62,775 bases of DNA. Origin: Lachnospiraceae bacterium (GTDB lineage Bacteria; Bacillota; Clostridia; Lachnospirales; Lachnospiraceae). The stretch spans positions 1-62,775 of the forward strand of contig JAGBBM010000093.1 in NCBI GenBank assembly GCA_017938485.1, given 5' to 3'. The position numbers were made by a program, and so were the translations under genes. This document shows positions 1 to 62,775 of this stretch, piece by piece. How positions within the stretch are numbered: position 1 is the first letter of the stretch; the number at the start of each line of letters is the position of its first letter. The notes below the pieces were generated by a model that saw only the letters and a list, made by a program, of their open reading frames with translations, was not told the DNA's origin and searched no databases.

Positions 1-28
1 AACTGTATTTAAAACTGTGCCAAAACAT
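1..28 (-). CDS. start of a protein downstream of the ABC ATPase, probably the ABC permease (cut by window edge)
   Basis: An ATG on the minus strand at 28 follows a strong AAGGAGG site and opens the frame MFWHSFKYS before the window ends. It starts 3 bp beyond the stop of the ABC ATPase, so the two are co-transcribed. In exporters of this type the ATPase is normally followed by an ABC-2 membrane subunit, so a permease is the natural guess. Only nine residues are visible, so this rests on context and the ribosome binding site. Confidence 0.6.
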
Positions 29-31
29 AGT

Positions 32-982
32 TTATACCTCCTTGTCACGAAGCTCTTTTCCTGTAATCTCAAGGAATACGTCGTTTAATGTTGGAAGCTC
101 AGAATATACTCTACCACATGGGATATCGTGCTGATTGATGTAGTCCATAACTCTGATTAAGTTATGTTTGCCACCGCTACATTTAACAACAAGCTTTCCA
201 TCCTCAAAACTAACATTGTACACATGATTAATCTGACCGATAGCTGCTATATGTTCCTCACTGATACCACCCATCTCAATGGTAATTGTCTCAGTATTCT
301 TAATCATCTTCTTAAGCTCATCCTTAGTTCCAAGAGCTATATTCTTGCCCTTATCCATTATGGCAATCTTAGTACAAATCTGCTCAACCTCTTCCATATA
401 GTGAGATGTATAAATAATTGTACTTCCCTGTCGATTTAACTCCTCAATACCCTCAAGGATTTTATTTCTACTCTGTGGGTCAACTGCTACAGTTGGCTCA
501 TCCATTATGATAAGCTTTGGCTTGTGAGCTATTCCACAAGCTATGTTAAGTCTTCTAAGCAAACCACCTGAAAGCTTCTTAGGATAAAATTTCTTGAAGT
601 CCTGAAGGTCAACGAAATCAAGTGCTTCCTCCACATACTGCTTTCTTGTAGCCTTATCAGTGATATATAATCCACAGAAGTAATCTACATTCTCATATAC
701 TGTAAGCTCATCATATACAGCTACATTCTGCATAACCACTCCGATGTTCTTCTTTGCCTCATAATTAGTAGGTGTCATCTTCTTGCCAAACACCTCAATA
801 TCTCCCTTGTCGTAGGAAAGAAGTGATAAGAGGCAATTGATGGTTGTGGTCTTTCCTGAACCGTTTGGCCCAAGTAATCCAAATACCTCACCCTCCTTAA
901 TCTCAAGATTGAAATGGTCTACTGCAAGAACCTCTTTGTATCTTTTTACTAAGTTTTCTATTTTTACTACTGTTTCGCTCAT
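32..982 (-). CDS. ABC transporter ATP-binding protein (ABC-2 exporter type)
   Basis: This is a nucleotide-binding subunit that powers an export ABC transporter at the inner face of the membrane. Visible motifs are Walker A GPNGSGKT (about residues 38-45), the signature LSGGLLRRL, Walker B LIIMDEPTVAVDP and the switch His in YTSHYMEEV. A C-terminal extension of about 80 residues is typical of drug, antibiotic or sodium exporter ATPases. I place the start at 982, where ATG follows ACGGAGG with normal spacing. An in-frame extension to 1078 has no ribosome binding site and a non-homologous N-terminus. The permease probably follows off the left edge. The substrate cannot be inferred. Confidence 0.93.
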   Translation of the reverse strand: MSETVVKIENLVKRYKEVLAVDHFNLEIKEGEVFGLLGPNGSGKTTTINCLLSLLSYDKGDIEVFGKKMTPTNYEAKKNIGVVMQNVAVYDELTVYENVDYFCGLYITDKATRKQYVEEALDFVDLQDFKKFYPKKLSGGLLRRLNIACGIAHKPKLIIMDEPTVAVDPQSRNKILEGIEELNRQGSTIIYTSHYMEEVEQICTKIAIMDKGKNIALGTKDELKKMIKNTETITIEMGGISEEHIAAIGQINHVYNVSFEDGKLVVKCSGGKHNLIRVMDYINQHDIPCGRVYSELPTLNDVFLEITGKELRDKEV

Positions 983-1095
983 AGCTTTTACCTCCGTTTT
1001 TTTCCTTGTACTCATATTACTACTTCTTTCAAGAGGTTGTAAGTGAATAATGTAAATTTGTAATGTGACATTTGTCATTTAAATATATCACGAAA

Positions 1096-1137
1096 TAAAA
1101 AAGCTCTTGTCAGGCGGAATGTCCACCGAACAAGAGC
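1096..1137 (-). terminator. Rho-independent terminator after the Rpn-like gene
   Basis: GCTCTTGT (minus strand) pairs with ACAAGAGC across a loop of about 19 nt and is followed by a run of T. It lies just beyond the stop of the nuclease gene at 1167. Confidence 0.85.
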
Positions 1138-1166
1138 CCTTAATCTGACTTTTTATCTCTATTAAT

Positions 1167-2162
1167 TTATAAATTATATTTTACAAATAATTCTTTTCTG
1201 TATTCTTTATCATCTGTAGCTTTCTTCAGTTCATCAAAATTCTCTTCGGTCATAAGTATATTACAAAGTTTGGACATCTTATCCTCTAACTCATCCATAG
1301 CCTGATTGTAACCCTTTTCTACACCTTGGCTGTAGCCCTTCTCTACTCCCTGGCTGTAGCCCTTCTCTACTCCTTGGCTGTAGCCCTTCTCTACTCCCTG
1401 ACTGTAGCCTATCTCTATACCTTGCTCCATACCATAGCTTGTAGCAGATGCCAAGTCCCTACTATATCGTTCTCTCGCCTCACACTGCATACGAATTTTA
1501 TCACACTCGGTGAGTTGTCTAAGTGTTACAATACTATCTTTAATATCCTCATTTTTATCAGCCAACATAGCAATTTCCTCCCATGTTGTGGCACGAAAAA
1601 GTTGTGCCCAATAATACAACTTTGGCATCTTGGCCTCGTCATTCTTATCTCCTAACTGATTTAATTGTAACACGAATAGCGTTAATTTGTCACTATAAAT
1701 ATGCCCTGTTTCTTCATTTCGAAAATTATATTTTAAATATAACTTTTCAGGAAAATTATTAGGTGTAAAATTAAGTATACCAATCTGAACTGTTTTCAAA
1801 ACATCCTTATAATTTGTTCCGGATTCTAAATTATCGTAAGCACGACACAGATATGATAAAGAGCGTTCTTCCCAATCACCCAAGTTGTCCACCTGCATCT
1901 CCAGATTAATTATCTCACGATTATTAAGTTTAATCTTTATATCCAGTATCATAAGCTTATCTGTAATAGTTTCTCCAAGCTCAATGGGATTCATAATGTC
2001 TACTGATTGAATATCCTCAGTTTTAAGACTAAGCAAGGCACATAATAGCCCTTTTAACGCTTTTTCATTTCTCTGCAAAAAAGCTTTAAACATATAATCA
2101 TTGGTAAGTTTATATGCTAAAGGACCTGTTGGCATCGTAAATTCAGTTGCATCATTTTTCAT
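1167..2162 (-). CDS. Rpn / PD-(D/E)XK nuclease family protein with a repeat tail
   Basis: The N-terminal 230 residues match the recombination-promoting nuclease / PD-(D/E)XK transposase-like family: YKLTNDYMFKAFL opening, an Asp in LDIKI, and an E-x-Q pair in NLEMQV as catalytic core, then an Arg-rich SLSYLCRAYD stretch. Members act on DNA; related proteins promote RecA-independent recombination or serve in defence, but a function here is not shown. The C-terminal part carries tandem GYSQGVEK octapeptides (1307-1426) before a helical end. The start is ATG 2162 behind TTGGAGG; the in-frame TTG at 2177 overlaps that site. It stands alone with its own terminator. Such genes are usually multicopy in Lachnospiraceae. 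Confidence 0.85.
   Translation of the reverse strand: MKNDATEFTMPTGPLAYKLTNDYMFKAFLQRNEKALKGLLCALLSLKTEDIQSVDIMNPIELGETITDKLMILDIKIKLNNREIINLEMQVDNLGDWEERSLSYLCRAYDNLESGTNYKDVLKTVQIGILNFTPNNFPEKLYLKYNFRNEETGHIYSDKLTLFVLQLNQLGDKNDEAKMPKLYYWAQLFRATTWEEIAMLADKNEDIKDSIVTLRQLTECDKIRMQCEARERYSRDLASATSYGMEQGIEIGYSQGVEKGYSQGVEKGYSQGVEKGYSQGVEKGYNQAMDELEDKMSKLCNILMTEENFDELKKATDDKEYRKELFVKYNL
1307..1426 (-). repeat. five 24-bp tandem repeats inside the Rpn-like gene
   Basis: Units begin at 1307, 1331, 1355, 1379 and 1403. The three central copies differ by one or two bases and encode GYSQGVEK; the outer copies are more diverged (GYNQ at one end, GIEIGYSQ at the other). The 24-bp length keeps the frame whatever the copy number, so the tail can change length by slippage without breaking the protein. 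Confidence 0.95.
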
Positions 2163-2254
2163 AAGCAATTCCTCCAAATATTTATTATTATAATTGGGAA
2201 TTCAAATCAAGATTCCTTTAGCTTTTGTAAAGTAAAAAAAGAAAATGTATAAAG

Positions 2255-2299
2255 AAATAAAAAATCAGATTATACGATTTGTGTGTCGTATAACCTGAT
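2255..2299 (-). terminator. terminator after the purine genes
   Basis: On the minus strand ATCAGGTTATACGA pairs with TCGTATAATCTGAT (one G-U pair) around an 8-nt loop and runs into T residues, 54 bp past the AICAR transformylase stop codon. Confidence 0.85.
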
Positions 2300-2352
2300 A
2301 ATATCACTAAATATAAAAATATACAAATAGTTTTGTAAAAAAATGTCAAATC

Positions 2353-3531
2353 CTAGTGGTGGAATAATCTGATTCCTGTAAATGCCATAGCCATACCATA
2401 CTTGTCGCAGCACTCGATAACTGCGTCATCACGGATTGAACCACCTGGCTGAGCAATGTACTTAACACCACTCTTTTTTGCTCTCTCGATATTATCTGAG
2501 AATGGGAAGAATGCATCTGAACCAAGAGCTACGTCCTCCATCTGGTCTAACCAAGCACGCTTCTCCTCAGCTGTAAATACCTCTGGTTTCTCCTTGAATA
2601 CTCTCTGCCAAGCACCCTCAGCAAGAACATCCATATACTCATCACCAATGTAATTGTCGATAGCATTGTCTCTGTCTGCACGTCCAATAGTGTCGAGGAA
2701 TGGAAGGTTAAGAACCTTTGGACACTGACGAAGTAACCAATTATCAGCTTTTTGTCCAGCAAGTCTTGTACAGTGAACTCTTGACTGCTGTCCAGCACCG
2801 ATACCGATTGCCTGACCACCCTTTGCGTAGCAAACTGAGTTTGACTGAGTGTACTTAAGTGTAATAAGTGAAATGATAAGGTCAATCTTAGCTGACTCTG
2901 GAATATCCTTGTTTGCTGTAACAACATTTGCAAGAAGCTCGTTGTTAATAGGAAGCTCATTTCTTCCCTGCTCAAAGCTGATACCATAAACCTGCTTAGT
3001 CTCGATTGGTTCTGGCTTATAGTTCTCATCTATCTCAATAATATTGTAGTTACCCTTTTTCTTCTGCTTGAGAATCTCAAGTGCCTCTGGCTCATAGCCT
3101 GGAGCAATAACACCGTCAGAAACTTCTCTCTTGATAATCTTTGCAGTTGAAACGTCACATACATCTGAAAGGGCGATAAAATCACCAAATGATGACATTC
3201 TATCAGCACCTCTTGCTCTAGCGTAAGCTGATGCAAGTGGTGATAACTCACCAAGGTCATCTACCCAGTAAATCTTTGCAAGTGTCTCATCAAGTGGAAG
3301 ACCTACTGCAGCACCTGCTGGTGATACGTGCTTGAAAGATGTTGCTGCTGGAAGGCCAGTAGCCTCCTTTAATTCCTTAACTAACTGCCAGCCATTGAAT
3401 GCATCAAGGAAGTTAATGTATCCTGGCTTACCCGAAAGAACCTTTATAGGAAGGTCTTCTCCATTTGCCATATATATTCTTGAAGGCTTCTGATTTGGGT
3501 TACAACCATACTTTAATTCTAATTCGTTCAT
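2353..3531 (-). CDS. purH: stand-alone AICAR transformylase (PurH C-terminal domain only)
   Basis: Catalyses transfer of a formyl group from 10-formyl-THF to AICAR, making FAICAR, the ninth step of IMP synthesis. The 392 residues correspond to the transformylase domain alone: [13 protein letters not shown] near residue 70, [21 protein letters not shown], a long FPFSDNIE segment and the terminal PGGSIRDD...FTGIRLFHH. The IMP cyclohydrolase domain that precedes it in ordinary PurH is absent and is replaced by the separate gene at 3783. ATG follows AAAGGAAAACAAA. It is transcribed after purO, with palindromic element A (3559-3730) between them, and ends at the 2255 terminator. Confidence 0.95.
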
Positions 3532-3558
3532 TTTGTTTTCCTTTCTTTATGTACTTAC

Positions 3559-3730
3559 GAAACTCCTTCTATAATAACAGGTCATTGCAGGCACGCTCTC
3601 GCTACTTGTCACACGTAACGGTACTAAGCTCAAATCCACATAACACAAAATACCGTGTTATGCGTCTTTTCACTAAGTACCGACGGTTCCAAAGTACCTA
3701 CTTATGACCTATTATTATAGTCGAAGTTTC
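3559..3730. repeat. palindromic element A, single-tier relative of the large swapped-module palindromes
   Basis: An outer imperfect inverted repeat pairs 3559-3585 with 3704-3730. Inside, a left module at 3591-3628 begins CACGCTCTCGCT and ends GTACTAAG, closely matching the X modules at 20168-20203 and 24296-24332. It faces an unrelated right module (about 3672-3700). Between them lies a small hairpin, CATAACAC with GTGTTATG (3639-3662). The element separates purO from the AICAR transformylase gene, both read leftward, so it would be in their mRNA. It could be a processing or attenuation structure, or a mobile palindromic repeat. Confidence 0.7.
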
Positions 3731-3782
3731 TAATATTCTTTAAATATAATTTATACAACTAGTAAGTTAGTATTATTAAATT

Positions 3783-4496
3783 CTACTTGTTCTTATTTAT
3801 GATCCTTGTCTCGTACTTGCCAGTTGCGATATCGATAAATCTAACGAATAATGACACCTTGTTTTCCTCGTTGAGATTTGTCCAAAGCATATCTGTGAAC
3901 TCGTCGATATCATTACCAATCTCTACCCACTTTGGCTCACCTTCAAAGCTTGGAAGTGGATTGCCATCATGCATATATGTGTGGATGAAGTGTCCCTCAC
4001 CAGCTACTGGATTCTCGTAAGCAAATGTGTATCTGTTGCAAGCTTCAGGATTACCATTGTTGCTCTTTAAGATTGACATAGCGTAGTTGTATGTACCATT
4101 TTCAATGTGCATAACACCTGAAATTCTAGGAGTGTAGTTAGGTCCATCCGGTTCAAACTCTCTTATTCTAAGTGACTGCTCAAATGTAAGCTGCTTATCC
4201 ATACCATCATAGATAGTATCAGTCTGGTCACCATTTGTTACGATAGTCTTGTTGCCAAGAACACGAACTGGTGCATATATAATAAGTGAAGGGTCAACAA
4301 GCTTTGAAGGATCAAATGCCTGTGTACGAATACCTTCCCCATCCTCTACAAATACTCTGTTACGGCTGTTCTCACTTCTACCCATAATAAAGTAGCCTGT
4401 TACAGCCTTCTTGCCATCAGCACTCTTACCGATAACAATACCACGACCTGGGTATGCGTTCTCACTTAACTCAGTTGCTAAATTCTTCATCTCCAT
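3783..4496 (-). CDS. purO: IMP cyclohydrolase, PurO (archaeal) type
   Basis: Closes the ring of FAICAR to give IMP, the last step of purine synthesis. The sequence is unlike the cyclohydrolase half of PurH and matches the PurO family instead: YPGRGIVIG near residue 16, GYFIMGRSENSRNR, and YTPRISGVM. About 237 residues is normal for the family. ATG 4496 is preceded by AGAGGTAC. It is first in the unit with the AICAR transformylase and lies behind a ZTP riboswitch and its terminator, so the enzymes that consume AICAR/FAICAR are controlled by the AICAR-derived alarmone. Confidence 0.9.
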   Translation of the reverse strand: MEMKNLATELSENAYPGRGIVIGKSADGKKAVTGYFIMGRSENSRNRVFVEDGEGIRTQAFDPSKLVDPSLIIYAPVRVLGNKTIVTNGDQTDTIYDGMDKQLTFEQSLRIREFEPDGPNYTPRISGVMHIENGTYNYAMSILKSNNGNPEACNRYTFAYENPVAGEGHFIHTYMHDGNPLPSFEGEPKWVEIGNDIDEFTDMLWTNLNEENKVSLFVRFIDIATGKYETRIINKNK

Positions 4497-4559
4497 TTTC
4501 CGTACCTCTTTTCTTTTTATTTTTCTTATCTAAATGAGTCATTAAACCTTCATAAGTAT

Positions 4560-4620
4560 AAAAAAAGACCCACCAGACAACATCTTATGCCGAAGCATAA
4601 GCTTAATTGCCCAGACGGTC
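4560..4620 (-). terminator. attenuator of the ZTP riboswitch
   Basis: A minus-strand hairpin capped by a TTCG loop (CTTATGC-TTCG-GCATAAG) is extended by GCAA/TTGT and GACC/GGTC pairing and followed by seven T residues. Its 5' side uses the GACCGTCTGGGCAA segment that forms the 3' half of the aptamer, so ligand-bound aptamer and terminator exclude each other. Confidence 0.8.
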
Positions 4621-4689
4621 GGCCTAAAAGTCTTACATATATACAGTGTACTCCACGTGGTTAATTCCACTTATCCGTCAGTCATACAC
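4607..4689 (-). promoter_or_regulatory. ZTP (pfl) riboswitch aptamer
   Basis: Read on the minus strand the leader has the conserved pfl-motif landmarks in order: P1 strand GTGTA, then TGACTGACGG, a GTGGA...ACCAC hairpin, GGAGTACAC closing P1 exactly, a linker, and GCCGACCGTCTGGGCA as the second subdomain. It senses ZTP/ZMP, which builds up when 10-formyl-THF is short, and should relieve the downstream terminator so that purO and purH are transcribed. Confidence 0.9.
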
Positions 4690-4761
4690 CTACTTAAACA
4701 TAACATTTAAATTACCACTTTTCAAGAGTTAAATGTTAAAATTAATACAAAAATATTACTG

Positions 4762-4811
4762 TTGACAAGTCAAGGTTTTAGGAGTATTATAATGATATCA
4801 ATTTGATATCA
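4762..4811 (+). promoter_or_regulatory. promoter with a doubled TGATATCA operator
   Basis: TTGACA (4762-4767), a 17-bp spacer and TATTAT (4785-4790) make a strong sigma-A promoter. Immediately downstream are two copies of the self-complementary word TGATATCA (4793-4800 and 4804-4811), at the expected transcription start, as for a repressor site. GntR/YtrA-type regulators often control such exporter operons, but no regulator gene is adjacent. Confidence 0.8.
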
Positions 4812-4842
4812 CATATTTTTAGCATTGAAAGGGGAGTTAGTT

Positions 4843-5565
4843 ATGCTGGAAATTAAGAATTTAACTAAAGTGTATAAGGGTGGAAAAAAAGCTGTAGACA
4901 ACCTTTCTCTTAAGGTATCCGCTGGTGATATATATGGTTTTATAGGCCATAACGGAGCTGGTAAAACTACTACTATAAAATGTGTAGTAGGTATACACGA
5001 CTTCGATGAAGGGGATATATATGTAGATGGTATATCTGTAAAAGAAGACTCCATAAAGAGCAAATCTATCATAGCTTATGTTCCTGACAATCCAGACCTC
5101 TACGAATATCTTACTGGTATTCAGTACTTAAACTTTATAGCCGATGTATTTGGAATTAGTTCTAGAGAAAGAGAAGAACGAATCAAAAAGGAAGCTGAAG
5201 ATCTGGAGCTTATGCCTGCACTAGGCGACCTCATCTCCTCTTATTCACACGGTATGAAGCAGAAGCTTGCTATAATTGGTGCCTTGATTCACGCGCCTAA
5301 GCTTCTCATCCTAGACGAACCATTTGTAGGTCTTGACCCTAAAGCAAGCCTAACAATTAAGAACAAGATGAAGGAGCTTTGCAGTAAAGGCACAGCAATC
5401 TTCTTCTCAACACACGTTCTTGACGTAGCCGAAAAGATTTGTAATAAGATTGCAATTATAAAGGACGGTGTTCTTATGGCATCGGGTAACACCAACGAAT
5501 TAATAGGTACAGAGTCTCTTGAGTCTCTTTTTATGGAGGTGACTGAGGATGATAAGACAAATTAA
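4843..5565 (+). CDS. ABC transporter ATP-binding protein
   Basis: ATPase subunit of an ABC exporter. It shows Walker A GHNGAGKTT (about residues 37-45), signature YSHGMKQKL and Walker B LLILDEPFVGLDP, with FFSTHVLDVAEK as the switch region. The short form of about 240 residues lacks the long C-terminal extension of the ATPase at 32-982. ATG 4843 follows AAAGGGGAG; the in-frame TTG at 4825 overlaps that site and is rejected. The gene overlaps the next one by 17 bp, so the two form one operon from the 4762 promoter. The substrate is unknown. Confidence 0.93.
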   Translation: MLEIKNLTKVYKGGKKAVDNLSLKVSAGDIYGFIGHNGAGKTTTIKCVVGIHDFDEGDIYVDGISVKEDSIKSKSIIAYVPDNPDLYEYLTGIQYLNFIADVFGISSREREERIKKEAEDLELMPALGDLISSYSHGMKQKLAIIGALIHAPKLLILDEPFVGLDPKASLTIKNKMKELCSKGTAIFFSTHVLDVAEKICNKIAIIKDGVLMASGNTNELIGTESLESLFMEVTEDDKTN

Positions 5566-7141
5566 ACTTCTAAGCAAGGTATTACTAGCTAATACCTTTG
5601 GAATAAACAAGCTTCGATACGGCAAGGACAAAGCTGACAAGGCGCGTTTTTCTATACTCCTTGTAGCTATGTTATTTTTGATTACATCATGCGGATTACT
5701 TGTATATAAAATGTTTTCAACATACTGCAAAGTAGGACTTGGATTCATTGTACCAACATACCTTTATGTTTTTATCAGCATACTGATACTGGTTTTTACC
5801 ATCTTTAAATCAGGTGCCGTGCTATTTTCCGTAAAAGACTATGATATGCTTATATCTCTTCCTGTTTCAAAAGCAGCCATTGTCATAAGTCGTTTTATAA
5901 CAATGTATGTGCACAACATATTGGTTAGTTTAATAATACTTATTCCTGGAATTGGAACATATATATACTACGAAAAGCCTGAGCTGTCCTTCTACATAAT
6001 ATGCTTGATTTCAATACTGTTTTTGCCTCTATTACCACTTACTATAGCTTCAATAATAGGCGCAATCATAACAGCTATAAGTTCTCGTATGAAAAACAAA
6101 AATATAGTAGAAATAATTTTATCATTAGGTCTCTGTTTCGTTTTGCTTTATGCAGAAACTGCCCTTAGCAAAAAGTCTCAAGAGATGACACCTGCCATGA
6201 TGCAGGACTTGGCAACCTTCTTTAATGACAAGATTAAGCAAGTCTATCTGCCTGCCGGCTGGTTTGGAGAAGCTATAAATGGAAATATAACTTCCTTTGC
6301 ACTACTTATACTTGTACCAATCCTAGTATTCGGAGTATTTGCCTTGATTGTAGGAAAGCATTTTCAAAATATATGCTCCTCCATCAACGCAATTTCCGCC
6401 AAAAACAATTATAAGCTGGAAGCATTGGAGGAAAATTCCATAACAAAGGCATTGCTGAAAAAGGAATTCAAGCGATACTTCTCCTCTAGTGTATATGTAA
6501 CCAATACTCTTATTGGATATATTTTATCTTGTGTTATGTGTATACTCATATTGGTAGTGGGAAAAGAGACTGTATTAAACAAAATGGGACTTGGAATGCT
6601 CGGAAGCCAAGTTGACTCTTTCTTCCCATTTATTATCAGCCTTATGTTTGGAATTATGTCCATAACCGCCTCCTCCATATCTATGGAAGGCAAAAATCTC
6701 TGGCAAATTAAGATACTACCTATACGAAGTATATACGTATATAACAGTAAAATATTGCTTAATTTAATTATAGCTTTACCATTTTACATCATATCAGTTG
6801 TTACACTTATACTGGCAATAAAACCAACTGGACAAAATATGCTTTTTATGCTTGTCCTTCCACTTTGTTATATAGTTTTTTCCGCTGTTTTAGGAATAAC
6901 TATAAATCTTCACTTCCCGAACTTTAACTGGGAAAATGAAGCTGTTCCTGTAAAACAAGGTATGTCTACACTTTTAACTATGATAATATCTCTTGCTTCT
7001 GTAGCATTACCACTAGTGGCAAAATACTTCTTAAAGAGTATATCTATTGAAACTATAACTATGGTTACAATAGGAGTATTGGTGGTTGCAACTGTAGGTA
7101 TGTATATTCATATTGGTAAGAAGGAATTAATTACACTTTAA
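5549..7141 (+). CDS. ABC exporter membrane protein, about 12 hydrophobic segments
   Basis: A 530-residue integral membrane protein translated from ATG 5549, inside the end of the ATPase gene, with GGAGG 9 bp upstream. Hydrophobic segments are seen near residues 35-55, 65-90, 115-140, 145-175, 185-205, 240-265, 320-345, 360-380, 400-425, 435-455, 470-490 and 500-520, with a soluble stretch near 270-310. Fused double-length permeases of this sort pair with one ATPase in Firmicutes exporters. The closing GKKELITL is cytoplasmic. Tight coupling to the ATPase makes the assignment firm though the cargo is not known. Confidence 0.85.
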   Translation: MIRQIKLLSKVLLANTFGINKLRYGKDKADKARFSILLVAMLFLITSCGLLVYKMFSTYCKVGLGFIVPTYLYVFISILILVFTIFKSGAVLFSVKDYDMLISLPVSKAAIVISRFITMYVHNILVSLIILIPGIGTYIYYEKPELSFYIICLISILFLPLLPLTIASIIGAIITAISSRMKNKNIVEIILSLGLCFVLLYAETALSKKSQEMTPAMMQDLATFFNDKIKQVYLPAGWFGEAINGNITSFALLILVPILVFGVFALIVGKHFQNICSSINAISAKNNYKLEALEENSITKALLKKEFKRYFSSSVYVTNTLIGYILSCVMCILILVVGKETVLNKMGLGMLGSQVDSFFPFIISLMFGIMSITASSISMEGKNLWQIKILPIRSIYVYNSKILLNLIIALPFYIISVVTLILAIKPTGQNMLFMLVLPLCYIVFSAVLGITINLHFPNFNWENEAVPVKQGMSTLLTMIISLASVALPLVAKYFLKSISIETITMVTIGVLVVATVGMYIHIGKKELITL

Positions 7142-7143
7142 AT

Positions 7144-7181
7144 AAAAAAAAGCCTGAAACATAATTGTTTCAGGCTTTTTT
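7144..7181. terminator. bidirectional terminator between convergent genes
   Basis: AGCCTGAAAC pairs with GTTTCAGGCT over a 6-nt loop, flanked by A and T runs, so it can stop both the exporter operon (+) and the FecR operon (-). Confidence 0.9.
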
Positions 7182-7192
7182 ATAAGCTATTC

Positions 7193-8248
7193 TTACTCTA
7201 CCTCAATAGAGTATGTATAATAACAATTATTAGTCAATGCCAAGTAATACTCTAATGTATCATCACCTACAGCCTCACCATTTCTTTCATCAAATACAAA
7301 GATAGACAAATACATATCATCTTGTACCTTTTTGAAATACTGATATGCATACTTAATACCACTTTCACCATTCAAATCGTAGGAACAACATATTATAGTA
7401 TCTCCGTCATCATTTTTAATGTAATCTACACCTATAAGATGACCTGTTTCACCGCTATTATCAATATCAGCATTTACCTCGTCCTCAGTATAAACCCAAT
7501 AACGTATCTTTACTCCATGTCTTTCAAATAAGTCCGGACCATTTTTATTCTGTGCACTTGCTATGTAAGTCCATTCCTTAAGCCATTTTACGTGTATTCC
7601 TGAAAACTCATTAGTAGTAGAATATCTAACTTCAAAGGTTTCCTTATCTTCGTACTCAATAGGTAGTGGACTAACCTTTATCTTATCATCCTTTATTGTA
7701 GCCATATTTCCAGCTTCAAGCTCTACGGTTTCCTCCGCTGTTGCAATTTTAACCACACCATCTGTTACCTTTACCACTGTTTTATCTTCGTCTTCTGTAT
7801 AAGAGGTTTCAAAGATTGTTCCTCTTACGCTAAGAGTTGCGTTTGGAGTCTCTACCTCAACAGAAGAACCCTTTTGTAACTTTTTATCTATTTCAACGAG
7901 AGATGTACCGTATAACAGTTCAATCTTAAGCTTACCCTTTTCTTCACTTCCACTTGAAGTAATTTTAAAGCTTGTATTCTCACTTGCCACAATATGCTTG
8001 TCTGTATCAACCAAAAGTTCTACTAACCCATCTGAACCAGTAGTCACAGTGTCCTTTGATTTTAGATTCATCCCTTCAACCATATCCTTCTTTGATGAAC
8101 CTCTCTCCAAAGCCACATCTCCAGCAAAGGATTCCACCTTGATTACTCGATGTCCCTTGTTGTTCACAACTACTACAATTACTACAGCTATAATAACTAG
8201 AGCTATAGCACCAATTATAATGGGAAGTTTCTTATTTTTCTTTTCCAT
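7193..8248 (-). CDS. membrane-anchored FecR-domain protein, partner of CHASE2-HD-GYP
   Basis: One transmembrane helix near residues 8-28 after a Lys-rich start, then an extracytoplasmic FecR domain (about 35-200) with the typical TPNATLSVRGTIFET motif, followed by a 150-residue C-terminal part that I do not recognise. FecR domains in envelopes detect or assemble surface structures. ATG 8248 has AAGGAG upstream. It lies 34 bp after the CHASE2-HD-GYP gene on the same transcript. The same FecR/CHASE2 pairing recurs at 45780-49715, so the two proteins probably act together, with FecR as a plausible outside input to the CHASE2 sensor. That link is inference. Confidence 0.85.
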   Translation of the reverse strand: MEKKNKKLPIIIGAIALVIIAVVIVVVVNNKGHRVIKVESFAGDVALERGSSKKDMVEGMNLKSKDTVTTGSDGLVELLVDTDKHIVASENTSFKITSSGSEEKGKLKIELLYGTSLVEIDKKLQKGSSVEVETPNATLSVRGTIFETSYTEDEDKTVVKVTDGVVKIATAEETVELEAGNMATIKDDKIKVSPLPIEYEDKETFEVRYSTTNEFSGIHVKWLKEWTYIASAQNKNGPDLFERHGVKIRYWVYTEDEVNADIDNSGETGHLIGVDYIKNDDGDTIICCSYDLNGESGIKYAYQYFKKVQDDMYLSIFVFDERNGEAVGDDTLEYYLALTNNCYYTYSIEVE

Positions 8249-8282
8249 ATTTTCATTCTCCTTTTTTTAATATAGTATTCTT

Positions 8283-10340
8283 CTACTCCTCTTTGAGATA
8301 TAATTCCTTAGCAAACTCAAGCAACGCTTTATCTATCTTACCTGCCTGAGCTTCCTCATCCAATATATCGAATGCAACTTTCACAGACTTTGGTTTCTTG
8401 TAAGGTCTGTCATCTGCAATAAGTGAGTCGTATATATCCATAATTGTAAGTATTCTGGTCATTGTGTCAAGTTCTTCTTCCTTTATACCCTTTGGATATC
8501 CTCTACCATTTAAAAGCTCATGGTGATTTGCCGCCATAGCCCGAACATTTTTAAACTGGTCACCAAATTGTATGTGAGCAAGAATCTTATCTGTGTACTC
8601 TACATGACTTTGCATAATAGTTCGCTCTTTCTCAGAAAGTGTACCTGCCTTAATGTGTAAGTCATCTATCTCTTCCTGAGTCATATAAGGAATTTCCTCA
8701 CCATCTTGTCCTACATATACACTGTCTGCTATCTCGTTAACCAGTGCCCATTCCTCATCCTTAAGTGGTCTACCACAGTTAAATCCTCCCAGACCAGACA
8801 CAAATCTTTCAATAACATCCAACCTTTTTTTCGCTTCTTCATTGGTTATGTATCCCGTCAAGGCATCATTCTTTATGCGAAGACTTATCATCAAAAGTCT
8901 ATCCTTAAGCTTTTCTTCTCTTGAACCAAGCTTAGTAGGCTTGTCCATTATTGATAATGGTACATCCATCTTTCCTACATCATGAAGCATAGCTGCAAGA
9001 TAAAGTTCTCTCTTATCTTCTTCAGAAAAATGTAATTCTGTCTTCTTTTCTTTGTGTTTTTTGTTAATGAACTCCAACATCTCCACACATCTTTTTGCTA
9101 CATTCTTAGTATGATTTGCATTGTAAGGAGTTCTTCCTTCAATGGTCTCCGCCATAGCCTCTGCCATAGAAAAGAGCATATCTCGCATCTCATACATTCT
9201 CTTTTTCTGCATCTCTATGTATTTAAAAATCAGTGCAACAAGAAATGCTAATGCTACACCAATAGGTACCGCCAATAGATTTAGCATATAGGATGAAACA
9301 TTAAATATACCTATTGCCATAAGTATGTAGCCTATAACAACTACAAATAGAGCAATTATAACATTTCTGATTCGTGCATTTAATGCATACAATCCAAAGA
9401 GTAGTACAATAACTACTGCTATGATAAATTGTATAAATTCATCCACATTATAAATAATTCTGTCATTTAAAAGTCCATAAATATAATTTGCCTGGAGTTC
9501 CACACCATACATTTGGCTAGAGTAATCAATAGGTACTCTGTAGGAGTCCATCATACCTTCCTCATAGGCACCAATGAGTACTATACAATCATCAAAATAA
9601 TCTCCGGATACGGTTCCATCTAACACATCGGCCATAGATATGATTTCGAACTCTCCTGGCATACCTACCAGTGCAACCTCTACCTTCATATCATAATCTT
9701 TTATATCTCCAACCTTAGAGGCAATACAGTATGCAAAGGATTCGTATACAGTAGTTACACCCTCATACTTAGAATGAATTTGTGTATACGTCCTTCTGAC
9801 AAAACCATCCTTATCATATATGGCATTGGTAAATCCGTAATCAACAACCGCAGCTAACTCATCATATGGCTTTCCTTCTCCTGATACATACTGAACGTTA
9901 TGATATGTACCATCTGAATCCTTATGTAAATAACTGTCAAATACCAAAGATGATGCAAGCACTACATTACCACCAGCCTTGCAAGCTTCAACAAGTTCAG
10001 CATCCTCTTTTGAATTGTTAGTACCACTAAACACAACATCTATACCTATAACTTTAGGAGCTTTATCAGGATTTTCATTTAATATCTGAATAACATCAGC
10101 AAAATAAGTTCTATTCCAATCTGAATAAGCACCTAACTTAGTCAAAGTTTCCTCATCAATAGCTATAATCTTAATATCAGATGGTATCACTTCAGGATTC
10201 TGGTAAATAGCATCCTCCGCCATATTCTCAATATTACCAGGAAAATTATTAACGGATATTATTCCCGATAAAACAGCGATAACTAAAGCGATTATTCCGG
10301 TAACTATATATGATTTTTTGTCCAGTTTTTTTCTCTCCAT
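8283..10340 (-). CDS. CHASE2 sensor with HD-GYP c-di-GMP phosphodiesterase output
   Basis: A 685-residue receptor: N-terminal helix (about 14-30), extracytoplasmic CHASE2 domain (about 35-300, with IKIIAIDEETL, GIDVVFSG and the DSYRVPID end), then three closely spaced membrane helices (about 305-375) and a cytoplasmic HD-GYP domain. HD-GYP residues are intact: HTKNVAKR, LHDVGKMDVP, HVEYTDKIL, NHHELLNGRGYP and DIYDSL. It should hydrolyse cyclic di-GMP in response to an envelope signal. It sits between the HAD gene (16 bp upstream) and the FecR gene. Its CHASE2 half is paralogous to the cyclase at 45780, which carries a different output. Confidence 0.93.
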   Translation of the reverse strand: MERKKLDKKSYIVTGIIALVIAVLSGIISVNNFPGNIENMAEDAIYQNPEVIPSDIKIIAIDEETLTKLGAYSDWNRTYFADVIQILNENPDKAPKVIGIDVVFSGTNNSKEDAELVEACKAGGNVVLASSLVFDSYLHKDSDGTYHNVQYVSGEGKPYDELAAVVDYGFTNAIYDKDGFVRRTYTQIHSKYEGVTTVYESFAYCIASKVGDIKDYDMKVEVALVGMPGEFEIISMADVLDGTVSGDYFDDCIVLIGAYEEGMMDSYRVPIDYSSQMYGVELQANYIYGLLNDRIIYNVDEFIQFIIAVVIVLLFGLYALNARIRNVIIALFVVVIGYILMAIGIFNVSSYMLNLLAVPIGVALAFLVALIFKYIEMQKKRMYEMRDMLFSMAEAMAETIEGRTPYNANHTKNVAKRCVEMLEFINKKHKEKKTELHFSEEDKRELYLAAMLHDVGKMDVPLSIMDKPTKLGSREEKLKDRLLMISLRIKNDALTGYITNEEAKKRLDVIERFVSGLGGFNCGRPLKDEEWALVNEIADSVYVGQDGEEIPYMTQEEIDDLHIKAGTLSEKERTIMQSHVEYTDKILAHIQFGDQFKNVRAMAANHHELLNGRGYPKGIKEEELDTMTRILTIMDIYDSLIADDRPYKKPKSVKVAFDILDEEAQAGKIDKALLEFAKELYLKEE

Positions 10341-10356
10341 ATGCTATCTTACACCT

Positions 10357-11010
10357 CTAATATAAGTACTCTTTTACCTCTAATAAGTTCTCCAATATAA
10401 CCTCACTAAGCTTTTCCATCTCCTCTGTGGCTGGAGCTAAATCCGGCACCATAATAGGTCTAAGTTCACCCCTCGATGCGGCTCTTATACCATTATAAGA
10501 ATCCTCTATAGCGTAAGCATCAGAAGGACTTACCTTAAGTTCCTCACACGCTTTTAAAAATATATCCGGCTCAGGCTTGCTTCTGCTAACCATATCTCCA
10601 CAGATAACTGCATCAAAGTAATCAAGCACGCCTGCATCACGAAGCTCCCTTGTAACAACCTCTCTTCTAGTTGATGAAGCAAGGGCAATCTTTTTTCCCC
10701 TTTCCTTCAAAAATTCAAGTAATTCTACCACACCAACCTTCATAGGAAGTCTTCCCTTATCATATCTAGAATGAAACAGTTCAGACATTTCTTTCTTAAT
10801 CTCTGTATAAGGAAAATCTGCTCCATATCTAATTAGAAACTTCTCCTTTGTAGCCACCTGATTAGTTCCAAGACACTCTAGGCAAGCTTCTTCTATATCT
10901 GGTATATTGTATTTTTCTGCTATAACCTTCCAGCATTCGATTACCTTCACCTCAGAGTCAAATATAACTCCATCCATATCAAATACCACTGCTTTGAAAT
11001 CTTTTACCAT
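10357..11010 (-). CDS. HAD-family phosphatase (beta-phosphoglucomutase-like)
   Basis: A haloacid dehalogenase hydrolase acting on a small phosphorylated metabolite. Motif I is FDMDGVIFDSE with both Asp residues, motif II LASSTRR, motif III Lys in SRSKPEPDIF and motif IV IEDSYNGIRAA. A helical cap follows motif I (about residues 20-85). The length (217) and motifs fit the beta-phosphoglucomutase/phosphoglycolate phosphatase group; the substrate cannot be read from sequence. ATG 11010 follows GGAGATAT. It heads the unit that continues into CHASE2-HD-GYP and FecR, but the functional link is unclear. Confidence 0.9.
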   Translation of the reverse strand: MVKDFKAVVFDMDGVIFDSEVKVIECWKVIAEKYNIPDIEEACLECLGTNQVATKEKFLIRYGADFPYTEIKKEMSELFHSRYDKGRLPMKVGVVELLEFLKERGKKIALASSTRREVVTRELRDAGVLDYFDAVICGDMVSRSKPEPDIFLKACEELKVSPSDAYAIEDSYNGIRAASRGELRPIMVPDLAPATEEMEKLSEVILENLLEVKEYLY

Positions 11011-11072
11011 CTATATATCTCCAAATTATTTTTTCATATAACATTATAAATGCATAGCCTATTTTTAACAAG

Positions 11073-11118
11073 AAAAAAGTCCGTAAACGAAACCTTAACA
11101 ATTTCATTTACGGACTTC
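11073..11118 (-). terminator. terminator of the sigma/anti-sigma unit
   Basis: AAGTCCGTAAA (minus strand) pairs with TTTACGGACTT over a long loop and is followed by a T run, 22 bp past the stop codon of the 11141 gene. Confidence 0.85.
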
Positions 11119-11140
11119 TATAATTAAACTAACTCTCTAT

Positions 11141-11734
11141 TTACTGTTCTGTAGAAATATTTAAATCATACTCCTTTGCATTTCCTGTAATAGTATAATC
11201 GTAGTTTGTGCCGCCAATTTCCACACTCCCCTTTGCCTCACCATCAGCAAAATCCTCAGTAATGTCAATAGCTTTGTCTCCTATATTAAGATATACCTTA
11301 CCATCCTTATCTTCCACAGTCACATTTACATCTTCATTGATTATGATATCTGCATCTTCTCCATCAGCGATATCTAACTCTTCTTCTGTAAGTGTCTCAG
11401 TAAGAACAATCTCGTTTGTATTATTTTCATCTACTTCAAAGGATACTTCACCATAGGTCGTATCACCATCCTGATGCATCTCCACTTCAACTTCCTGTTC
11501 CTCGCCGTTGATATACACAATAGCTTTTTCAATCCAGGTTTCACCAGTTGCTGCATAACAGATTCCATTTGATGCTACCATAGCAACACCAAGAGTTGCT
11601 GCCACACCTGCCACATATCTTAATATATTTTTCTTCTTTGACTCTTTCTTGTTCATATCCATAACCTTTCCGAACAACTCTTCCGGAGCATGAATTTCAT
11701 CATATACTCCCCTGACAAATTCCTTATTATTCAT
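11141..11734 (-). CDS. putative membrane anti-sigma factor of the adjacent ECF sigma
   Basis: A 197-residue protein with a cytoplasmic N-terminus of about 38 residues (NKEFVRGVYDEIHAPEELF), one membrane helix near 40-60, and an acidic outer domain rich in Glu/Asp (about 70-197). Its start overlaps the end of the sigma gene by 8 bp, the usual arrangement for an ECF sigma and its membrane antagonist. The N-terminal stretch resembles other short Firmicute anti-sigma regions but lacks a clear zinc HxxxCxxC motif. The role is therefore inferred from size, topology and overlap. Confidence 0.7.
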   Translation of the reverse strand: MNNKEFVRGVYDEIHAPEELFGKVMDMNKKESKKKNILRYVAGVAATLGVAMVASNGICYAATGETWIEKAIVYINGEEQEVEVEMHQDGDTTYGEVSFEVDENNTNEIVLTETLTEEELDIADGEDADIIINEDVNVTVEDKDGKVYLNIGDKAIDITEDFADGEAKGSVEIGGTNYDYTITGNAKEYDLNISTEQ

Positions 11735-12209
11735 CTTCCCACGCCTCCTTCAGCTCTGTTCTTAAAATATTTCTACCACGAGATAGTCTGGTTCTAACGG
11801 TTGCTTCGTTGATATGTAATATGTCAGAAATCTCTTTACAGGAATACCCTTCATAGTAAAACAGGTATATAACTATCCTGCACTTTGGTGGTAATTTTTT
11901 TATGGCATAATACAAATCACTTTTTTCTTGCATAGAAAACTTTGGCTCATGGGCAATCTCATCTATGGAATCTACATTTCTTCTCCAATATGAGGAAAAC
12001 AAACTGTTACACTCATTTATACAAACCCTGATTAACCATCGTTTTAAATGCTCTTCGTCCTTGAAACTTCTCTCCTTCACAAGAAGCTTCATAAAGGTCT
12101 GCTGAACTATATCATCCGCATCAGAAGAAGTTTTGGTATAGCTTATGGCAATTCTATAAACCGTATCAATATATTTCTTTACTATCTGCTCATAATCCTT
12201 ACCTTCCAA
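11727..12209 (-). CDS. ECF-type sigma-70 family RNA polymerase sigma factor
   Basis: A 160-residue sigma factor with only regions 2 and 4. Region 2 includes YRIAISYTKTSSDADDIVQQ (about residues 18-40), region 4 YEGYSCKEISDILHINEATV with RTRLSRGRNIL as the recognition helix (about 120-150). It should direct RNA polymerase to stress or envelope promoters and is probably held by the membrane protein encoded downstream. Translation starts at TTG 12209 behind GGAGGTG. No full promoter consensus is assigned upstream. Confidence 0.9.
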   Translation of the reverse strand: MEGKDYEQIVKKYIDTVYRIAISYTKTSSDADDIVQQTFMKLLVKERSFKDEEHLKRWLIRVCINECNSLFSSYWRRNVDSIDEIAHEPKFSMQEKSDLYYAIKKLPPKCRIVIYLFYYEGYSCKEISDILHINEATVRTRLSRGRNILRTELKEAWEDE

Positions 12210-12310
12210 AACTTCACCTCCAAACTGTCTCTTTTTTCTTTCTTTAAAAGGCCTTTCACTATTATAACTGTCAAAAGAGCAAAAATGTGCGAAAATATTT
12301 TTAAAATTAT

Positions 12311-12353
12311 AAAAAAAGTTGACTGAGCGAATATTTCTTTTGACTCAGTCAAC
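12311..12353 (-). terminator. terminator of the DHHW/MBOAT operon
   Basis: GTTGACTGAG and CTCAGTCAAC form a perfect 10-bp stem over a 16-nt loop, followed on the minus strand by seven T residues. Confidence 0.9.
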
Positions 12354-12369
12354 CTTTAATCTAATAAAA

Positions 12370-13521
12370 TTATTTTATTGTCTGGCTATTATTTAATACG
12401 GCAGCATTATATAGGAACAATACGTCTTGATTATCAAACTCTAAGAACTGTCCAAGATACTCTGGGCTGATATATCTTATATCAACCAATGTTACTTTGG
12501 AATATCCGGTAGCAAGAAGCGGAGCTATGCTACTTCCAAAGGAATCTCTAAATATAATAAGTTCCTTGTCTGTGCTCGCCTTAGGATTTGTAATAGATAT
12601 TAGAGATAATGGTCCATACAGATACATCTCATACGGGTCAGCCGACGAAACCGCCTCCATATCATACATGGATATATCTCTACTATTCTCATAGTCATAC
12701 ACCTGACAGGCTTCTATTGTATCATTGGTAAGATAATAAAGCTCATCCCCTTCTAGAGGAAGGGCCATCTGCCCATAATATACTCCATAAAACTTATCTT
12801 CTAATTTGATATGCTCATACTCAGTTTCAATATTTGCACCCATAGCTTGAGCAATTTTTTCTGCCACAGGAACAATACTTTCCTGCTTCCAGTGAGTGTC
12901 TGTTTTGTAGTAATCCGCCAAGGAAAGCTCACCAAATACATCTATATACTCGGCATATTCCATATCACCACACATTTTTTCAACCATATACTCATAATCA
13001 TAAGAAAGGGCATTATCACTTGTATCATAATAATTCTTATCTGGAATTATAGATAAATATACATGTGCATCCACATCTGCCAGATATTTGTTATATATGT
13101 GGTTAAATCGCTGACTGGCATAATCCAAAGAATTCTCATCCAAGGTATATTCCATATCAATAATGTACCCATCCGATATCACAAGACCATTGTTATCAAG
13201 TTGTCCCATAACATAGGTACTGTATATGGCCTTAAGACTCCTAAACTGCTGCCTAAATGGAATCTGGTCTATAGCATAGTTCTCAAAGTTCTCCATATAA
13301 TCTCCAGACATTACATTCTCTACAGACATTTCTGGCTTTTGTGTCAGTTTTCTCCTCTCCACATCCGATACATCTGTAGCAGGCTTAAACCAACAATAAA
13401 ACACAAAGCCTATGAAAAAAAACGCAACAATTGAAACAGAAATTCTATCCCACATGGTATCTTCACCAGGAACTATATCTTTTTCAATATAATCAGTAAT
13501 CTTTTTATTCTTGTCACTCAT
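12370..13521 (-). CDS. DHHW-family protein, AlgJ/AlgX-like partner of the MBOAT acyltransferase
   Basis: A 383-residue protein anchored by one helix (about 29-47) with its body outside the membrane. It has the family's IPFRQQF and the key TDTHWKQ motif (about residue 215), plus RDSFGSSIAPLLA, resembling an SGNH-type catalytic site seen in AlgJ/AlgX. Such proteins accept acyl groups passed by an MBOAT protein and transfer them to a surface glycan. It begins 12 bp after the MBOAT gene on the same strand with GGGAGG before ATG, and the terminator follows. Which glycan is modified is unknown. Confidence 0.88.
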   Translation of the reverse strand: MSDKNKKITDYIEKDIVPGEDTMWDRISVSIVAFFFIGFVFYCWFKPATDVSDVERRKLTQKPEMSVENVMSGDYMENFENYAIDQIPFRQQFRSLKAIYSTYVMGQLDNNGLVISDGYIIDMEYTLDENSLDYASQRFNHIYNKYLADVDAHVYLSIIPDKNYYDTSDNALSYDYEYMVEKMCGDMEYAEYIDVFGELSLADYYKTDTHWKQESIVPVAEKIAQAMGANIETEYEHIKLEDKFYGVYYGQMALPLEGDELYYLTNDTIEACQVYDYENSRDISMYDMEAVSSADPYEMYLYGPLSLISITNPKASTDKELIIFRDSFGSSIAPLLATGYSKVTLVDIRYISPEYLGQFLEFDNQDVLFLYNAAVLNNSQTIK

Positions 13522-13533
13522 ACTTCCACCTCC

Positions 13534-14931
13534 CTAAAACCTAAAATATAGGAAGGGGTTAAATGACCCATCCACAATATATGCTGACGAAAGTGCTATT
13601 ATGAGAATCACAAACAAAGGCTCTATAAATGCAAGACATTTTTCAGACATTTTTCCTTTTAACCTGAGTGCCAAATCCCTAACAACTGGTGTTGCGCCCA
13701 TAAGAGCCATAAGAAATATACTTACATAGCTTCTCAAATAGTACATAGTTTCTGAAGTACTAAATGGTAATCCACCTAATCCAAACATAGATTTTATATA
13801 GGAAAATGCTTCAGGTATACTATTTGCTGCAAATATTACAAAGCTTAAAACCAATGCCAAAATCACATAAAGTCTTTTTATTATAATAGTATCTTCTAGT
13901 AACCTACCAAGCCATAACTTTTCTATAGCAAGAAGGATAGCAAATATAAGTCCCCACAATACAAAATTCCATGCGGCTCCATGCCAAAGACCTGTAAGCA
14001 ACCACACCACAAGTATATTTAATACTAAGCGCACTTTAGACACTCTACTTCCACCCATAGGAATATAAACATAATCTCTAAACCAGCTACCTAAAGTCAT
14101 GTGCCAACGTCTCCAAAATTCTGTAATACTCTTTGATATAAATGGATAATTAAAATTCTCCGGAAAATTAAATCCCAGTATCTTTCCTATACCAATAGCC
14201 ATATCACTATATCCAGAAAAATCATAGTATATATACAGTGCTGTAGCAAAGGCATACACCCACATAAATAATACTGACTTACTTGAAGAAATCCTAATAA
14301 TATCGCAAAGGGCTGCAAGCTGATTAGCTATAAGTATCTTCTTACTCAGTCCTATAGCAAATCTTGTAATTCCTTCTCTAACCTGTCTAAAGCTATATCT
14401 TCTATCTCCTAGCTGACTCTCGATATCCTTATATCTCACTATAGGACCAGCAATAAGCTGAGGGAACATAGTCACATATGCAAACATATATATAATATTC
14501 TTCTGTGCTTTAACACTTGCTCTTTTAACATCTATCAAATAGCTAATTAATTGGAATATATAAAAACTAATACCTATTGGTAACGCAATACCTAGCACTT
14601 TAACTGATATTCCTGTTACTTTCCCAAAGCTTTCTATAAAAAAGTCAGCGTATTTAAAAAAACCTAATGTAGCAAGGCATACAAAAAGAGCCGATATATA
14701 AGCTATTTTTCCTAGGATTTTCTCCCTATACTTTTCCATAATAATTCCTGCCACATATCCCACAAGAACTATAATAGTCATAAGAATTACATATCTAGGT
14801 TCTCCCCATGCATAAAAAAGCAAGCTTGCAAGTATTAGCACTACATTTTTAAGTACCTTTGGCACCAAAAAGTATACCAACACTACTGCTGGGAGAAAAT
14901 AATATAGAAATGTAATACTGGAAAATAACAT
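13534..14931 (-). CDS. MBOAT family O-acyltransferase (AlgI/DltB-like)
   Basis: A 465-residue multi-spanning membrane protein carrying acyl groups across the membrane for glycan O-acylation. Diagnostic segments are FPQLIAGPIVRY (about residue 150), YYDFSGYSDMAIG (about 235), FWRRWHMTLGSWFRDYVYIPMGG (read as FWRRWHMT then RDYVYIPMGG) and the active His in WLLTGLWHGAAWN (about 315). ATG 14931 has GGAGTCGAT upstream. It sits between a DUF4358 lipoprotein and the DHHW protein, a set common in Lachnospiraceae. Acetylation of an exopolysaccharide or wall polymer is the likely role. Confidence 0.93.
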   Translation of the reverse strand: MLFSSITFLYYFLPAVVLVYFLVPKVLKNVVLILASLLFYAWGEPRYVILMTIIVLVGYVAGIIMEKYREKILGKIAYISALFVCLATLGFFKYADFFIESFGKVTGISVKVLGIALPIGISFYIFQLISYLIDVKRASVKAQKNIIYMFAYVTMFPQLIAGPIVRYKDIESQLGDRRYSFRQVREGITRFAIGLSKKILIANQLAALCDIIRISSSKSVLFMWVYAFATALYIYYDFSGYSDMAIGIGKILGFNFPENFNYPFISKSITEFWRRWHMTLGSWFRDYVYIPMGGSRVSKVRLVLNILVVWLLTGLWHGAAWNFVLWGLIFAILLAIEKLWLGRLLEDTIIIKRLYVILALVLSFVIFAANSIPEAFSYIKSMFGLGGLPFSTSETMYYLRSYVSIFLMALMGATPVVRDLALRLKGKMSEKCLAFIEPLFVILIIALSSAYIVDGSFNPFLYFRF

Positions 14932-14962
14932 ATCGACTCCTAAATATTATTCTGTCTAAATA

Positions 14963-15547
14963 TTACTGAGCAAGATTCTCCTCAAACATAACCTCAGCCA
15001 TAGGATACTCAGTAGTAAGTTTTGTCTTAAATGTCTCAATTACATCCGCTGCTCCAAAAGCTGATACTACATATTCGTCACCAATAGTTACAACGATAAG
15101 TGTATCTGGGAATCCACACATCCATTGTCTGTTAAGAATATTGTCCTTAAGCTTTGTACAAAAATCCTCTTGATTAGCTGCATCTGCCATATGGTATGCT
15201 CCTGCTGTAAATGTGTTAGCATTCATCATGTGCATAATTGAAGCTGCATCATCAATAAGAGCTGCTCCATCCTCAGGGACACCAAGCATAGTGTCAAGAG
15301 TAACTGCATCTGTCACATCAAACTTACCCGGTGCATCCATCACTGAATTATTGTAATCGCCACCAGCAACAGCAAATTTTTCTTCATCTCCATAAGTTCC
15401 CCAAACTGTTGTAAGCACTTCAAGAGAATCAGTTATAGCAACTGCCTCCTCTGTAGCTTCTGTACTTTCCTTTTTTTCCTCTTTGCCACAAGCAGCAAGA
15501 GAAAACATCATCGCACCACAAAGTGCTAAAATCGCAAATTTCTTCAT
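14963..15547 (-). CDS. DUF4358 lipoprotein
   Basis: A small surface lipoprotein: signal MKKFAILALCGAMMFSLAAC with a lipobox LAAC at Cys 20, then a Glu/Lys-rich linker and a DUF4358 domain (about 60-190). The domain shape, a short alpha/beta region with GFPDTLIVVTIGDEYVV, is typical of proteins found next to MBOAT/DHHW genes in Lachnospiraceae. Function unknown; a structural or accessory role in surface acylation is suggested only by the neighbourhood. The start at 15547 is chosen because GGAGG sits 6 bp upstream; longer in-frame starts overlap that site. Confidence 0.82.
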   Translation of the reverse strand: MKKFAILALCGAMMFSLAACGKEEKKESTEATEEAVAITDSLEVLTTVWGTYGDEEKFAVAGGDYNNSVMDAPGKFDVTDAVTLDTMLGVPEDGAALIDDAASIMHMMNANTFTAGAYHMADAANQEDFCTKLKDNILNRQWMCGFPDTLIVVTIGDEYVVSAFGAADVIETFKTKLTTEYPMAEVMFEENLAQ

Positions 15548-15566
15548 AATCATCCTCCAAAATATA

Positions 15567-16295
15567 TTATGCAACTTTTTGAATTCTCAAATTGTTTTTT
15601 ACAGTATCGACAATTTGCTTCTTAACTATACTAGCAATTTCCTCAGTAGTCAAATCTTTATATTCATCATAAAAAATAGGTTTAAGAAAATGAACCTGTG
15701 TTGTAACCTTTCTCAACGAGTTAATCTCAAATGGCTTATATGAATCCACCAAAGCAACTGGCACTATAGGTGTCTTAGACCTTATGGAACACTTAAAAGC
15801 TCCTGGCATAAATTCCTGCACATTGTTACCATTGTGGTCGTACCCTCCCTCAGGAAACATAATATATCTTCTCCCTGATTTTATCTCAGAAATCATCTTC
15901 TTAATTGTTTGAGCCTGAGCCTTAATATCATTTTTGTTCAAAGTACTTCCCTTTAAGACATTGAGATATGGTTTCATAATAGGTAAATGAGAACGCTCTT
16001 CATCCATTACTATGGTGCAAGGTCTATCATGTCCATATATGATACCCACCGCATCATACTTGCCCTGATGATTTGCATACATTACGTAACCACCATCAGA
16101 CGGTAAATTCTCCTTACCGTACACTTCTGTTCGTATATTTGAATTTCTTCTTAAGGTATTCGCTATCATTTTTGCAAACTTATATCTGTCCTCTTCTGAA
16201 TATTTTTCATCATGGGCATCCATATAAGCACTTTTCATATACAAAAGAATAATAAAAGGTATTGAAACCACTATAACAAACACAAATCTAATCAT
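15567..16295 (-). CDS. 1-acyl-glycerol-phosphate acyltransferase family (PlsC-like)
   Basis: Membrane-associated acyltransferase, probably adding the second fatty acid to lysophosphatidate. One helix at residues 1-20, then the acyltransferase motifs NHQGKYD (catalytic HxxxxD, about residue 75) and FPEGGYD (about 155), with PIVPVALV near 180. ATG 16295 has CGGAGG 8 bp upstream; the in-frame ATG at 16325 lacks a site. It precedes the DUF4358 gene by 19 bp, so phospholipid or surface lipid acylation genes may share a transcript. The exact acyl acceptor is not determined. Confidence 0.88.
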   Translation of the reverse strand: MIRFVFVIVVSIPFIILLYMKSAYMDAHDEKYSEEDRYKFAKMIANTLRRNSNIRTEVYGKENLPSDGGYVMYANHQGKYDAVGIIYGHDRPCTIVMDEERSHLPIMKPYLNVLKGSTLNKNDIKAQAQTIKKMISEIKSGRRYIMFPEGGYDHNGNNVQEFMPGAFKCSIRSKTPIVPVALVDSYKPFEINSLRKVTTQVHFLKPIFYDEYKDLTTEEIASIVKKQIVDTVKNNLRIQKVA

Positions 16296-16365
16296 TACCT
16301 TATCCTCCGTAAATAACTCCCCCATTATGTTATCATATTTATTTTATAATTTTAAGACCTATATT

Positions 16366-16409
16366 AAAAAAAGTATCGCAAATTTCCTAATATGGAAATA
16401 TTGCGATAC
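16366..16409 (-). terminator. terminator of the DUF2975/HTH pair
   Basis: GTATCGCAATATTTCC (minus strand) pairs with GGAAATTTGCGATAC and runs into seven T residues, just past the HTH stop codon. Confidence 0.9.
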
Positions 16410-16416
16410 CTGTACA

Positions 16417-16638
16417 CTACTCGTCTATTTGATTTGGATCATACTCTAAAATATCTCCCGGCTGGCAATTGAGAACTTCACATATAGCCTCTAATGTTGA
16501 AAATCTAATTGCGCTTATCTTGCCAGTCTTCATCTTAGACAGATTAACATTAGAAACACCAACCTTTTCAGACAGCTCATTAAGACTCATCTTTCTATCC
16601 GCCATAACTCTATCTAATCTAAGAATTATCTTTCCCAT
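16417..16638 (-). CDS. small Cro/CI-type HTH regulator (YozG-like)
   Basis: A 73-residue DNA-binding protein made of little beyond one helix-turn-helix: DRKMSLNELSEKVGVSNVNL then KMKTGKISAIRFSTLEAICEVL. The ending QPGDILEYDP is standard for this short XRE subfamily, encoded beside DUF2975 membrane proteins. It begins 12 bp after the DUF2975 gene. It is a good candidate to bind the inverted repeats around the upstream promoter (17413-17486), making the pair self-regulated; that is inference. Confidence 0.9.
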   Translation of the reverse strand: MGKIILRLDRVMADRKMSLNELSEKVGVSNVNLSKMKTGKISAIRFSTLEAICEVLNCQPGDILEYDPNQIDE

Positions 16639-16650
16639 TAAATCACCATC

Positions 16651-17355
16651 CTATAAAGTCTCATCAGACTCCTGCTGAAGCACTGCACCATACTTAAATA
16701 TCTGAACAAGGACAAATATAATAACAATTACAAATATCACACCCAAATCCACGCCAACAAATATACTTATATTTTTGCTAAGAATTGTGTTTGCAATACT
16801 TTCTGTAGCACTTGAAAAAAGAGCCCATGGAATTAAAGAGTAAGCTAATTTCTGCATACTTTTTATAATATCCTCTTCAAATGGTGTTGAACAAACACTA
16901 AATGCCTTGCAAAGACCTCTTGCGTAACTTACAGTTATGATACTGAAAATTAATGTAACTATGGCTATAACTAATATACCTAGTAAGTCATCAAAATTTA
17001 ATAATCTTGAAGTAGCACCTGCATTCATAGTAAAACCTTCTTCGTCAACGTTTACTTCATATATATCATAATTTAAACCATTGATATCTACATCTGCATC
17101 GCCCTCAAGCATATTGTCTTTAATCTTTGTAATATCCTCTTCTGAAAACTCTCTGTTTAACTCTGACACATCAATATCTATAATTGCTTCACCAGTAACC
17201 TGCAAGTTAACCAAGTTGTCTGGAAGTACAACTACTGCAATGGTGCCTAGTATACAAACAACCAATGCCACTATAAGCACTATCCTCATAATCAAGGCTA
17301 TTATGCTTCCTATCTGTCCTATTTTGTTTACTTTTTTAATAGCATCTTCTTTCAT
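16651..17355 (-). CDS. DUF2975 membrane protein
   Basis: A 234-residue protein with four predicted helices (about 18-45, 125-150, 168-190 and 200-220) and the family ending FKYGAVLQQESDETL. A soluble acidic loop (about 55-115) lies between helices one and two. DUF2975 proteins accompany YozG-like HTH regulators across Firmicutes; a signal-dependent membrane control of the regulator is possible but not shown. ATG 17355 has AAAGGAGAG upstream. The promoter is at 17434-17462. Confidence 0.85.
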   Translation of the reverse strand: MKEDAIKKVNKIGQIGSIIALIMRIVLIVALVVCILGTIAVVVLPDNLVNLQVTGEAIIDIDVSELNREFSEEDITKIKDNMLEGDADVDINGLNYDIYEVNVDEEGFTMNAGATSRLLNFDDLLGILVIAIVTLIFSIITVSYARGLCKAFSVCSTPFEEDIIKSMQKLAYSLIPWALFSSATESIANTILSKNISIFVGVDLGVIFVIVIIFVLVQIFKYGAVLQQESDETL

Positions 17356-17412
17356 ATTCTTCTCTCCTTTTTTAAGATAAAAATTAACTTTGCTTCGATA
17401 AACATTGTTTAT

Positions 17413-17486
17413 TTATCGTTTATCGTTAAACACACTATAACACTGTATTTAGCACTTGTCAATAGTTTTTTAACGACAAACGATAA
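17413..17486 (-). promoter_or_regulatory. promoter flanked by mirror-image 17-bp operators
   Basis: On the minus strand TTGACA (17457-17462), 17 bp and TATAGT (17434-17439) form the promoter of the DUF2975/HTH unit. TTATCGTTTATCGTTAA (17413-17429) and its inverted near-copy (17470-17486, one mismatch) flank it downstream and upstream. Each is built from two ATCGTT-like half-words. Two sites around one promoter suit repression by looping. Confidence 0.85.
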
Positions 17487-17588
17487 TTTTTTTATTTTTT
17501 AATTACCTCGTCTCTGATTCCATTATAAATCCACCAACAATACAACTTGCATTTCCCGCTTAAACCCCTTGAAAAATCTAGGTTTTCA

Positions 17589-17617
17589 TTGATTTTTTCT
17601 CTGTAACGTGATATATT
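17589..17617 (+). promoter_or_regulatory. promoter of the amino-acid importer operon
   Basis: TTGATT (17589-17594), 17-bp spacer, TATATT (17612-17617), then 38 bp to the start codon with GGAGG before it. Confidence 0.7.
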
Positions 17618-17655
17618 ATGCAAATGTATGATTAAATTATTTAGGAGGATATTTT

Positions 17656-18519
17656 ATGAAGAAAAATATGAAAAAGCTTTTAGCCGCAACTCTTTCTCTT
17701 GCAATGATGCTTACTATGTTTACTGGTTGCGGAAACAAGGAAAAGGAAAAAGTTACTGCTGAGGTAATTGAAATTGAACTTACAAACGAAGAATATGCTT
17801 TTGGTGTGGATAAAACTCAGCCTGACTTATTAGAGGATGTTAACGAGTTTATTGCTCAGATTAAGGAAGATGGTACATTTGATGAGATTTGTAACAACTA
17901 CTTCGGCGATGGTACTCCTGTAGCTGTTAAGTCAGCTGAGTACGACGAGTCAAAGGATCAGTTAGTTGTTGCTACAAATGCAGCATTTGAGCCATTTGAG
18001 TATACATCAGGAGACAGCTACTACGGTATCGATATGGAAATTGCTGCTGCTCTTGCTGATTATCTCGGAAAAGAGCTCGTTATCCAGAACATGGATTTCG
18101 ACGCAGTATGCTTATCAGTTGGACAGCAGAAATGTGATATTGCTATGGCAGGTCTTACTATCAAGCCTGACAGAGAAGAATATGTTACATTCTCAGATCC
18201 TTACTACAGTGCATCACAAAAGCTCATTGTAAAGTCAAGCGACAACAAGTTCGATGATGCTAAGACTGTTGCAGATGTAGAAGCTATCTTAAAGGATTTA
18301 GGTTCAGATGTTAAGGTAGGTGTTCAGACTGGTACTACTGGTCAGTTCTACTGTGAAGGTGACGAAGAATGGGGATTCGAAGGATTTGGATTCACAACAA
18401 TCGGCTACAAGAACGGTGCTTTAGCTGTTCAGGATTTATTAAATGGTAATATCAGCTATGTTATTATTGACTCAGCTCCAGCAACTTGTATCACAGAATC
18501 AATCAACGAAATGCAGTAA
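17656..18519 (+). CDS. amino-acid ABC transporter binding lipoprotein, apparently circularly permuted
   Basis: Captures a polar amino acid outside the cell for the permease and ATPase that follow. Lipobox FTGC places the anchored Cys near residue 25. The domain order is unusual. Residues about 40-85 (LTNEEYAFGVDKTQPDL, then KEDGTFDEICNNYFG) match what is normally the C-terminal end of family-3 binding proteins. The usual N-terminal strand (DQLVVATNAAFEPFEY) comes next, and the protein stops at YVIIDSAPATCITES, just where the missing tail would continue. The family-3 protein at 38957 has the normal order and ends LNSEQYGIGFKLGN...KENGTFDELAEKYG. Confidence 0.9.
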   Translation: MKKNMKKLLAATLSLAMMLTMFTGCGNKEKEKVTAEVIEIELTNEEYAFGVDKTQPDLLEDVNEFIAQIKEDGTFDEICNNYFGDGTPVAVKSAEYDESKDQLVVATNAAFEPFEYTSGDSYYGIDMEIAAALADYLGKELVIQNMDFDAVCLSVGQQKCDIAMAGLTIKPDREEYVTFSDPYYSASQKLIVKSSDNKFDDAKTVADVEAILKDLGSDVKVGVQTGTTGQFYCEGDEEWGFEGFGFTTIGYKNGALAVQDLLNGNISYVIIDSAPATCITESINEMQ

Positions 18520-18541
18520 AAGCTTATAGCGAGAGGTTTAC

Positions 18542-19252
18542 ATGGGAAATTTTGAACAAAAGTTAGAAAAGTTCTTAGAAATCTTCATTGACCAAAATGG
18601 TTATGTAAAGGTTTTAGAGGGATTAAAAAACACTTTAATAATTGCTGTATTAGGTCTTATTATCGGTATACTTATAGGAACACTTATAGCTACTGTACGA
18701 GTTATTCCAAAATACAAGGTTCTTCCAAGAATACTTAATGGATTTTGTAGTTTCTATGTAGGAATGTTTAGAGGAACTCCTATGGTAGTTCAGTTGCTTG
18801 TATTTTACTATGTTATGCTTCCTATTATGGGAGTACATATGCCTTCAGTTCAAGTAGCCATACTGGTTTTCGGACTTAACAGTGGTGCATATATATCAGA
18901 GATTATGCGAAGCGGTATTTTATCCGTTGATGGTGGTCAGATGGAAGCAGGTCGTGCAGTTGGACTTAGCTTCGGAACAACTATGATAAAAATTGTCATT
19001 CCACAGGCTGTAAAAAACATTCTCCCAACCTTGGGAAATGAATTTATTGCCCTCATCAAAGAAACTTCTGTAGTAAGTTTTATCGGTGCTGCTGATTTAT
19101 ATGTTGCATTCAACCTTATAGGAAGTAACAGCTACGAGTTCATGGTTCCTTACCTCGTTATGGCAGTTATATATATTATTCTGGTTCTCCTCATTAGTTT
19201 GGGAATCAAGATTATGGAAAGGAGCCTGAGAAAAAGTGATAGACGTAATTAA
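18542..19252 (+). CDS. amino-acid ABC transporter permease (HisM/GlnP type)
   Basis: Membrane channel subunit, 236 residues, five predicted helices. It starts [18 protein letters not shown] and contains [11 protein letters not shown] and the coupling-loop motif [20 protein letters not shown] contacting the ATPase (about residues 140-160). ATG 18542 follows GAGAGG. It is second in the importer operon; its end overlaps the ATPase start by 17 bp. Confidence 0.95.
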
Positions 19253-20060
19253 TCTTGAAAAAAAATTCGGTGACAATAATGTCTTAAACGGAATAAGTAT
19301 CAAAATTGAAAAAGGTGATATTGTCTGTGTTATTGGACCTTCAGGTTCCGGAAAAAGTACATTTCTTAGATGTTTAAACTGTATGGAGGATCCAACTGGC
19401 GGTCAGATTATCTTCAATGGTGTAGATATAGCTGACCAAAAGGTTGATATCAACATCCACAGACGTAATATGGGTATGGTTTTCCAGCATTTCAATCTCT
19501 TTAACAACAAAACTGTTATCGAAAATATTATGCTTGCTCCAATCCATGTTCAATGTCAGGACTTAAAGAAGGCTAAAAAGACTAACCGCCTTACAAAAAT
19601 TACAAATATTTTTAGAAAAGATAAAAAAGAGCTTATCCCTATTACCACCAATAAGGCAGAAATCCAGGAAAAAGCAAAGAAACAAGCAATTTCTCTTCTT
19701 GAAAGAATTGGACTTGCAGATAAAGCAGATGTTTATCCATCTACTCTTTCTGGTGGTCAGAAGCAAAGAGTTGCTATTGTTCGTTCTCTTGCTATGAACC
19801 CAGATGTAATTCTCTTTGATGAGCCTACATCAGCTCTTGACCCTGAAATGGTTGGAGAAGTTCTTGACCTTATGAAATCTCTTGCAAGAGAAGGTATGAC
19901 TATGATTATAGTAACTCACGAGATGGGCTTTGCAAAGGAAGTTGCTAACAAGGTAATCTTCATCGACGAAGGTCAAATCCTAGAAAGCGCTTCACCAGAC
20001 GAATTCTTTAACAACCCTAAAAACCCAAGACTCAAAGAATTCCTTTCCAAAGTATTATAA
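19236..20060 (+). CDS. amino-acid ABC transporter ATPase with an extra insert
   Basis: Energises the importer. Walker [10 protein letters not shown] (about residues 34-42), Q-loop VFQHFNLF, signature [11 protein letters not shown], Walker [15 protein letters not shown] and switch VTHEMGFA are all present. Compared with relatives (about 240-250 residues) it has about 30 extra, Lys-rich residues between the APIHVQ segment and ISLLERIG (about 108-150), in the helical subdomain next to the permease contact. The start is GTG 19236 within the permease gene; AAGGAGCC lies upstream. The last 7 bp form the start of palindromic element C. Confidence 0.93.
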
Positions 20061-20532
20061 TCCCTATACACCCTAGGTTGATTATATATACAAACAAACC
20101 CACTTACCCCTTCATTCAAACAGACACCTTAAGCTTGGTACGGGGTATATATAGGGTGTAATCAAAACCCGCTCTCGCTCGTCTCACACGCAGGAGTACT
20201 AAGGCCCTTGGCTGGAACAATATATAGGGCATAAGAAAACCGTTTGAACACGCGGGCACTTAGCAAAAAATATAGGATGTAGATATCGATGTTAATCGAA
20301 TAATCTACACCCTATATTTTTTGCTTAGTACCCTTGCGTAGTGAGACGAGCGAAAGCGTGTTTTCACTATGCCCTATATATTGTTCCAGCCAAGAGCCTA
20401 AGGACTCGCGTGTTCAAACGGTTTTTATACACCCTATATATACCCTTTACCAAGCTTAAGGTGCCTGTCTGAATGAAGGGGTAAAGCGGACTCTGTATAT
20501 ATAGTGAAGAATGGTGTATAAGGGATTATAAT
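20054..20532. repeat. palindromic element C with exchanged internal modules
   Basis: An imperfect 479-bp palindrome fills the gap between convergent genes and includes both stop codons. Outer arms are 20054-20167 and 20427-20532. Reading rightward: module X (20168-20203), stem s1 (20204-20233), module Y (20234-20263), stem s2 (20264-20284), a central turn, s2' (about 20304-20323), X' (20324-20360), s1' (20368-20397; 29 of 30 complementary to s1) and Y' (20398-20426). In the folded form X faces Y' and Y faces X', so they do not pair and give two internal loops, while X is complementary to X' and Y to Y'. Type and function unknown. Confidence 0.85.
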
Positions 20533-21413
20533 ACCTTGGAAACTGTCCCCTTTTCTACTAGGCGGACAGGTTGATAGGAAGTCTTTGCATGTCTAAGTCC
20601 TGGTACGCCCATATCTTCCTCCCGATTAATGTACTTATATCCTCTTAGGTTTCTTCTTACGAATTCTCTATTAATCATAGGATATGCACCTTGGATATCA
20701 GCATAAGCTTTTTCAAAATGAACCACATAGGTATCTTCTTTTAAAGGCTCCCCTAAGGTAAATGCTACTACCTTTCCATCAACTCTTATAAGAGCACCCT
20801 CTAATCCTAATATATCCTTATGTTGAAGAGCATACTTTACAGCCTCGGTTTCGTAGGATATGGTTTCATCTACTTCGCCACTATCTCTCCATAATTCAGT
20901 AAGTTCAATACATTCCTCATAATTCGAACCATCTATATTTTCATATACATAATCAGGATGATTCTCTAAAAATCTATTTATATGGTTTCTCTTTCCATGT
21001 AACTTTTTACCTTTCAAGTATGCAAGGGTTTCCCACTCGTACAGATAATCAGCCTCATCCCTATGGTACTCAATTTTATATTTACCAGGATACCAAGTAT
21101 CTATGAGAGCAAACATTTCTCGCTCTACCAAGTACATACAAAAAGGTAATTTATTGTCCTCAAAGTACTTTTCAATTGCATCGAAAGCTCGTTTCTTATC
21201 TCCTTTTCCCATTGGAAAGGTCACCTTCTCAATAACACCATCTTTAGTTTTACAAAATACCAGCATATCTTCTATGATGGTAAATTCTCCTTTAAAAAAA
21301 TTAGACCATAAAATATTATTGGCTGCGGTAAACTCGCAGCCATAATATTCGTTATATCTTAAGTATTGATTTAATAAATCCTTGTTTTCCATACAAGGGG
21401 TCTGTATATACAT
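20526..21413 (-). CDS. DUF2156 protein (phosphatidylglycerol lysyltransferase C-terminal-like)
   Basis: A 295-residue soluble protein of the LPG-synthase C-terminal/GNAT-like fold. Landmarks are NILWSNFF near residue 34, KGKKLHGKRNHINRF (about 133-147), GALIRVDGKVVAFTLGEPL (about 205-223), HFEKAYADIQGAYPMINREF and the closing EEDMGVPGLRHAKTSYQP. Relatives use aminoacyl-tRNA or act as acyltransferases on lipids; without the membrane domain of MprF the substrate is open. ATG 21413 follows GGAGGCG. It lies 20 bp after the repeat-rich protein gene, likely the same transcript. Confidence 0.85.
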   Translation of the reverse strand: MYIQTPCMENKDLLNQYLRYNEYYGCEFTAANNILWSNFFKGEFTIIEDMLVFCKTKDGVIEKVTFPMGKGDKKRAFDAIEKYFEDNKLPFCMYLVEREMFALIDTWYPGKYKIEYHRDEADYLYEWETLAYLKGKKLHGKRNHINRFLENHPDYVYENIDGSNYEECIELTELWRDSGEVDETISYETEAVKYALQHKDILGLEGALIRVDGKVVAFTLGEPLKEDTYVVHFEKAYADIQGAYPMINREFVRRNLRGYKYINREEDMGVPGLRHAKTSYQPVRLVEKGTVSKVL

Positions 21414-21433
21414 AATACGCCTCCAAAAAAAGA

Positions 21434-22618
21434 TTACATACCCTCGATAAGCACATCTACATCGCTCTTACCGAACTCGTAGAGCATTGCTCTAATCTCT
21501 TCTATAGTGTAGCTATCGGCATGGATATATACCTTTTCAAATAACTTATCAACATAACCACACCACTTCTCATAAATTCTAACTCTATCCTCAGTAGTTG
21601 GTTCCTTGATTCTTGCTTGTGTTGTATAGTTGCGATTACCAGAGGTAAGTATCTCTTTCATAGACACAGCCCTTGGTTCTATACCATAGGCAATGTATTT
21701 GATTTCCTCTGTTCTAACTAAAGCACAATCATACATCTCAACAAGTAAATCTTCTATGCAATCTTTTGCTATATTGAAATGATGATAATACATATCTTCT
21801 GTCTTATATGATGGTTTCTCGGCCACATCCATCTTATTATACCAATAAAAATCAGCTGTACTAGACACATTAGATCTTATAGGTTTTCTTGCAGTTGTTT
21901 CTTTAGCAATTTTGCTTTGTGCTATAGCCACACTAAGAGCTTCCGCCTCTTTAATAGATTCCTCGATATTACTTGGATTAACCACATTATTGTCTACAAC
22001 TGGAGCATCAAATACACTATCCGCAAAGGCGCTATCTACAAAGGCACTATCTGTAATCGTATTATCCGCAAATGCACTATCTGTAAATGCGCTATCTGTA
22101 AATGCACTATCTGTAAACGCACTATCTGACACAGGTTCTTCAGTTTTCTGTACTGGTATCACAGGCTCACTAACTGCCTCAACAGGCTGTTCAACAACTG
22201 GAGCTATAGGCTCAGGTTGTACACTTGGCTGAGTCTGATTTACAGATACAACAGGTTGCTCACTTGACACTGGTATTGACTCAGTATGCTCTTGTGCAGA
22301 AATAACCGCTTCTAATGTAGGTATCTCTGTACTTGTGTCTGAAACAGGCATATAGTTTTCTACGCTATTTGAAAAGGCACTATCAAACACAGATTCCACT
22401 TCTGAGCTATCATCCTCATCATACCAATCCCTACTAGCCTTTTCATCCTTTGAAAACAAATCATACTCGTCATATTCTTCGTCTACATATTTATCAACTT
22501 CCTTATCTTTCTTACCCTTAGACTTGCTTACAATCAATGTTATAGTAAGTGTCACCAATAAAATAAAGAAAAGAACTAAAATCACTCCGTAAATAATTGC
22601 AATAATGCTTCCGTCCAT
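21434..22618 (-). CDS. single-pass membrane protein with DSAF repeats, function unknown
   Basis: Residues 7-30 form one membrane helix; a charged Lys/Asp/Glu stretch follows. The middle (about 85-230) is low-complexity, rich in Val, Pro, Ser, Asp, and holds eight near-tandem five-residue units of the form DSAFT. The C-terminal 150 residues (from about 245, YWYNKMDVAEKPSYKTEDMY onward) look like a folded helical domain that I do not recognise, with CALVRTEEIKY and GIEPRAVSMKEI. The layout, membrane anchor, flexible spacer, compact end, suggests a tethered cytoplasmic or surface domain. Start has only a modest AGGTAAT site. Confidence 0.75.
   Translation of the reverse strand: MDGSIIAIIYGVILVLFFILLVTLTITLIVSKSKGKKDKEVDKYVDEEYDEYDLFSKDEKASRDWYDEDDSSEVESVFDSAFSNSVENYMPVSDTSTEIPTLEAVISAQEHTESIPVSSEQPVVSVNQTQPSVQPEPIAPVVEQPVEAVSEPVIPVQKTEEPVSDSAFTDSAFTDSAFTDSAFADNTITDSAFVDSAFADSVFDAPVVDNNVVNPSNIEESIKEAEALSVAIAQSKIAKETTARKPIRSNVSSTADFYWYNKMDVAEKPSYKTEDMYYHHFNIAKDCIEDLLVEMYDCALVRTEEIKYIAYGIEPRAVSMKEILTSGNRNYTTQARIKEPTTEDRVRIYEKWCGYVDKLFEKVYIHADSYTIEEIRAMLYEFGKSDVDVLIEGM
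22008..22129 (-). repeat. 15-bp tandem repeats coding DSAFT units
   Basis: About eight 15-bp units of the type GCACTATCTGTAAAT (plus strand), the four at 22068-22127 nearly identical, the others diverged. They encode DSAFT/DSAFA/DSAFV. No spacers, so not CRISPR. Confidence 0.9.
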
Positions 22619-22714
22619 ATTATTACCTATCTTTCTAAAATAATGTATTTAAAAAATGTAAAATCAATCCATATAATAGTATACTAAAATTTCAAACAAT
22701 AATCAACTATTGTG

Positions 22715-22743
22715 TTGTAAAATGATTTTTACTTTGTTATAAT
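22715..22743 (+). promoter_or_regulatory. gltX promoter
   Basis: TTGTAA (22715-22720), 17-bp spacer, TATAAT (22738-22743), with AGAGGAG and the start codon 36 bp further on. Confidence 0.75.
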
Positions 22744-22779
22744 CTCAAAAGAAAATTATTACAAAGAGGAGATTTTATT

Positions 22780-24228
22780 ATGTCAAAAGTTAGAACAAGA
22801 TTTGCTCCTAGCCCAACAGGAAGAATGCATGTGGGTAACTTAAGAACTGCCCTTTATGCTTATCTTATCGCTAAACATGAAGGCGGTGACTTTATCCTAC
22901 GTATCGAAGATACAGACCAGGTACGTGAGGTAGAAGGAGCTGTTGATATCATATACAGAACTCTTGCAAAAACAGGTCTTTTACATGACGAAGGTCCAGA
23001 CAAAGATGGTGGAGTTGGACCTTATGTTCAAAGTGAGCGCCAGGCAAATGGAATTTATCTTGAGTACGCTAAGATGCTTGTAGAAAAAGGTGAAGCGTAC
23101 TACTGTTTCTGTGATGAAGAAAGACTTAATAGTCTTGTTACAGAATTAGAGGGAAAAACTATTTCTCGTTATGACAAGCATTGCTTACATCTTTCAAAAG
23201 AAGAAATTGAAGCCAATCTTGCAGCAGGAAAACCATATGTCATCAGACAGAACAATCCTCTTGAAGGTACAACAACCTTTAAGGATGAGTTATATGGTGA
23301 TATAACTGTTCCAAATGAGGAACTGGATGATATGGTTCTCATCAAGTCAGATGGTTTCCCAACATACAACTTTGCCAATGTTGTAGATGACCATCTCATG
23401 AACATTACACATGTTGTAAGAGGTAACGAATACCTTTCATCATCACCAAAATACAACAGATTATATGATGCATTTGGCTGGGAAGTTCCAACATATATAC
23501 ACTGTCCACTCATAACTGATGAAACTCATAAAAAGTTAAGTAAGCGTAGTGGTCACTCTTCTTTTGAAGATTTACTCGAGCAGGGATTTTTAACTGAAGC
23601 CATCATTAACTTTGTAGCACTTCTTGGTTGGAGTCCAGAGGATAACAGAGAAATATTCTCTCTCGAAGAATTAGTTGAAGCTTTTGATTACACTCATATG
23701 TCAAAGTCTCCTGCAGTCCTCGACATGACAAAGCTTAAGTGGATGAACGGCGAATACATCAAGGCTATGGATGAAGAAGCTTTCTACGAGATGGCACTTC
23801 CATACATCAAAGATGTTATTTCCAAGCCTCTTGATTACAAGAAAATTGCTTCTATGATTAAATCAAGAATCGAAGTTTTCACAGATATCAAAGAGCAGAT
23901 TGATTTCTTTGAGGCTGTGCCAGAATACGATAACGATATGTATACTCACAAGAAGATGAAGACTAACCCAGAAAATTCTCTTACTCTTCTTACTGAGGTT
24001 CTCCCAGTGCTTGAAGCACAGGATAATTTTGATAATGACTCATTGTTTGAAGCTTTACAAAGTTTCGGCAAAGAAAAGGAATACAAAACAGGCTTTATTA
24101 TGTGGCCTCTTAGAACTGCTGTATCAGGAAAGCAGGCAACCCCAGGTGGTGCAACAGAGCTTATGTCAGTACTTGGCAAAGAAGAGACCATCGCAAGAAT
24201 TAAAGCTGCCATCGCAAAGCTTAGCTAG
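22780..24228 (+). CDS. gltX: glutamyl-tRNA synthetase
   Basis: Charges tRNA-Glu with glutamate in the cytoplasm. Class I synthetase landmarks: the HIGH-type [16 protein letters not shown] at residues 7-22, DTD after [27 protein letters not shown] in the catalytic fold (read as VVDDHLM then HVVRGNEYL), and the KMSKS-type KLSKRSG near residue 253. The anticodon-binding half (about 330-482) ends [13 protein letters not shown]. Full length, 482 residues. Own promoter at 22715; 8 bp after the stop begins palindromic element D. Confidence 0.97.
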
Positions 24229-24235
24229 TCAAGGC

Positions 24236-24608
24236 AAAACTAAGTTTTACACCTCTTAAGCCCCTTGACGCAATACAAATATCCCATATCAAAAACACGC
24301 TCTCGCTCGTCTCACTACGCAGGAGTACTAAGGTTCTTGGCTGGATAATATATGGGGCATAAGAAAACCGTTTGAACACGCGGGCACTTAGCAAAAAAAT
24401 ATAGGATGTAGATATCGATGTTAATCAAATAATCTACATCCTATATTTTTTGCTTAGTACCCTTGCGTAGTGAGACGAGCGAAAGCGTGTTTTCACTATG
24501 CCCCATATATTATCCAGCCAAGAACCTAAGGACTCGCGTGTTCAAACGGTTTTTTTATGGGATATTTGTATTGCGTCAAGGGGCTTAAAAGGTGTAAACG
24601 TTAGTTTT
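24236..24608. repeat. palindromic element D, second copy of the exchanged-module design
   Basis: A 373-bp imperfect palindrome between gltX and the convergent yfbR-like gene. The outer stem includes a perfect 30-bp pairing (24258-24287 with 24557-24586), unrelated in sequence to element C's outer stem. Then X (24296-24332), s1 (24333-24361), Y (24362-24391), s2 (24392-24413), turn, s2' (24432-24452), X' (24453-24489), s1' (24497-24525, an exact complement of s1) and Y' (24526-24555). Y and X' are identical to those of element C. X and X' agree at 34 of 37 positions, Y and Y' at 26 of 30. Confidence 0.87.
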
Positions 24609-25194
24609 AGTTTAACTCGTCTAGGGTCTTTGCGAAGGCCGACAAGAATTCTTCCATGAAGTCTTTCACTTCCGGAAGTTCATTGGACAAAGTTAGAATT
24701 GCTTTTTCTGTAGCTTCCTTAGCCTTTACAAATTCTCTGTTACCGGTTTTTTCTTCTTCCATACATTTTATCATAGCTGAAAGTTTATCTGCTGCTTTTA
24801 CAAGCTTCCACTCATACGCGTAATCTTCGGTTTTGAAGAATATATCTTCATAAGCCTCTCTTATATCCTCTGGAAGCTGATTCAAAAGACTTCTGTTTGC
24901 TTCATCTTCAAGAGATTTGTAAGCATCCTTTATGAGTTTATTGTAGTATTTTACAGGAGTTGGCATATCACCTGTTATAATTTCTGAGGTATCATGATAG
25001 ATGCCTATCATAGCTGCTTTTTCTGCGTTTAAACTCTTTCCATATCGCTTATTGCCTATTACGCAGAGAGCATGAGCTATCATTGAAACCTCAAGAGAAT
25101 GCTCTGACAAATTCTCTGTAATTGTGTTTCTCATAAGGGCCCATCTTTCAATATATTTCATACGTGCTACTGTTGCATAAAAATTGTATTCCAT
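24607..25194 (-). CDS. YfbR-like 5'-deoxynucleotidase (HD domain)
   Basis: An HD-domain phosphohydrolase likely to remove phosphate from deoxynucleoside monophosphates. Features of YfbR are present: RW in IERWALMRN (about residue 18), EHS at 31-33, IYHDTSEIITGDMPTPVK (metal HD about 66-67, substrate-specific TPVK) and a late Asp in KAADKLSAM (about 133). Length 195 is normal. ATG 25194 follows AAGGAAT. It is last in the run ftsH to yfbR on the minus strand and its stop lies in the end of element D. Confidence 0.87.
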   Translation of the reverse strand: MEYNFYATVARMKYIERWALMRNTITENLSEHSLEVSMIAHALCVIGNKRYGKSLNAEKAAMIGIYHDTSEIITGDMPTPVKYYNKLIKDAYKSLEDEANRSLLNQLPEDIREAYEDIFFKTEDYAYEWKLVKAADKLSAMIKCMEEEKTGNREFVKAKEATEKAILTLSNELPEVKDFMEEFLSAFAKTLDELN

Positions 25195-25249
25195 AAATAT
25201 TCCTTCTTTTTTCGTTTAATACTAATTAGACTCCGTAATATCCCTATAG

Positions 25250-27166
25250 CTACTCTAAATTTACTAGCATATCTGTATTCTCAAGCTTTGTAGACTGATA
25301 CTTATCGAATAATTCCATAAACTCTTTTCCAGTAAGATTTTCTTTTTCAATGAGGATTTTAGCTATGGCATCTAATGTTTCCACATTATTCTTAAGAAGC
25401 ATATATGCCTTCTCATAAGATGCCTTAATCATATTCTTTACTTCCTCATCGATTAAGGTTTCTGTTTCTGCGGAACAATTTAGCATCCTTCTTCTATCAA
25501 GGTACTCACCAGTTATACCCTCAAGCTGAACCATACCAAATTTTTCTGACATTCCGTACATAGTAATCATAGTTCTAGCTGTATTGGTAGCCTTTTCTAT
25601 GTCATTGGAAGCACCTGTTGTAACTGAATCAAATTTAAGTTCCTCCGCCGCACGACCGCCAAGGCAAATTACTATTTCTTCCTCTAATTCGTTCTTACTC
25701 TGTAACTGTTTTTCTTCCTCAGGAATCTGCCACACATATCCAAGAGCTCCTGATGTTCTTGGAACGATAGTTATACGTTGTATAGGAAGTGTATGTTTTT
25801 GAAGAGCCGATACTAGTGCATGGCCAACCTCGTGGTATGCCACAATCTCTTTTTCCTTTGGACTAAGTAACTTTTCTTTCTTTTCCTTACCTGCAAAAAC
25901 CACTTCTACAGAATCCAGCAGGTCTTTTTGTGTAACAAGTACTCTTCCATTTCTTACAGCCATAAGAGCAGCCTCATTTACGATATTGGCAAGGTCTGCC
26001 CCAGATGCTCCTGCTGTTGCATTTGCAAGCTCTTTAAAATCAACGGTCTCATTCATCTTAACATTCCTTGAATGAACCTTTAATGTATCGATTCTTCCCT
26101 TTAAATCAGGCTTAGACACAATAATTCTTCTGTCAAATCTTCCCGGTCTAAGGAGAGCTTTATCAAGTACTTCTGGTCTGTTTGTAGCCGCTAGAACAAC
26201 TATTCCCTTTGAGCTATCAAATCCGTCCATCTCTGAAAGGAGCTGATTTAAGGTCTGTTCTCTTTCTGAATCTCCACCACTTCTTCTCGTATCCCTGCTT
26301 CTTCCTATAGCATCTATCTCGTCTATAAATACTATACAAGGAGCCATAGTATTAGCTTTTTTAAATAAGTCTCTTACTCTAGATGCTCCCACACCTACAT
26401 ATAGTTCCACAAATTCAGAACCGGAAAGTGAGAAGAAAGGCACCTTTGCTTCACCAGCCACAGCTTTGGCAAGCAGGGTTTTTCCTGTTCCCGGAGGTCC
26501 CACCAAAAGCGCACCTTTAGGAAGTTTTGCACCGATTTCCAAATATCGTTTTGGTTTATCCAAAAAATCAACCAATTCTTTTAAGGATTCTTTGGCTTCC
26601 TCTTGGCCAGCAACATCTGCAAAGGTTACTCCAGTTTCTTTTTGAACATATAGCTTTGCATTACTCTTTCCTGCACCAAATGCACTTGTTTTAGTAGCAC
26701 TTTTCATAACCAATGTCATAAGTATATAAAAAGCTGCTATCATTATTACATAGGAGAGGATTGTACTTATAATATAGCTTCCTCCCTCATCTATCTCCTC
26801 AAATTCCACACCTGCCGCATAAAGCCTATCTACTACATAATAATCATCTGTTCTTACTACATAATATATATCTTCATACTCTCCGTCTTCATTTTTCTCA
26901 CCGGTAGTGAAAATGATTTTATCATCATATATCGAAGCTTCTCTTACTTGTCCCTCTTCAAGCATGGTTATAAACTCATTATAGGCAACTTTTTCCTGTT
27001 TTGCCTGCTTATACATACTAATCCCTTGCCAAAATGCAAGTGTGAGGAACACAGATAAGACTAAGATAATTGTAGTTGTCGATGGTTTTTTTCTGTTATT
27101 ATTTTTGTTGTCATTCTTGTTTTCATTATTTTTTTTATTCTGATTATTGTCCGAATTATTCCCCAT
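25250..27166 (-). CDS. ftsH: ATP-dependent zinc metalloprotease FtsH
   Basis: Membrane-bound AAA+ protease degrading damaged or short-lived membrane and soluble proteins. A polar Asn/Lys-rich N-terminus (1-28) precedes helix 1 (about 30-48), an outer domain, and helix 2 (about 135-155). AAA domain: Walker A VGPPGTGKT, pore FVGV-type motif ELYVGVGASRVRDLF, Walker B CIVFIDEID, SRH ATNRPEVLDKALLRPGRFDR. Protease domain: HEVGH zinc site near residue 440 and a late Asp in SNDIEKAT. Full length, ending near FMELFDKYQ. It follows glyA by 57 bp. Confidence 0.97.
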   Translation of the reverse strand: MGNNSDNNQNKKNNENKNDNKNNNRKKPSTTTIILVLSVFLTLAFWQGISMYKQAKQEKVAYNEFITMLEEGQVREASIYDDKIIFTTGEKNEDGEYEDIYYVVRTDDYYVVDRLYAAGVEFEEIDEGGSYIISTILSYVIMIAAFYILMTLVMKSATKTSAFGAGKSNAKLYVQKETGVTFADVAGQEEAKESLKELVDFLDKPKRYLEIGAKLPKGALLVGPPGTGKTLLAKAVAGEAKVPFFSLSGSEFVELYVGVGASRVRDLFKKANTMAPCIVFIDEIDAIGRSRDTRRSGGDSEREQTLNQLLSEMDGFDSSKGIVVLAATNRPEVLDKALLRPGRFDRRIIVSKPDLKGRIDTLKVHSRNVKMNETVDFKELANATAGASGADLANIVNEAALMAVRNGRVLVTQKDLLDSVEVVFAGKEKKEKLLSPKEKEIVAYHEVGHALVSALQKHTLPIQRITIVPRTSGALGYVWQIPEEEKQLQSKNELEEEIVICLGGRAAEELKFDSVTTGASNDIEKATNTARTMITMYGMSEKFGMVQLEGITGEYLDRRRMLNCSAETETLIDEEVKNMIKASYEKAYMLLKNNVETLDAIAKILIEKENLTGKEFMELFDKYQSTKLENTDMLVNLE

Positions 27167-27223
27167 ATTATTCTCCCAATAATAAATTAAAGGGGCTACC
27201 CATTAAGAGTAACCCCTTAATAA

Positions 27224-28459
27224 TTACTTGTATAAAGGATATTTGTCTGTGATGCTCTTAACAAGTGCCATTGCCTTGTCGTTATCCTTGTCAATAACTG
27301 CTGCCTTAATTGCATCGGCAATAGTTATCATATCCTCTTCCTTAGCACCTCTAGTTGTAATAGCAGGTGTACCAAGTCTGATACCACTTGTAACAAATGG
27401 TGACTTAGGATCATTTGGTACAGTATTCTTGTTACATGTGATATGTACCGAATCAAGAAGCTTCTCAACTTCCTTACCTGTAAGGTCAAGATTCTGTAAA
27501 TCCACTAACATAAGGTGATTGTCAGTTCCACCTGATACAATCTTAAAGCCTCTTTCCATAAGAGCTGCTGCAAGTGCAGATGCATTCTTAACAACCTGCG
27601 CCTGATATGCCTTGTACTCATCTGATAAAGCTTCCTTTAAGCACACTGCCTTAGCAGCGATAACATGCATAAGTGGTCCACCCTGAATACCAGGGAATAC
27701 AGCCTTATTGAAGTTATACTTCTCATTAACCTCATTGCTTGATAAAATCATACCACCACGAGGTCCTCTTAATGTCTTGTGAGTTGTTGTTGTAGTTACA
27801 TGAGCATATGGGATTGGGCTTGCATGCTGACCAGCAGCTACAAGACCTGCGATATGAGCCATATCTACCATAAGTACTGCTCCAACCTCATCAGCTATCT
27901 CTCTAAATCTCTTGAAATCAATAGCTCTTGCATAAGCTGATGCTCCAGCTACGATAAGTTTAGGCTTACATTCCTTTGCAATACGAAGAACCTCATCATA
28001 ATCTATAAATCCATCGTCATTAACACCATATGGAACTACGTTAAAATACTTACCAGATAAGTTAACTGGTGAACCATGAGTAAGATGTCCACCATGAGCA
28101 AGATTCATACCCATAAATGTATCACCTGGCTCCATAATAGCAAAGAATGCCGCCATATTAGCCTGTGCTCCTGAGTGTGGCTGAATATTAACATATTCAC
28201 ATCCAAAGAGTTCCTTTGCTCTTTCAATTGCCAAATTCTCAACTACATCAACGTGTTCACAACCACCATAATATCTCTTTCCTGGATATCCTTCTGCATA
28301 TTTATTTGTAAGTGGGCTTCCCATAGCAGCCATAACTGCTTTTGAAACAATATTCTCTGATGCAATAAGCTCGATATTGTCATTCTGTCTGTTAATCTCA
28401 TCGGTCATAGCCGCTGCAACTTCTGGGTCAAATCCCATAACTTCGTTAAAATCGTACAT
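27224..28459 (-). CDS. glyA: serine hydroxymethyltransferase
   Basis: PLP enzyme interconverting serine and glycine while charging tetrahydrofolate with a one-carbon unit, the supply for purine and thymidylate synthesis. Motifs: [11 protein letters not shown] near residue 31, [28 protein letters not shown], the PLP lysine in [16 protein letters not shown] (about 227), and [13 protein letters not shown] near 357. Length 411. GGAGG before ATG 28459. It lies upstream of ftsH; a functional link to the purine genes at 2-4 kb is only metabolic. Confidence 0.97.
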
Positions 28460-28549
28460 CCTATAAGTACCTCCATAATTTATTCTATCCCTAGGTCAAA
28501 TCAGCTAAAACCCAAGTGAACTTTATTATCTCATATCCAAATTTTAGTG

Positions 28550-29383
28550 TCAACTATGGTTTATATAATAATTTAACACTGCACCATATAAAATTATTTG
28601 TATGCCTATATACAACCAAATTATTATAACAATTATAGACGTAAGTCCGCCATACATATAGGACATATCCGATATATATTTAACGTAAAAAGACAATATT
28701 TTTGTCATTACAATCCAAGAAGTTGACGCAAAAACTGCCCCTATGGTCTCTTCCCTTAACCTTCCCTTTCTTGCAGGTAGCTTATAATATATCAATATAA
28801 TAAAACAAAATAAAACACCAAATGCCAACACATATCTAAAGCTTATAACAAAAAGCGCTCCCTCAGATATATAAGTATTGTTCTCTACTAATTTCTTGAT
28901 AATTTGGTCACTAAATATATCAACCAGCATAACAAGAAAGCATAGTACTAAAAAAACAAACGTATATATTATACTGAATAGTCTTGTTATTATATAATTT
29001 TTTTCTCGCTTTACCTCATATATTTTGTCTAAGCCATAGGATAATGCCTGTATGCTTTTTGCAGAAGACCATAGTGCCAAAAATACAGTTATTATAGTGA
29101 AACTTTTCCGTCCTGAATAAACCAAATCATCCACTATATAAAAAACATACTTATCAAGATTTTCCGGCACAGCATCAAGTATATATTTGAGTAATCTATT
29201 CCACAAAAAAGACACATTTGACGAAAACATGAACATTAAAAGCAAAAAAGGAAAAATTGATAAAATAATAAAGAAGGTAGTTTGTGCTGCATATGCAGAC
29301 AAACTATCCTCCTTAGCTTTTTTTACAAATGGTCTCAATATATTATAAAACCTTAATACATATGTTTTAATACAATTATACAT
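28550..29383 (-). CDS. YihY/BrkB family membrane protein
   Basis: A 277-residue inner-membrane protein with about six helices (near 28-55, 95-115, 135-160, 178-205, 212-235 and 244-268). Family signatures include SLSAYAAQTTFFIILSIFPF at the start and MYGGLTSIIVIIIWLYIG near the end. Its function is not established; the old RNase BN label for this family is considered wrong. Its ATG overlaps the stop codon of the SpoIID-like gene (TAATG), so translation is coupled. Confidence 0.9.
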   Translation of the reverse strand: MYNCIKTYVLRFYNILRPFVKKAKEDSLSAYAAQTTFFIILSIFPFLLLMFMFSSNVSFLWNRLLKYILDAVPENLDKYVFYIVDDLVYSGRKSFTIITVFLALWSSAKSIQALSYGLDKIYEVKREKNYIITRLFSIIYTFVFLVLCFLVMLVDIFSDQIIKKLVENNTYISEGALFVISFRYVLAFGVLFCFIILIYYKLPARKGRLREETIGAVFASTSWIVMTKILSFYVKYISDMSYMYGGLTSIIVIIIWLYIGIQIILYGAVLNYYINHS

Positions 29384-31692
29384 TATTCTTCATCTTTCTT
29401 ACTTTCTACTATGTATATGGATGAAAAATCAATATATGAATAATAATGTCTTAAAATATACTTGTAGTTATATCCCTCCTGGGCCAAAATCTCTGCACCA
29501 CTCTGACTCATTCCAACTCCATGACCAAAGCCTCCACCATATACAGAGAATCCCTCCTCTGTTTCCTCAACATAGTAGTATGGACTAGGTAAAGATGTCC
29601 ATCCCGTTACAGATTTACCATCCTGTCTTATAATCTGTTGATTCACAGGGGAAATAATATTTCTTATATTGGTTTGACCAGAAACTTGAATTGTAGCATT
29701 GGCACCCTTAATCTCCAACACCTTTACAACTCCACTAGAACTTCTTTCTATAATCTTAACGGATTCTATCTGTCCTAAATCTGTAATCTCTGTATCGTGC
29801 AGTCTGCCATCCTCATCTACTTCCTTAATAAACTCAGAAGATACTCTCATTCTCTCTTCCAATGCCAAGTTAATAGCTTCAGACATTTCATCATAAGTAA
29901 AATCTATGGACCACCTATAGTATGGCATATTTTTGTCAATAGTATTATAGCCTAAGCTATTTTTTATAAATTCCTTAAATACATCTTCCTCAGACAAATC
30001 CACAACATCTTTATCTAAGGTATCTAGATTCTTTCTATAATATGGATAGGACTCTCCACCCCATATATCATCATTGGTACATAAGGTCCCTGCAGATGTA
30101 GAAAAATGTAACGGCACTATCACCTTATCATTATACACTGGAACAATACCATAGGTATCATTTACAGCCTTTATACATCTATCTGTTGTTGCGACATTAT
30201 TATACAGCTGACACAACGTAGAATCATCGAGATGTGCATCATAGTCATCAAAGCTGCCATCTTTCATCTTTATATAGGCATAACCTCTTGCACAAACTGC
30301 TTCCGCCTTTAGAGCCTCCATAGAGCTATCTGTGGACATTTCACTTGAAACAACACTATATAAATATGTCTCTAGAGGCAATTCATTTATAATATGCATT
30401 CCATCCTCAAATATGTTGATTTCAATGATTCCATCATAAACTGGATTTCCACAAGAACGAGAAATACTTAAAATTTGAATGTCATCTTTGGGGTTGTCTG
30501 GTTCTATTGTTATAACATCTCCATCCTCATAATCCGTATACTTTATAGTTATAGCTTTTCCACCGCTATGGGTAGACTCTCCATCATCAGAATACTTGAT
30601 GGTTAAATCCCCCTCACAATAAAATGTAATCTCTGGTACTTTGTAAGATGTATAGTTATCATTACTTAATATGACTCTAATATTATCAGTAGTTAATTCA
30701 TCGTCGATAATACCTGCAACAATAGTGTTTCCCTCTACTATCAGCTCAACTTCAGGATATCCCTTCAAAATCCATGGGCTGTTAATACATACAGGCACTT
30801 CTCCTTGAGTTATATCGTATATCATTATATCGTCATATGTATATCCACCTTTGTTTTCAACCTGAATCTTATCTTCTGTAACTTCCAGCACTCTGGCTTT
30901 TATACTTTTTTCATATTCCTGTACATCTGTTATACCAACATTTCCCACAGACAATTGTACGAGTTTTCCAGCTGGTATATCTTCCTCTGACATAGAATAA
31001 GAAAGTACCAATTCTCTTTGAGTCTGCTTATAAAGACAAGTACATATATTTTCCTCTACAGATATAACCCACACATTGCTTAACTGTACATTTTGCTCGC
31101 TTAATCCTCGAATCTTAAAAATAACTCCGTCCTTAACGTATACGTCCAACACTTGATTTACACAATCACCTGTAAGAACTACAGCCAACTCATATTCTTC
31201 GTTTCCGTCAGATAACACGCTTTTATATTTACCGGTCTCATCAGTTTGCTCAATTACATCAAAAACAAACAAAGTCTTCATAGACAAACTGTTTATCTTT
31301 CCTGTTTTGACTATATTAAGATATATATTTTCAAATTCTTCAACAGAAACATAGTCTTCATCTACCTTACCTGCCAAAATCTCAGAATATACATCTTCTG
31401 ATAAATTTATAGTCTCCACCACAGCTTTTACATACTTTACAGTTATATAATTGCTCTTCCCAAGGGGATCAATAAGTCTTGAAAGTTCCTTTTCCTCATC
31501 ACTACTATTGGCAAGATATGCTACATCTTTCTCTATCAAGGCATATGTATAATACTCAGTATCACTATCTGCAGAATCATCTGTAGCTTTTGTTTCATTT
31601 GTTTTTTTAGGTTTAATTATCTCAGATGCAATAATAGAAAAAATTCCCAGTACCACCAAAAGTGCCACCACAGTACCAATCTTCTTTTTCAT
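29383..31692 (-). CDS. SpoIID/LytB-domain cell-wall protein
   Basis: A 769-residue secreted protein held by one N-terminal helix (about 5-25). A long, acidic region (about 40-420) of beta-rich character precedes a SpoIID domain (about 430-760): ETYLYSVVSSEM, EALKAEAVCARGYAY, STSAGTLCTND, and GGGFGHGVGMSQSGAEILA with YYSYIDF. SpoIID-type enzymes are lytic transglycosylases cutting peptidoglycan; outside sporulation, LytB relatives modify amidase action. The start at 31692 is fixed by GGAGG 8 bp upstream. The in-frame extension to 31812 runs through the structured RNA at 31719-31836 and is rejected. Confidence 0.88.
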   Translation of the reverse strand: MKKKIGTVVALLVVLGIFSIIASEIIKPKKTNETKATDDSADSDTEYYTYALIEKDVAYLANSSDEEKELSRLIDPLGKSNYITVKYVKAVVETINLSEDVYSEILAGKVDEDYVSVEEFENIYLNIVKTGKINSLSMKTLFVFDVIEQTDETGKYKSVLSDGNEEYELAVVLTGDCVNQVLDVYVKDGVIFKIRGLSEQNVQLSNVWVISVEENICTCLYKQTQRELVLSYSMSEEDIPAGKLVQLSVGNVGITDVQEYEKSIKARVLEVTEDKIQVENKGGYTYDDIMIYDITQGEVPVCINSPWILKGYPEVELIVEGNTIVAGIIDDELTTDNIRVILSNDNYTSYKVPEITFYCEGDLTIKYSDDGESTHSGGKAITIKYTDYEDGDVITIEPDNPKDDIQILSISRSCGNPVYDGIIEINIFEDGMHIINELPLETYLYSVVSSEMSTDSSMEALKAEAVCARGYAYIKMKDGSFDDYDAHLDDSTLCQLYNNVATTDRCIKAVNDTYGIVPVYNDKVIVPLHFSTSAGTLCTNDDIWGGESYPYYRKNLDTLDKDVVDLSEEDVFKEFIKNSLGYNTIDKNMPYYRWSIDFTYDEMSEAINLALEERMRVSSEFIKEVDEDGRLHDTEITDLGQIESVKIIERSSSGVVKVLEIKGANATIQVSGQTNIRNIISPVNQQIIRQDGKSVTGWTSLPSPYYYVEETEEGFSVYGGGFGHGVGMSQSGAEILAQEGYNYKYILRHYYSYIDFSSIYIVESKKDEE

Positions 31693-31718
31693 CAAATAAC
31701 CTCCAAAAAAATATATAT

Positions 31719-31836
31719 CCGGGATGCCGTTTCCTGCCTTTTGACTCCTAGCCACGCTAGGTGGGCAACCGCACGTAGTTTTCTGCCTTCCACTGCTAAG
31801 GAGGCCTGACATCCGACTACGATTTAGGAATCCCGT
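31719..31836 (-). ncRNA. unidentified structured RNA leader before the SpoIID-like gene
   Basis: GC-rich compared with its surroundings and strongly foldable on the minus strand. CGGGAT near 31836 closes with ATCCCG near 31720; inside, CGTAGT pairs with ACTACG around a GCCTCC/GGAAGGC hairpin, and a second arm holds CCTAG-CGTGG-CTAGG with GTTGCC/GGC..AAC pairing. Two similar purine-rich words, GGCAGAAAAC and GGCAGGAAAC, lie in unpaired positions. A T7 run follows and merges into the GGAGG of the gene. It does not match any riboswitch I can recall; 6S-like or a new cis-regulator are both possible. Confidence 0.55.
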
Positions 31837-32091
31837 TTAAAGTAAATGTAGGTTCAAAATAAACAGGAGTTATCGAACATTCCAGATATATATGTAATAA
31901 CGATTTCTATGTATTGATTATATAATAATTATATGTTTTTTTCAAGGTTTTATTTATCCATTTTTTGTAAATAAAACGAGGAATTATCACATTTTTTCGT
32001 CATTTTTTACAAATAGAATTATAAATGTAGCTAAATATCTCCTATTATGATATTCTAAGCTAAGAAAATAAAAAAAGAGGTACATAACACT
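31837..32091. other. AT-rich intergenic region between divergent genes
   Basis: Holds the presumed promoters of the SpoIID-like unit and phosphofructokinase, though I cannot assign a clear -35/-10 pair. A hairpin GTTTTATTT/AAATAAAAC lies at about 31946-31978. No coding potential seen. Confidence 0.5.
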
Positions 32092-33315
32092 ATGAAAAAA
32101 AATTGTATAGTTGCCCAATCTGGCGGACCTACAGTTGCTATTAACGCATCTCTCGGAGGAGTTATAGATGGCGTTATAAAGAGTTCAAAATACGATAAAA
32201 TCTACGGAGCTATCCACGGAATTCAAGGTGTATTTAAACAAGAGTTCTTAGATTTAACTGAAAGTTCTGATGAGTTTATTGACAAGTTAACTAAAACACC
32301 AGCTATGTACTTAGGCTCTTGCAGATACAAGTTACCTGACATAGAAGAAAATATCCAAGCATACAAAGATATTTTTTCTGTATTCGAGTCTATGAATATT
32401 GGAGCATTTTTCTACATCGGTGGAAATGATTCTATGGACACTGTTGCAAAGCTTGCAAAGTATGCCGAGAGTATTGGTAGCGATATAAAGATTGCTGGCG
32501 TACCTAAGACTATCGACAATGATTTAATTGAAACCGACCATACTCCTGGTTTTGGTTCTGCAGCAAAATACATTGCAGCCAGTGTTAGAGAAATGGCTTA
32601 CGACACATATATTTACGATGTTAACAGCGTGTTAATAATAGAGATTATGGGTAGAGATGCCGGATGGCTCACAGCCGCTTCAGCCCTTGCAAGAAATGAA
32701 TTCAGCAATGCTCCTCATCTAATATACTTACCTGAGGTTGCATTCGACAAAGAAACTTTTATTTCCGATATAGAAAAGCTTATGCCTACCACAAAAAACA
32801 TTATTATAGCAGTTTCTGAAGGCATTCGCGATAAAGATGGCAACTATATTTCAGCCACTACTGCTGCTGCAGACAAGTTTGGTCATGCCCAATTAAGCGG
32901 TACAGGAAAATGTCTCGAATTGCTTGTAAAAGAACGTTTGGGTGTAAAGGTTCGTTCTGTTGAAATCAATGTATTACAACGTTGTGCAGGACATATGGCA
33001 TCTGCTACAGATTTAAAAGAAAGTTTTGAATTAGGAAGTATGGCTGTTTCCCTTACCGAATCCGGAAATACAGGTTTTATGACAACCCTTACAAGAACTA
33101 ATTCAACTCCATACGAATACTCAATAGCTAGCGTACCAGTATCAAAGGTAGCTAATCAAGCAAAGGAAGTTCCTACTAACTGGATAAATGCTTCAGGTAA
33201 TGACGTAACTAAGGATATGATTGATTATATTGCTCCCCTTATTGAAGGTGAAGTGGCTGGCGATTATATAAATGGCATGGTAAACTATTTAGACATTAGT
33301 CACTTAGTGAAATAA
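32092..33315 (+). CDS. 6-phosphofructokinase, probably PPi-dependent
   Basis: Phosphorylates fructose 6-phosphate in glycolysis. N-terminal AQSGGPTVAINASLGG binds phosphate. The donor-site motif is GGNDSM (about residues 105-110) with Asp where ATP enzymes have Gly, and PKTIDND (about 140) carries Lys in place of Gly; both changes are the marks of pyrophosphate-dependent enzymes. IMGRDAGWLTA follows near 185. At 407 residues it belongs to the longer clostridial group. AGAGGTAC precedes the ATG. A simple terminator follows. The donor preference is inferred from the two residues. Confidence 0.9.
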   Translation: MKKNCIVAQSGGPTVAINASLGGVIDGVIKSSKYDKIYGAIHGIQGVFKQEFLDLTESSDEFIDKLTKTPAMYLGSCRYKLPDIEENIQAYKDIFSVFESMNIGAFFYIGGNDSMDTVAKLAKYAESIGSDIKIAGVPKTIDNDLIETDHTPGFGSAAKYIAASVREMAYDTYIYDVNSVLIIEIMGRDAGWLTAASALARNEFSNAPHLIYLPEVAFDKETFISDIEKLMPTTKNIIIAVSEGIRDKDGNYISATTAAADKFGHAQLSGTGKCLELLVKERLGVKVRSVEINVLQRCAGHMASATDLKESFELGSMAVSLTESGNTGFMTTLTRTNSTPYEYSIASVPVSKVANQAKEVPTNWINASGNDVTKDMIDYIAPLIEGEVAGDYINGMVNYLDISHLVK

Positions 33316-33319
33316 AACA

Positions 33320-33362
33320 AAAAAGAGTTATTGCAGAATTAAAATCTACAATAACTCTTTTT
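33320..33362. terminator. bidirectional terminator
   Basis: AAAAAAGAGTTATTG pairs with CAATAACTCTTTTTT over a 13-nt loop, between the convergent phosphofructokinase and LCP genes. Confidence 0.92.
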
Positions 33363-33366
33363 TACT

Positions 33367-34485
33367 TTATTTTTTCGGTGTCGGTATAATACTATAATCA
33401 ATCTCCTGCCATGGCTGTCCAACCTCTGAAACAATAGAACCACTTATATCCACTACATTCTGTGTTGGCTGATAGTTCTGGGTTCCATAAAGGAAATAAT
33501 GAAGTGCTGCAACATTTGACTCTAAATCAGTGGCAACAATAATCGAGCCCTTAGTGGCATGGTTAGGAATAGTATATGAAAATGGGAATCCTGCAGTATC
33601 AGTCATCTCATAATCAAAAAGTGCCTTTGCCAAATCATACATCTCATCTTTAGTAATACTTGTATAAATGTATGGGAATACTTCATCTATTATATTGTTG
33701 ATAGTCTTCATATCTGACTTTAAAGCCTCATCAACCATAGCAGAAAGCACTTCTCTTTGTCTTTCAGTACGAGTAATATCACCCTGGTCTGTACTTCTAA
33801 TTCTCGCATAAGCAACTGCCTGAGTACCATTTAATTTAAGGTCACCAGTCTCAAATACCCCCTCTGAATATCCACCAATAGACTGAAGCTGTTCAGTAAT
33901 ACTCATATTAAGAGATGTAAGCTCATTTTGCTCTACGCTAACTGTTACTCCTCCCAACTCATCTATGGCCAAGGTAAGAGCTTTCCAGTTTACTGCAACA
34001 AATTCTGTAATCTCAAGGTCAAGGTTAGCATTTAATGTCTTTATAGCAAGTTCAGGACCACCATATGCATAAGCTGCATTAACCTTTGCTGTAACCCCAC
34101 TACCATCCTCTATCTCAAGTAATGTGTCTCTATATATGGAAACAATTCTAACCTCTTTAGTGTCATTGTTGATACTCAAAACCATAATAGCATCACTTCT
34201 GTTACCTGCACCAAGAGAGGTATCTCTTGCATCCAAGCCAAATAAAGCTATATTGGTATAACCTTTTTGAACTTCATTGGCACCTTCATTTATAGCCAAC
34301 TCTTCTTTTTCTATCTCAAGAATCTGCACCTTTTCATACTTACTGTCTATCCAGAAATGAAAATATCCTACAACCATTACAACAAGAACTATCACTTCTA
34401 CAAGGAGTGCAATCCCCCACTTTGCGTTAGTACTAAGCCCTTTCTTCTTTGTATCTTTGCTGTTTTTATTATTTTTCTTACTCAT
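33367..34485 (-). CDS. LytR-CpsA-Psr (LCP) family wall-polymer ligase
   Basis: Transfers teichoic acid-like or polysaccharide chains from lipid carriers to peptidoglycan. A Lys/Asn-rich cytoplasmic start leads to one helix (about 22-42), then the extracellular LCP domain: IALFGLDARD (about residue 80), RSDAIMVLSI, VRIVSIYRDTLLEI, AYAYGGPELAIKTLN, YARIRSTDQGDITRTERQREVL. The Arg and Asp residues of the active site are intact. The start at 34485 has AAAGGAT upstream. It stands divergent from a glycosyltransferase/nucleotidyltransferase pair, consistent with surface glycan assembly. Confidence 0.93.
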   Translation of the reverse strand: MSKKNNKNSKDTKKKGLSTNAKWGIALLVEVIVLVVMVVGYFHFWIDSKYEKVQILEIEKEELAINEGANEVQKGYTNIALFGLDARDTSLGAGNRSDAIMVLSINNDTKEVRIVSIYRDTLLEIEDGSGVTAKVNAAYAYGGPELAIKTLNANLDLEITEFVAVNWKALTLAIDELGGVTVSVEQNELTSLNMSITEQLQSIGGYSEGVFETGDLKLNGTQAVAYARIRSTDQGDITRTERQREVLSAMVDEALKSDMKTINNIIDEVFPYIYTSITKDEMYDLAKALFDYEMTDTAGFPFSYTIPNHATKGSIIVATDLESNVAALHYFLYGTQNYQPTQNVVDISGSIVSEVGQPWQEIDYSIIPTPKK

Positions 34486-34643
34486 AACTTTTATCCTTTC
34501 AGAATTACAATCCAAACACAATGTCCTTTTTATCATACATTATTTTGCAAAAAAATACAACATATAATTATTTTCAATTGTTGTACTAAAAAAGCTATTA
34601 TGATATACTAGTGAATAATGTTTAAATTTATAAAGGTAAAATT

Positions 34644-35426
34644 ATGAGTACAGTTACAAACAAAAATATTATATGCAGTGATTCACTCTTAAGCAAAAGT
34701 GAAGTTATTGATTTGTGTGTTATTTTGCCAGCATACAACGAAGGAGTTGCAATACGAAAAAACCTTCTTACTGCATCAAAAATCATAAGTAAATTTTCAC
34801 AAAGTTATAGATTGATAGCCGTTAACGATGGAAGTAAGGATAATACTCTTTCAGAGATTCAGGCAGCTTGTAATATTGATTCACACATAACCTATATTTC
34901 CTACAAACCAAATGGAGGAAAAGGAAACGCTATTGTAACAGGTGTATCTTTTGCAAATGCCAATTATATAGCTTTTCTTGATTCGGATTTAGAACTTAGT
35001 CCCGCTATGTTAAAAGTCTTTTTACAATCCCTTAAGGAGAAAAAGGCTGACATTGCAATAGGCTCTAAGCTCCATAAACAGTCTCAGCTTGAATACCCAT
35101 TTTTCCGTAGGTTCCTCAGTATGGGATACTATTTTTTCCTTAAAATATTATTCCACTTAAAAATCAAGGATACGCAAACTGGAATCAAGCTATTTAAGTC
35201 AGAGATTATAAAGCCAATCTGCGACACTTTAGAAACTAACGGTTTTGCATTCGACATAGAGATTCTTGCAAAAGCAACAAAACGCGGATACAAGATCATA
35301 GAAATGCCAATTAAACTTAAGTTCAACAGAAGTAGAAGTGAAAAATCTCGTTTTACACTAAAGATTATTGCTAACATATTTAAAGAAACTATCAACGTAA
35401 AGAAATCACTCAAAAATTTCAAATAA
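34644..35426 (+). CDS. family 2 glycosyltransferase (dolichyl-phosphate mannose synthase-like)
   Basis: A 260-residue GT-A enzyme without membrane helices at its end. LPAYNEGVAIRKNL (about residue 30), IAVNDGSKDNTL, KPNGGKGNAIVTG, and the metal-binding AFLDSDLELSP (about 108) are typical of polyprenyl-phosphate glycosyltransferases; the KDTQTGIKLFKSE and FAFDIEILAKA segments are also conserved in that group. It probably makes a lipid-linked sugar at the membrane. The UDP-sugar pyrophosphorylase gene starts 13 bp later. Confidence 0.9.
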   Translation: MSTVTNKNIICSDSLLSKSEVIDLCVILPAYNEGVAIRKNLLTASKIISKFSQSYRLIAVNDGSKDNTLSEIQAACNIDSHITYISYKPNGGKGNAIVTGVSFANANYIAFLDSDLELSPAMLKVFLQSLKEKKADIAIGSKLHKQSQLEYPFFRRFLSMGYYFFLKILFHLKIKDTQTGIKLFKSEIIKPICDTLETNGFAFDIEILAKATKRGYKIIEMPIKLKFNRSRSEKSRFTLKIIANIFKETINVKKSLKNFK

Positions 35427-35438
35427 TTCGGAGGACGT

Positions 35439-36659
35439 ATGAACAAGGAATTAATACTGGATTGTCTGTCAAGATATAACCAGCATAATTTAATTAAACA
35501 TATAAATAACTTGTCCGCTGACGAGCAAGATAATCTTATGGCTCAGATTGCTGATATTGATTGGAGTTTTATGGAGTCTCTTCACCACAAGGACAAAGTC
35601 CCTGGTGATATTGCACCCATATCTGCACTTTCAATTTATGATATAAAAACGCAATCCGATGTTTATCAATCTATAGGTATAGACTCCATAAAAAAAGGAG
35701 AGCTATGTCTACTTCTCCTTGCGGGCGGTCAGGGAACTCGTCTTGGTTATGATATGCCTAAGGGAACCTTTAATATAGGAACAACAAAGGACTTATATAT
35801 ATTTCAACTCCTTATTGAACACACCATAGATGTGGTCAACCTATCTGGCACATGGATTCATATGTATATAATGTGTAGTGATATTAACTATAATGACACT
35901 GTAACTTTTTTTAAAGAGCACAACTACTTTGACTACAATCCTGACTACTTACATTTCTTCGTCCAAGAGCTTAATCCCGCTACTGACTTTGAAGGCAATT
36001 TATTACTATCTTCAAAGGATTCTCTTGCTATGTCTCCTAACGGAAACGGTGGTTGGTTCAGTTCCTTAAAACGTTGTGGCCTCTTAGACCAAATTTTAGA
36101 CTCAAATCTAAAATGGATAAATGTCTTTTCAGTAGATAATGTTTTACAAAAGATTGCAGACCCAATCTTTTTAGGTGCCACCATAGAAAGTGGCAAGATG
36201 TGTGGTGCCAAAGTAGTATATAAAGCTAACCCAGAAGAAAAGGTAGGTGCCATCTGTACGGAAAACGGAAAACCACATATCATAGAGTATTATGAATTAT
36301 CAGAGGATATGATGTATCAAGCTAATCAGGATGGAACCTTAGCTTATGGATATGGTGTTATTCTCAATTATCTTTTCCCTATACACAGGCTAAAGGAAAC
36401 CTTGGATTTAAAAATGCCTTTGCACGTTGTAAAAAAAGCTGTTCCATATATAAATGACAGAGGTGAATTAATTCAACCGACAGAACCAAATGCATTCAAA
36501 TTCGAGACCTTGGCCCTTGATCTTATTCACGAGATGGATGACTGCCTTGTATTTGAAATCGATAGAGAAAAAGAATTTGCTCCTGTAAAAAATAAATCCG
36601 GAGTAGACTCTATAGATACTGCAAGGGAATTACTAATTAAAAACGGTTACACACTATAA
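35439..36659 (+). CDS. UDPGP-family nucleotidyltransferase (UDP-sugar pyrophosphorylase)
   Basis: Makes a UDP-sugar from UTP and a sugar 1-phosphate. It belongs to the eukaryotic-like UTP--glucose-1-phosphate/UAP1 family rather than the GalU family: LLLAGGQGTRLGYDMPKG (about residues 88-105), SPNGNGGWFSSLK (about 200), NVFSVDNVLQKIADP and EKVGAICTENGKP. With 406 residues it resembles bacterial members acting on GlcNAc-1-P or Glc-1-P. GGAGG precedes ATG. Gene order suggests it feeds the upstream glycosyltransferase. Confidence 0.88.
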   Translation: MNKELILDCLSRYNQHNLIKHINNLSADEQDNLMAQIADIDWSFMESLHHKDKVPGDIAPISALSIYDIKTQSDVYQSIGIDSIKKGELCLLLLAGGQGTRLGYDMPKGTFNIGTTKDLYIFQLLIEHTIDVVNLSGTWIHMYIMCSDINYNDTVTFFKEHNYFDYNPDYLHFFVQELNPATDFEGNLLLSSKDSLAMSPNGNGGWFSSLKRCGLLDQILDSNLKWINVFSVDNVLQKIADPIFLGATIESGKMCGAKVVYKANPEEKVGAICTENGKPHIIEYYELSEDMMYQANQDGTLAYGYGVILNYLFPIHRLKETLDLKMPLHVVKKAVPYINDRGELIQPTEPNAFKFETLALDLIHEMDDCLVFEIDREKEFAPVKNKSGVDSIDTARELLIKNGYTL

Positions 36660-36661
36660 AA

Positions 36662-36692
36662 AACATCCTAGTCTAAACAAGACTAGGATGTT
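36662..36692. terminator. bidirectional terminator
   Basis: AACATCCTAGTCT pairs with AGACTAGGATGTT with a short loop, between convergent genes. Confidence 0.88.
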
Positions 36693-36696
36693 TCTT

Positions 36697-38796
36697 CTAT
36701 TTTGTGTACTGACAAACAGAAAATATTTTTTCTCCTGCCACCACATTAGTTTTATTTACCACCTTTACTTCTTCATTTCCAAGAAGCTCTCCACATATAA
36801 TAGGTGTTATAGTAGATGAGGCATGCTTTCTTATATAATCCAAATCTATCTTTATAAGAGGGGTTCCCTTCTTTACCTTGTCTCCCACCGAAACTAGTGT
36901 TTCAAAACCTTTTCCACCCAATTTCACAGTATCAATACCAATATGAATTAGCAAGGATACTCCTTCATCCGTTTTAAAACCAATGGCATGCTTAGTGTCA
37001 AATATCATAGTAACTTCACCATTTTCCGGTGCCTTAAGATATTCTTCCGTTGGTTCTATAGCAACTCCATCTCCTATAGCCCCACTTGCAAAAGCTTCAT
37101 CAGGCACATTTTCAAGCCTTATAACCTTTCCTGTAAAAGGACTACAAACAGGAATCTCATTTACTAAATCTTTCCTTGACTTCTCATTAGGCAAAACACT
37201 TTCTGCTCTTTCAATATAGTCTTCAAGATTAGATTTTATAACCGTAACCTTAGGACCATATATTATCTGTACTCCATTTCCCTTTTTTATCACTCCGGAA
37301 GCCCCTGTAGACTTAAGAAGTGCTTCATCCACAAGCTCTGGGTTAAATACCGTGCATCTAAGTCTTGTAGCACAGCAATCCACATCAGATATATTCTCTT
37401 TTCCGCCTAAGCCCGTACATATATCCATAGATGTTTTATCCTCGGTAAACTGACCCTCTTCTTTTTGTTGATTATTTCTTTCCTCGACATCCTTTCTGGT
37501 ATATAACTTAACCTCCTCTTCTTCACCTCGTCCAGGAGTCTTAAAATCAAAAGCTTTTATAAGAATACTAAACAAGAAATAGTATACTATAAAATAGAAT
37601 ATACCAACTATAACAATCCATATCCAATTTGTCTTTGCATTACCCTGCAATATTCCAAAAAGGAACATGTCAATAAGGCCTCCCGAGAATGTCATTCCCA
37701 CACCTACTTCAAATACATGCATAAGCATATAGGCAAGACCTGCAAAAACGCAGTGTATTCCATATAATAGTGGTGCCACAAAAAGAAATGTAAATTCAAG
37801 TGGTTCAGTTATACCTGTAAGCATAGAAGTAAGAGCCGCCGAAAGGAGAAGTCCTCCTACCTTTTTTCTGTTTTCTGGTTTAGCAGTCTTGTACATGGCA
37901 AAAGCCGCACCAGGAAGTCCAAATATCATAAGAGGGAACTTACCTGACATAAATCTTGTTGCAGACACAGCAAACCTTTCTACAGTAGGGTCCGCAAGCT
38001 GAGCAAAGAAAATATTTTGTGCACCCTCTACCAAAACGCCTCCTACCTCTAAGGTTCCGCCCACGCCAGTCTGCCAAAACGGAAGATAAAACACATGATG
38101 AAGGCCAAATGGAATGAGCAATCTTTCCATTAAACCATAAACCCAGGTTCCAAAATACCCTGACCTTAAAACCACATCACCAATAGCATATATTCCATTT
38201 TGAACAGGAGGCCATATAAAATACATGAGTATTCCTACCAATGTATAAACCAAAGCTGATATTATAGGAACAAACCTGGTTCCTCCAAAAAAGGAAAGCA
38301 CCTGTGGTAATTCAATCTTATAAAATCTATTGTGTAATGCTGCGACGCCAAGACCAACTATAATACCTCCAAATACACCCATTTGAAGGGAAAGTATACC
38401 TACAACCGAGGTTGTTGCACCACTTAAAAGTGCTTCATCACCTCCATTTATAGCAATTAACGCACTAATTGAGGCATGCATTATAAAAAAAGCAATAACT
38501 GCTGATAAGGCAGCTACCTCTTTTTCTTTTTTAGCCATTCCTATAGCTACTCCTATAGCAAAAATTATAGGCAGATTTGCAAATATAATATCTCCCGCCC
38601 GACTCATAACGGTAAAAACAGCATTTAAAACTGTTCCTGGACCCATAATATTTGTAAGGCCATAGGTTTCAAGCATTGTTTGGTTGGTAAGAGACCCTCC
38701 TATACCAAGCAAAAGTCCAGCTACGGGAAGAATCGCAATAGGCAACATAAATGATCTACCGACTCTTTGTAATACTCCGAAAATTTTATCTTTCAT
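36697..38796 (-). CDS. ptsG: PTS glucose-type transporter, fused IICBA
   Basis: Takes up and phosphorylates a hexose, glucose or N-acetylglucosamine being the usual substrates. Order: IIC membrane domain (about 1-420; LPIAILPVAGLLLGIGG start, GLPGAAFAMY, and GITEPLEFTFLF), IIB (about 455-535; phospho-Cys in DVDCCATRLRC), and IIA (about 550-699; SPFTGKV, and the phospho-His in LLIHIGIDTVKLGG). All three domains are complete in 699 residues. GGAGG before ATG. I see no antiterminator RNA (RAT) in the 160-bp upstream gap. Substrate assignment is by family only. Confidence 0.92.
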   Translation of the reverse strand: MKDKIFGVLQRVGRSFMLPIAILPVAGLLLGIGGSLTNQTMLETYGLTNIMGPGTVLNAVFTVMSRAGDIIFANLPIIFAIGVAIGMAKKEKEVAALSAVIAFFIMHASISALIAINGGDEALLSGATTSVVGILSLQMGVFGGIIVGLGVAALHNRFYKIELPQVLSFFGGTRFVPIISALVYTLVGILMYFIWPPVQNGIYAIGDVVLRSGYFGTWVYGLMERLLIPFGLHHVFYLPFWQTGVGGTLEVGGVLVEGAQNIFFAQLADPTVERFAVSATRFMSGKFPLMIFGLPGAAFAMYKTAKPENRKKVGGLLLSAALTSMLTGITEPLEFTFLFVAPLLYGIHCVFAGLAYMLMHVFEVGVGMTFSGGLIDMFLFGILQGNAKTNWIWIVIVGIFYFIVYYFLFSILIKAFDFKTPGRGEEEEVKLYTRKDVEERNNQQKEEGQFTEDKTSMDICTGLGGKENISDVDCCATRLRCTVFNPELVDEALLKSTGASGVIKKGNGVQIIYGPKVTVIKSNLEDYIERAESVLPNEKSRKDLVNEIPVCSPFTGKVIRLENVPDEAFASGAIGDGVAIEPTEEYLKAPENGEVTMIFDTKHAIGFKTDEGVSLLIHIGIDTVKLGGKGFETLVSVGDKVKKGTPLIKIDLDYIRKHASSTITPIICGELLGNEEVKVVNKTNVVAGEKIFSVCQYTK

Positions 38797-38861
38797 ATTT
38801 TTCCTCCTTTTTTTTTACTTGTATAGTTATGTGTAATTACTATATTTTTCATACAAAACAA

Positions 38862-38890
38862 TTGACCAAATATAGCCAATATGATACGAT
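38862..38890 (+). promoter_or_regulatory. promoter of the second amino-acid importer
   Basis: TTGACC (38862-38867), 17-bp spacer, TACGAT (38885-38890), 66 bp before the start codon. Confidence 0.6.
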
Positions 38891-38956
38891 ACCTTGGTAA
38901 AAAAACACTTTAGTATGCTAATGAGATACTAAGATATAAAGATAAGGAGAAAATTT

Positions 38957-39751
38957 ATGAAATTAAAAAAGAAACTCGTACTCGGTTTTATGCTTTTAGG
39001 CACTATGGCAATGGCTCTTACTGGTTGTGGAGAGAAGAAGAAAGACACTTTAACAGTAGGCTTTGACGCTGAATATCCTCCATACGGATATATGGATGAA
39101 AATGGCGAATACACAGGCTTTGACCTTGAACTTGCCCAGGCAGTTTGCGACCTTAAGGGTTGGGAGTTAGTAAAGCAGCCAATCGAGTGGGGAAACAAAG
39201 ACAACGAGCTTAATTCTGGTTCTATAGATTGTATCTGGAACGGTTTTACAATCAACGGTCGTGAGGATGACTATGAGTGGTCTGTTCCATATGTTGACAA
39301 CAGTCAGGTTATCGTAGTTAAAGCTTCTTCAGGTATAACTACTTTTGCTGACCTTGAAGGAAAGAAGGTTGGCGTTCAGACAGCTTCTGCAGCCCTTTCG
39401 GTTCTTAGTGACGAAAAGGGACAGAAGGCTCTTGCGGATACATTCAAAGAGCTTACTGAGTTTGGTGACTACAACACTGCTTTCCTTGAGTTAGAGGCTG
39501 GTGCAGTGGACGCTATCGCAATGGATATCGGTGTAGCTGAATATCAAATTGGTAGCCGTGGAGATGAATTTATCATTCTTGATGAGCACTTAAACTCTGA
39601 GCAGTATGGTATTGGTTTCAAGCTTGGAAACACAGAGCTTCGCGATGAAATTAACGATGCATTAAAGGAACTAAAAGAAAATGGTACTTTTGATGAGTTA
39701 GCTGAAAAATATGGTTTATCAGATATGACTTGTCTTGAGTTTGAAGATTAA
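38957..39751 (+). CDS. amino-acid ABC transporter substrate-binding lipoprotein (normal domain order)
   Basis: Family-3 binding protein for a polar amino acid or cystine. Signal peptide with lipobox ALTGC (Cys near residue 24), then TLTVGFDAEYPPYGYMDENG, IEWGNKDNELNSGSIDCIWN, GKKVGVQTASAAL, and a C-terminal LNSEQYGIGFKLGN then KENGTFDELAEKYG. This canonical end is a useful internal comparison for the permuted protein at 17656. AAGGAG upstream. First gene of a three-gene importer. Confidence 0.94.
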   Translation: MKLKKKLVLGFMLLGTMAMALTGCGEKKKDTLTVGFDAEYPPYGYMDENGEYTGFDLELAQAVCDLKGWELVKQPIEWGNKDNELNSGSIDCIWNGFTINGREDDYEWSVPYVDNSQVIVVKASSGITTFADLEGKKVGVQTASAALSVLSDEKGQKALADTFKELTEFGDYNTAFLELEAGAVDAIAMDIGVAEYQIGSRGDEFIILDEHLNSEQYGIGFKLGNTELRDEINDALKELKENGTFDELAEKYGLSDMTCLEFED

Positions 39752-39762
39752 GGAGTCACAAA

Positions 39763-40410
39763 ATGAGTTTTGAAGTAATGCTTGAACAACTTACCTCAGG
39801 AATGCTTAAGAGTATGTTAATATTCTTTCTCACTCTTATATTTTCCCTTCCTCTTGGTATGGTTATGTGCTTCGGCAGAATGTCTAAAAACAAAATAATT
39901 AGTGGTATTACCGGATTTATTATCTCCATCCTTAGAGGCACACCTCTTATGCTTCAGCTTATGGTAGTATACTTTTTCCCATACTATCTTTTCGGCTGGT
40001 CCATCGGTGGATGGCGTTATCCTGCCATAATAGTTGGATTTTCAATCAACTATGCTGCATATTTTGCCGAGATATATCGCTCCGGTATAGAAGCAATACC
40101 TAAGGGACAACACGAAGCCTCCCAGATTCTTCTTTACTCAAAGCCACAGGAATTTTTCAAAATTACCTTACCACAGGTAATCAAGATTATTCTTCCTGCC
40201 ATGACTAACGAAATTATAACCCTTGTTAAGGATACATCCTTAGCTTTCTCAATATCTTACATAGAGTTATTCAATATGGCACAGCAGATTGCCGCAGCCA
40301 ACACAACTATGATACCTTTTGTTGTAGCTGCTATATTCTACTACGTATTTAATTTACTTGTATCAGTAGTTATGCGCTGTTTCGAGAAGAAGCTTAGTTA
40401 TTATAGTTAG
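39763..40410 (+). CDS. amino-acid ABC transporter permease
   Basis: 215-residue membrane subunit of the HisM/GlnP class, with segments [34 protein letters not shown] and the ATPase-contact motif [18 protein letters not shown] near residues 122-140. About five helices. It starts 11 bp after the binding-protein gene with AAGGAG. Shorter than the permease at 18542 because it lacks that protein's N-terminal stretch. Confidence 0.93.
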
Positions 40411-40421
40411 GAGGTCTTCAT

Positions 40422-41180
40422 ATGTTATATCTTGAAATGAACAATATAAAAAAATCCTTCGGAGACCTTCAGGTACTTAAAGATATTAGTCTTCAAGTAA
40501 GAGAAGGCGAGGTTATATCCATAATTGGACCTTCTGGCTCAGGCAAATCCACTCTGCTTAGAATTGCCACTATGTTAGAAACCTTAGATTATGGCACTAT
40601 CTCTTATCTAGGGGAAGAAGCAGTATCATTATATGATGGCGAATCCGTATATGCAAAACCTAAAAAGCTTAAGGAAATCAAAAAGAACTTTGGACTAGTT
40701 TTCCAAAACTTCAATCTTTTTCCTCACTATACGGTTTTAAAAAACATTACAGACGCTCCTATTTCCGTCCAAAAGCGAAACAAAAAAGAGGTAATGAAAG
40801 AGGCGAAAGAGCTCCTAGATAAAATGGGACTTTCTGATAAAGCAGATTACTATCCATGCCAGCTTTCTGGTGGTCAACAACAGCGTGTAGCAATTGCAAG
40901 AGCTTTAGCATTGAAGCCAAAGGTACTTTTCTTTGATGAACCAACTTCAGCTCTTGACCCAGAGCTTACCGGAGAAGTCCTCAAAGTCATCAAATCTCTT
41001 GCGGAGCAAAAGATGACTATGGTCATCGTAACTCACGAGATGAGTTTTGCTAGAAATATATCAGACCGAGTAATCTTTATGGATAAAGGTGTTATCGCTG
41101 TAGAAGGTTCTCCCGAGGAAGTCTTTAATTCCTCCAACGAACGTATGCAGGAATTCCTCGGAAAACTTAATCACGAATAA
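40422..41180 (+). CDS. amino-acid ABC transporter ATPase
   Basis: 252-residue nucleotide-binding subunit completing the importer: Walker [22 protein letters not shown], signature [15 protein letters not shown], Walker [15 protein letters not shown], switch [10 protein letters not shown]. It has the normal length, so the long insert in the paralogue at 19236 is clear by comparison. GGAGG before ATG. A hairpin terminator begins one base past the stop. Confidence 0.95.
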
Positions 41181-41218
41181 AAATAAAGGAAGGTGTAGGA
41201 ACACCTTCCTTTATTTTT
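41181..41218 (+). terminator. terminator of the importer operon
   Basis: AAATAAAGGAAGGTGT pairs with ACACCTTCCTTTATTT around a GGA loop; A and T runs flank it, so it may work both ways. Confidence 0.92.
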
Positions 41219-41230
41219 ACACTACATCTT

Positions 41231-41709
41231 AATATAATTTACAAGACGATTCATGTAACTATGTATTATCTGAAATTTCTTCGCAACTCTACGGGTTTAA
41301 GTGTATCTAAGGTATAAGCTTTCGATGTTTGATTACGTGCCACTTCCATAAACTCGCATGTCTTTTGTGATATAACTATGGATTTTTGAAGACAATTAGC
41401 TTGTACCAAATATCAAGATTTTATAACTTGCGATGAATGTACTGCGTAAGCGATGTTTGAGTCCCACAAAGTGGGACGAGTTTCGCGAAAGCAGTACTAA
41501 TCAAACATCGCAAGTTTAAAATCTTAGATATTTGCACAAGCGTAGAGTTGCGAAAAAATCCATAGTTATATCCCAAAAGACATACTCAGACATATGTGCG
41601 TGGCACGATTCATCGAAAGCTATTAAACCTAAGATACACTAGAAACCCTAATTGTCTTCAGAAATTCCAGATAATACATAGTTATATGAACCGTCTTGTA
41701 AATCATATT
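41231..41709. repeat. palindromic element E, four-tier exchanged-module palindrome
   Basis: A 479-bp imperfect palindrome between two ordinary terminators. Outer stem 41231-41280/41660-41709; second stem near 41294-41343/41600-41647; third 41361-41387/41554-41580; fourth 41401-41434/41505-41535; a GTCCCAC/GTGGGAC hairpin at 41461-41477. Module P (41281-41293, TCGCAACTCTACG) recurs as an exact complement at 41541-41553; module R (41387-41399, TGAAGACAATTAG) as an exact complement at 41648-41660. Folded, P faces R' and R faces P'. A similar exchange of AAACTCG and T-TGAG words is seen in the inner tiers. Core words GACGAG, CGAAAGC, GTACTAA recall module X of elements C and D. Confidence 0.8.
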
Positions 41710-41716
41710 ATATGCA

Positions 41717-41750
41717 CAAAAAAGGGATGCCCTAAGGCATCCCTTTTTTT
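41717..41750. terminator. terminator of pilT
   Basis: AAAAAAGGGATGCC pairs with GGCATCCCTTTTTTT over a 4-nt loop; the T run on the minus strand ends pilT transcription. Confidence 0.93.
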
Positions 41751-42792
41751 ATCTAAGATTCTCGAAATCCTTTACGTTAGAACAATACTTAAGTGCTGTT
41801 GAATTTGATATCTTTCTCTCTTTTACAAGACGTTTTAAGTCTGCATTGAAAGTATGCATTCCCTGCATAGAACCACCCTGAATTGAAGACATAATCTGGT
41901 GAGTCTTATTCTCACGAATCTGGTTAGCAATGGCATCGTTGTTGATAAGAATCTCTGTAGCCATAGCCATACCCTCTGTATCCTCTCTTGGAATAAGCTG
42001 CTGAGTTACAACACCTCTTAATACATTTGCAAGCTGTGTTCTAGCCTGACCCTGTCCGTGAGGAGGATATGCATCGATAATACGCTCTATAGTCTGTGGA
42101 GCACTTGTTGTATGCAATGTTGCAAGAACCAAGTGTCCTGTCTCAGCTGCAGTAATAGCAGCACTGATTGTCTCGAAATCTCTCATTTCTCCAACAAGGA
42201 TAATATCTGGATCCTCACGAAGAGCTGAACGAAGAGCAGTTGCGAAATCACTTACATCCTTTCCTATCTCTCTCTGATGAATCATTGACTTAGCATGATA
42301 ATAAACATATTCAATAGGATCCTCAATAGTCATAACGTGTTTTGCCTGTTTCTTGTTGATATAATCAATCATAGATGCAAGAGTTGTAGTCTTACCACTA
42401 CCAGTAGGTCCTGTTATAAGAACGAGACCTCTTGGCTCATTTATAAGTTTTCTTACTGCTTCTGGAATCTCAAGCTCATCAAAAGTAGGCACTTCACTTT
42501 TAAGAATTCTGTATGTAGCAGCAAGATTATTTCTCTGATGATATATATTAGCTCTAAGTCTACCTGACTCAGTTATAAGTGCTAAATCTAAATCCTGTCC
42601 AGAAAGAACTTTCTGTCTCTGCTCTGGAGTAAGTGCTTCAAGAATCATAGCCTCTGATTCTTCTGGTGTTGGCACTGGATCAAGCATCTGCAACTTACCA
42701 AACTTTCTTATAGCAAGTGCTGTACCAACTGTAATATGCACATCAGAACAGCCTTCGCTTTTTGCATAATCAATCAAATCATAAAAATTCAT
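41749..42792 (-). CDS. pilT: PilT-type retraction ATPase
   Basis: Hexameric motor ATPase that in type IV pilus systems drives pilus retraction. 347 residues: N-terminal GCSDVHITVGTALAIR, Walker A ITGPTGSGKTTT (about residues 130-140), Asp box MTIEDPIEYV, Walker B DPDIILVGEMRD, His box TGHLVLATLHTTSA and the AIRENK-like region NQIRENKTHQIMS near the end. No other pilus gene is in the window. It follows the GGDEF gene by 61 bp on the same strand, so may be the last gene of the signalling operon. GGGAGG before ATG. Confidence 0.93.
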   Translation of the reverse strand: MNFYDLIDYAKSEGCSDVHITVGTALAIRKFGKLQMLDPVPTPEESEAMILEALTPEQRQKVLSGQDLDLALITESGRLRANIYHQRNNLAATYRILKSEVPTFDELEIPEAVRKLINEPRGLVLITGPTGSGKTTTLASMIDYINKKQAKHVMTIEDPIEYVYYHAKSMIHQREIGKDVSDFATALRSALREDPDIILVGEMRDFETISAAITAAETGHLVLATLHTTSAPQTIERIIDAYPPHGQGQARTQLANVLRGVVTQQLIPREDTEGMAMATEILINNDAIANQIRENKTHQIMSSIQGGSMQGMHTFNADLKRLVKERKISNSTALKYCSNVKDFENLR

Positions 42793-42853
42793 AAAAATAA
42801 TCCTCCCTTTGTTTTAATATATATAGTTTTTTTCATAAACTGGTCTGAAATTA

Positions 42854-44152
42854 TTATCGTATTTCTTCGCCAGGTTTTTTCTTTGCCTTTTTGTCAGCAT
42901 ACATAAGCTCATCCGCATCTGCAAGAAGCTTAAACAAGTCATAGTCTCCTTCGCCATAAGTCATACCCACTGCCATAACACAGTTAATATCATCCTCTAT
43001 GGTGTTAAGTCTTGCAAGCTCTGACTCCCAACGTAAAAGAAGCTTATCTGCATCTTCTTTAGTCACATCACATGCAACCATAAGGAACTCATCTCCGCCC
43101 ATACGATAACCATGAACATTATTATTTGTCACCTTACGAATACTATCCGCAGCCTTTACCAGAAGCTTATCTCCTGCTTCGTGACCAAAGTTATCATTCA
43201 TAGTCTTTAGATTGTTTACATCAAAATTAAATATAGCTATTGAGCCAAGACTTGGATACTTTGTCTCAATTAAATCAAGATATTTACCCTTGTTGTAAAG
43301 ACCTGTAAGATGATCATGTTCATTTTCATATATAAGTTTTTCTCTCATAAGTGCGTTCTCCGCATAAAGTTTTATAACACTTACAAGAGTCTTTTCTGCC
43401 ATGGAATCCTTATCCATATTAGGCCATACATTAAGATAAATTGCAAACTTTTGTCCTGATACATTGCCAGAGCAAAGAATGTTGTATGAACTGTCAGAGC
43501 TACCACCACTAGCCTTAAATACTTCCTGAACAGAAGGCGCAAAGCTATCCATAAGTATATCATCCTCAGAATTCATATCAAAAACTTTTGCAACCTCATC
43601 TGACATGGAAATTCTATCCATAGAGAATTGATTACCCATCTTTGCATATGTAACTATCTCCAGATTATCATCTCTTTGAATGAAGAAGTATGCCTTGCTA
43701 GTCTTAAAGTAATCAGTAAGCATAGGTAAAAGTTCCTGATAAGAATTAGAAAGATTCTCAAGCACTGCTGTCTGAAAGCCTGAAAGTTTCTTGAAGAAGG
43801 ACATATACTTAGTGATGTCACGATTAAGCCCCATATACTCAGTGATATCTACAATCTGATGGATAGTATAATTCTTACCCTCTTTTTCAAACATACCAGA
43901 GTTGAACTTGTAGTATTTTTTTGAATCAGTATCAATATTTTCCCATTCTACAGCAGGCCCATCTACAGAAAGTTCCGGACAATCATGCATCCAGCCAAAT
44001 ATCTCATCTGCATCAAGTCCAACTATATCATTTCCATATTTCTTTTTAAAAAAGTCATCAGCATAAACCACTTCACTAGAACCAGCTGCAATGATAACTA
44101 TCCCACCAACTTTATCCGATACAAAACTAATTAGTTCTTTACTAAAATCCAT
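42854..44152 (-). CDS. PAS/GAF-like sensor with GGDEF diguanylate cyclase domain
   Basis: A soluble 432-residue protein: a PAS-like region (about 15-125, ending YTIHQIVDITEY), a GAF-like middle (about 135-265) and a GGDEF domain (about 275-432) with HDHLTGLYNKGKY, FDVNNLKTMNDNFGHEAGD and an intact active-site RMGGDEF. The RxxD inhibitory site expected before the GGDEF loop is not present (NNNV there), so product feedback is probably absent. It makes cyclic di-GMP. Its ATG follows AGGAGG, 15 bp after the STAS gene. Being in the phosphatase/STAS operon suggests it is another output. Confidence 0.9.
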   Translation of the reverse strand: MDFSKELISFVSDKVGGIVIIAAGSSEVVYADDFFKKKYGNDIVGLDADEIFGWMHDCPELSVDGPAVEWENIDTDSKKYYKFNSGMFEKEGKNYTIHQIVDITEYMGLNRDITKYMSFFKKLSGFQTAVLENLSNSYQELLPMLTDYFKTSKAYFFIQRDDNLEIVTYAKMGNQFSMDRISMSDEVAKVFDMNSEDDILMDSFAPSVQEVFKASGGSSDSSYNILCSGNVSGQKFAIYLNVWPNMDKDSMAEKTLVSVIKLYAENALMREKLIYENEHDHLTGLYNKGKYLDLIETKYPSLGSIAIFNFDVNNLKTMNDNFGHEAGDKLLVKAADSIRKVTNNNVHGYRMGGDEFLMVACDVTKEDADKLLLRWESELARLNTIEDDINCVMAVGMTYGEGDYDLFKLLADADELMYADKKAKKKPGEEIR

Positions 44153-44167
44153 ATGTTGACCTCCTGT

Positions 44168-44470
44168 TTATTCAAATGTAAGTATATCCGCAAATCCTGT
44201 CATTTCGAAAACTTCCATTACATCGCCAATAACATTTTTTACTATCATTGTTCCATGTATGGAATTCATCTTTTTCTGAGCTCCCAGAATAACCCTAAGT
44301 CCCGAACTGGCAACATAGTCACATTCAGCCATATCAAGAACAAAAACTTCCACTCCATCTACCAAAGCGTCCTCAACTGCCTCGGTTAAGGCTGGAGCAG
44401 CATTTGTATCAAGACGACCACTTATGCTCATTGTTATTTTGTTACCTTCTTCTACCTTTAAAATCTCCAT
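44168..44470 (-). CDS. STAS-domain anti-sigma factor antagonist (SpoIIAA/RsbV-like)
   Basis: A single-domain 100-residue STAS protein: ITMSISGRLDTNAAPAL, LDMAECDYVASSGLRVIL with the phosphorylatable Ser at the usual place (about residues 56-57), and a final MTGFADILTF. It would bind the RsbW-like kinase when dephosphorylated. The kinase gene lies 55 bp upstream and the SpoIIE phosphatase that could reactivate it is in the same cluster. AAGGAGG precedes the ATG. Which target it frees, sigma factor or enzyme, is not visible here. Confidence 0.92.
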   Translation of the reverse strand: MEILKVEEGNKITMSISGRLDTNAAPALTEAVEDALVDGVEVFVLDMAECDYVASSGLRVILGAQKKMNSIHGTMIVKNVIGDVMEVFEMTGFADILTFE

Positions 44471-44525
44471 AATAACCCTCCTTAGAATTTGCTAACCTCA
44501 TATAAAAAAATCACTATAGATTATA

Positions 44526-44957
44526 TCATATTTTCCAGCTTTTTACTATGGTTAATGTATTATAACCTGAAATATTTTTGTAGCTTACTTCATCCATACT
44601 TTTCTTGACCATAAAAATTCCTAAACCACCTATCTGCCTATCATCTGCAGACAAAGTAATATCTGGATCCTCCTTAGCCAAAGGGTCGAATGGTTTTCCA
44701 CTATCCTTAACAGTAATAACTACTTTTTTTTCTTCTGATGTATCATCTATAGCTAATGTTATCTCGCATTTACCCACAGCATCCCCATAGGCATAATTAA
44801 CTACATTTACATACACTTCCTCCAAGGAAACTGTAATAAGCATAGTGGTCTTCATAGGGCAATCAAAAAGAGCTAACTCATCTTCCACAAACCCTATAAC
44901 CGTATCAAGATTTTCCATGGTTGCATCAACAACTAAATTTTTCTCACTAATAGCCAT
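44526..44957 (-). CDS. RsbW/SpoIIAB-like serine kinase, anti-sigma type
   Basis: A 143-residue GHKL-fold ATPase: N box SLEEVYVNVVNYAYGD, G1 box VKDSGKPFDPLAKEDPD and G2 region QIGGLGIFMVKKSMDEV. Such kinases phosphorylate STAS partners and sequester a sigma factor or another target. No sigma factor gene is adjacent, so the partner is elsewhere or the switch controls something else. It is read between the TIM-barrel and STAS genes with AGAGGAG before ATG. Confidence 0.92.
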   Translation of the reverse strand: MAISEKNLVVDATMENLDTVIGFVEDELALFDCPMKTTMLITVSLEEVYVNVVNYAYGDAVGKCEITLAIDDTSEEKKVVITVKDSGKPFDPLAKEDPDITLSADDRQIGGLGIFMVKKSMDEVSYKNISGYNTLTIVKSWKI

Positions 44958-44974
44958 CCAAAGTCTCCTCTCAA

Positions 44975-45754
44975 TTATAGTGTAGCAAGAAAATCCAAAG
45001 ATTCTTTGGTCTTCTCTATACCTGTAACTTCAAGCAATACTGACGCCTTATTAAAATATTTCTCGTAATATTCCTTAAACTTGTTCCAATCTATTCGCCC
45101 TGTTCCAAGTGACTGATGTAAATCTGTGACAAAATCATTGTCATTTAAATGCAAGTGCTTTACATATGGAGCCAATCCTACGACCCACTCCTCAATCTTT
45201 TTCTCATCACCAAATACATGAGCATGTGCATAGTCAAAACAGATTCCAAAATTGGGAACATCCTTCATATCCTTACCAAGTCTCATTAAAAGCTCACAAT
45301 CTGAATCAAACATATTTTCAATGTATATACATATGTCTGGATATTTTTCCAGCTTGTCTTTCCAATAAGCTACATTTCTTGTCAACCAACTTTCTCTATA
45401 GCTTTCTAATCGAAAGTTATCTATATAGTTGGTATGAAAAATCACTGCCTTTGCTCCAAGCTGTCTAGCTATGCCTATACTTTCTTCCACCCTAAAATCT
45501 GATACAGCTTTAATTCTTGAATCATCAGAGAAAATAGATACATCTAAAAAGGCTCCGTGCAAAGTGGTATACTTTGGCATATGTTCTTTCATTTTATAAT
45601 AATAAATTCGCTCTTCCAATCTATCAGCATCATCCAAGAGGTTTGGAGAAAAGAAATCATTGTACTCAAATCCACAATCATATTTTTGTGAGATTTCCAA
45701 GAACTCATCAATATTTTCTTGTTGCGGAATAACCAATAATTTTTCAATATTCAT
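44975..45754 (-). CDS. sugar phosphate isomerase/epimerase-like TIM-barrel protein
   Basis: 259 residues of the xylose-isomerase-like/AP-endonuclease-2 fold. Visible metal-binding pattern: HTNY near residue 110, ENMFDS (Glu about 148), FDYAHAHVFG (about 180) and KHLHLNDNDFVTDLHQSLGTGRIDW (read as HLHLNDND then HQSLGTGRID), with final LLEVTG. The reaction is unknown. The start is 45754 behind GGAGGG. Lying between the cyclase and kinase genes, it is odd among signalling proteins, but spacing of 17-25 bp on both sides argues for one transcript. Confidence 0.85.
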   Translation of the reverse strand: MNIEKLLVIPQQENIDEFLEISQKYDCGFEYNDFFSPNLLDDADRLEERIYYYKMKEHMPKYTTLHGAFLDVSIFSDDSRIKAVSDFRVEESIGIARQLGAKAVIFHTNYIDNFRLESYRESWLTRNVAYWKDKLEKYPDICIYIENMFDSDCELLMRLGKDMKDVPNFGICFDYAHAHVFGDEKKIEEWVVGLAPYVKHLHLNDNDFVTDLHQSLGTGRIDWNKFKEYYEKYFNKASVLLEVTGIEKTKESLDFLATL

Positions 45755-45779
45755 ATAATCCCTCCTACACTGCAAAAAA

Positions 45780-47582
45780 CTAGTCTCTATTTACTGATAC
45801 CACCGAATATACGAAAACTCCATTTGACTTACCCTTAAGTGGAATTTCACCAACCTCTTCTACTTCCACTCTGTCCTTAACACGCTCATATACCATATCA
45901 CTTATGAGAACCTGGCCTCTTTTTGCATTGGACTCAAGTCTCGCTGCAGTATTGACAGTATCACCTATAGCTGTAAAGTCCATTCGGAATTCACAACCGA
46001 TATTACCCACAATGGCAGGACCACAGTTAACGCCTACACCAAAGCCTATACTTCTGCCAAACTCCTTCATAAGCTTGTCTTCTAAAGCTTTAGCTCCATC
46101 CACTATATCCATAGCAGCGCACACAGCCTTAAAAGTATAATCCTCTAAGTCAAAAGGAGAATTAAATACGGCCATGGTAGCATCTCCAATAAATTTATCC
46201 AAGGTACCTTTATTTTTAAATATGGCATCTGTGGTAAGGTTCAGATAATTATTCAAAATAGCTACAACCTGTTCTGGTTCAAGTATCTCAGACATGGTAG
46301 TAAAACCTCTTATATCCACAAAGAGAACTGCCACATCTCTATTTTCTCCACCTAACTTTATAGAGAAATCCCCCTTCTTGGAAATCTCCTCTACAACCTC
46401 TGGTGCCACATACTTTTTAAATGCATTAATTACCTTCTTACGCTTTATTTTCTCTAAAATATATCCTATGGCAAGACAATACACATAAGATACAATTAAT
46501 ACAATAATTGCATAAACCAGGCTTATAGACTTACCGTTATTGTTTAAGGTTATACCTACGAATATTTGAGCACCTACGGCAACAAGTAGCAATATGGTAG
46601 ATAACCAAATTTTACTACGTTTAAAAATAAAATGAATAATTCCACATATAATTCCTGTAATAATTCCGGTTGCAATCGGATTGGCATTAATAGAAAATCT
46701 TCCATCCATAAGAGACTGAAGTATATTTGCATGAATTTCTACTCCAAACATCTGCTTGCTATATCCGTTTGGAACATTGAAATTATCCTGCATGCCTGTA
46801 GCATAAGCACCTACAAGCACAATACTCCCAGTAAAAGCTCTTGGGTCAATCTTTCCATCGAGAACATCTACCATCGATATACATTCATAATCTCCTGGTT
46901 TTCCCGAGAAGTTAATAAGAGTCTTACCATACTTATCTGTTGGAATCTCCACTTTTTCCGAATCATTATTATCGCAGTACATATCATATATTACTTTGGA
47001 GAACATATACATATCTTCTCCCTGATAAGACTGTTCTATGGCAATTCTTCTTACTACACCATCGGAATCCTGTGCCACATTTGAATATCCAACGGATACT
47101 ACATCCCTAAGCTCCTCATAAGGATAATATACAGCATCTACCGGATAGACAATTAATCCATTTTCGTCAGTGGCAGCTTTTTCATTATACTTATATTGGG
47201 CTACGGCTACTACATTACCACTTTCTTTTGCAGCCTCAGCAAATTCCATATCCCCCTCTGCAATTGTATTGTTGTCTCCAAAATATCCCGAGAAAAGAAT
47301 ATCGAAAGCAATAACTGCAGGTTTTGAATTTTCATTTGAGTTAAGAATATTGATTAAATCTGCATAATACTGTCTTGACCAAGTATTTATTGGACCTAAT
47401 TCTTCTAATGTTTTATCATCAATAGCAATAATCTTTATCTGACTAGAAACACCTCTTGGAATCTGATAAAGTGCATCCTTCAACATATAGTCCAAATGAG
47501 AGAATAGATTAGTTATAGTGAGCAAAAACACCAAGGCTATAACTATCAATGATTCAACCAAATCTCTTAGTAATTTTTTCAT
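45780..47582 (-). CDS. CHASE2 sensor with class III adenylate cyclase output
   Basis: A 600-residue receptor: helix (about 9-28), extracytoplasmic CHASE2 domain (about 30-300, IKIIAIDDKTLEELG, AFDILFSGYFG, NFNVPNGYSKQMFGVEIHAN in parts), three helices (about 308-385), and a cytoplasmic cyclase domain (about 420-590). Metal Asp residues lie in LFVDIRGFT and GDATMAVF; the substrate Lys in LDKFIGD and Thr/Asp in FTAIGDTVNTAARLE fit adenylate cyclases of the CyaC/sAC branch. It would make cAMP on an envelope signal. It is encoded directly after the cyclic-nucleotide-binding phosphatase. Confidence 0.93.
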   Translation of the reverse strand: MKKLLRDLVESLIVIALVFLLTITNLFSHLDYMLKDALYQIPRGVSSQIKIIAIDDKTLEELGPINTWSRQYYADLINILNSNENSKPAVIAFDILFSGYFGDNNTIAEGDMEFAEAAKESGNVVAVAQYKYNEKAATDENGLIVYPVDAVYYPYEELRDVVSVGYSNVAQDSDGVVRRIAIEQSYQGEDMYMFSKVIYDMYCDNNDSEKVEIPTDKYGKTLINFSGKPGDYECISMVDVLDGKIDPRAFTGSIVLVGAYATGMQDNFNVPNGYSKQMFGVEIHANILQSLMDGRFSINANPIATGIITGIICGIIHFIFKRSKIWLSTILLLVAVGAQIFVGITLNNNGKSISLVYAIIVLIVSYVYCLAIGYILEKIKRKKVINAFKKYVAPEVVEEISKKGDFSIKLGGENRDVAVLFVDIRGFTTMSEILEPEQVVAILNNYLNLTTDAIFKNKGTLDKFIGDATMAVFNSPFDLEDYTFKAVCAAMDIVDGAKALEDKLMKEFGRSIGFGVGVNCGPAIVGNIGCEFRMDFTAIGDTVNTAARLESNAKRGQVLISDMVYERVKDRVEVEEVGEIPLKGKSNGVFVYSVVSVNRD

Positions 47583-47605
47583 AATCCGACCCCCAAATAT
47601 GAAAT

Positions 47606-48784
47606 CTATTTTCTACTTAAATAAACCATTGTTATATCATCTGCCTGCATCTCTCCATCCGCAAACAAATCCACTTCCTCATACATAGCTTCAACAAAGG
47701 CTTCTGCATCAGCCGCCTCATCCATATGCTTATTAAGCACTTCCTTTAATCTGTCATCACCAAAGAATTCCTGACTTGGATTAAGTGCCTCTGTAACACC
47801 ATCTGTATACATATAGATACAGTCACCTTTAGCAAGGGTAAAATGCTGCTCTCTATAGGGAACTCCTTCCATCATTCCAAATACGAGATTAGCCTTGGCA
47901 TCTATCATCTTAAAGTTGCCTTCCTCATCTAAGATAAATGGCTTATTATGACCTGCATTAATAAATGTAACATCATTGGTTTCCAAATCTAAAACGCATA
48001 TAAATGCGGTGACAAACATGCCAGTTTCATTTTTATAACAGAGCTGATTATTTGACCTTTCTGCCACCTCCGCAAGGGGAAGTCCTAAAGTTGCATAATT
48101 TTTAATGTGCGTTTTTGCCATACTCATAAATATGGCTGCAGGCACTCCCTTTCCTGACACATCCGCAATAAGGAAACACATATGAGTATCATCTATCATA
48201 AACATATCATAAAAATCTCCACCAACCTCTTTTGCTGGTCTCATAGCTGCATGAAGCTTAACTTGCTCAAGGGCATTAAAAGGTGTAAAATCATCCTCCA
48301 AGCATTCTGCCTGAATTCTGGTTGCAACAGATAGCTCTGACTTGATTCTAGCCTGCTCTGTAACAAGCTTAGTAGTCTTTGTATAGAGCATATTCATAAA
48401 TGTTCCATATATCTTACGATTCTTGCTTGCAATCTCCTCAAACAAAGCCTTAGATATATTGGCACAGATAACATCTGTGGTTGCTCTTACTGTTGCCCCT
48501 CTTTTATCATCATTGATAAGACCAAGCTCACCGATAAAATCACCTACAGAAAGTGTATTAATAACTGTTCCTTTACAATCTAAAACATCTGTAGTTCCTT
48601 CAAGAATTATGTACATTCCATCATCACAGTCTGCGCCAAGAGTAACCACATCTTCACCTTTTTTTATGGCTACTTCCACCATGGCTTCAAGAAGAATACG
48701 AGTACCTTCTTTTAACTCCCCATCTGGGTCTATCTTAAAAAACTCTTGTATGGTTTCGATTTTTCTTAATACGTCAGCATTCAT
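47606..48784 (-). CDS. cyclic-nucleotide-binding domain fused to SpoIIE/PP2C phosphatase
   Basis: Residues about 12-130 form a CRP-like nucleotide-binding domain; its phosphate-binding cassette FIGELGLINDDKRGATVRA keeps the Glu and Arg needed for cAMP or cGMP. A short coiled linker leads to a SpoIIE-type Ser/Thr phosphatase (about 190-392) with RPAKEVGGDFYDMF, IADVSGKGVPAAIFM, NAGHNKPF, YTDGVTEA and ADDITMVYL, all metal Asp residues present. The natural reading is a phosphatase switched by cAMP from the adjoining cyclase, acting on the nearby STAS protein. GGAGG before ATG. Confidence 0.92.
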   Translation of the reverse strand: MNADVLRKIETIQEFFKIDPDGELKEGTRILLEAMVEVAIKKGEDVVTLGADCDDGMYIILEGTTDVLDCKGTVINTLSVGDFIGELGLINDDKRGATVRATTDVICANISKALFEEIASKNRKIYGTFMNMLYTKTTKLVTEQARIKSELSVATRIQAECLEDDFTPFNALEQVKLHAAMRPAKEVGGDFYDMFMIDDTHMCFLIADVSGKGVPAAIFMSMAKTHIKNYATLGLPLAEVAERSNNQLCYKNETGMFVTAFICVLDLETNDVTFINAGHNKPFILDEEGNFKMIDAKANLVFGMMEGVPYREQHFTLAKGDCIYMYTDGVTEALNPSQEFFGDDRLKEVLNKHMDEAADAEAFVEAMYEEVDLFADGEMQADDITMVYLSRK

Positions 48785-48788
48785 AAAA

Positions 48789-49715
48789 CTACCTCCACTC
48801 TATAGTTGTGTCCATATGAATTTCTGTAGTAAAATCAAAATCCCAACTACCTGATGGAGCAGGCATAAGACTTGGTATAGTTGCACACTGACCCTTCTCT
48901 ACTGTCTGAGTTCCAAAAACTGCACCATTATACATAAATGTAACTGTAAATGGTCCTGTTGATACATCCTGTAAAAGTTCATTCAACTCATCATATGTAA
49001 TACCAATATCTGTTCCATTTTCCACGATGCTCATAAGAGTAACAATAACCTCTTCTGGCAGTTCTGAAAAATCGATATCCTTTGGTTCTCCTACATAATC
49101 TGTTTTATCTTTATCATCATATATGAGAACTTCATTTCCGTTATCAACTCTAACGCCATCCTTCGATGTACTTCCGTCAGCATATACAAGCTCTGAATCT
49201 ACCTTTCCATCAAATACTGACACCTTAGTGTAACGTACATCATCCTCATAGTATGTATAGACTCTAAACACTGTTCCTCTAACAGCCATATTAGAGTTAG
49301 GAGTATTAACCTCATACGATGAATCCTCGTTTAAAGCATTTTGAATATCGCTTGTAACCGCACCATAATTAAGCTCAATACTAGTCTTACTGTCAGCGGC
49401 TGAACCTGTAGCAACAAGTCTAAACTCTGTATTAGATTCTACATACATATATTTGTCATCATCTAACTTCAAAGTCATAGTACCTGACTTTAAGAGAACT
49501 ACATCCCCCGATTCAAGAACCATATTGTTATAGGCTTCCATCTCACCAATGCCCTCTCTTGTAACAATGGCTTCCCCCTTAATATCATAAACCTTTACAA
49601 TTCTGTATGCCTCTTCCTTTTTCAAAACATTTAGAAGCACCACTACCAATACAGCAACTAATACAACTGCTACAGAACTTATGATTATTATTTTTTTCTT
49701 TTTTGCCTTATCCAT
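48789..49715 (-). CDS. membrane-anchored FecR-domain protein with an InlB-like repeat
   Basis: 308 residues: Lys-rich start and helix (about 6-30), FecR domain (about 37-190; NTPNSNMAVRGTVFRVYT is its hallmark), and a C-terminal beta-grasp repeat like those of InlB/Listeria-Bacteroides proteins (FTVTFMYNGAVFGTQTVEKG, about 255-275). The second FecR of the window, paralogous in its core to that at 7193. It is 4 bp upstream of the phosphatase gene and 15 bp after the secreted protein gene. Likely contacts the secreted protein or the CHASE2 domain outside the membrane. Confidence 0.87.
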   Translation of the reverse strand: MDKAKKKKIIIISSVAVVLVAVLVVVLLNVLKKEEAYRIVKVYDIKGEAIVTREGIGEMEAYNNMVLESGDVVLLKSGTMTLKLDDDKYMYVESNTEFRLVATGSAADSKTSIELNYGAVTSDIQNALNEDSSYEVNTPNSNMAVRGTVFRVYTYYEDDVRYTKVSVFDGKVDSELVYADGSTSKDGVRVDNGNEVLIYDDKDKTDYVGEPKDIDFSELPEEVIVTLMSIVENGTDIGITYDELNELLQDVSTGPFTVTFMYNGAVFGTQTVEKGQCATIPSLMPAPSGSWDFDFTTEIHMDTTIEWR

Positions 49716-49730
49716 AAAATACTCCTTCTC

Positions 49731-51659
49731 CTATTGGTTACTGAAAGTATAATCACCTTCACCACTTACATAAAAACTTGTTCCACCTGAATACACAGTA
49801 GAATCACCACTTACTTTCCAACTTCCTGCGCCTAAAGTATAGGCTGTATTTGCGTTAAGCCTTATCTTTTCTCCACTAGGTATAATTCCTGTCTTGGTCC
49901 ACTCAGCCGCCAAAATAATAGTCATTGTTGTATCATTTCCAGCATAATCTGTTGCGACTATATTATACTCTGTAGAACCACCATTAGAACTAAGCTGTAA
50001 TGTAGCATTTGAGCCCATAAGAATACTTGCTTCATCATTTACAAGAACTTCCTTAAGGTTTGCGTCGAACACAGATATATCCATCTTATCCATGTAATAA
50101 GTTTCACCATCAACAATATCATTAATAGATGGTGCGAAATAATCCACAAGTATATCTGATATCACCAGTGCATCTGACATCTCACCGGTAGAAATCTTCT
50201 TAAAATATATCTCTCCTTCAAAGGTAGATACATTAAAATACAACTCTTCCTTATACTCCCCGCCAAGCTCAGTAGCTACAAGATATCCATCTGCAGGAAC
50301 AAGTCTTGCCGGTGTAATGTAAAAATTATTCTCACCCTTTATTCCGTACACTGTATAAGGGTTAGACGGAATTGGTAAATATGAAACAGAAAAATTATCT
50401 GTTATAACCACTTCTTTATATTTATCTGTAGCAGCAAATGTAACTCTCATTGTGTAATCTCCTACCGCTGTTGGCGCTACAGATGTATATGTACTGTCAC
50501 TTGCCATGTATTGCTTGTATTGTACCATGGTATGACCAACACCATTTGTACTTGATGATATAACAGGCGATGCAGGTTTTCCTCCATAATAGTAATCACT
50601 TATGGCAGCACTGCCAGAACCAGTAAGTAATGTAGGCGTAACTTCCGGTTCCTCCTCTGGTTCTTCCACCGGAGCAGCCTCCACAAGAAAACTTAGGGAA
50701 ACTTCGTTTATCTCTCCCATAGTAATAATGTGACAGCTACTATCATAAGTTCCTACTTCTAAATCCAAAATTGGTGATACACTAATTATTGCACTTTCTC
50801 CAGCATTTAGAATAAATCCGCTGGTATCAACACCAACATCATTAACCGATGCAACTGCACCATAATATGAAGTATCATACTCAACAGCTATTTCAATAGG
50901 ATTAATTTTTGTATTGGTAATGGTAAGGGTTTTGTCCGGTATCATACCATACCCTTCTGTTTCGGTTCCAAAGTCAAGTACCGTATCAGAAATAGAATAC
51001 CCAAAAAGTTCTTCAATAGATTTATTCGTTGTTCCCGCCAATATGTCATAGCTTATACCATTACAACTTACCGATAAATCACTGGCAGTTGTAATTGGAG
51101 ACGTCTTGGCAACTTGAATGGTTGCCGTACCAACAGAAGTTGCATCGTAGGTAAGGCTTCCACTTATATCAAGTGTACCTGTTCCTGAAACTGGAACGCT
51201 TAATGTGGCATTGGTAACTTGATTTTCTCCACTTACAGTAAGTGTTCCACCACCTATGTTAAGAGTGCCTACAGTTCCACCATTTAAAGTTACTTCCTCA
51301 CCTGTAGCATTTATTGTACCTATGCTTCCCGAGGAGGTAATATAGCAGCTTTGATAATTCGCAACATCGGGGTAAGATGTTACAGTACCAACCGTTCCAC
51401 CAGCCGATACATTTAAATATGCTGCACAACCATCATCGGGAGCTAATGTAACCTCTCCTATAGCACCACCACTTACTACATTTAAGGTTCCACCACTACC
51501 ATAGATTCCATAAGTATCTCCACTCATATCTGTACTTACTTCTTCTGTAGTGTTATATATTATTTCATAATCAGCGGCAAATACCTCAATTGGAACAAGA
51601 CCTACACACATCATAAATGACAGAATAAGTGCAACAAAACCTTTTACCCTCTTTCTCAT
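49731..51659 (-). CDS. secreted surface protein, first gene of the signalling cluster
   Basis: 642 residues with a clear signal peptide (MRKRVKGFVALILSF, cleavage near VFAA/DYE at 29). Residues about 40-180 are Gly/Thr/Ser-rich with repeats such as GGTLNVVSGG, GGTVGTVT, GGTVGTLNIGG, suggesting a right-handed beta-solenoid. An Ig-like domain with NAGESAIISVSP follows (about 200-335), then a Pro/Glu linker, and further beta-rich repeats (about 350-640). No sortase motif, no membrane helix at the end. Possibly the ligand or scaffold sensed by the FecR/CHASE2 proteins. Own promoter at 51700-51728; GGAGG before ATG. Confidence 0.8.
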   Translation of the reverse strand: MRKRVKGFVALILSFMMCVGLVPIEVFAADYEIIYNTTEEVSTDMSGDTYGIYGSGGTLNVVSGGAIGEVTLAPDDGCAAYLNVSAGGTVGTVTSYPDVANYQSCYITSSGSIGTINATGEEVTLNGGTVGTLNIGGGTLTVSGENQVTNATLSVPVSGTGTLDISGSLTYDATSVGTATIQVAKTSPITTASDLSVSCNGISYDILAGTTNKSIEELFGYSISDTVLDFGTETEGYGMIPDKTLTITNTKINPIEIAVEYDTSYYGAVASVNDVGVDTSGFILNAGESAIISVSPILDLEVGTYDSSCHIITMGEINEVSLSFLVEAAPVEEPEEEPEVTPTLLTGSGSAAISDYYYGGKPASPVISSSTNGVGHTMVQYKQYMASDSTYTSVAPTAVGDYTMRVTFAATDKYKEVVITDNFSVSYLPIPSNPYTVYGIKGENNFYITPARLVPADGYLVATELGGEYKEELYFNVSTFEGEIYFKKISTGEMSDALVISDILVDYFAPSINDIVDGETYYMDKMDISVFDANLKEVLVNDEASILMGSNATLQLSSNGGSTEYNIVATDYAGNDTTMTIILAAEWTKTGIIPSGEKIRLNANTAYTLGAGSWKVSGDSTVYSGGTSFYVSGEGDYTFSNQ

Positions 51660-51699
51660 AGCTTAACCTCCTCAAAAAACATCAAAAACACTATATTCT

Positions 51700-51728
51700 A
51701 TTATAAAATATATAGTTTTTTTTGTCAT
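51700..51728 (-). promoter_or_regulatory. promoter of the signalling cluster
   Basis: On the minus strand ATGACA (51723-51728), 17-bp spacer, TATAAT (51700-51705), about 40 bp before the surface-protein ATG. Confidence 0.7.
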
Positions 51729-51934
51729 TATTTTTTGCGTTAAATTCTATAAAATCAAGTATCTTTATACTGAATTTATATTACGCATGGTCACTTTTGG
51801 GTAACCGTACTAAGATACACTATATTATTAAAAAATGCAAGCATTTTTTATCAACTTTTTCACTCACACCTTTTAATAATATCATATATTCGTCTATATC
51901 AATTTTTTTGCGTAAAAAAAGACAATTTTTGCGT
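51729..51934. other. AT-rich intergenic region with small hairpins
   Basis: Between two leftward genes. Contains GGTTAC/GTGACC and a nested TATTATTAAAA/TTTTAATAATA hairpin (about 51821-51890). The word GTACTAAG at 51807-51814 recalls the end of module X, but no arms like those of the large palindromes are evident. No gene seen. Confidence 0.45.
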
Positions 51935-51978
51935 AAAAAAAGAACCACAGATTATAATATTTAATAATCTATGGTTCT
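51935..51978 (-). terminator. terminator of the PurF-like gene
   Basis: AGAACCATAGATTATTA (minus strand) pairs with TATAATCTGTGGTTCT and continues into seven T residues. Confidence 0.9.
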
Positions 51979-51994
51979 CTAACTTCATTTTTTC

Positions 51995-53398
51995 TTACTC
52001 TTCGCCGTTCCAACAGTAAGTACAAAGCTTGCTAGGCTCTATACCTACGGCATCAAGCATATCATCTAATCTATTAAATCTAAGAGAAGTAAATTTGAGC
52101 TTCTCTCCTATCTTCTCTACCATCTTCTCGTACTTAGGTGAGTTGTAATCAGCATACTCCTTCAAGATTTCATCTGTTACATTTCCACCTTCTAATTCGT
52201 TTATAACAACTCTTGTTATAAGCTCCATCTCTGACTTTGAACGAGAGAAGTTAAGATACTTACAGCCATATAAAAGTGGTGGGCAGGCTGGTCTTATATG
52301 AACTTCCTTTGCCCCGCACTCATATAAAAATTCCGTAGTCTCTCTAAGCTGAGTTCCTCTAACTATAGAATCATCTATAAGAAGTAATTTCTTGTCTTTA
52401 ATCAAATCTTGAACAGGAATAAGCTTCATCTTAGCAATAAGGTCACGCTTACTCTGCATAGTAGGCATAAAGGATCTTGCCCAGGTTGGAGAATACTTTA
52501 TAAAAGGTCTTGAAAATGGTATGCCGGACTCATTTGCATAACCTATAGCATGAGCTGTTCCTGAGTCAGGAATACCTGCAACTATATCTGGATTTGCATC
52601 ATCTCTCTTTGCCATATTCTTACCACAGTTATATCTAACCTTTTCTACACTTACACCCTCATAGGATGATGAAGGATAACCATAGTACACCCAAAGGAAG
52701 GTACAAATCTTCATATCACTTCCTGGTAACACAAGGGTCTTCATAGAATCCGGAGTGATAACAGCTATCTCACCAGGGCCAAGCTCTCTTACTGCACTGT
52801 ATCCCAAATTGAGAAATGCAAAGCTCTCGAAAGATGCACAGTAAGCACCTTCTTTTTTACCAATTGCAATAGGGGTTCTTCCCTGCTTATCTCTAGCACA
52901 GTAAATTCCCTTTGGAGTTAAAATAAGCATAGATATAGAACCTTCAATAATATCTAAAGCGTACTGTATACCCTCAATGAAATTCTCTTTCTGATTAATA
53001 ATAGCAGCAACTAACTCTGTAGCATTAATCTCACCATTAGACATCTCAAAGAAATGGGTATTCCCCTTTATAATCATATCAGTAATCTCATCAGCATTAT
53101 TAATCTTGCCAACAGTTGTTATGGCAAAAGAGCCATGATGAGAACGAATAAATATAGGCTGGGCTTCAAAATCTGATATACATCCGATACCCATATTTCC
53201 TCTCATGGAATTGGCATCTTTATCAAATTTTGTTCTAAATGGAGAATTAGAAATATTATGAATTGATTTTTCAAATCCATCCTCTCCATATACTGCCATA
53301 CCAGCACGTCTGGTTCCTAAATGTGAATGATAGTCTGTTCCAAAAAACAAATCAAAAACGCAATCTTCTTTTGATGCGACTCCAAAATATCCGCCCAT
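51995..53398 (-). CDS. PurF-like amidophosphoribosyltransferase paralogue lacking the glutaminase Cys
   Basis: 467 residues aligned throughout with PurF, the first enzyme of purine synthesis. The PRPP loop is intact (LLLIDDSIVRGTQL, about residue 350), as are Cys residues likely to hold an Fe-S cluster (final LCTYCWNGEE). The N-terminus is MGGYFGVASKEDC: in PurF the glutaminase nucleophile is a Cys at the head of CGIxG, here replaced by Gly. The rest of the glutaminase fold (YHSHLGTRRAGMAVYG, GNMGIGCISD) remains. It may use free ammonia or have another role. The start at 53398 has GGAGG. A canonical PurF is not in the window. Confidence 0.88.
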   Translation of the reverse strand: MGGYFGVASKEDCVFDLFFGTDYHSHLGTRRAGMAVYGEDGFEKSIHNISNSPFRTKFDKDANSMRGNMGIGCISDFEAQPIFIRSHHGSFAITTVGKINNADEITDMIIKGNTHFFEMSNGEINATELVAAIINQKENFIEGIQYALDIIEGSISMLILTPKGIYCARDKQGRTPIAIGKKEGAYCASFESFAFLNLGYSAVRELGPGEIAVITPDSMKTLVLPGSDMKICTFLWVYYGYPSSSYEGVSVEKVRYNCGKNMAKRDDANPDIVAGIPDSGTAHAIGYANESGIPFSRPFIKYSPTWARSFMPTMQSKRDLIAKMKLIPVQDLIKDKKLLLIDDSIVRGTQLRETTEFLYECGAKEVHIRPACPPLLYGCKYLNFSRSKSEMELITRVVINELEGGNVTDEILKEYADYNSPKYEKMVEKIGEKLKFTSLRFNRLDDMLDAVGIEPSKLCTYCWNGEE

Positions 53399-53576
53399 TT
53401 TTGTCCTCCATGTTATATAAAACATTTTCGTAAATGCATTTTATCTCCATTGGGATTATACCACAATAAAATAAAAATAAAATACTCTTTTTATCATATT
53501 TTGAATATTATTTTTATTTTCGGTAAAAGATATAAATATGTACACATAAATATATTTTTATGGGAGGAATTGCACA

Positions 53577-53780
53577 ATGAAGATTTTAAATTGCATTTGT
53601 CTTACAATAGCTATTGTAGGTGCTCTTAACTGGGGTATCATAGGTTTATTCGACTTTAATGTAGTTTCAAGCATATTTGGAGATGGAACTATCCTTACAA
53701 GAATCGTATATTCTCTTGTAGGTTTAAGTGGACTTTATCTCATCGGATTCTACGGCTTAGTGTGTCGTGATGATGCGTAA
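53577..53780 (+). CDS. DUF378 small membrane protein
   Basis: A 67-residue protein with two helices (about 6-26 and 38-58) and the family core ALNWGIIGLFDFNVVSSIFG, followed by RIVYSLVGLSGLY. Widespread in Firmicutes, function unknown. GGGAGGAATT before ATG. Monocistronic; a long hairpin begins 22 bp after its stop. Confidence 0.92.
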   Translation: MKILNCICLTIAIVGALNWGIIGLFDFNVVSSIFGDGTILTRIVYSLVGLSGLYLIGFYGLVCRDDA

Positions 53781-53801
53781 GGGATAATTCCTTAGTATGA
53801 C

Positions 53802-53895
53802 GGAGGTTGCTGTTCATACTTAATTACCAAGTGAATGTATTCACAAACGGTTTGTAATACATCTACTTGATATTTAAATATGAACCGCAACCTCC
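53802..53895. repeat. long hairpin after the DUF378 gene
   Basis: GGAGGTTGC...GTTCATA pairs with TATGAAC...GCAACCTCC, and an inner CAAGT-AATGTATT pairs with AATACAT-ACTTG, capped by CAAACGGTTTG. There is no adjacent T run, so it is not a textbook terminator. It could still end transcription of the DUF378 gene. Confidence 0.75.
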
Positions 53896-53927
53896 TGTTT
53901 GTTACATAATACAAATTAATACAAAAC

Positions 53928-54178
53928 GGGCAACAGTAGTAACATTTCTTATATATGCCCATTAATCAACTAACTTACAATACAACTTACACTATTTCTG
54001 GGCAGTGAAACTACACTTTTCTCTATATGCCCGTTATTCGAGTCATAAACTAGGTTATCATTGCTTTTCTCGGGCAGTAGAGTTCTATTTTTTTCCTATA
54101 TGACCGATATTTGCTTCATCCACTATAATTCCATTGCTTCAACTGGGCAATAGACTTCAAAAAGTTTATATATGCCCA
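53928..54178. repeat. four 72-bp imperfect tandem repeats with GGGCA/TGCCC hairpins
   Basis: Units begin at 53928, 54000, 54072 and 54145 (spacing 72, 72, 73). Each begins GGGCA, followed 22-27 bp later by TATATGCCC or, in unit three, TATATGACC; the rest of each unit is AT-rich and more diverged. Period and arms are conserved better than the spacers, so the hairpins may matter. No coding potential. Confidence 0.85.
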
Positions 54179-54206
54179 ACGTTTCACAAAGCTGAAAGTT
54201 TCGCCT

Positions 54207-54683
54207 TTACTTATTATCTAATATCTCCTTTTTTGTTGCCAATGCAACTATATTAAGTGTATTAGCAATAGATGCAACTGCAATTACTAATACCATTACA
54301 ATAACATCCTTTACTGTTTTCATCGGTAACAAAAAAAGAACAATAATCGTCAGCACAGTTGTAACCGCTAAAATACACATCATTTTCTTTTCAAAAGTTT
54401 TAAAGTCTTTTTCTAACTCCTTTAATGTAGCTGTAATATTCTGTTCAGCTATCTTTGTAAATTCATCTCCTGATGCCCTCTCACCACCCAGCATCTCATT
54501 AATACTTATATGATAAATATCACTAAGCATATTAAGGCAATCAACAGGTGGCATATAATTGCCAGTTTCCCATCTAGAAATCGTTTTATTGCTTACACCA
54601 ATCTTTTCACCTAACTGTTCCTGTGTCATTCCATTTTCATTTCGCAATTGTTTTAAAAACATACCTATTTTCTTTGTGTCCAT
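54207..54683 (-). CDS. XRE-family HTH protein with two membrane helices
   Basis: 158 residues: an N-terminal HTH (about 5-60; RNENGMTQEQLGEKIGVSNK, TISRWETGNYMPP), linker, then two helices near 100-120 and 125-145. The arrangement is common in Firmicutes as a membrane-tethered regulator. AAGGAGG precedes the ATG. The target is unknown; the adjacent 72-bp repeats downstream and rhomboid gene upstream may be relevant. Confidence 0.88.
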   Translation of the reverse strand: MDTKKIGMFLKQLRNENGMTQEQLGEKIGVSNKTISRWETGNYMPPVDCLNMLSDIYHISINEMLGGERASGDEFTKIAEQNITATLKELEKDFKTFEKKMMCILAVTTVLTIIVLFLLPMKTVKDVIVMVLVIAVASIANTLNIVALATKKEILDNK

Positions 54684-54849
54684 TCCAAGACCTCCTTTGT
54701 TTTGATGTACCTAGCGTATCAAACAAGGCATACATATGTCTTTACCATAAACAGCGAATGCCCATAAATAGCGACTAATATTTTAAATAATTCTCTTAAG
54801 CAACTTCAAATTTATGCGTGCTTTTCAAGCTCTATCAAGCTGTAATTTA

Positions 54850-55509
54850 TTATTCCATTGTAGCTTTCTTTTGCATTAACAATCCAGCAACCAAGCCAAA
54901 TACAAAAGCGACTAAATGAGTAACAAAACTCTCTAGTCCAAGCAAAAGTGATAATACAGAAAAAACTATGATGTATATTAGTTCTCCCCTTTTGAGCATT
55001 TCATTACACACTGTATCCTTTTTCCACTTCATAACGCACACGATACCAATCATACCAAATATACCAGCAGATGCACCCACAGATGTACTATTTGGGAAAA
55101 TCAAGCACATAATGATTGCATTAACAATCGCTATCACATGGTACAATAACAGGTAAGGCAAGCTACCTATTTTCTTCTCAACAACCTTTCCAACAAACAG
55201 TAAGGCTAAAACATTGAAAAGCATATGCAAAACACCAGCATGTAAATACATATGTAAAAATAGTCTCCACCACTCTCCATCACCAAATACTTTGGCATTA
55301 GACATTGAGCCTATGGTTCCAAGCTTACCCTCACAGCCTGCCAAAAAGTTTAAAATATATGCCAAATATTTGTTAGAAGCAAGTTGATTTAGTGCTGATT
55401 CACTTACTATTACTGAATTAATAATTAAAAATATAACACATAGCAGAGTAATGATTACATTTACTTTTCCATACCTTTCAATAAGGCTTTGTTTTTTAGA
55501 GTTTTCCAT
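54850..55509 (-). CDS. rhomboid-family intramembrane serine protease
   Basis: 219 residues, six helices. Rhomboid hallmarks: HAGVLHMLFNVLALLFVG (about 85-102), GASAGIFGMIG with the catalytic Ser (about residue 145), and the partner His in FVTHLVAFVFGLVAG (about 200). Cleaves membrane proteins within the bilayer; substrate unknown. The ATG 55509 has GGAGG; the in-frame TTG/ATG at 55524 overlaps that site. Confidence 0.9.
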   Translation of the reverse strand: MENSKKQSLIERYGKVNVIITLLCVIFLIINSVIVSESALNQLASNKYLAYILNFLAGCEGKLGTIGSMSNAKVFGDGEWWRLFLHMYLHAGVLHMLFNVLALLFVGKVVEKKIGSLPYLLLYHVIAIVNAIIMCLIFPNSTSVGASAGIFGMIGIVCVMKWKKDTVCNEMLKRGELIYIIVFSVLSLLLGLESFVTHLVAFVFGLVAGLLMQKKATME

Positions 55510-55593
55510 CTGTACCTCCATCAAATTCTAATTTTCTTCTTCAAACCATAACACGCAGTTTAATAAAAATCCTCTACGACTCAGTTTCGACTT

Positions 55594-56310
55594 CTAATTC
55601 ATTTTTAAAGTTAAGTCTTTTATAACCTCTCCTGCGATGATTAAGCCTACAACGGATGGGACGAAGGCGCAGGAGCCTGGTATACTGCGCTTTGATGTTT
55701 CCTCAGCTATTTCTCCCTTTGGAGTTATGGCTTCTTCTGTGGAATAGACCACCTTTAGTTTTTTGATACCACGTTTTTTTAGTTCTCTACGCATAACCTT
55801 TGCAAGAGGGCATACTGAGGTCTTATATATATCTGCCACGGCAAAGGCTGTTGGCTCAAGCTTATTTCCTGCTCCCATACTACTTATAATCGGAACTCCG
55901 GCTCTTTGGGCTTCTTCCACAAGAGTAAGCTTTGCAGTTACAGTATCCACTGCATCAACTATATAATCATACTGGGTAAAATCAAATTCAGCCTTGGTTT
56001 CAGGGAGGTAAAAGCATTCGTGTGCCTCCACCTTACAATCTGGATTTATATCAAGTATACGCTCCTTCATAACCTGTACCTTAGAGCGTCCTACAGTGCT
56101 CCTTGTAGCAATAAGTTGGCGGTTAATATTGGTTATAGATACTGTGTCATTATCAATAATATCTATGGCACCCACACCACTTCTAACCAATGCTTCCACA
56201 GTGTGACCGCCAACGCCGCCTATGCCAAATACCGCAACTCTTGAATTATTTAGTTTTTCCATAGCTTCTTCACCAAGAAGAAGTCCTGTTCTTGAAAACT
56301 CTTCTCTCAT
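55594..56310 (-). CDS. tcdA: tRNA threonylcarbamoyladenosine dehydratase
   Basis: An E1-like (ThiF/MoeB fold) ATP-dependent enzyme converting t6A37 of tRNA to its cyclic form. ATP-binding GIGGVGGHTVEALVRSG near residue 30, DNDTVSITNINRQ, and DAVDTVTAKL; the C-terminal CPLAKVMRRELKKRGI and PGSCAFVPSVVGLIIAGE are typical. Length 238. It begins 8 bp after the end of cysK; sulfur-related pairing of tcdA with cysK or a desulfurase is common. Confidence 0.92.
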   Translation of the reverse strand: MREEFSRTGLLLGEEAMEKLNNSRVAVFGIGGVGGHTVEALVRSGVGAIDIIDNDTVSITNINRQLIATRSTVGRSKVQVMKERILDINPDCKVEAHECFYLPETKAEFDFTQYDYIVDAVDTVTAKLTLVEEAQRAGVPIISSMGAGNKLEPTAFAVADIYKTSVCPLAKVMRRELKKRGIKKLKVVYSTEEAITPKGEIAEETSKRSIPGSCAFVPSVVGLIIAGEVIKDLTLKMN

Positions 56311-56318
56311 GTTAAATC

Positions 56319-57254
56319 CTACTCTGAAAATAATGGTGTAGACAGATATCTGTCTCCTGAATCCGGAAGCAATACTACAATATTCTTTCCTGCATTTTCC
56401 GGTCTTTTTGCAAGGATGGATGCAGCTTTAAGGGCAGCTCCTGAGGATATACCCACAAGGATTCCTTCGCTTCTTGCAAAGGCTCTACCCTCTGTAAATG
56501 CATCTTCATTTTCAATAGTTATAATCTCATCGTATATATCTGTATTTAATACCTTTGGTACAAAGCCTGCACCAATGCCTTGAAGCTTGTGAGGTCCGGC
56601 CACGCCACCTGAAAGAACAGGGCTTGAGGATGGTTCAACAGCCACAATCTTAATCTTGTCATTTTTAGACTTAAGATACTGACCCACACCGGTTATAGTT
56701 CCTCCTGTACCTACACCAGCCACAAATATATCCACCTTACCATCAGTTTGTTCCCAAATCTCAGGTCCTGTAGTATCTAAATGCGCCTTTGCATTGGCAG
56801 GATTATCAAACTGTCCAAGAATAATTGAACCTTCTATAGTGCGATTAAGCTCCTCTGCCTTTTCAATAGCACCAGTCATCCCCTTTGCACCCTCTGTAAG
56901 CACAAGCTTAGCCCCGTATGCTCCGAGCAAATTTCTTCTTTCCACACTCATAGTATCAGGAAGTGTAAGGATAGCCTTGTAACCCTTAGCTACTGCTGCC
57001 GCCGCAATACCGATACCAGTGTTACCACTTGTTGGCTCGATAATAGTTGCCCCTGGCTTAAGAAGTCCTTTTTCCTCTGCATCCTCTATCATAGCAAGAC
57101 CCACTCTATCCTTTACGGAGCCTGCTGGATTAAGGTACTCAAGCTTGGCTAAAATGGTTGCACCTTCTACCCCTGCCTGTTTAGCGTATCTGCTTATATT
57201 CATCAAAGGTGTATTACCTATAAGTTCTGTAACGTCATTTACAATTTTACTCAT
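56319..57254 (-). CDS. cysK: cysteine synthase A (O-acetylserine sulfhydrylase)
   Basis: PLP enzyme joining O-acetylserine and sulfide to make cysteine. [13 protein letters not shown] Lys in [15 protein letters not shown] (about residue 45), [29 protein letters not shown] and [11 protein letters not shown] are all intact; 311 residues. GGAGG lies 8 bp before ATG 57254 (ATG 57257 also possible). First of the cysK-tcdA pair. Confidence 0.96.
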
Positions 57255-57271
57255 CATAAATTCCTCCAAAA

Positions 57272-57604
57272 TCACTTTCCTAATAATGTTATATCATATA
57301 TATCCATAAAATCAATCTTTGTATTTACAATTCTGATGTATCTTGCCGAGGTGTCAATCTTTGCCACCATGCCGGTTTTTCTTATATATGCTCCATCGTG
57401 ATAATACACTATGGAAGCTATGGAATTCACAGAAAGCTCCCTGAGCTTTAAATCCAGTTCATCCTTCCTATCCTCAGATATCACCACCTTACAGATAACA
57501 GGCTTTTCCTTTTCCGCAATGGCAAGCTCAAATCCCTTTAATGCAGCAAAAGGCATAAATTGTTTGGCTCGTTCTTCTCTGGACATTTTATTTCTATTCA
57601 CCAC
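57272..57604 (-). CDS. YolD-like protein
   Basis: A 110-residue protein recognised by [18 protein letters not shown] near its start and the beta-rich remainder with [15 protein letters not shown] and [17 protein letters not shown]. YolD proteins go with Y-family polymerases and may play the part of UmuD. It overlaps the polymerase gene by 11 bp. Translation starts at GTG 57604 (or GTG 57601), behind GGAGGG. Confidence 0.9.
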
Positions 57605-58862
57605 TTCTATGCCCTCCTATCTGCCTGTTTCTTTCTATGGTAGTTCCTGACTCCTCAAGATTCATTCCCTTTAAGATTGCATTTTTACCAAACTTCTTCT
57701 TAATGTCAATCATAGCCTTCTGGAGATTATGCTCCCTTTCAAGCTCCACCGGGTCAGCAAATATATCATACTGCTGATACATTTCATCTACCACGTTGTT
57801 AAAGCTTAAATTGAATCTTCTCACCGGTGTATGAGGCTTAACCACCTTCTTATACAGCTTTTCGATGTAAGGAAGTATAGTCTTGGCTGAGCTTGTTGGC
57901 ATAGTCATAGATATACTACCTCTGTCACCATCTATTTTTAAAGCATTTGAATAACCCACATAAAGAGTTATAGACTGGGTTATAAGCCCTTTATCTACCA
58001 AATCAAGGCATAGCAAATCCGCCATTTCCTTAACTATAAGCATACCCTCGTCGTATCCATAATCTCTTGATAAAACCTGACCGCTGGAAAGAGAATTATG
58101 CTTAGGCTTATAATTTTTGATATCTGCAATAGTGGCAATTTCCCTGCCCCAAGCATGGTCTATTAAAAGCTCTGCATCTATGCCAAAGAGCTTGTACAAA
58201 AAATCTTCATCTGTGTGGGCGATATGTCCCATATTGTAGATTCCGTACTTTTCAAGCCTTCTAACTGTACCTGCTCCCACTCGCCAAAAATCAGTAAGAG
58301 GTGTATGGTTCCAGAGAGTCTTTTGATATAACTCTTCATCCAGATAACCAATATGGTCATCCACGTGTTTTGCTGTTATATCCAGTGCTACCTTGGCAAG
58401 ATACATATTGGTTCCAATTCCCGCCGTAGCAGTAATACCTGTAGTATCATACACATCCTTCATAATGCGGATAGCCAGTTCCTTGGCAGTCATACCGTAC
58501 ATAGTAAGATAATCTGTCACATCCATAAACACCTCATCTATGGAGTACACATGTATATCCTCCTTGGCGATATATTTTAAATATACCTCATAAATGTTGG
58601 CAGAATATTCGATGTACAACTGCATCCTAGGAGTAGCCATAATATAATCCACCCCATGAGGTATCTCAAACACTCGACATCTACTACTAAGTCCAAGGGC
58701 TTTCATAGGTGGAGTAATAGCAAGACAGATAGTCTTTTCGCTTCGCTCTGAATCCGCCACCACAAGATTGGTAGAAAGCGGGTCAAGACCTCTTTCCACA
58801 CACTCCACAGAGGCATAGAAGGACTTTAAATCTATGCAGATGTAGGTTTTTGATTTTTCCAT
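57594..58862 (-). CDS. Y-family DNA polymerase (UmuC/UvrX-like)
   Basis: Error-prone translesion polymerase. 422 residues: CIDLKSFYASVECVERGLDP with the first metal Asp (about residue 8), ERSEKTICLAITPPMKALG, and the second metal site in YSIDEVFMDVTDY (about 108). HhH region with TDFWRVGAGTVRRLEKYGI, then the little finger from about 240. Start ATG 58862; the longer frame to 59009 has no ribosome binding site. I see no GAAC-N4-GTTC LexA site upstream. Followed by YolD in one unit. Confidence 0.92.
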   Translation of the reverse strand: MEKSKTYICIDLKSFYASVECVERGLDPLSTNLVVADSERSEKTICLAITPPMKALGLSSRCRVFEIPHGVDYIMATPRMQLYIEYSANIYEVYLKYIAKEDIHVYSIDEVFMDVTDYLTMYGMTAKELAIRIMKDVYDTTGITATAGIGTNMYLAKVALDITAKHVDDHIGYLDEELYQKTLWNHTPLTDFWRVGAGTVRRLEKYGIYNMGHIAHTDEDFLYKLFGIDAELLIDHAWGREIATIADIKNYKPKHNSLSSGQVLSRDYGYDEGMLIVKEMADLLCLDLVDKGLITQSITLYVGYSNALKIDGDRGSISMTMPTSSAKTILPYIEKLYKKVVKPHTPVRRFNLSFNNVVDEMYQQYDIFADPVELEREHNLQKAMIDIKKKFGKNAILKGMNLEESGTTIERNRQIGGHRSGE

Positions 58863-58977
58863 AAATAGGTGGCGCTCCTTTTTGTTTGAGAATAATTTAC
58901 ATATAACTTTACATTTAATATTCTTATTTTTTCTGTTTAATATTATACAGCCTGATTTAGATTTCTTCAATAAAATC

Positions 58978-59007
58978 AAAAAAGAGGCAGTCCTATTTGA
59001 CTGCCTC
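58978..59007 (-). terminator. terminator of the thiamine-precursor transporter
   Basis: GAGGCAGT pairs with ACTGCCTC over an 8-nt loop, with six T residues following on the minus strand. Confidence 0.9.
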
Positions 59008-59021
59008 ACTCATCATTCTAA

Positions 59022-59768
59022 CTAATCTTTTTTATTCAGCTCTTCCACAATCTCCCTCTTATACCTGAGAAACTCTTCCGAAAGGTTGAAATCTTTTCTT
59101 TTTTCTCGTGGCTTTTCTATGACTATCTCTTTTGTAATCTGACCTGGTTTTCCAGTGATAAGATAGATTCTGTCTGAAAGCATTATGGCCTCATCTATGT
59201 CGTGAGTAACAAAAAGTGTAGATAAATGTATCTTATCCATAACCTCCAGATACCATTCGTGCAAGGTTTGCTTGGTTAGCATATCAAGGGCGGAAAAGGG
59301 CTCATCCAAAAGGGCAACCTTCTCAGAAAAAAGATAGGTTCTAAGAAATGCAGCTCGCTGCTTCATTCCTCCTGATATCTGGGATGGATATTTACTTTCT
59401 GTACCTTCCAATCCAAAATCCGTAAAGTATTCTCTGGCCTTTTCTCTGGCGATTTTTTTCTTCTCGCCTTTGATAATAAGTGGCAAAGCCACATTGTCAA
59501 GAACGGTCTTGTAAGGAAGAAGCATATCCTTTTGGAGCATATAACTAACCTTTCCGGATATTCCTGTCACATCCTCGTCTTCAAGAATAACACTTCCACT
59601 ATCTGGCTTTTCTAACCCGGAAATAAGATTGAACAGGGTGGTTTTTCCACTTCCACTCACACCTAAGATAGATACCAATTCTCCTTTATTTAGTTCAATG
59701 GATATATCCTTTAATATTTCTTCATCGTCAAAAGACTTCGATACATTTTCTACTGTTAAGATTGCCAT
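59022..59768 (-). CDS. thiZ: ABC transporter ATPase, ThiZ-like
   Basis: 248-residue ATPase of the nitrate/sulfonate/taurine class: Walker A GVSGSGKTTLF, signature ISGGMKQRAAFLRTYL, Walker B VALLDEPFSALD, switch LFVTHDIDEAIML. It is last in the four-gene unit under a TPP riboswitch, so powers uptake of a thiamine pyrimidine precursor. Its start is 11 bp from the binding-protein stop. Confidence 0.88.
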   Translation of the reverse strand: MAILTVENVSKSFDDEEILKDISIELNKGELVSILGVSGSGKTTLFNLISGLEKPDSGSVILEDEDVTGISGKVSYMLQKDMLLPYKTVLDNVALPLIIKGEKKKIAREKAREYFTDFGLEGTESKYPSQISGGMKQRAAFLRTYLFSEKVALLDEPFSALDMLTKQTLHEWYLEVMDKIHLSTLFVTHDIDEAIMLSDRIYLITGKPGQITKEIVIEKPREKRKDFNLSEEFLRYKREIVEELNKKD

Positions 59769-59779
59769 TTTTTCCTCCT

Positions 59780-60793
59780 CTATGGCAGGTAATCATTTGA
59801 AAATCCTGTATTTTCAGGAATATCTGTCTCCACTAAATTATTTTCATTAAGCCAGTTATAGAAGTTATTCCAACGGCTTGGCTCAATATATCCCCACTTT
59901 GAGGCATCCGCCTGATACTGGCTGGCAAGATACTGCTGGCTTGCTAATACTAATTCCTTATCTAATTCTGGAACTGCCTCACAGAGAATATCTGCTGCTT
60001 CCTCTGGATTTTCTATAGCATACTCATAGCCCTTGGTAAGTGCCTCAAGAAATGCCTTTGCAGTGTCAGGGTTTTCCTCAAGAAACTCATTTCCCGCAAT
60101 AATTACAGGGGTGTAATAATCAAATACAGGGTCAATGTCCGCAAAGGCAAAATAGTCAGTCTCAAGACCTTCTAGCTCAGTTTTAACTCCTGCCCAAGCG
60201 TAAAATATCCAGATAGAATCTGTGGAGTTAGTTTTAAGGGCAGAAACCTCATCTGTAACTGTACTTGGTATAAGCTCCACCTTGGAGAAATCTCCTCCAT
60301 CAGTTTCCACTACCTGCTCCAGGGTAGCAAGCTCTATAGGACCATTCCAGGTAGAGTAGCTATGTCCTTCCATCCCTTTTGGTGTATCCATGCCCTCACC
60401 CTTACGTGAAATAATGCCTGAAGTGTTGTGCTGGATAATTGCTGCCACAGCAGTTATAGGAAGGGGATTATCTCCTGTAAGAGCTGGTGCCATAGAATCC
60501 TGAAATGACACACCAAACTGAGCTTCGCCAGATGCAACAAGTACCTCTGCTCCGTCCTCAGGTGGCTGAACTATCTCAACTTCAATTCCCACTTCCTCAA
60601 AATAACCCAGCTTATCTGCTACATAAAGACCTGTGTGATTAGTGTTCGGAGTCCAATCAAGCACAAAGGTTATCTTAGTTAAATCTCCCTTTTTGCTGTC
60701 CGAATCACCCTTACCACAAGCGGTAAGAGAAAATAACATCATCAGTGACATAATTACTGCAACTATTTTTTTATTTATAAATCCTTTATTCAT
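59780..60793 (-). CDS. thiY: NMT1/THI5-like substrate-binding lipoprotein, ThiY-like
   Basis: 337 residues: signal and lipobox FSLTAC (Cys about 26), then LTKITFVLDWTPNTNHTGLYVA, the THI5/ThiY hallmark, VASGEAQFGVSFQDSM, YSTWNGPIELATLEQVV, and a WNNFYNWLNENN end. Binds formylaminopyrimidine or HMP outside the cell for use in thiamine synthesis. GAGGAAG before ATG. Regulation by the TPP riboswitch supports the assignment. Confidence 0.9.
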   Translation of the reverse strand: MNKGFINKKIVAVIMSLMMLFSLTACGKGDSDSKKGDLTKITFVLDWTPNTNHTGLYVADKLGYFEEVGIEVEIVQPPEDGAEVLVASGEAQFGVSFQDSMAPALTGDNPLPITAVAAIIQHNTSGIISRKGEGMDTPKGMEGHSYSTWNGPIELATLEQVVETDGGDFSKVELIPSTVTDEVSALKTNSTDSIWIFYAWAGVKTELEGLETDYFAFADIDPVFDYYTPVIIAGNEFLEENPDTAKAFLEALTKGYEYAIENPEEAADILCEAVPELDKELVLASQQYLASQYQADASKWGYIEPSRWNNFYNWLNENNLVETDIPENTGFSNDYLP

Positions 60794-60818
60794 TTTATCT
60801 TCCTCTATTTCTGTATAT

Positions 60819-61592
60819 TTACAATTCTTGTTCCTTATTGTCCCATGGCATACACTTTTTATGAATTATGTCAACCAGTTTCATAAGCAAAAGGCTTATT
60901 ACAGAAATGAGTAAAATCACTGCGAACATTTTGTCAAAGGCAAATGCTTTTTTCACTCGTGTCATATAGACACCTAGTCCCGAAAATCCTCCTAACCACT
61001 CAGATATAACAGCTCCAACTACAGCGTAGGAGGCTGATATCCTAAGTCCTGAGAAGAAATGTGGCATAGCCCCTGGTAGCTTTATGTGAACAAATATCTG
61101 TCCCTTTGTAGCTCCCATAGCACGCAAAAGATTGATGGAATCCTTGTCCGCAGACTTAAATCCATTTAAGAGTCCTACTGCTATTGGGAAGAATGTGGTT
61201 ATCACTACAAGGATTATCTTTGGAGTCATATCATATCCAAACCAAAGTACTAAAAGCGGTGCTATAGCTACTGTAGGTATGGTCTGAGTTATTATGATAA
61301 GAGGATAAATTGCCTTGTACATATAAAGAAATCTATCCATAATAACCGCCACCAAAAAACCTGTAAGTATACCAACAAAAAGCCCTATAAATGCCTCCTG
61401 AAGGGTCACCAAACTATGCTCCATCAAAATCGGAAATTCTGTATAAAATGCCTTAGCCACCTGAACAGGTGAAGGAAGCATAAAGCTTTCCACTATCCCT
61501 GTACTTGAAACAAACTGCCACACTAATATGAGTATGACAATGGCTGACAAAGACCATAATTTACTTGTGATGCTTTGAAACTTTTTTATCAA
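60819..61592 (-). CDS. thiX: ABC transporter permease, ThiX-like
   Basis: 257-residue permease with about six helices, of the SsuC/TauC class: WQFVSSTGIVESFMLPSP, TIPTVAIAPLLVLWFGYD and the ATPase-contact loop RAMGATKGQIFVHIKLPGAMP (read as RAMGATKGQ then HIKLPGAMP). Its start lies within the end of the thiamine-binding gene (32-bp overlap). Membrane part of the precursor transporter. Confidence 0.9.
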   Translation of the reverse strand: MIKKFQSITSKLWSLSAIVILILVWQFVSSTGIVESFMLPSPVQVAKAFYTEFPILMEHSLVTLQEAFIGLFVGILTGFLVAVIMDRFLYMYKAIYPLIIITQTIPTVAIAPLLVLWFGYDMTPKIILVVITTFFPIAVGLLNGFKSADKDSINLLRAMGATKGQIFVHIKLPGAMPHFFSGLRISASYAVVGAVISEWLGGFSGLGVYMTRVKKAFAFDKMFAVILLISVISLLLMKLVDIIHKKCMPWDNKEQEL

Positions 61593-61881
61593 TGGTTAGT
61601 ACCTCTCCTTCAGGTCTGTAAGAAATCTTCACATAAGCTGAAACTTCCTTTGCACCTGCTCTTATTGCCACATGCTGACATTCCTTAATAATCTCCATGA
61701 GTTCATCGTAATCTCCCTCAATGGAGGTTTCACAAGGTCCTACATAGTAACTAAGACCTGTGCTTTTAATATAGTCGATTACCTCATCAACTATACGAAT
61801 TAATTCCTCATCGTTTTCGCTCTTTGGCAAAACTTGAATTGCGACACTTGCGTTCATAATTTTTTCGTATGGATTTCCCAT
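61561..61881 (-). CDS. MTH1187/YkoF-type thiamine-binding protein
   Basis: 106 residues of the MTH1187 family: VAIQVLPKSENDEELIRIVD, then SYYVGPCETSIEGDYDELM and AGAKEVSAYVKISYRP. Small ferredoxin-like proteins of this group bind thiamine or HMP. First gene after the TPP riboswitch, with AAAGGAGAGT before ATG 61881. In several Firmicutes it accompanies ThiXYZ. Confidence 0.88.
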   Translation of the reverse strand: MGNPYEKIMNASVAIQVLPKSENDEELIRIVDEVIDYIKSTGLSYYVGPCETSIEGDYDELMEIIKECQHVAIRAGAKEVSAYVKISYRPEGEVLTIDKKVSKHHK

Positions 61882-61944
61882 ACTCTCCTTTCCTAATAAG
61901 ATAAAAAACTATGAACCTGACTTAAGGCTTGATTTTATCGGCAT

Positions 61945-61977
61945 AAAATTAAAAATGCTCGGATAAAATCCGAGCAT
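61945..61977 (-). terminator. attenuator of the TPP riboswitch
   Basis: ATGCTCGG and CCGAGCAT form an 8-bp stem, extended by AT pairs in the loop region, followed by T-rich sequence on the minus strand, between riboswitch and first gene. Confidence 0.85.
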
Positions 61978-62004
61978 AAAAATCATACACTTATAATATA
62001 AGCC

Positions 62005-62092
62005 TTTTCCTACGCTGGCATTATCCAGATCAGGTTCACGGGTACTAGATGATAACATCTATCTCAGCCGGCTCAATTACCAGCGCCCCTTT
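62005..62092 (-). promoter_or_regulatory. TPP riboswitch (thi box)
   Basis: On the minus strand: GGGGCGCTGG, GCCGGCTGAGA (pyrimidine-sensor CTGAGA), a variable hairpin AGATGTTATCATCT, ACCCGTGAACCTGATCTGG and ATAATGCCAGCG closing the aptamer. Conserved words are complete. With the downstream hairpin it turns the transporter operon off when thiamine pyrophosphate is plentiful. Confidence 0.97.
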
Positions 62093-62127
62093 AAATTGTC
62101 AAGTTGATATTACTACATTTGGGTGGG

Positions 62128-62748
62128 TTAGTCAAATGTAATTTTACAGCCTTTTTGATATTTGTAATCTCCTATTTCAAACTTATCTTCAGTAATCTTT
62201 TTTGCCATTACCTTTGATTCTATAAAATCCTCTGTAACAGTTACAAATATCTGTCTATCTTCTTGATTAACTAAATAATATGCATTATGTATATCAGAAA
62301 TTTGGTTAAATACCTCATCGGTACCAAAAGGTGCATCTGTAATCCATCCCAAAAGTTCCCCAAATATCTTTTGTCCTTTTGTACTCTTCTTCTTTGCCAA
62401 AAGTGGGATTATATCTGCACTAGGGTATTTAGCATATACCACTGCATCTTTTTTGTTTCTAAGCTTCCCCTCTTTCTCATAATCATTCAAGTTAATCTGT
62501 TCCTTGATTACTGTTTTATCAAGGACCTCTTCATCATCCAAGAGAAAGTCTATGCTTACATTAAGTACCTTAGATAGTGTACGCAGATTATCTACATCAG
62601 GAATTCCTTTTCCAGACTCCCACTTAGTAATCGCCTGTTCTTCTGTCAAGTAAGGACTAAAAAAAATTTTAATTTTTTTGATTTCTGCACAAGTCCGTAT
62701 ATCAACCGCACTTGTGCATAGTTTCCAAGTCAAAGAAACCGCTATCAA
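62128..62748 (-). pseudogene. XRE-type HTH protein with a damaged DNA-binding domain
   Basis: Residues from about 38 are normal for XRE proteins of this group (AITKWESGKGIPDVDNLRTL, LNVSIDFLLDDEE), followed by a C-terminal domain of about 120 residues that I do not recognise. The N-terminus is not: just before AITKWE stands SPYLTEEQ where a whole helix-turn (roughly a dozen residues, QLAEKLxVSRQ in relatives) should lie, and the first 25 residues resemble nothing. No ribosome binding site precedes the presumed start at 62748. Probably an in-frame loss within the gene plus decay upstream; a late start giving a domain without HTH is also possible. Confidence 0.6.
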
Positions 62749-62775
62749 AGTTCCAACATATTTCTATTCTATTAT

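What the first reader, a model, noticed from the sequence alone, without database searches (positions are those of the whole stretch)
20054..20532. Element C: a 479-bp palindrome whose internal modules are exchanged between its two arms
Seen directly. The stems nest as s0 s1 s2 ... s2' s1' s0', yet the modules run X, Y, X', Y'. X therefore faces Y' and Y faces X' when the stem folds. Each module has a true complement, but on the other tier, so each stem carries two bubbles whose strands could pair with the other bubble. A simple duplication-inversion would leave X opposite X'. The palindrome also takes in the stop codons of both convergent genes. I recognise no described element with this rule. 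A structured RNA, a cruciform recognised by a protein, or a bidirectional 3' end are all open.
Basis: seen in the sequence. Interest (0 to 1): 0.85.

Follow-up and report, generated by a model that had tools for sequence, protein, structure and literature searches.

The report
Self-nesting inverted hairpin repeat
The odd palindrome is one copy of a structured repeat, scattered through genomes of a gut-bacterial family, sitting inside an upside-down copy of itself between two genes that point at each other; why it nests upside-down is not known.

Summary
Element C is two copies of one ~100-nt unit, the inner one in the apical loop of the outer one, on the opposite strand. A covariance model of the unit (26 pairs, 18 with two-sided changes) hits 37 of 37 genomes of the genus and 30 of 295 of the order, all in one family (Lachnospiraceae by record titles). 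Of the loci I classified, 54 of 54 complete two-tier elements alternate; ten fragments do not fit the classes, and one (L030) has X facing X'. A second core family in the window nests the same way.

The conserved core looks like RNA: GNRA tetraloop in 225 of 235 modules scanned, an invariant U.U mismatch and a pyrimidine-U bulge. The long stems look DNA-made: few G.U pairs, and the right-hand gene ends in an inverted copy of glnQ's last codons.

Nested copies lie between convergent genes (39 of 47), singles less often. My reading: a dispersed, REPIN-like structured repeat whose inverted nesting gives either transcript one sense unit. The sense bias fails in the lineage richest in nested copies (16:14), the mover is unknown (Y1/RAYT rejected), and function is untested.

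The parts
20044..20542 (.). Whole palindrome (element C), including the two outermost arms
20224..20369 (+). Inner unit (Y ... hairpin ... X')
   Evidence: covariance model R1, 96 bits
20159..20437 (-). Outer unit, same motif on the opposite strand, with the inner unit in its apical loop
   Evidence: covariance model R1, 66.7 bits, L001:1606-1884
20164..20203 (+). Module X (outer, left)
20236..20263 (+). Module Y (inner, left)
20324..20364 (+). Module X' (inner, right), with the mini-hairpin GC-GAAA-GC at 20350-20357
20397..20425 (+). Module Y' (outer, right)
20044..20065 (+). Left outermost arm: last codons and stop of the glnQ-like gene
20521..20542 (-). Right outermost arm: inverted copy (21 of 22 nt) of the glnQ 3' end that now forms the end of the LPG_synthase_C gene
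19236..20060 (+). ABC transporter ATPase gene (glnQ-like), convergent neighbour
20526..21413 (-). LPG_synthase_C domain gene, convergent neighbour
24227..24617 (.). Second two-tier element of the same family, between convergent gltX-like and YfbR-like genes; inner unit 24352-24498 (+), outer 24287-24565 (-)
3583..3712 (-). A single (one-tier) unit in the same window
   Evidence: (77.3 bits)
41230..41710 (.). Two-tier element of a second core family (X2, Y2) that follows the same alternating rule

Best explanation
Element C is two nested copies of a dispersed ~100-nt structured repeat, in opposite orientation. The functional strand of each unit (Y ... X') folds as RNA into a stem with a G.A-rich internal loop, a pyrimidine-U bulge, a U.U mismatch and a side mini-hairpin closed by a GNRA tetraloop. 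A second, inverted copy lies in the apical loop of the first, so each DNA strand of the palindrome encodes exactly one sense unit, and a transcript from either convergent gene would carry one. The long complementary stems are kept matched, and stretched outward into the gene ends, by copying one arm from the other during replication (template switching). Shown: the unit, its distribution, the alternation, the convergent placement, the copied gene end. Inferred: that it is transcribed, that the two-strand display is why inverted nesting persists, that nesting arose by insertion, and that the units spread as non-autonomous (REPIN-like) elements. Who moves them is unknown.
For: Unit and structure: 26 pairs, 96.2% of cells paired, 18 pairs with two-sided change, 0 of 500 shuffles as high (21 sequences chosen by me, structure written by hand). 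Distribution: 37 of 37 genus genomes, 30 of 295 of the order. Alternation: 54 of 54 complete two-tier elements and 2 of 2 complete three-tier. RNA signature: GNRA in 225 of 235 modules where the hairpin pattern could be placed, six loop types, closing pairs that vary in concert; U.U 112 of 113, bulge 112 of 113. Placement: nested convergent 39 of 47 resolved; in G034/G036/G011 29 of 35 nested against 15 of 49 single, Fisher p 2.3e-6. Sense in tandem settings 62 against 27, p 2.7e-4. Arm copying: 13 of 13 GlnQ orthologs end FLSKVL (two with one more residue), 0 of 14 readable LPG_synthase_C orthologs end SKVL, the window's does; inter-tier stems of 52 nested elements: 1970 Watson-Crick, 37 G.U, 38 A.C, 94 other.
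Against: In G034/G036/G011, the lineage rich in nested copies, tandem singles show no sense bias (16 sense, 14 antisense), which a cis-acting RNA role should give. Without G006 the pooled bias is weak (43 against 25, p 0.04), and in G006 it cannot be separated from replication-strand bias (27 of 32 on the leading strand, my count). G.U pairs at consensus positions are only 48 of 2904 cells. The collapsed copy L030 carries a GATA loop, a GNYA, seen by eye and missed by the scan. Convergent placement could be simple tolerance of a large insertion. Some nested loci are orthologous between species, so the 54 are not independent events. No transcription data were available.
Confidence: 0.45

Rival explanations
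1. A DNA-level mobile element (MITE-like). The folded single strand of the unit is the substrate of a transposase supplied in trans, which inserts into hairpin loops with fixed polarity; alternation follows from the insertion chemistry, and convergent placement from tolerance.
For: Multicopy and dispersed; no orientation bias in tandem settings in G034/G036/G011; 0 of 26 resolved 102-nt singles there lie between divergent genes (one search list); GNNA loops closed by two G-C pairs are extraordinarily stable as DNA too (PMC4686876 passages); few G.U pairs.
Against: Of the loops scanned 225 of 235 are GNRA and none GNYA (one GNYA by eye in the collapsed L030), a restriction expected of RNA; no transposase partner found, Y1/RAYT family in 3 of 14 genomes while units are in 14 of 14; no target-site duplication obvious by eye in the 36 pairs of ends.
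Confidence: 0.3
2. A bidirectional 3'-end or terminator structure: the palindrome ends transcripts of both convergent genes.
For: Both stop codons lie in the arms, so nothing else separates the genes; nested copies lie between convergent genes; in 36 of 87 loci of one lineage the element ends in GGGGCTGTCGCAC-like arms, some with A-rich left and T-rich right flanks.
Confidence: 0.12
3. A neutral palindrome kept alive only by arm-to-arm copying, without function.
For: Arm copying is visible at the gene end and fits the inter-tier stems.
Against: Copying would erase the mismatched loops, yet X|Y' stays mismatched in all 54 complete two-tier elements, and the loop sequences are conserved across species.
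Confidence: 0.08

Closest known systems
REPINs (inverted REP doublets with RAYT transposase; PMC3116915, passages read including part of the abstract)
   Same: Short, dispersed, extragenic, hairpin-forming, inverted pairs; four side-by-side inverted pairs X Y' Y X' also seen here
   Different: Here the pair is mostly nested, not side by side; the unit is ~100 nt with conserved internal loops; the RAYT family is mostly absent
Bacterial MITEs such as NEMIS/Correia, ERIC/RU-1, RUP (PMC2229807, passages read)
   Same: About 100-200 bp, stable stem-loop transcripts, intergenic; NEMIS RNA is proposed there to act through RNase III
   Different: No self-nesting or alternating rule in the passages read ('nested' occurs 0 times in the text); no target-site duplication shown here
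MRSC-65-2 mobile/repeat candidate (PMC11109978, section 13 read)
   Same: Often dozens of copies per genome, one long covarying stem, DNA or RNA form undecided
   Different: Its conserved repeat is UYCCGG; no nested architecture is described in that section
Mitochondrial double-hairpin / repetitive hairpin elements (PMC2800124 and PMC7218506, passages read; the Allomyces paper only as cited there)
   Same: Mobile-looking hairpin repeats; double hairpins by tandem insertion
   Different: Organellar; 'nested' occurs 0 times in either text; in the sponge elements stems are conserved and loops vary, the reverse of here
Template switching between inverted-repeat arms (PMC8604942, abstract and outline seen)
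   Same: Arm homogenisation that rewrites coding sequence, as at the LPG_synthase_C gene end
   Different: Described there for short inverted repeats in yeast; here it acts on a large repeat element

Membership tests
REPIN / REP | Inverted doublets forming a hairpin | tested here: met
   Nested inverted pairs 54 of 54 complete two-tier elements; side-by-side inverted pairs 4
REPIN / REP | Associated Y1 tyrosine transposase (RAYT) in the genome | tested here: not met
   PF01797 in 3 of 14 genomes, none in the one-contig genome G006 with 32 units
MITE | Terminal inverted repeats | tested here: inconclusive
   GGGGCTGTCGCAC-like ends, mostly about 40, 65 or 98 nt from the cores, in 36 of 87 loci of one lineage; other lineages not tested
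MITE | Target-site duplication | tested here: inconclusive
   None obvious by eye in the 36 listed pairs of ends; some flanks continue the inverted repeat instead; no computed test
MITE | Empty orthologous sites | not tested
   Only element-bearing loci were compared with each other
Rfam RNA families | Match at the curated gathering score | tested here: not met
   None over element C; sub-threshold matches over it are miRNA models; seven single-unit loci give only a sub-threshold T-box in L049
Structured RNA motif | Covariation in stems with conserved loops, RNA-type loop rules | tested here: met
Structured RNA motif | Usual share of G.U pairs | tested here: inconclusive
   Consensus positions 48 of 2904 cells; TPP control 30 of about 250, of which 21 are one fixed G.U pair. 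Minimum-energy folds 4-8% with more on the Y|X' strand, TPP 104 of 669
Structured RNA motif | Transcribed | not testable with these tools
   No RNA-seq at hand

The most novel reading that the evidence does not exclude
A mobile RNA-encoding hairpin that targets the apical loop of its own folded copy, always with reversed polarity, so that it grows from the inside as an alternating onion of tiers and turns a one-strand RNA signal into a two-strand one between convergent genes, while replication copies its arms outward and rewrites the ends of neighbouring proteins.
Probability: 0.2. Interest if true: 0.9.

Novelty: new variant of a known kind. Interest (0 to 1): 0.68.

Why it matters
It gives a strict, countable architectural rule (self-nesting with reversed polarity) for a repeat found in every genome searched of one genus and in other genera of its family, a motif with no Rfam match where searched, and a clean natural case where palindrome arm-copying appears to have changed the C-terminus of a protein. 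It also warns that covariation in long bacterial hairpins can be produced by DNA copying, so it does not by itself prove a selected RNA.

Tried and rejected
RAYT/Y1 mobilisation: rejected by distribution. Known RNA family: none matched. Plasmid or phage carriage: no match by distant blastn with 221 bases of the window. Replication-strand signal: G006 is biased (27 of 32), but in G034/G036/G011 the tandem singles listed split 12 leading to 13 lagging, following gene orientation. Simple terminator: none found. Functional theme of downstream genes in G006: by eye from translated starts they look diverse (feoB, icd, purC, carB and others; names recalled), no database run. Single copy L394 as the empty state of family 2: its apex keeps ATTCCCC of the nested right arm, so it looks more like a deletion of the inner unit than an ancestor. 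L009's perfect fold-back starts near a contig end and its outward arms were set aside as a likely assembly fold-back. Module scan leftovers that are not complete elements, ten clusters: L230, L136, L300 (X X Y X'), L035, L055, L030 (X X' Y'), L276 (X X Y'), L085, L013, L051; L300 and L276 carry two X on one side and were not counted as same-strand nesting because partners are missing. A decay gradient of outer tiers was looked for; two-tier elements show almost none and the third tier rests on 2 elements.

Full report
Observation. X is complementary to X' and Y to Y' (0 of 2000 shuffles as good), while the facing pairs are not. The window lies in a 2.43 Mb draft genome of 137 contigs; a DNA search with element C gives 55 matches there at 15 distinct places, element C included.

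What it is. Comparing copies from many genomes shows that each tier is the same asymmetric unit: Y on one side of a stem, X' on the other. I aligned 21 such units in the Y...X' direction and wrote the structure by hand: 26 pairs, 96.2% of cells paired, 18 pairs with changes on both sides, none of 500 shuffles as high in these measures, slid structures 30-46% paired. The sequences were chosen by me and the structure came from them, so the genome searches are the better test. Model R1 finds 37 of 37 genomes of the genus with 1 to 52 matches each, 30 of 295 genomes of the order, all in the window's family and in 13 of 129 genera, and 5 of 398 genomes of the phylum, one of them (G686) in another family with two matches at E 2e-10 and 6e-10. 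Searches used stricter filters that lose weak matches. Named records with a core pattern are all Lachnospiraceae or 'Clostridium sp.' draft genomes (40 stretches).

The rule. R1 hits the inner tier on one strand and the outer tier, around it, on the other: 20 of 20 nested loci, 36 of 36, 9 of 9 (three of these the same places as). Separate profile models of the X' and Y cores, after dropping ten loci, give 109 complete single units, 54 complete two-tier elements, all alternating (27 read X Y X' Y', 27 read Y X Y' X', the same thing from the other strand), 2 complete three-tier elements, also alternating, 4 side-by-side inverted pairs X Y' Y X', and ten incomplete clusters; no X X Y' Y' and no X Y Y' X'. 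Some loci are orthologous between species, so 54 is not 54 events. The window also holds a different core family at 41230-41710; among 11 nested copies of it read in this genome, 8 show all four cores in alternating order and 3 lack one core, ignoring extra core hits with 4-5 errors; it matches in 7 of 37 genus genomes.

RNA or DNA. The X' core carries a mini-hairpin whose 4-nt loop is GNRA in 225 of 235 modules where the pattern could be placed and GNYA in none, with six loop types and closing pairs GC-GC, AC-GT, GT-AC (in the unit alignment 109 of 113). One GNYA loop, GATA, stands in the collapsed copy L030 (by eye) and escaped that scan. DNA mini-hairpins of this kind accept GNNA loops (PMC4686876 passages), so the restriction to GNRA points to RNA. 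A U.U mismatch (112 of 113) and a pyrimidine-U bulge (112 of 113) are nearly invariant. Minimum-energy folds favour the Y|X' strand (26 units of 102 nt: 69 G.U pairs against 8 on the other strand, though many may be inherited; G006 with flanks, 23 units: 108 against 53; nested elements of the window's genome, strand of the outer unit: 81 against 48), while nested elements of G034/G036/G011 are even (228 against 219), as a two-strand design would be. Against RNA: at consensus positions G.U pairs are 48 of 2904 cells and A.C 36, 21 of them in one column. A TPP riboswitch control from the same genus has 30 G.U of about 250 cells and 1 A.C, but 21 of the 30 are one fixed pair; in folds TPP has 104 G.U of 669 pairs, the units 4-8%. 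The stems between tiers are 1970 Watson-Crick, 37 G.U, 38 A.C, 94 other, 201 bases unaligned in 52 elements.

Arm copying. The outermost arm of element C covers the last codons of glnQ and of the facing LPG_synthase_C gene (domains), and both proteins end SKVL. In relatives, 13 of 13 GlnQ orthologs end FLSKVL (two add one serine), while none of 14 readable LPG_synthase_C orthologs (of 17 found, 3 not read) ends SKVL; they end KG-x-VT plus a variable tail. The simplest reading is that the end of glnQ was copied, inverted, onto the other gene. Template switching between inverted-repeat arms is a described mutation route (PMC8604942, abstract). This also means that stem covariation here is not by itself evidence of selection; the mismatched X|Y' loops, which copying would erase, are.

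Where it sits. With a simple longest-ORF caller, nested elements lie between convergent genes in 29 of 35 resolved cases in G034/G036/G011 and 10 of 12 in the window's genome (one unresolved in each); singles in the former are 15 of 49 convergent (two unresolved; Fisher p 2.3e-6). I analysed 87 of the 184 matches in those three genomes (mostly the best-scoring; some at contig starts and three already held were left out) and 31 of 32 in G006. Tandem singles are sense in 19 against 2 in G006, 14 against 5 in other species of the genus (29 units looked at), 6 against 1 in G027 (10 units), 5 against 3 in other genera and G686 (12 units), 2 against 2 in the window's genome, but 16 against 14 in G034/G036/G011. 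In G006 27 of 32 units also lie on the leading strand by GC skew, so transcription and replication cannot be told apart there.

Mechanism. The best single account is a dispersed structured repeat whose sense strand acts as RNA, nested in reverse so that both convergent transcripts carry one sense unit, with arms homogenised at the DNA level. The weak points are the missing sense bias in the very lineage richest in nested copies, the unknown mover, and the lack of transcription data. A DNA-level mobile element with polarised insertion into hairpin loops is the main rival.

Literature. Searches for Lachnospiraceae with REP, MITE, palindromic or structured-RNA terms, for quasipalindromes, for mobile hairpin elements, and for nested palindromes listed no paper that, from titles, abstract starts and the passages read, describes this element or the alternating rule. 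The library holds only open-licence papers and ISfinder was not available.

Noticed in passing
window 41230-41710: Nested palindrome with other cores (X2, Y2) and the same alternation; related matches in 7 of 37 genus genomes.
   Followed up: partly
window 53928-54178: Four short repeats GGGCA...TGCCC (one TGACC) at about 72-nt spacing, possibly small hairpins.
   Followed up: no
window about 41176-41219 and 41720-41750: Terminator-like hairpins with A and T runs flank the second-family element on both sides, seen in the fold.
   Followed up: no
window 21994-22141: 15-bp repeats in register inside the minus-strand ORF 21434-22618, giving DSAFT-like five-residue repeats.
   Followed up: no
window 31712-31891, 61990-62100, 4602-4695: 6S RNA, TPP riboswitch and ZTP riboswitch at gathering score.
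   Followed up: no
L414, L417 (G686): Two units in a genome of another family of the phylum: horizontal transfer or older origin.
   Followed up: partly
L009:1-620: Near-perfect fold-back of coding sequence close to a contig start, probably an assembly artefact.
   Followed up: no
L377, L378 (G029, G015): A hairpin with GCGATGTTTGA, like the innermost part of the second-family elements, occurs there within other outer stems.
   Followed up: no
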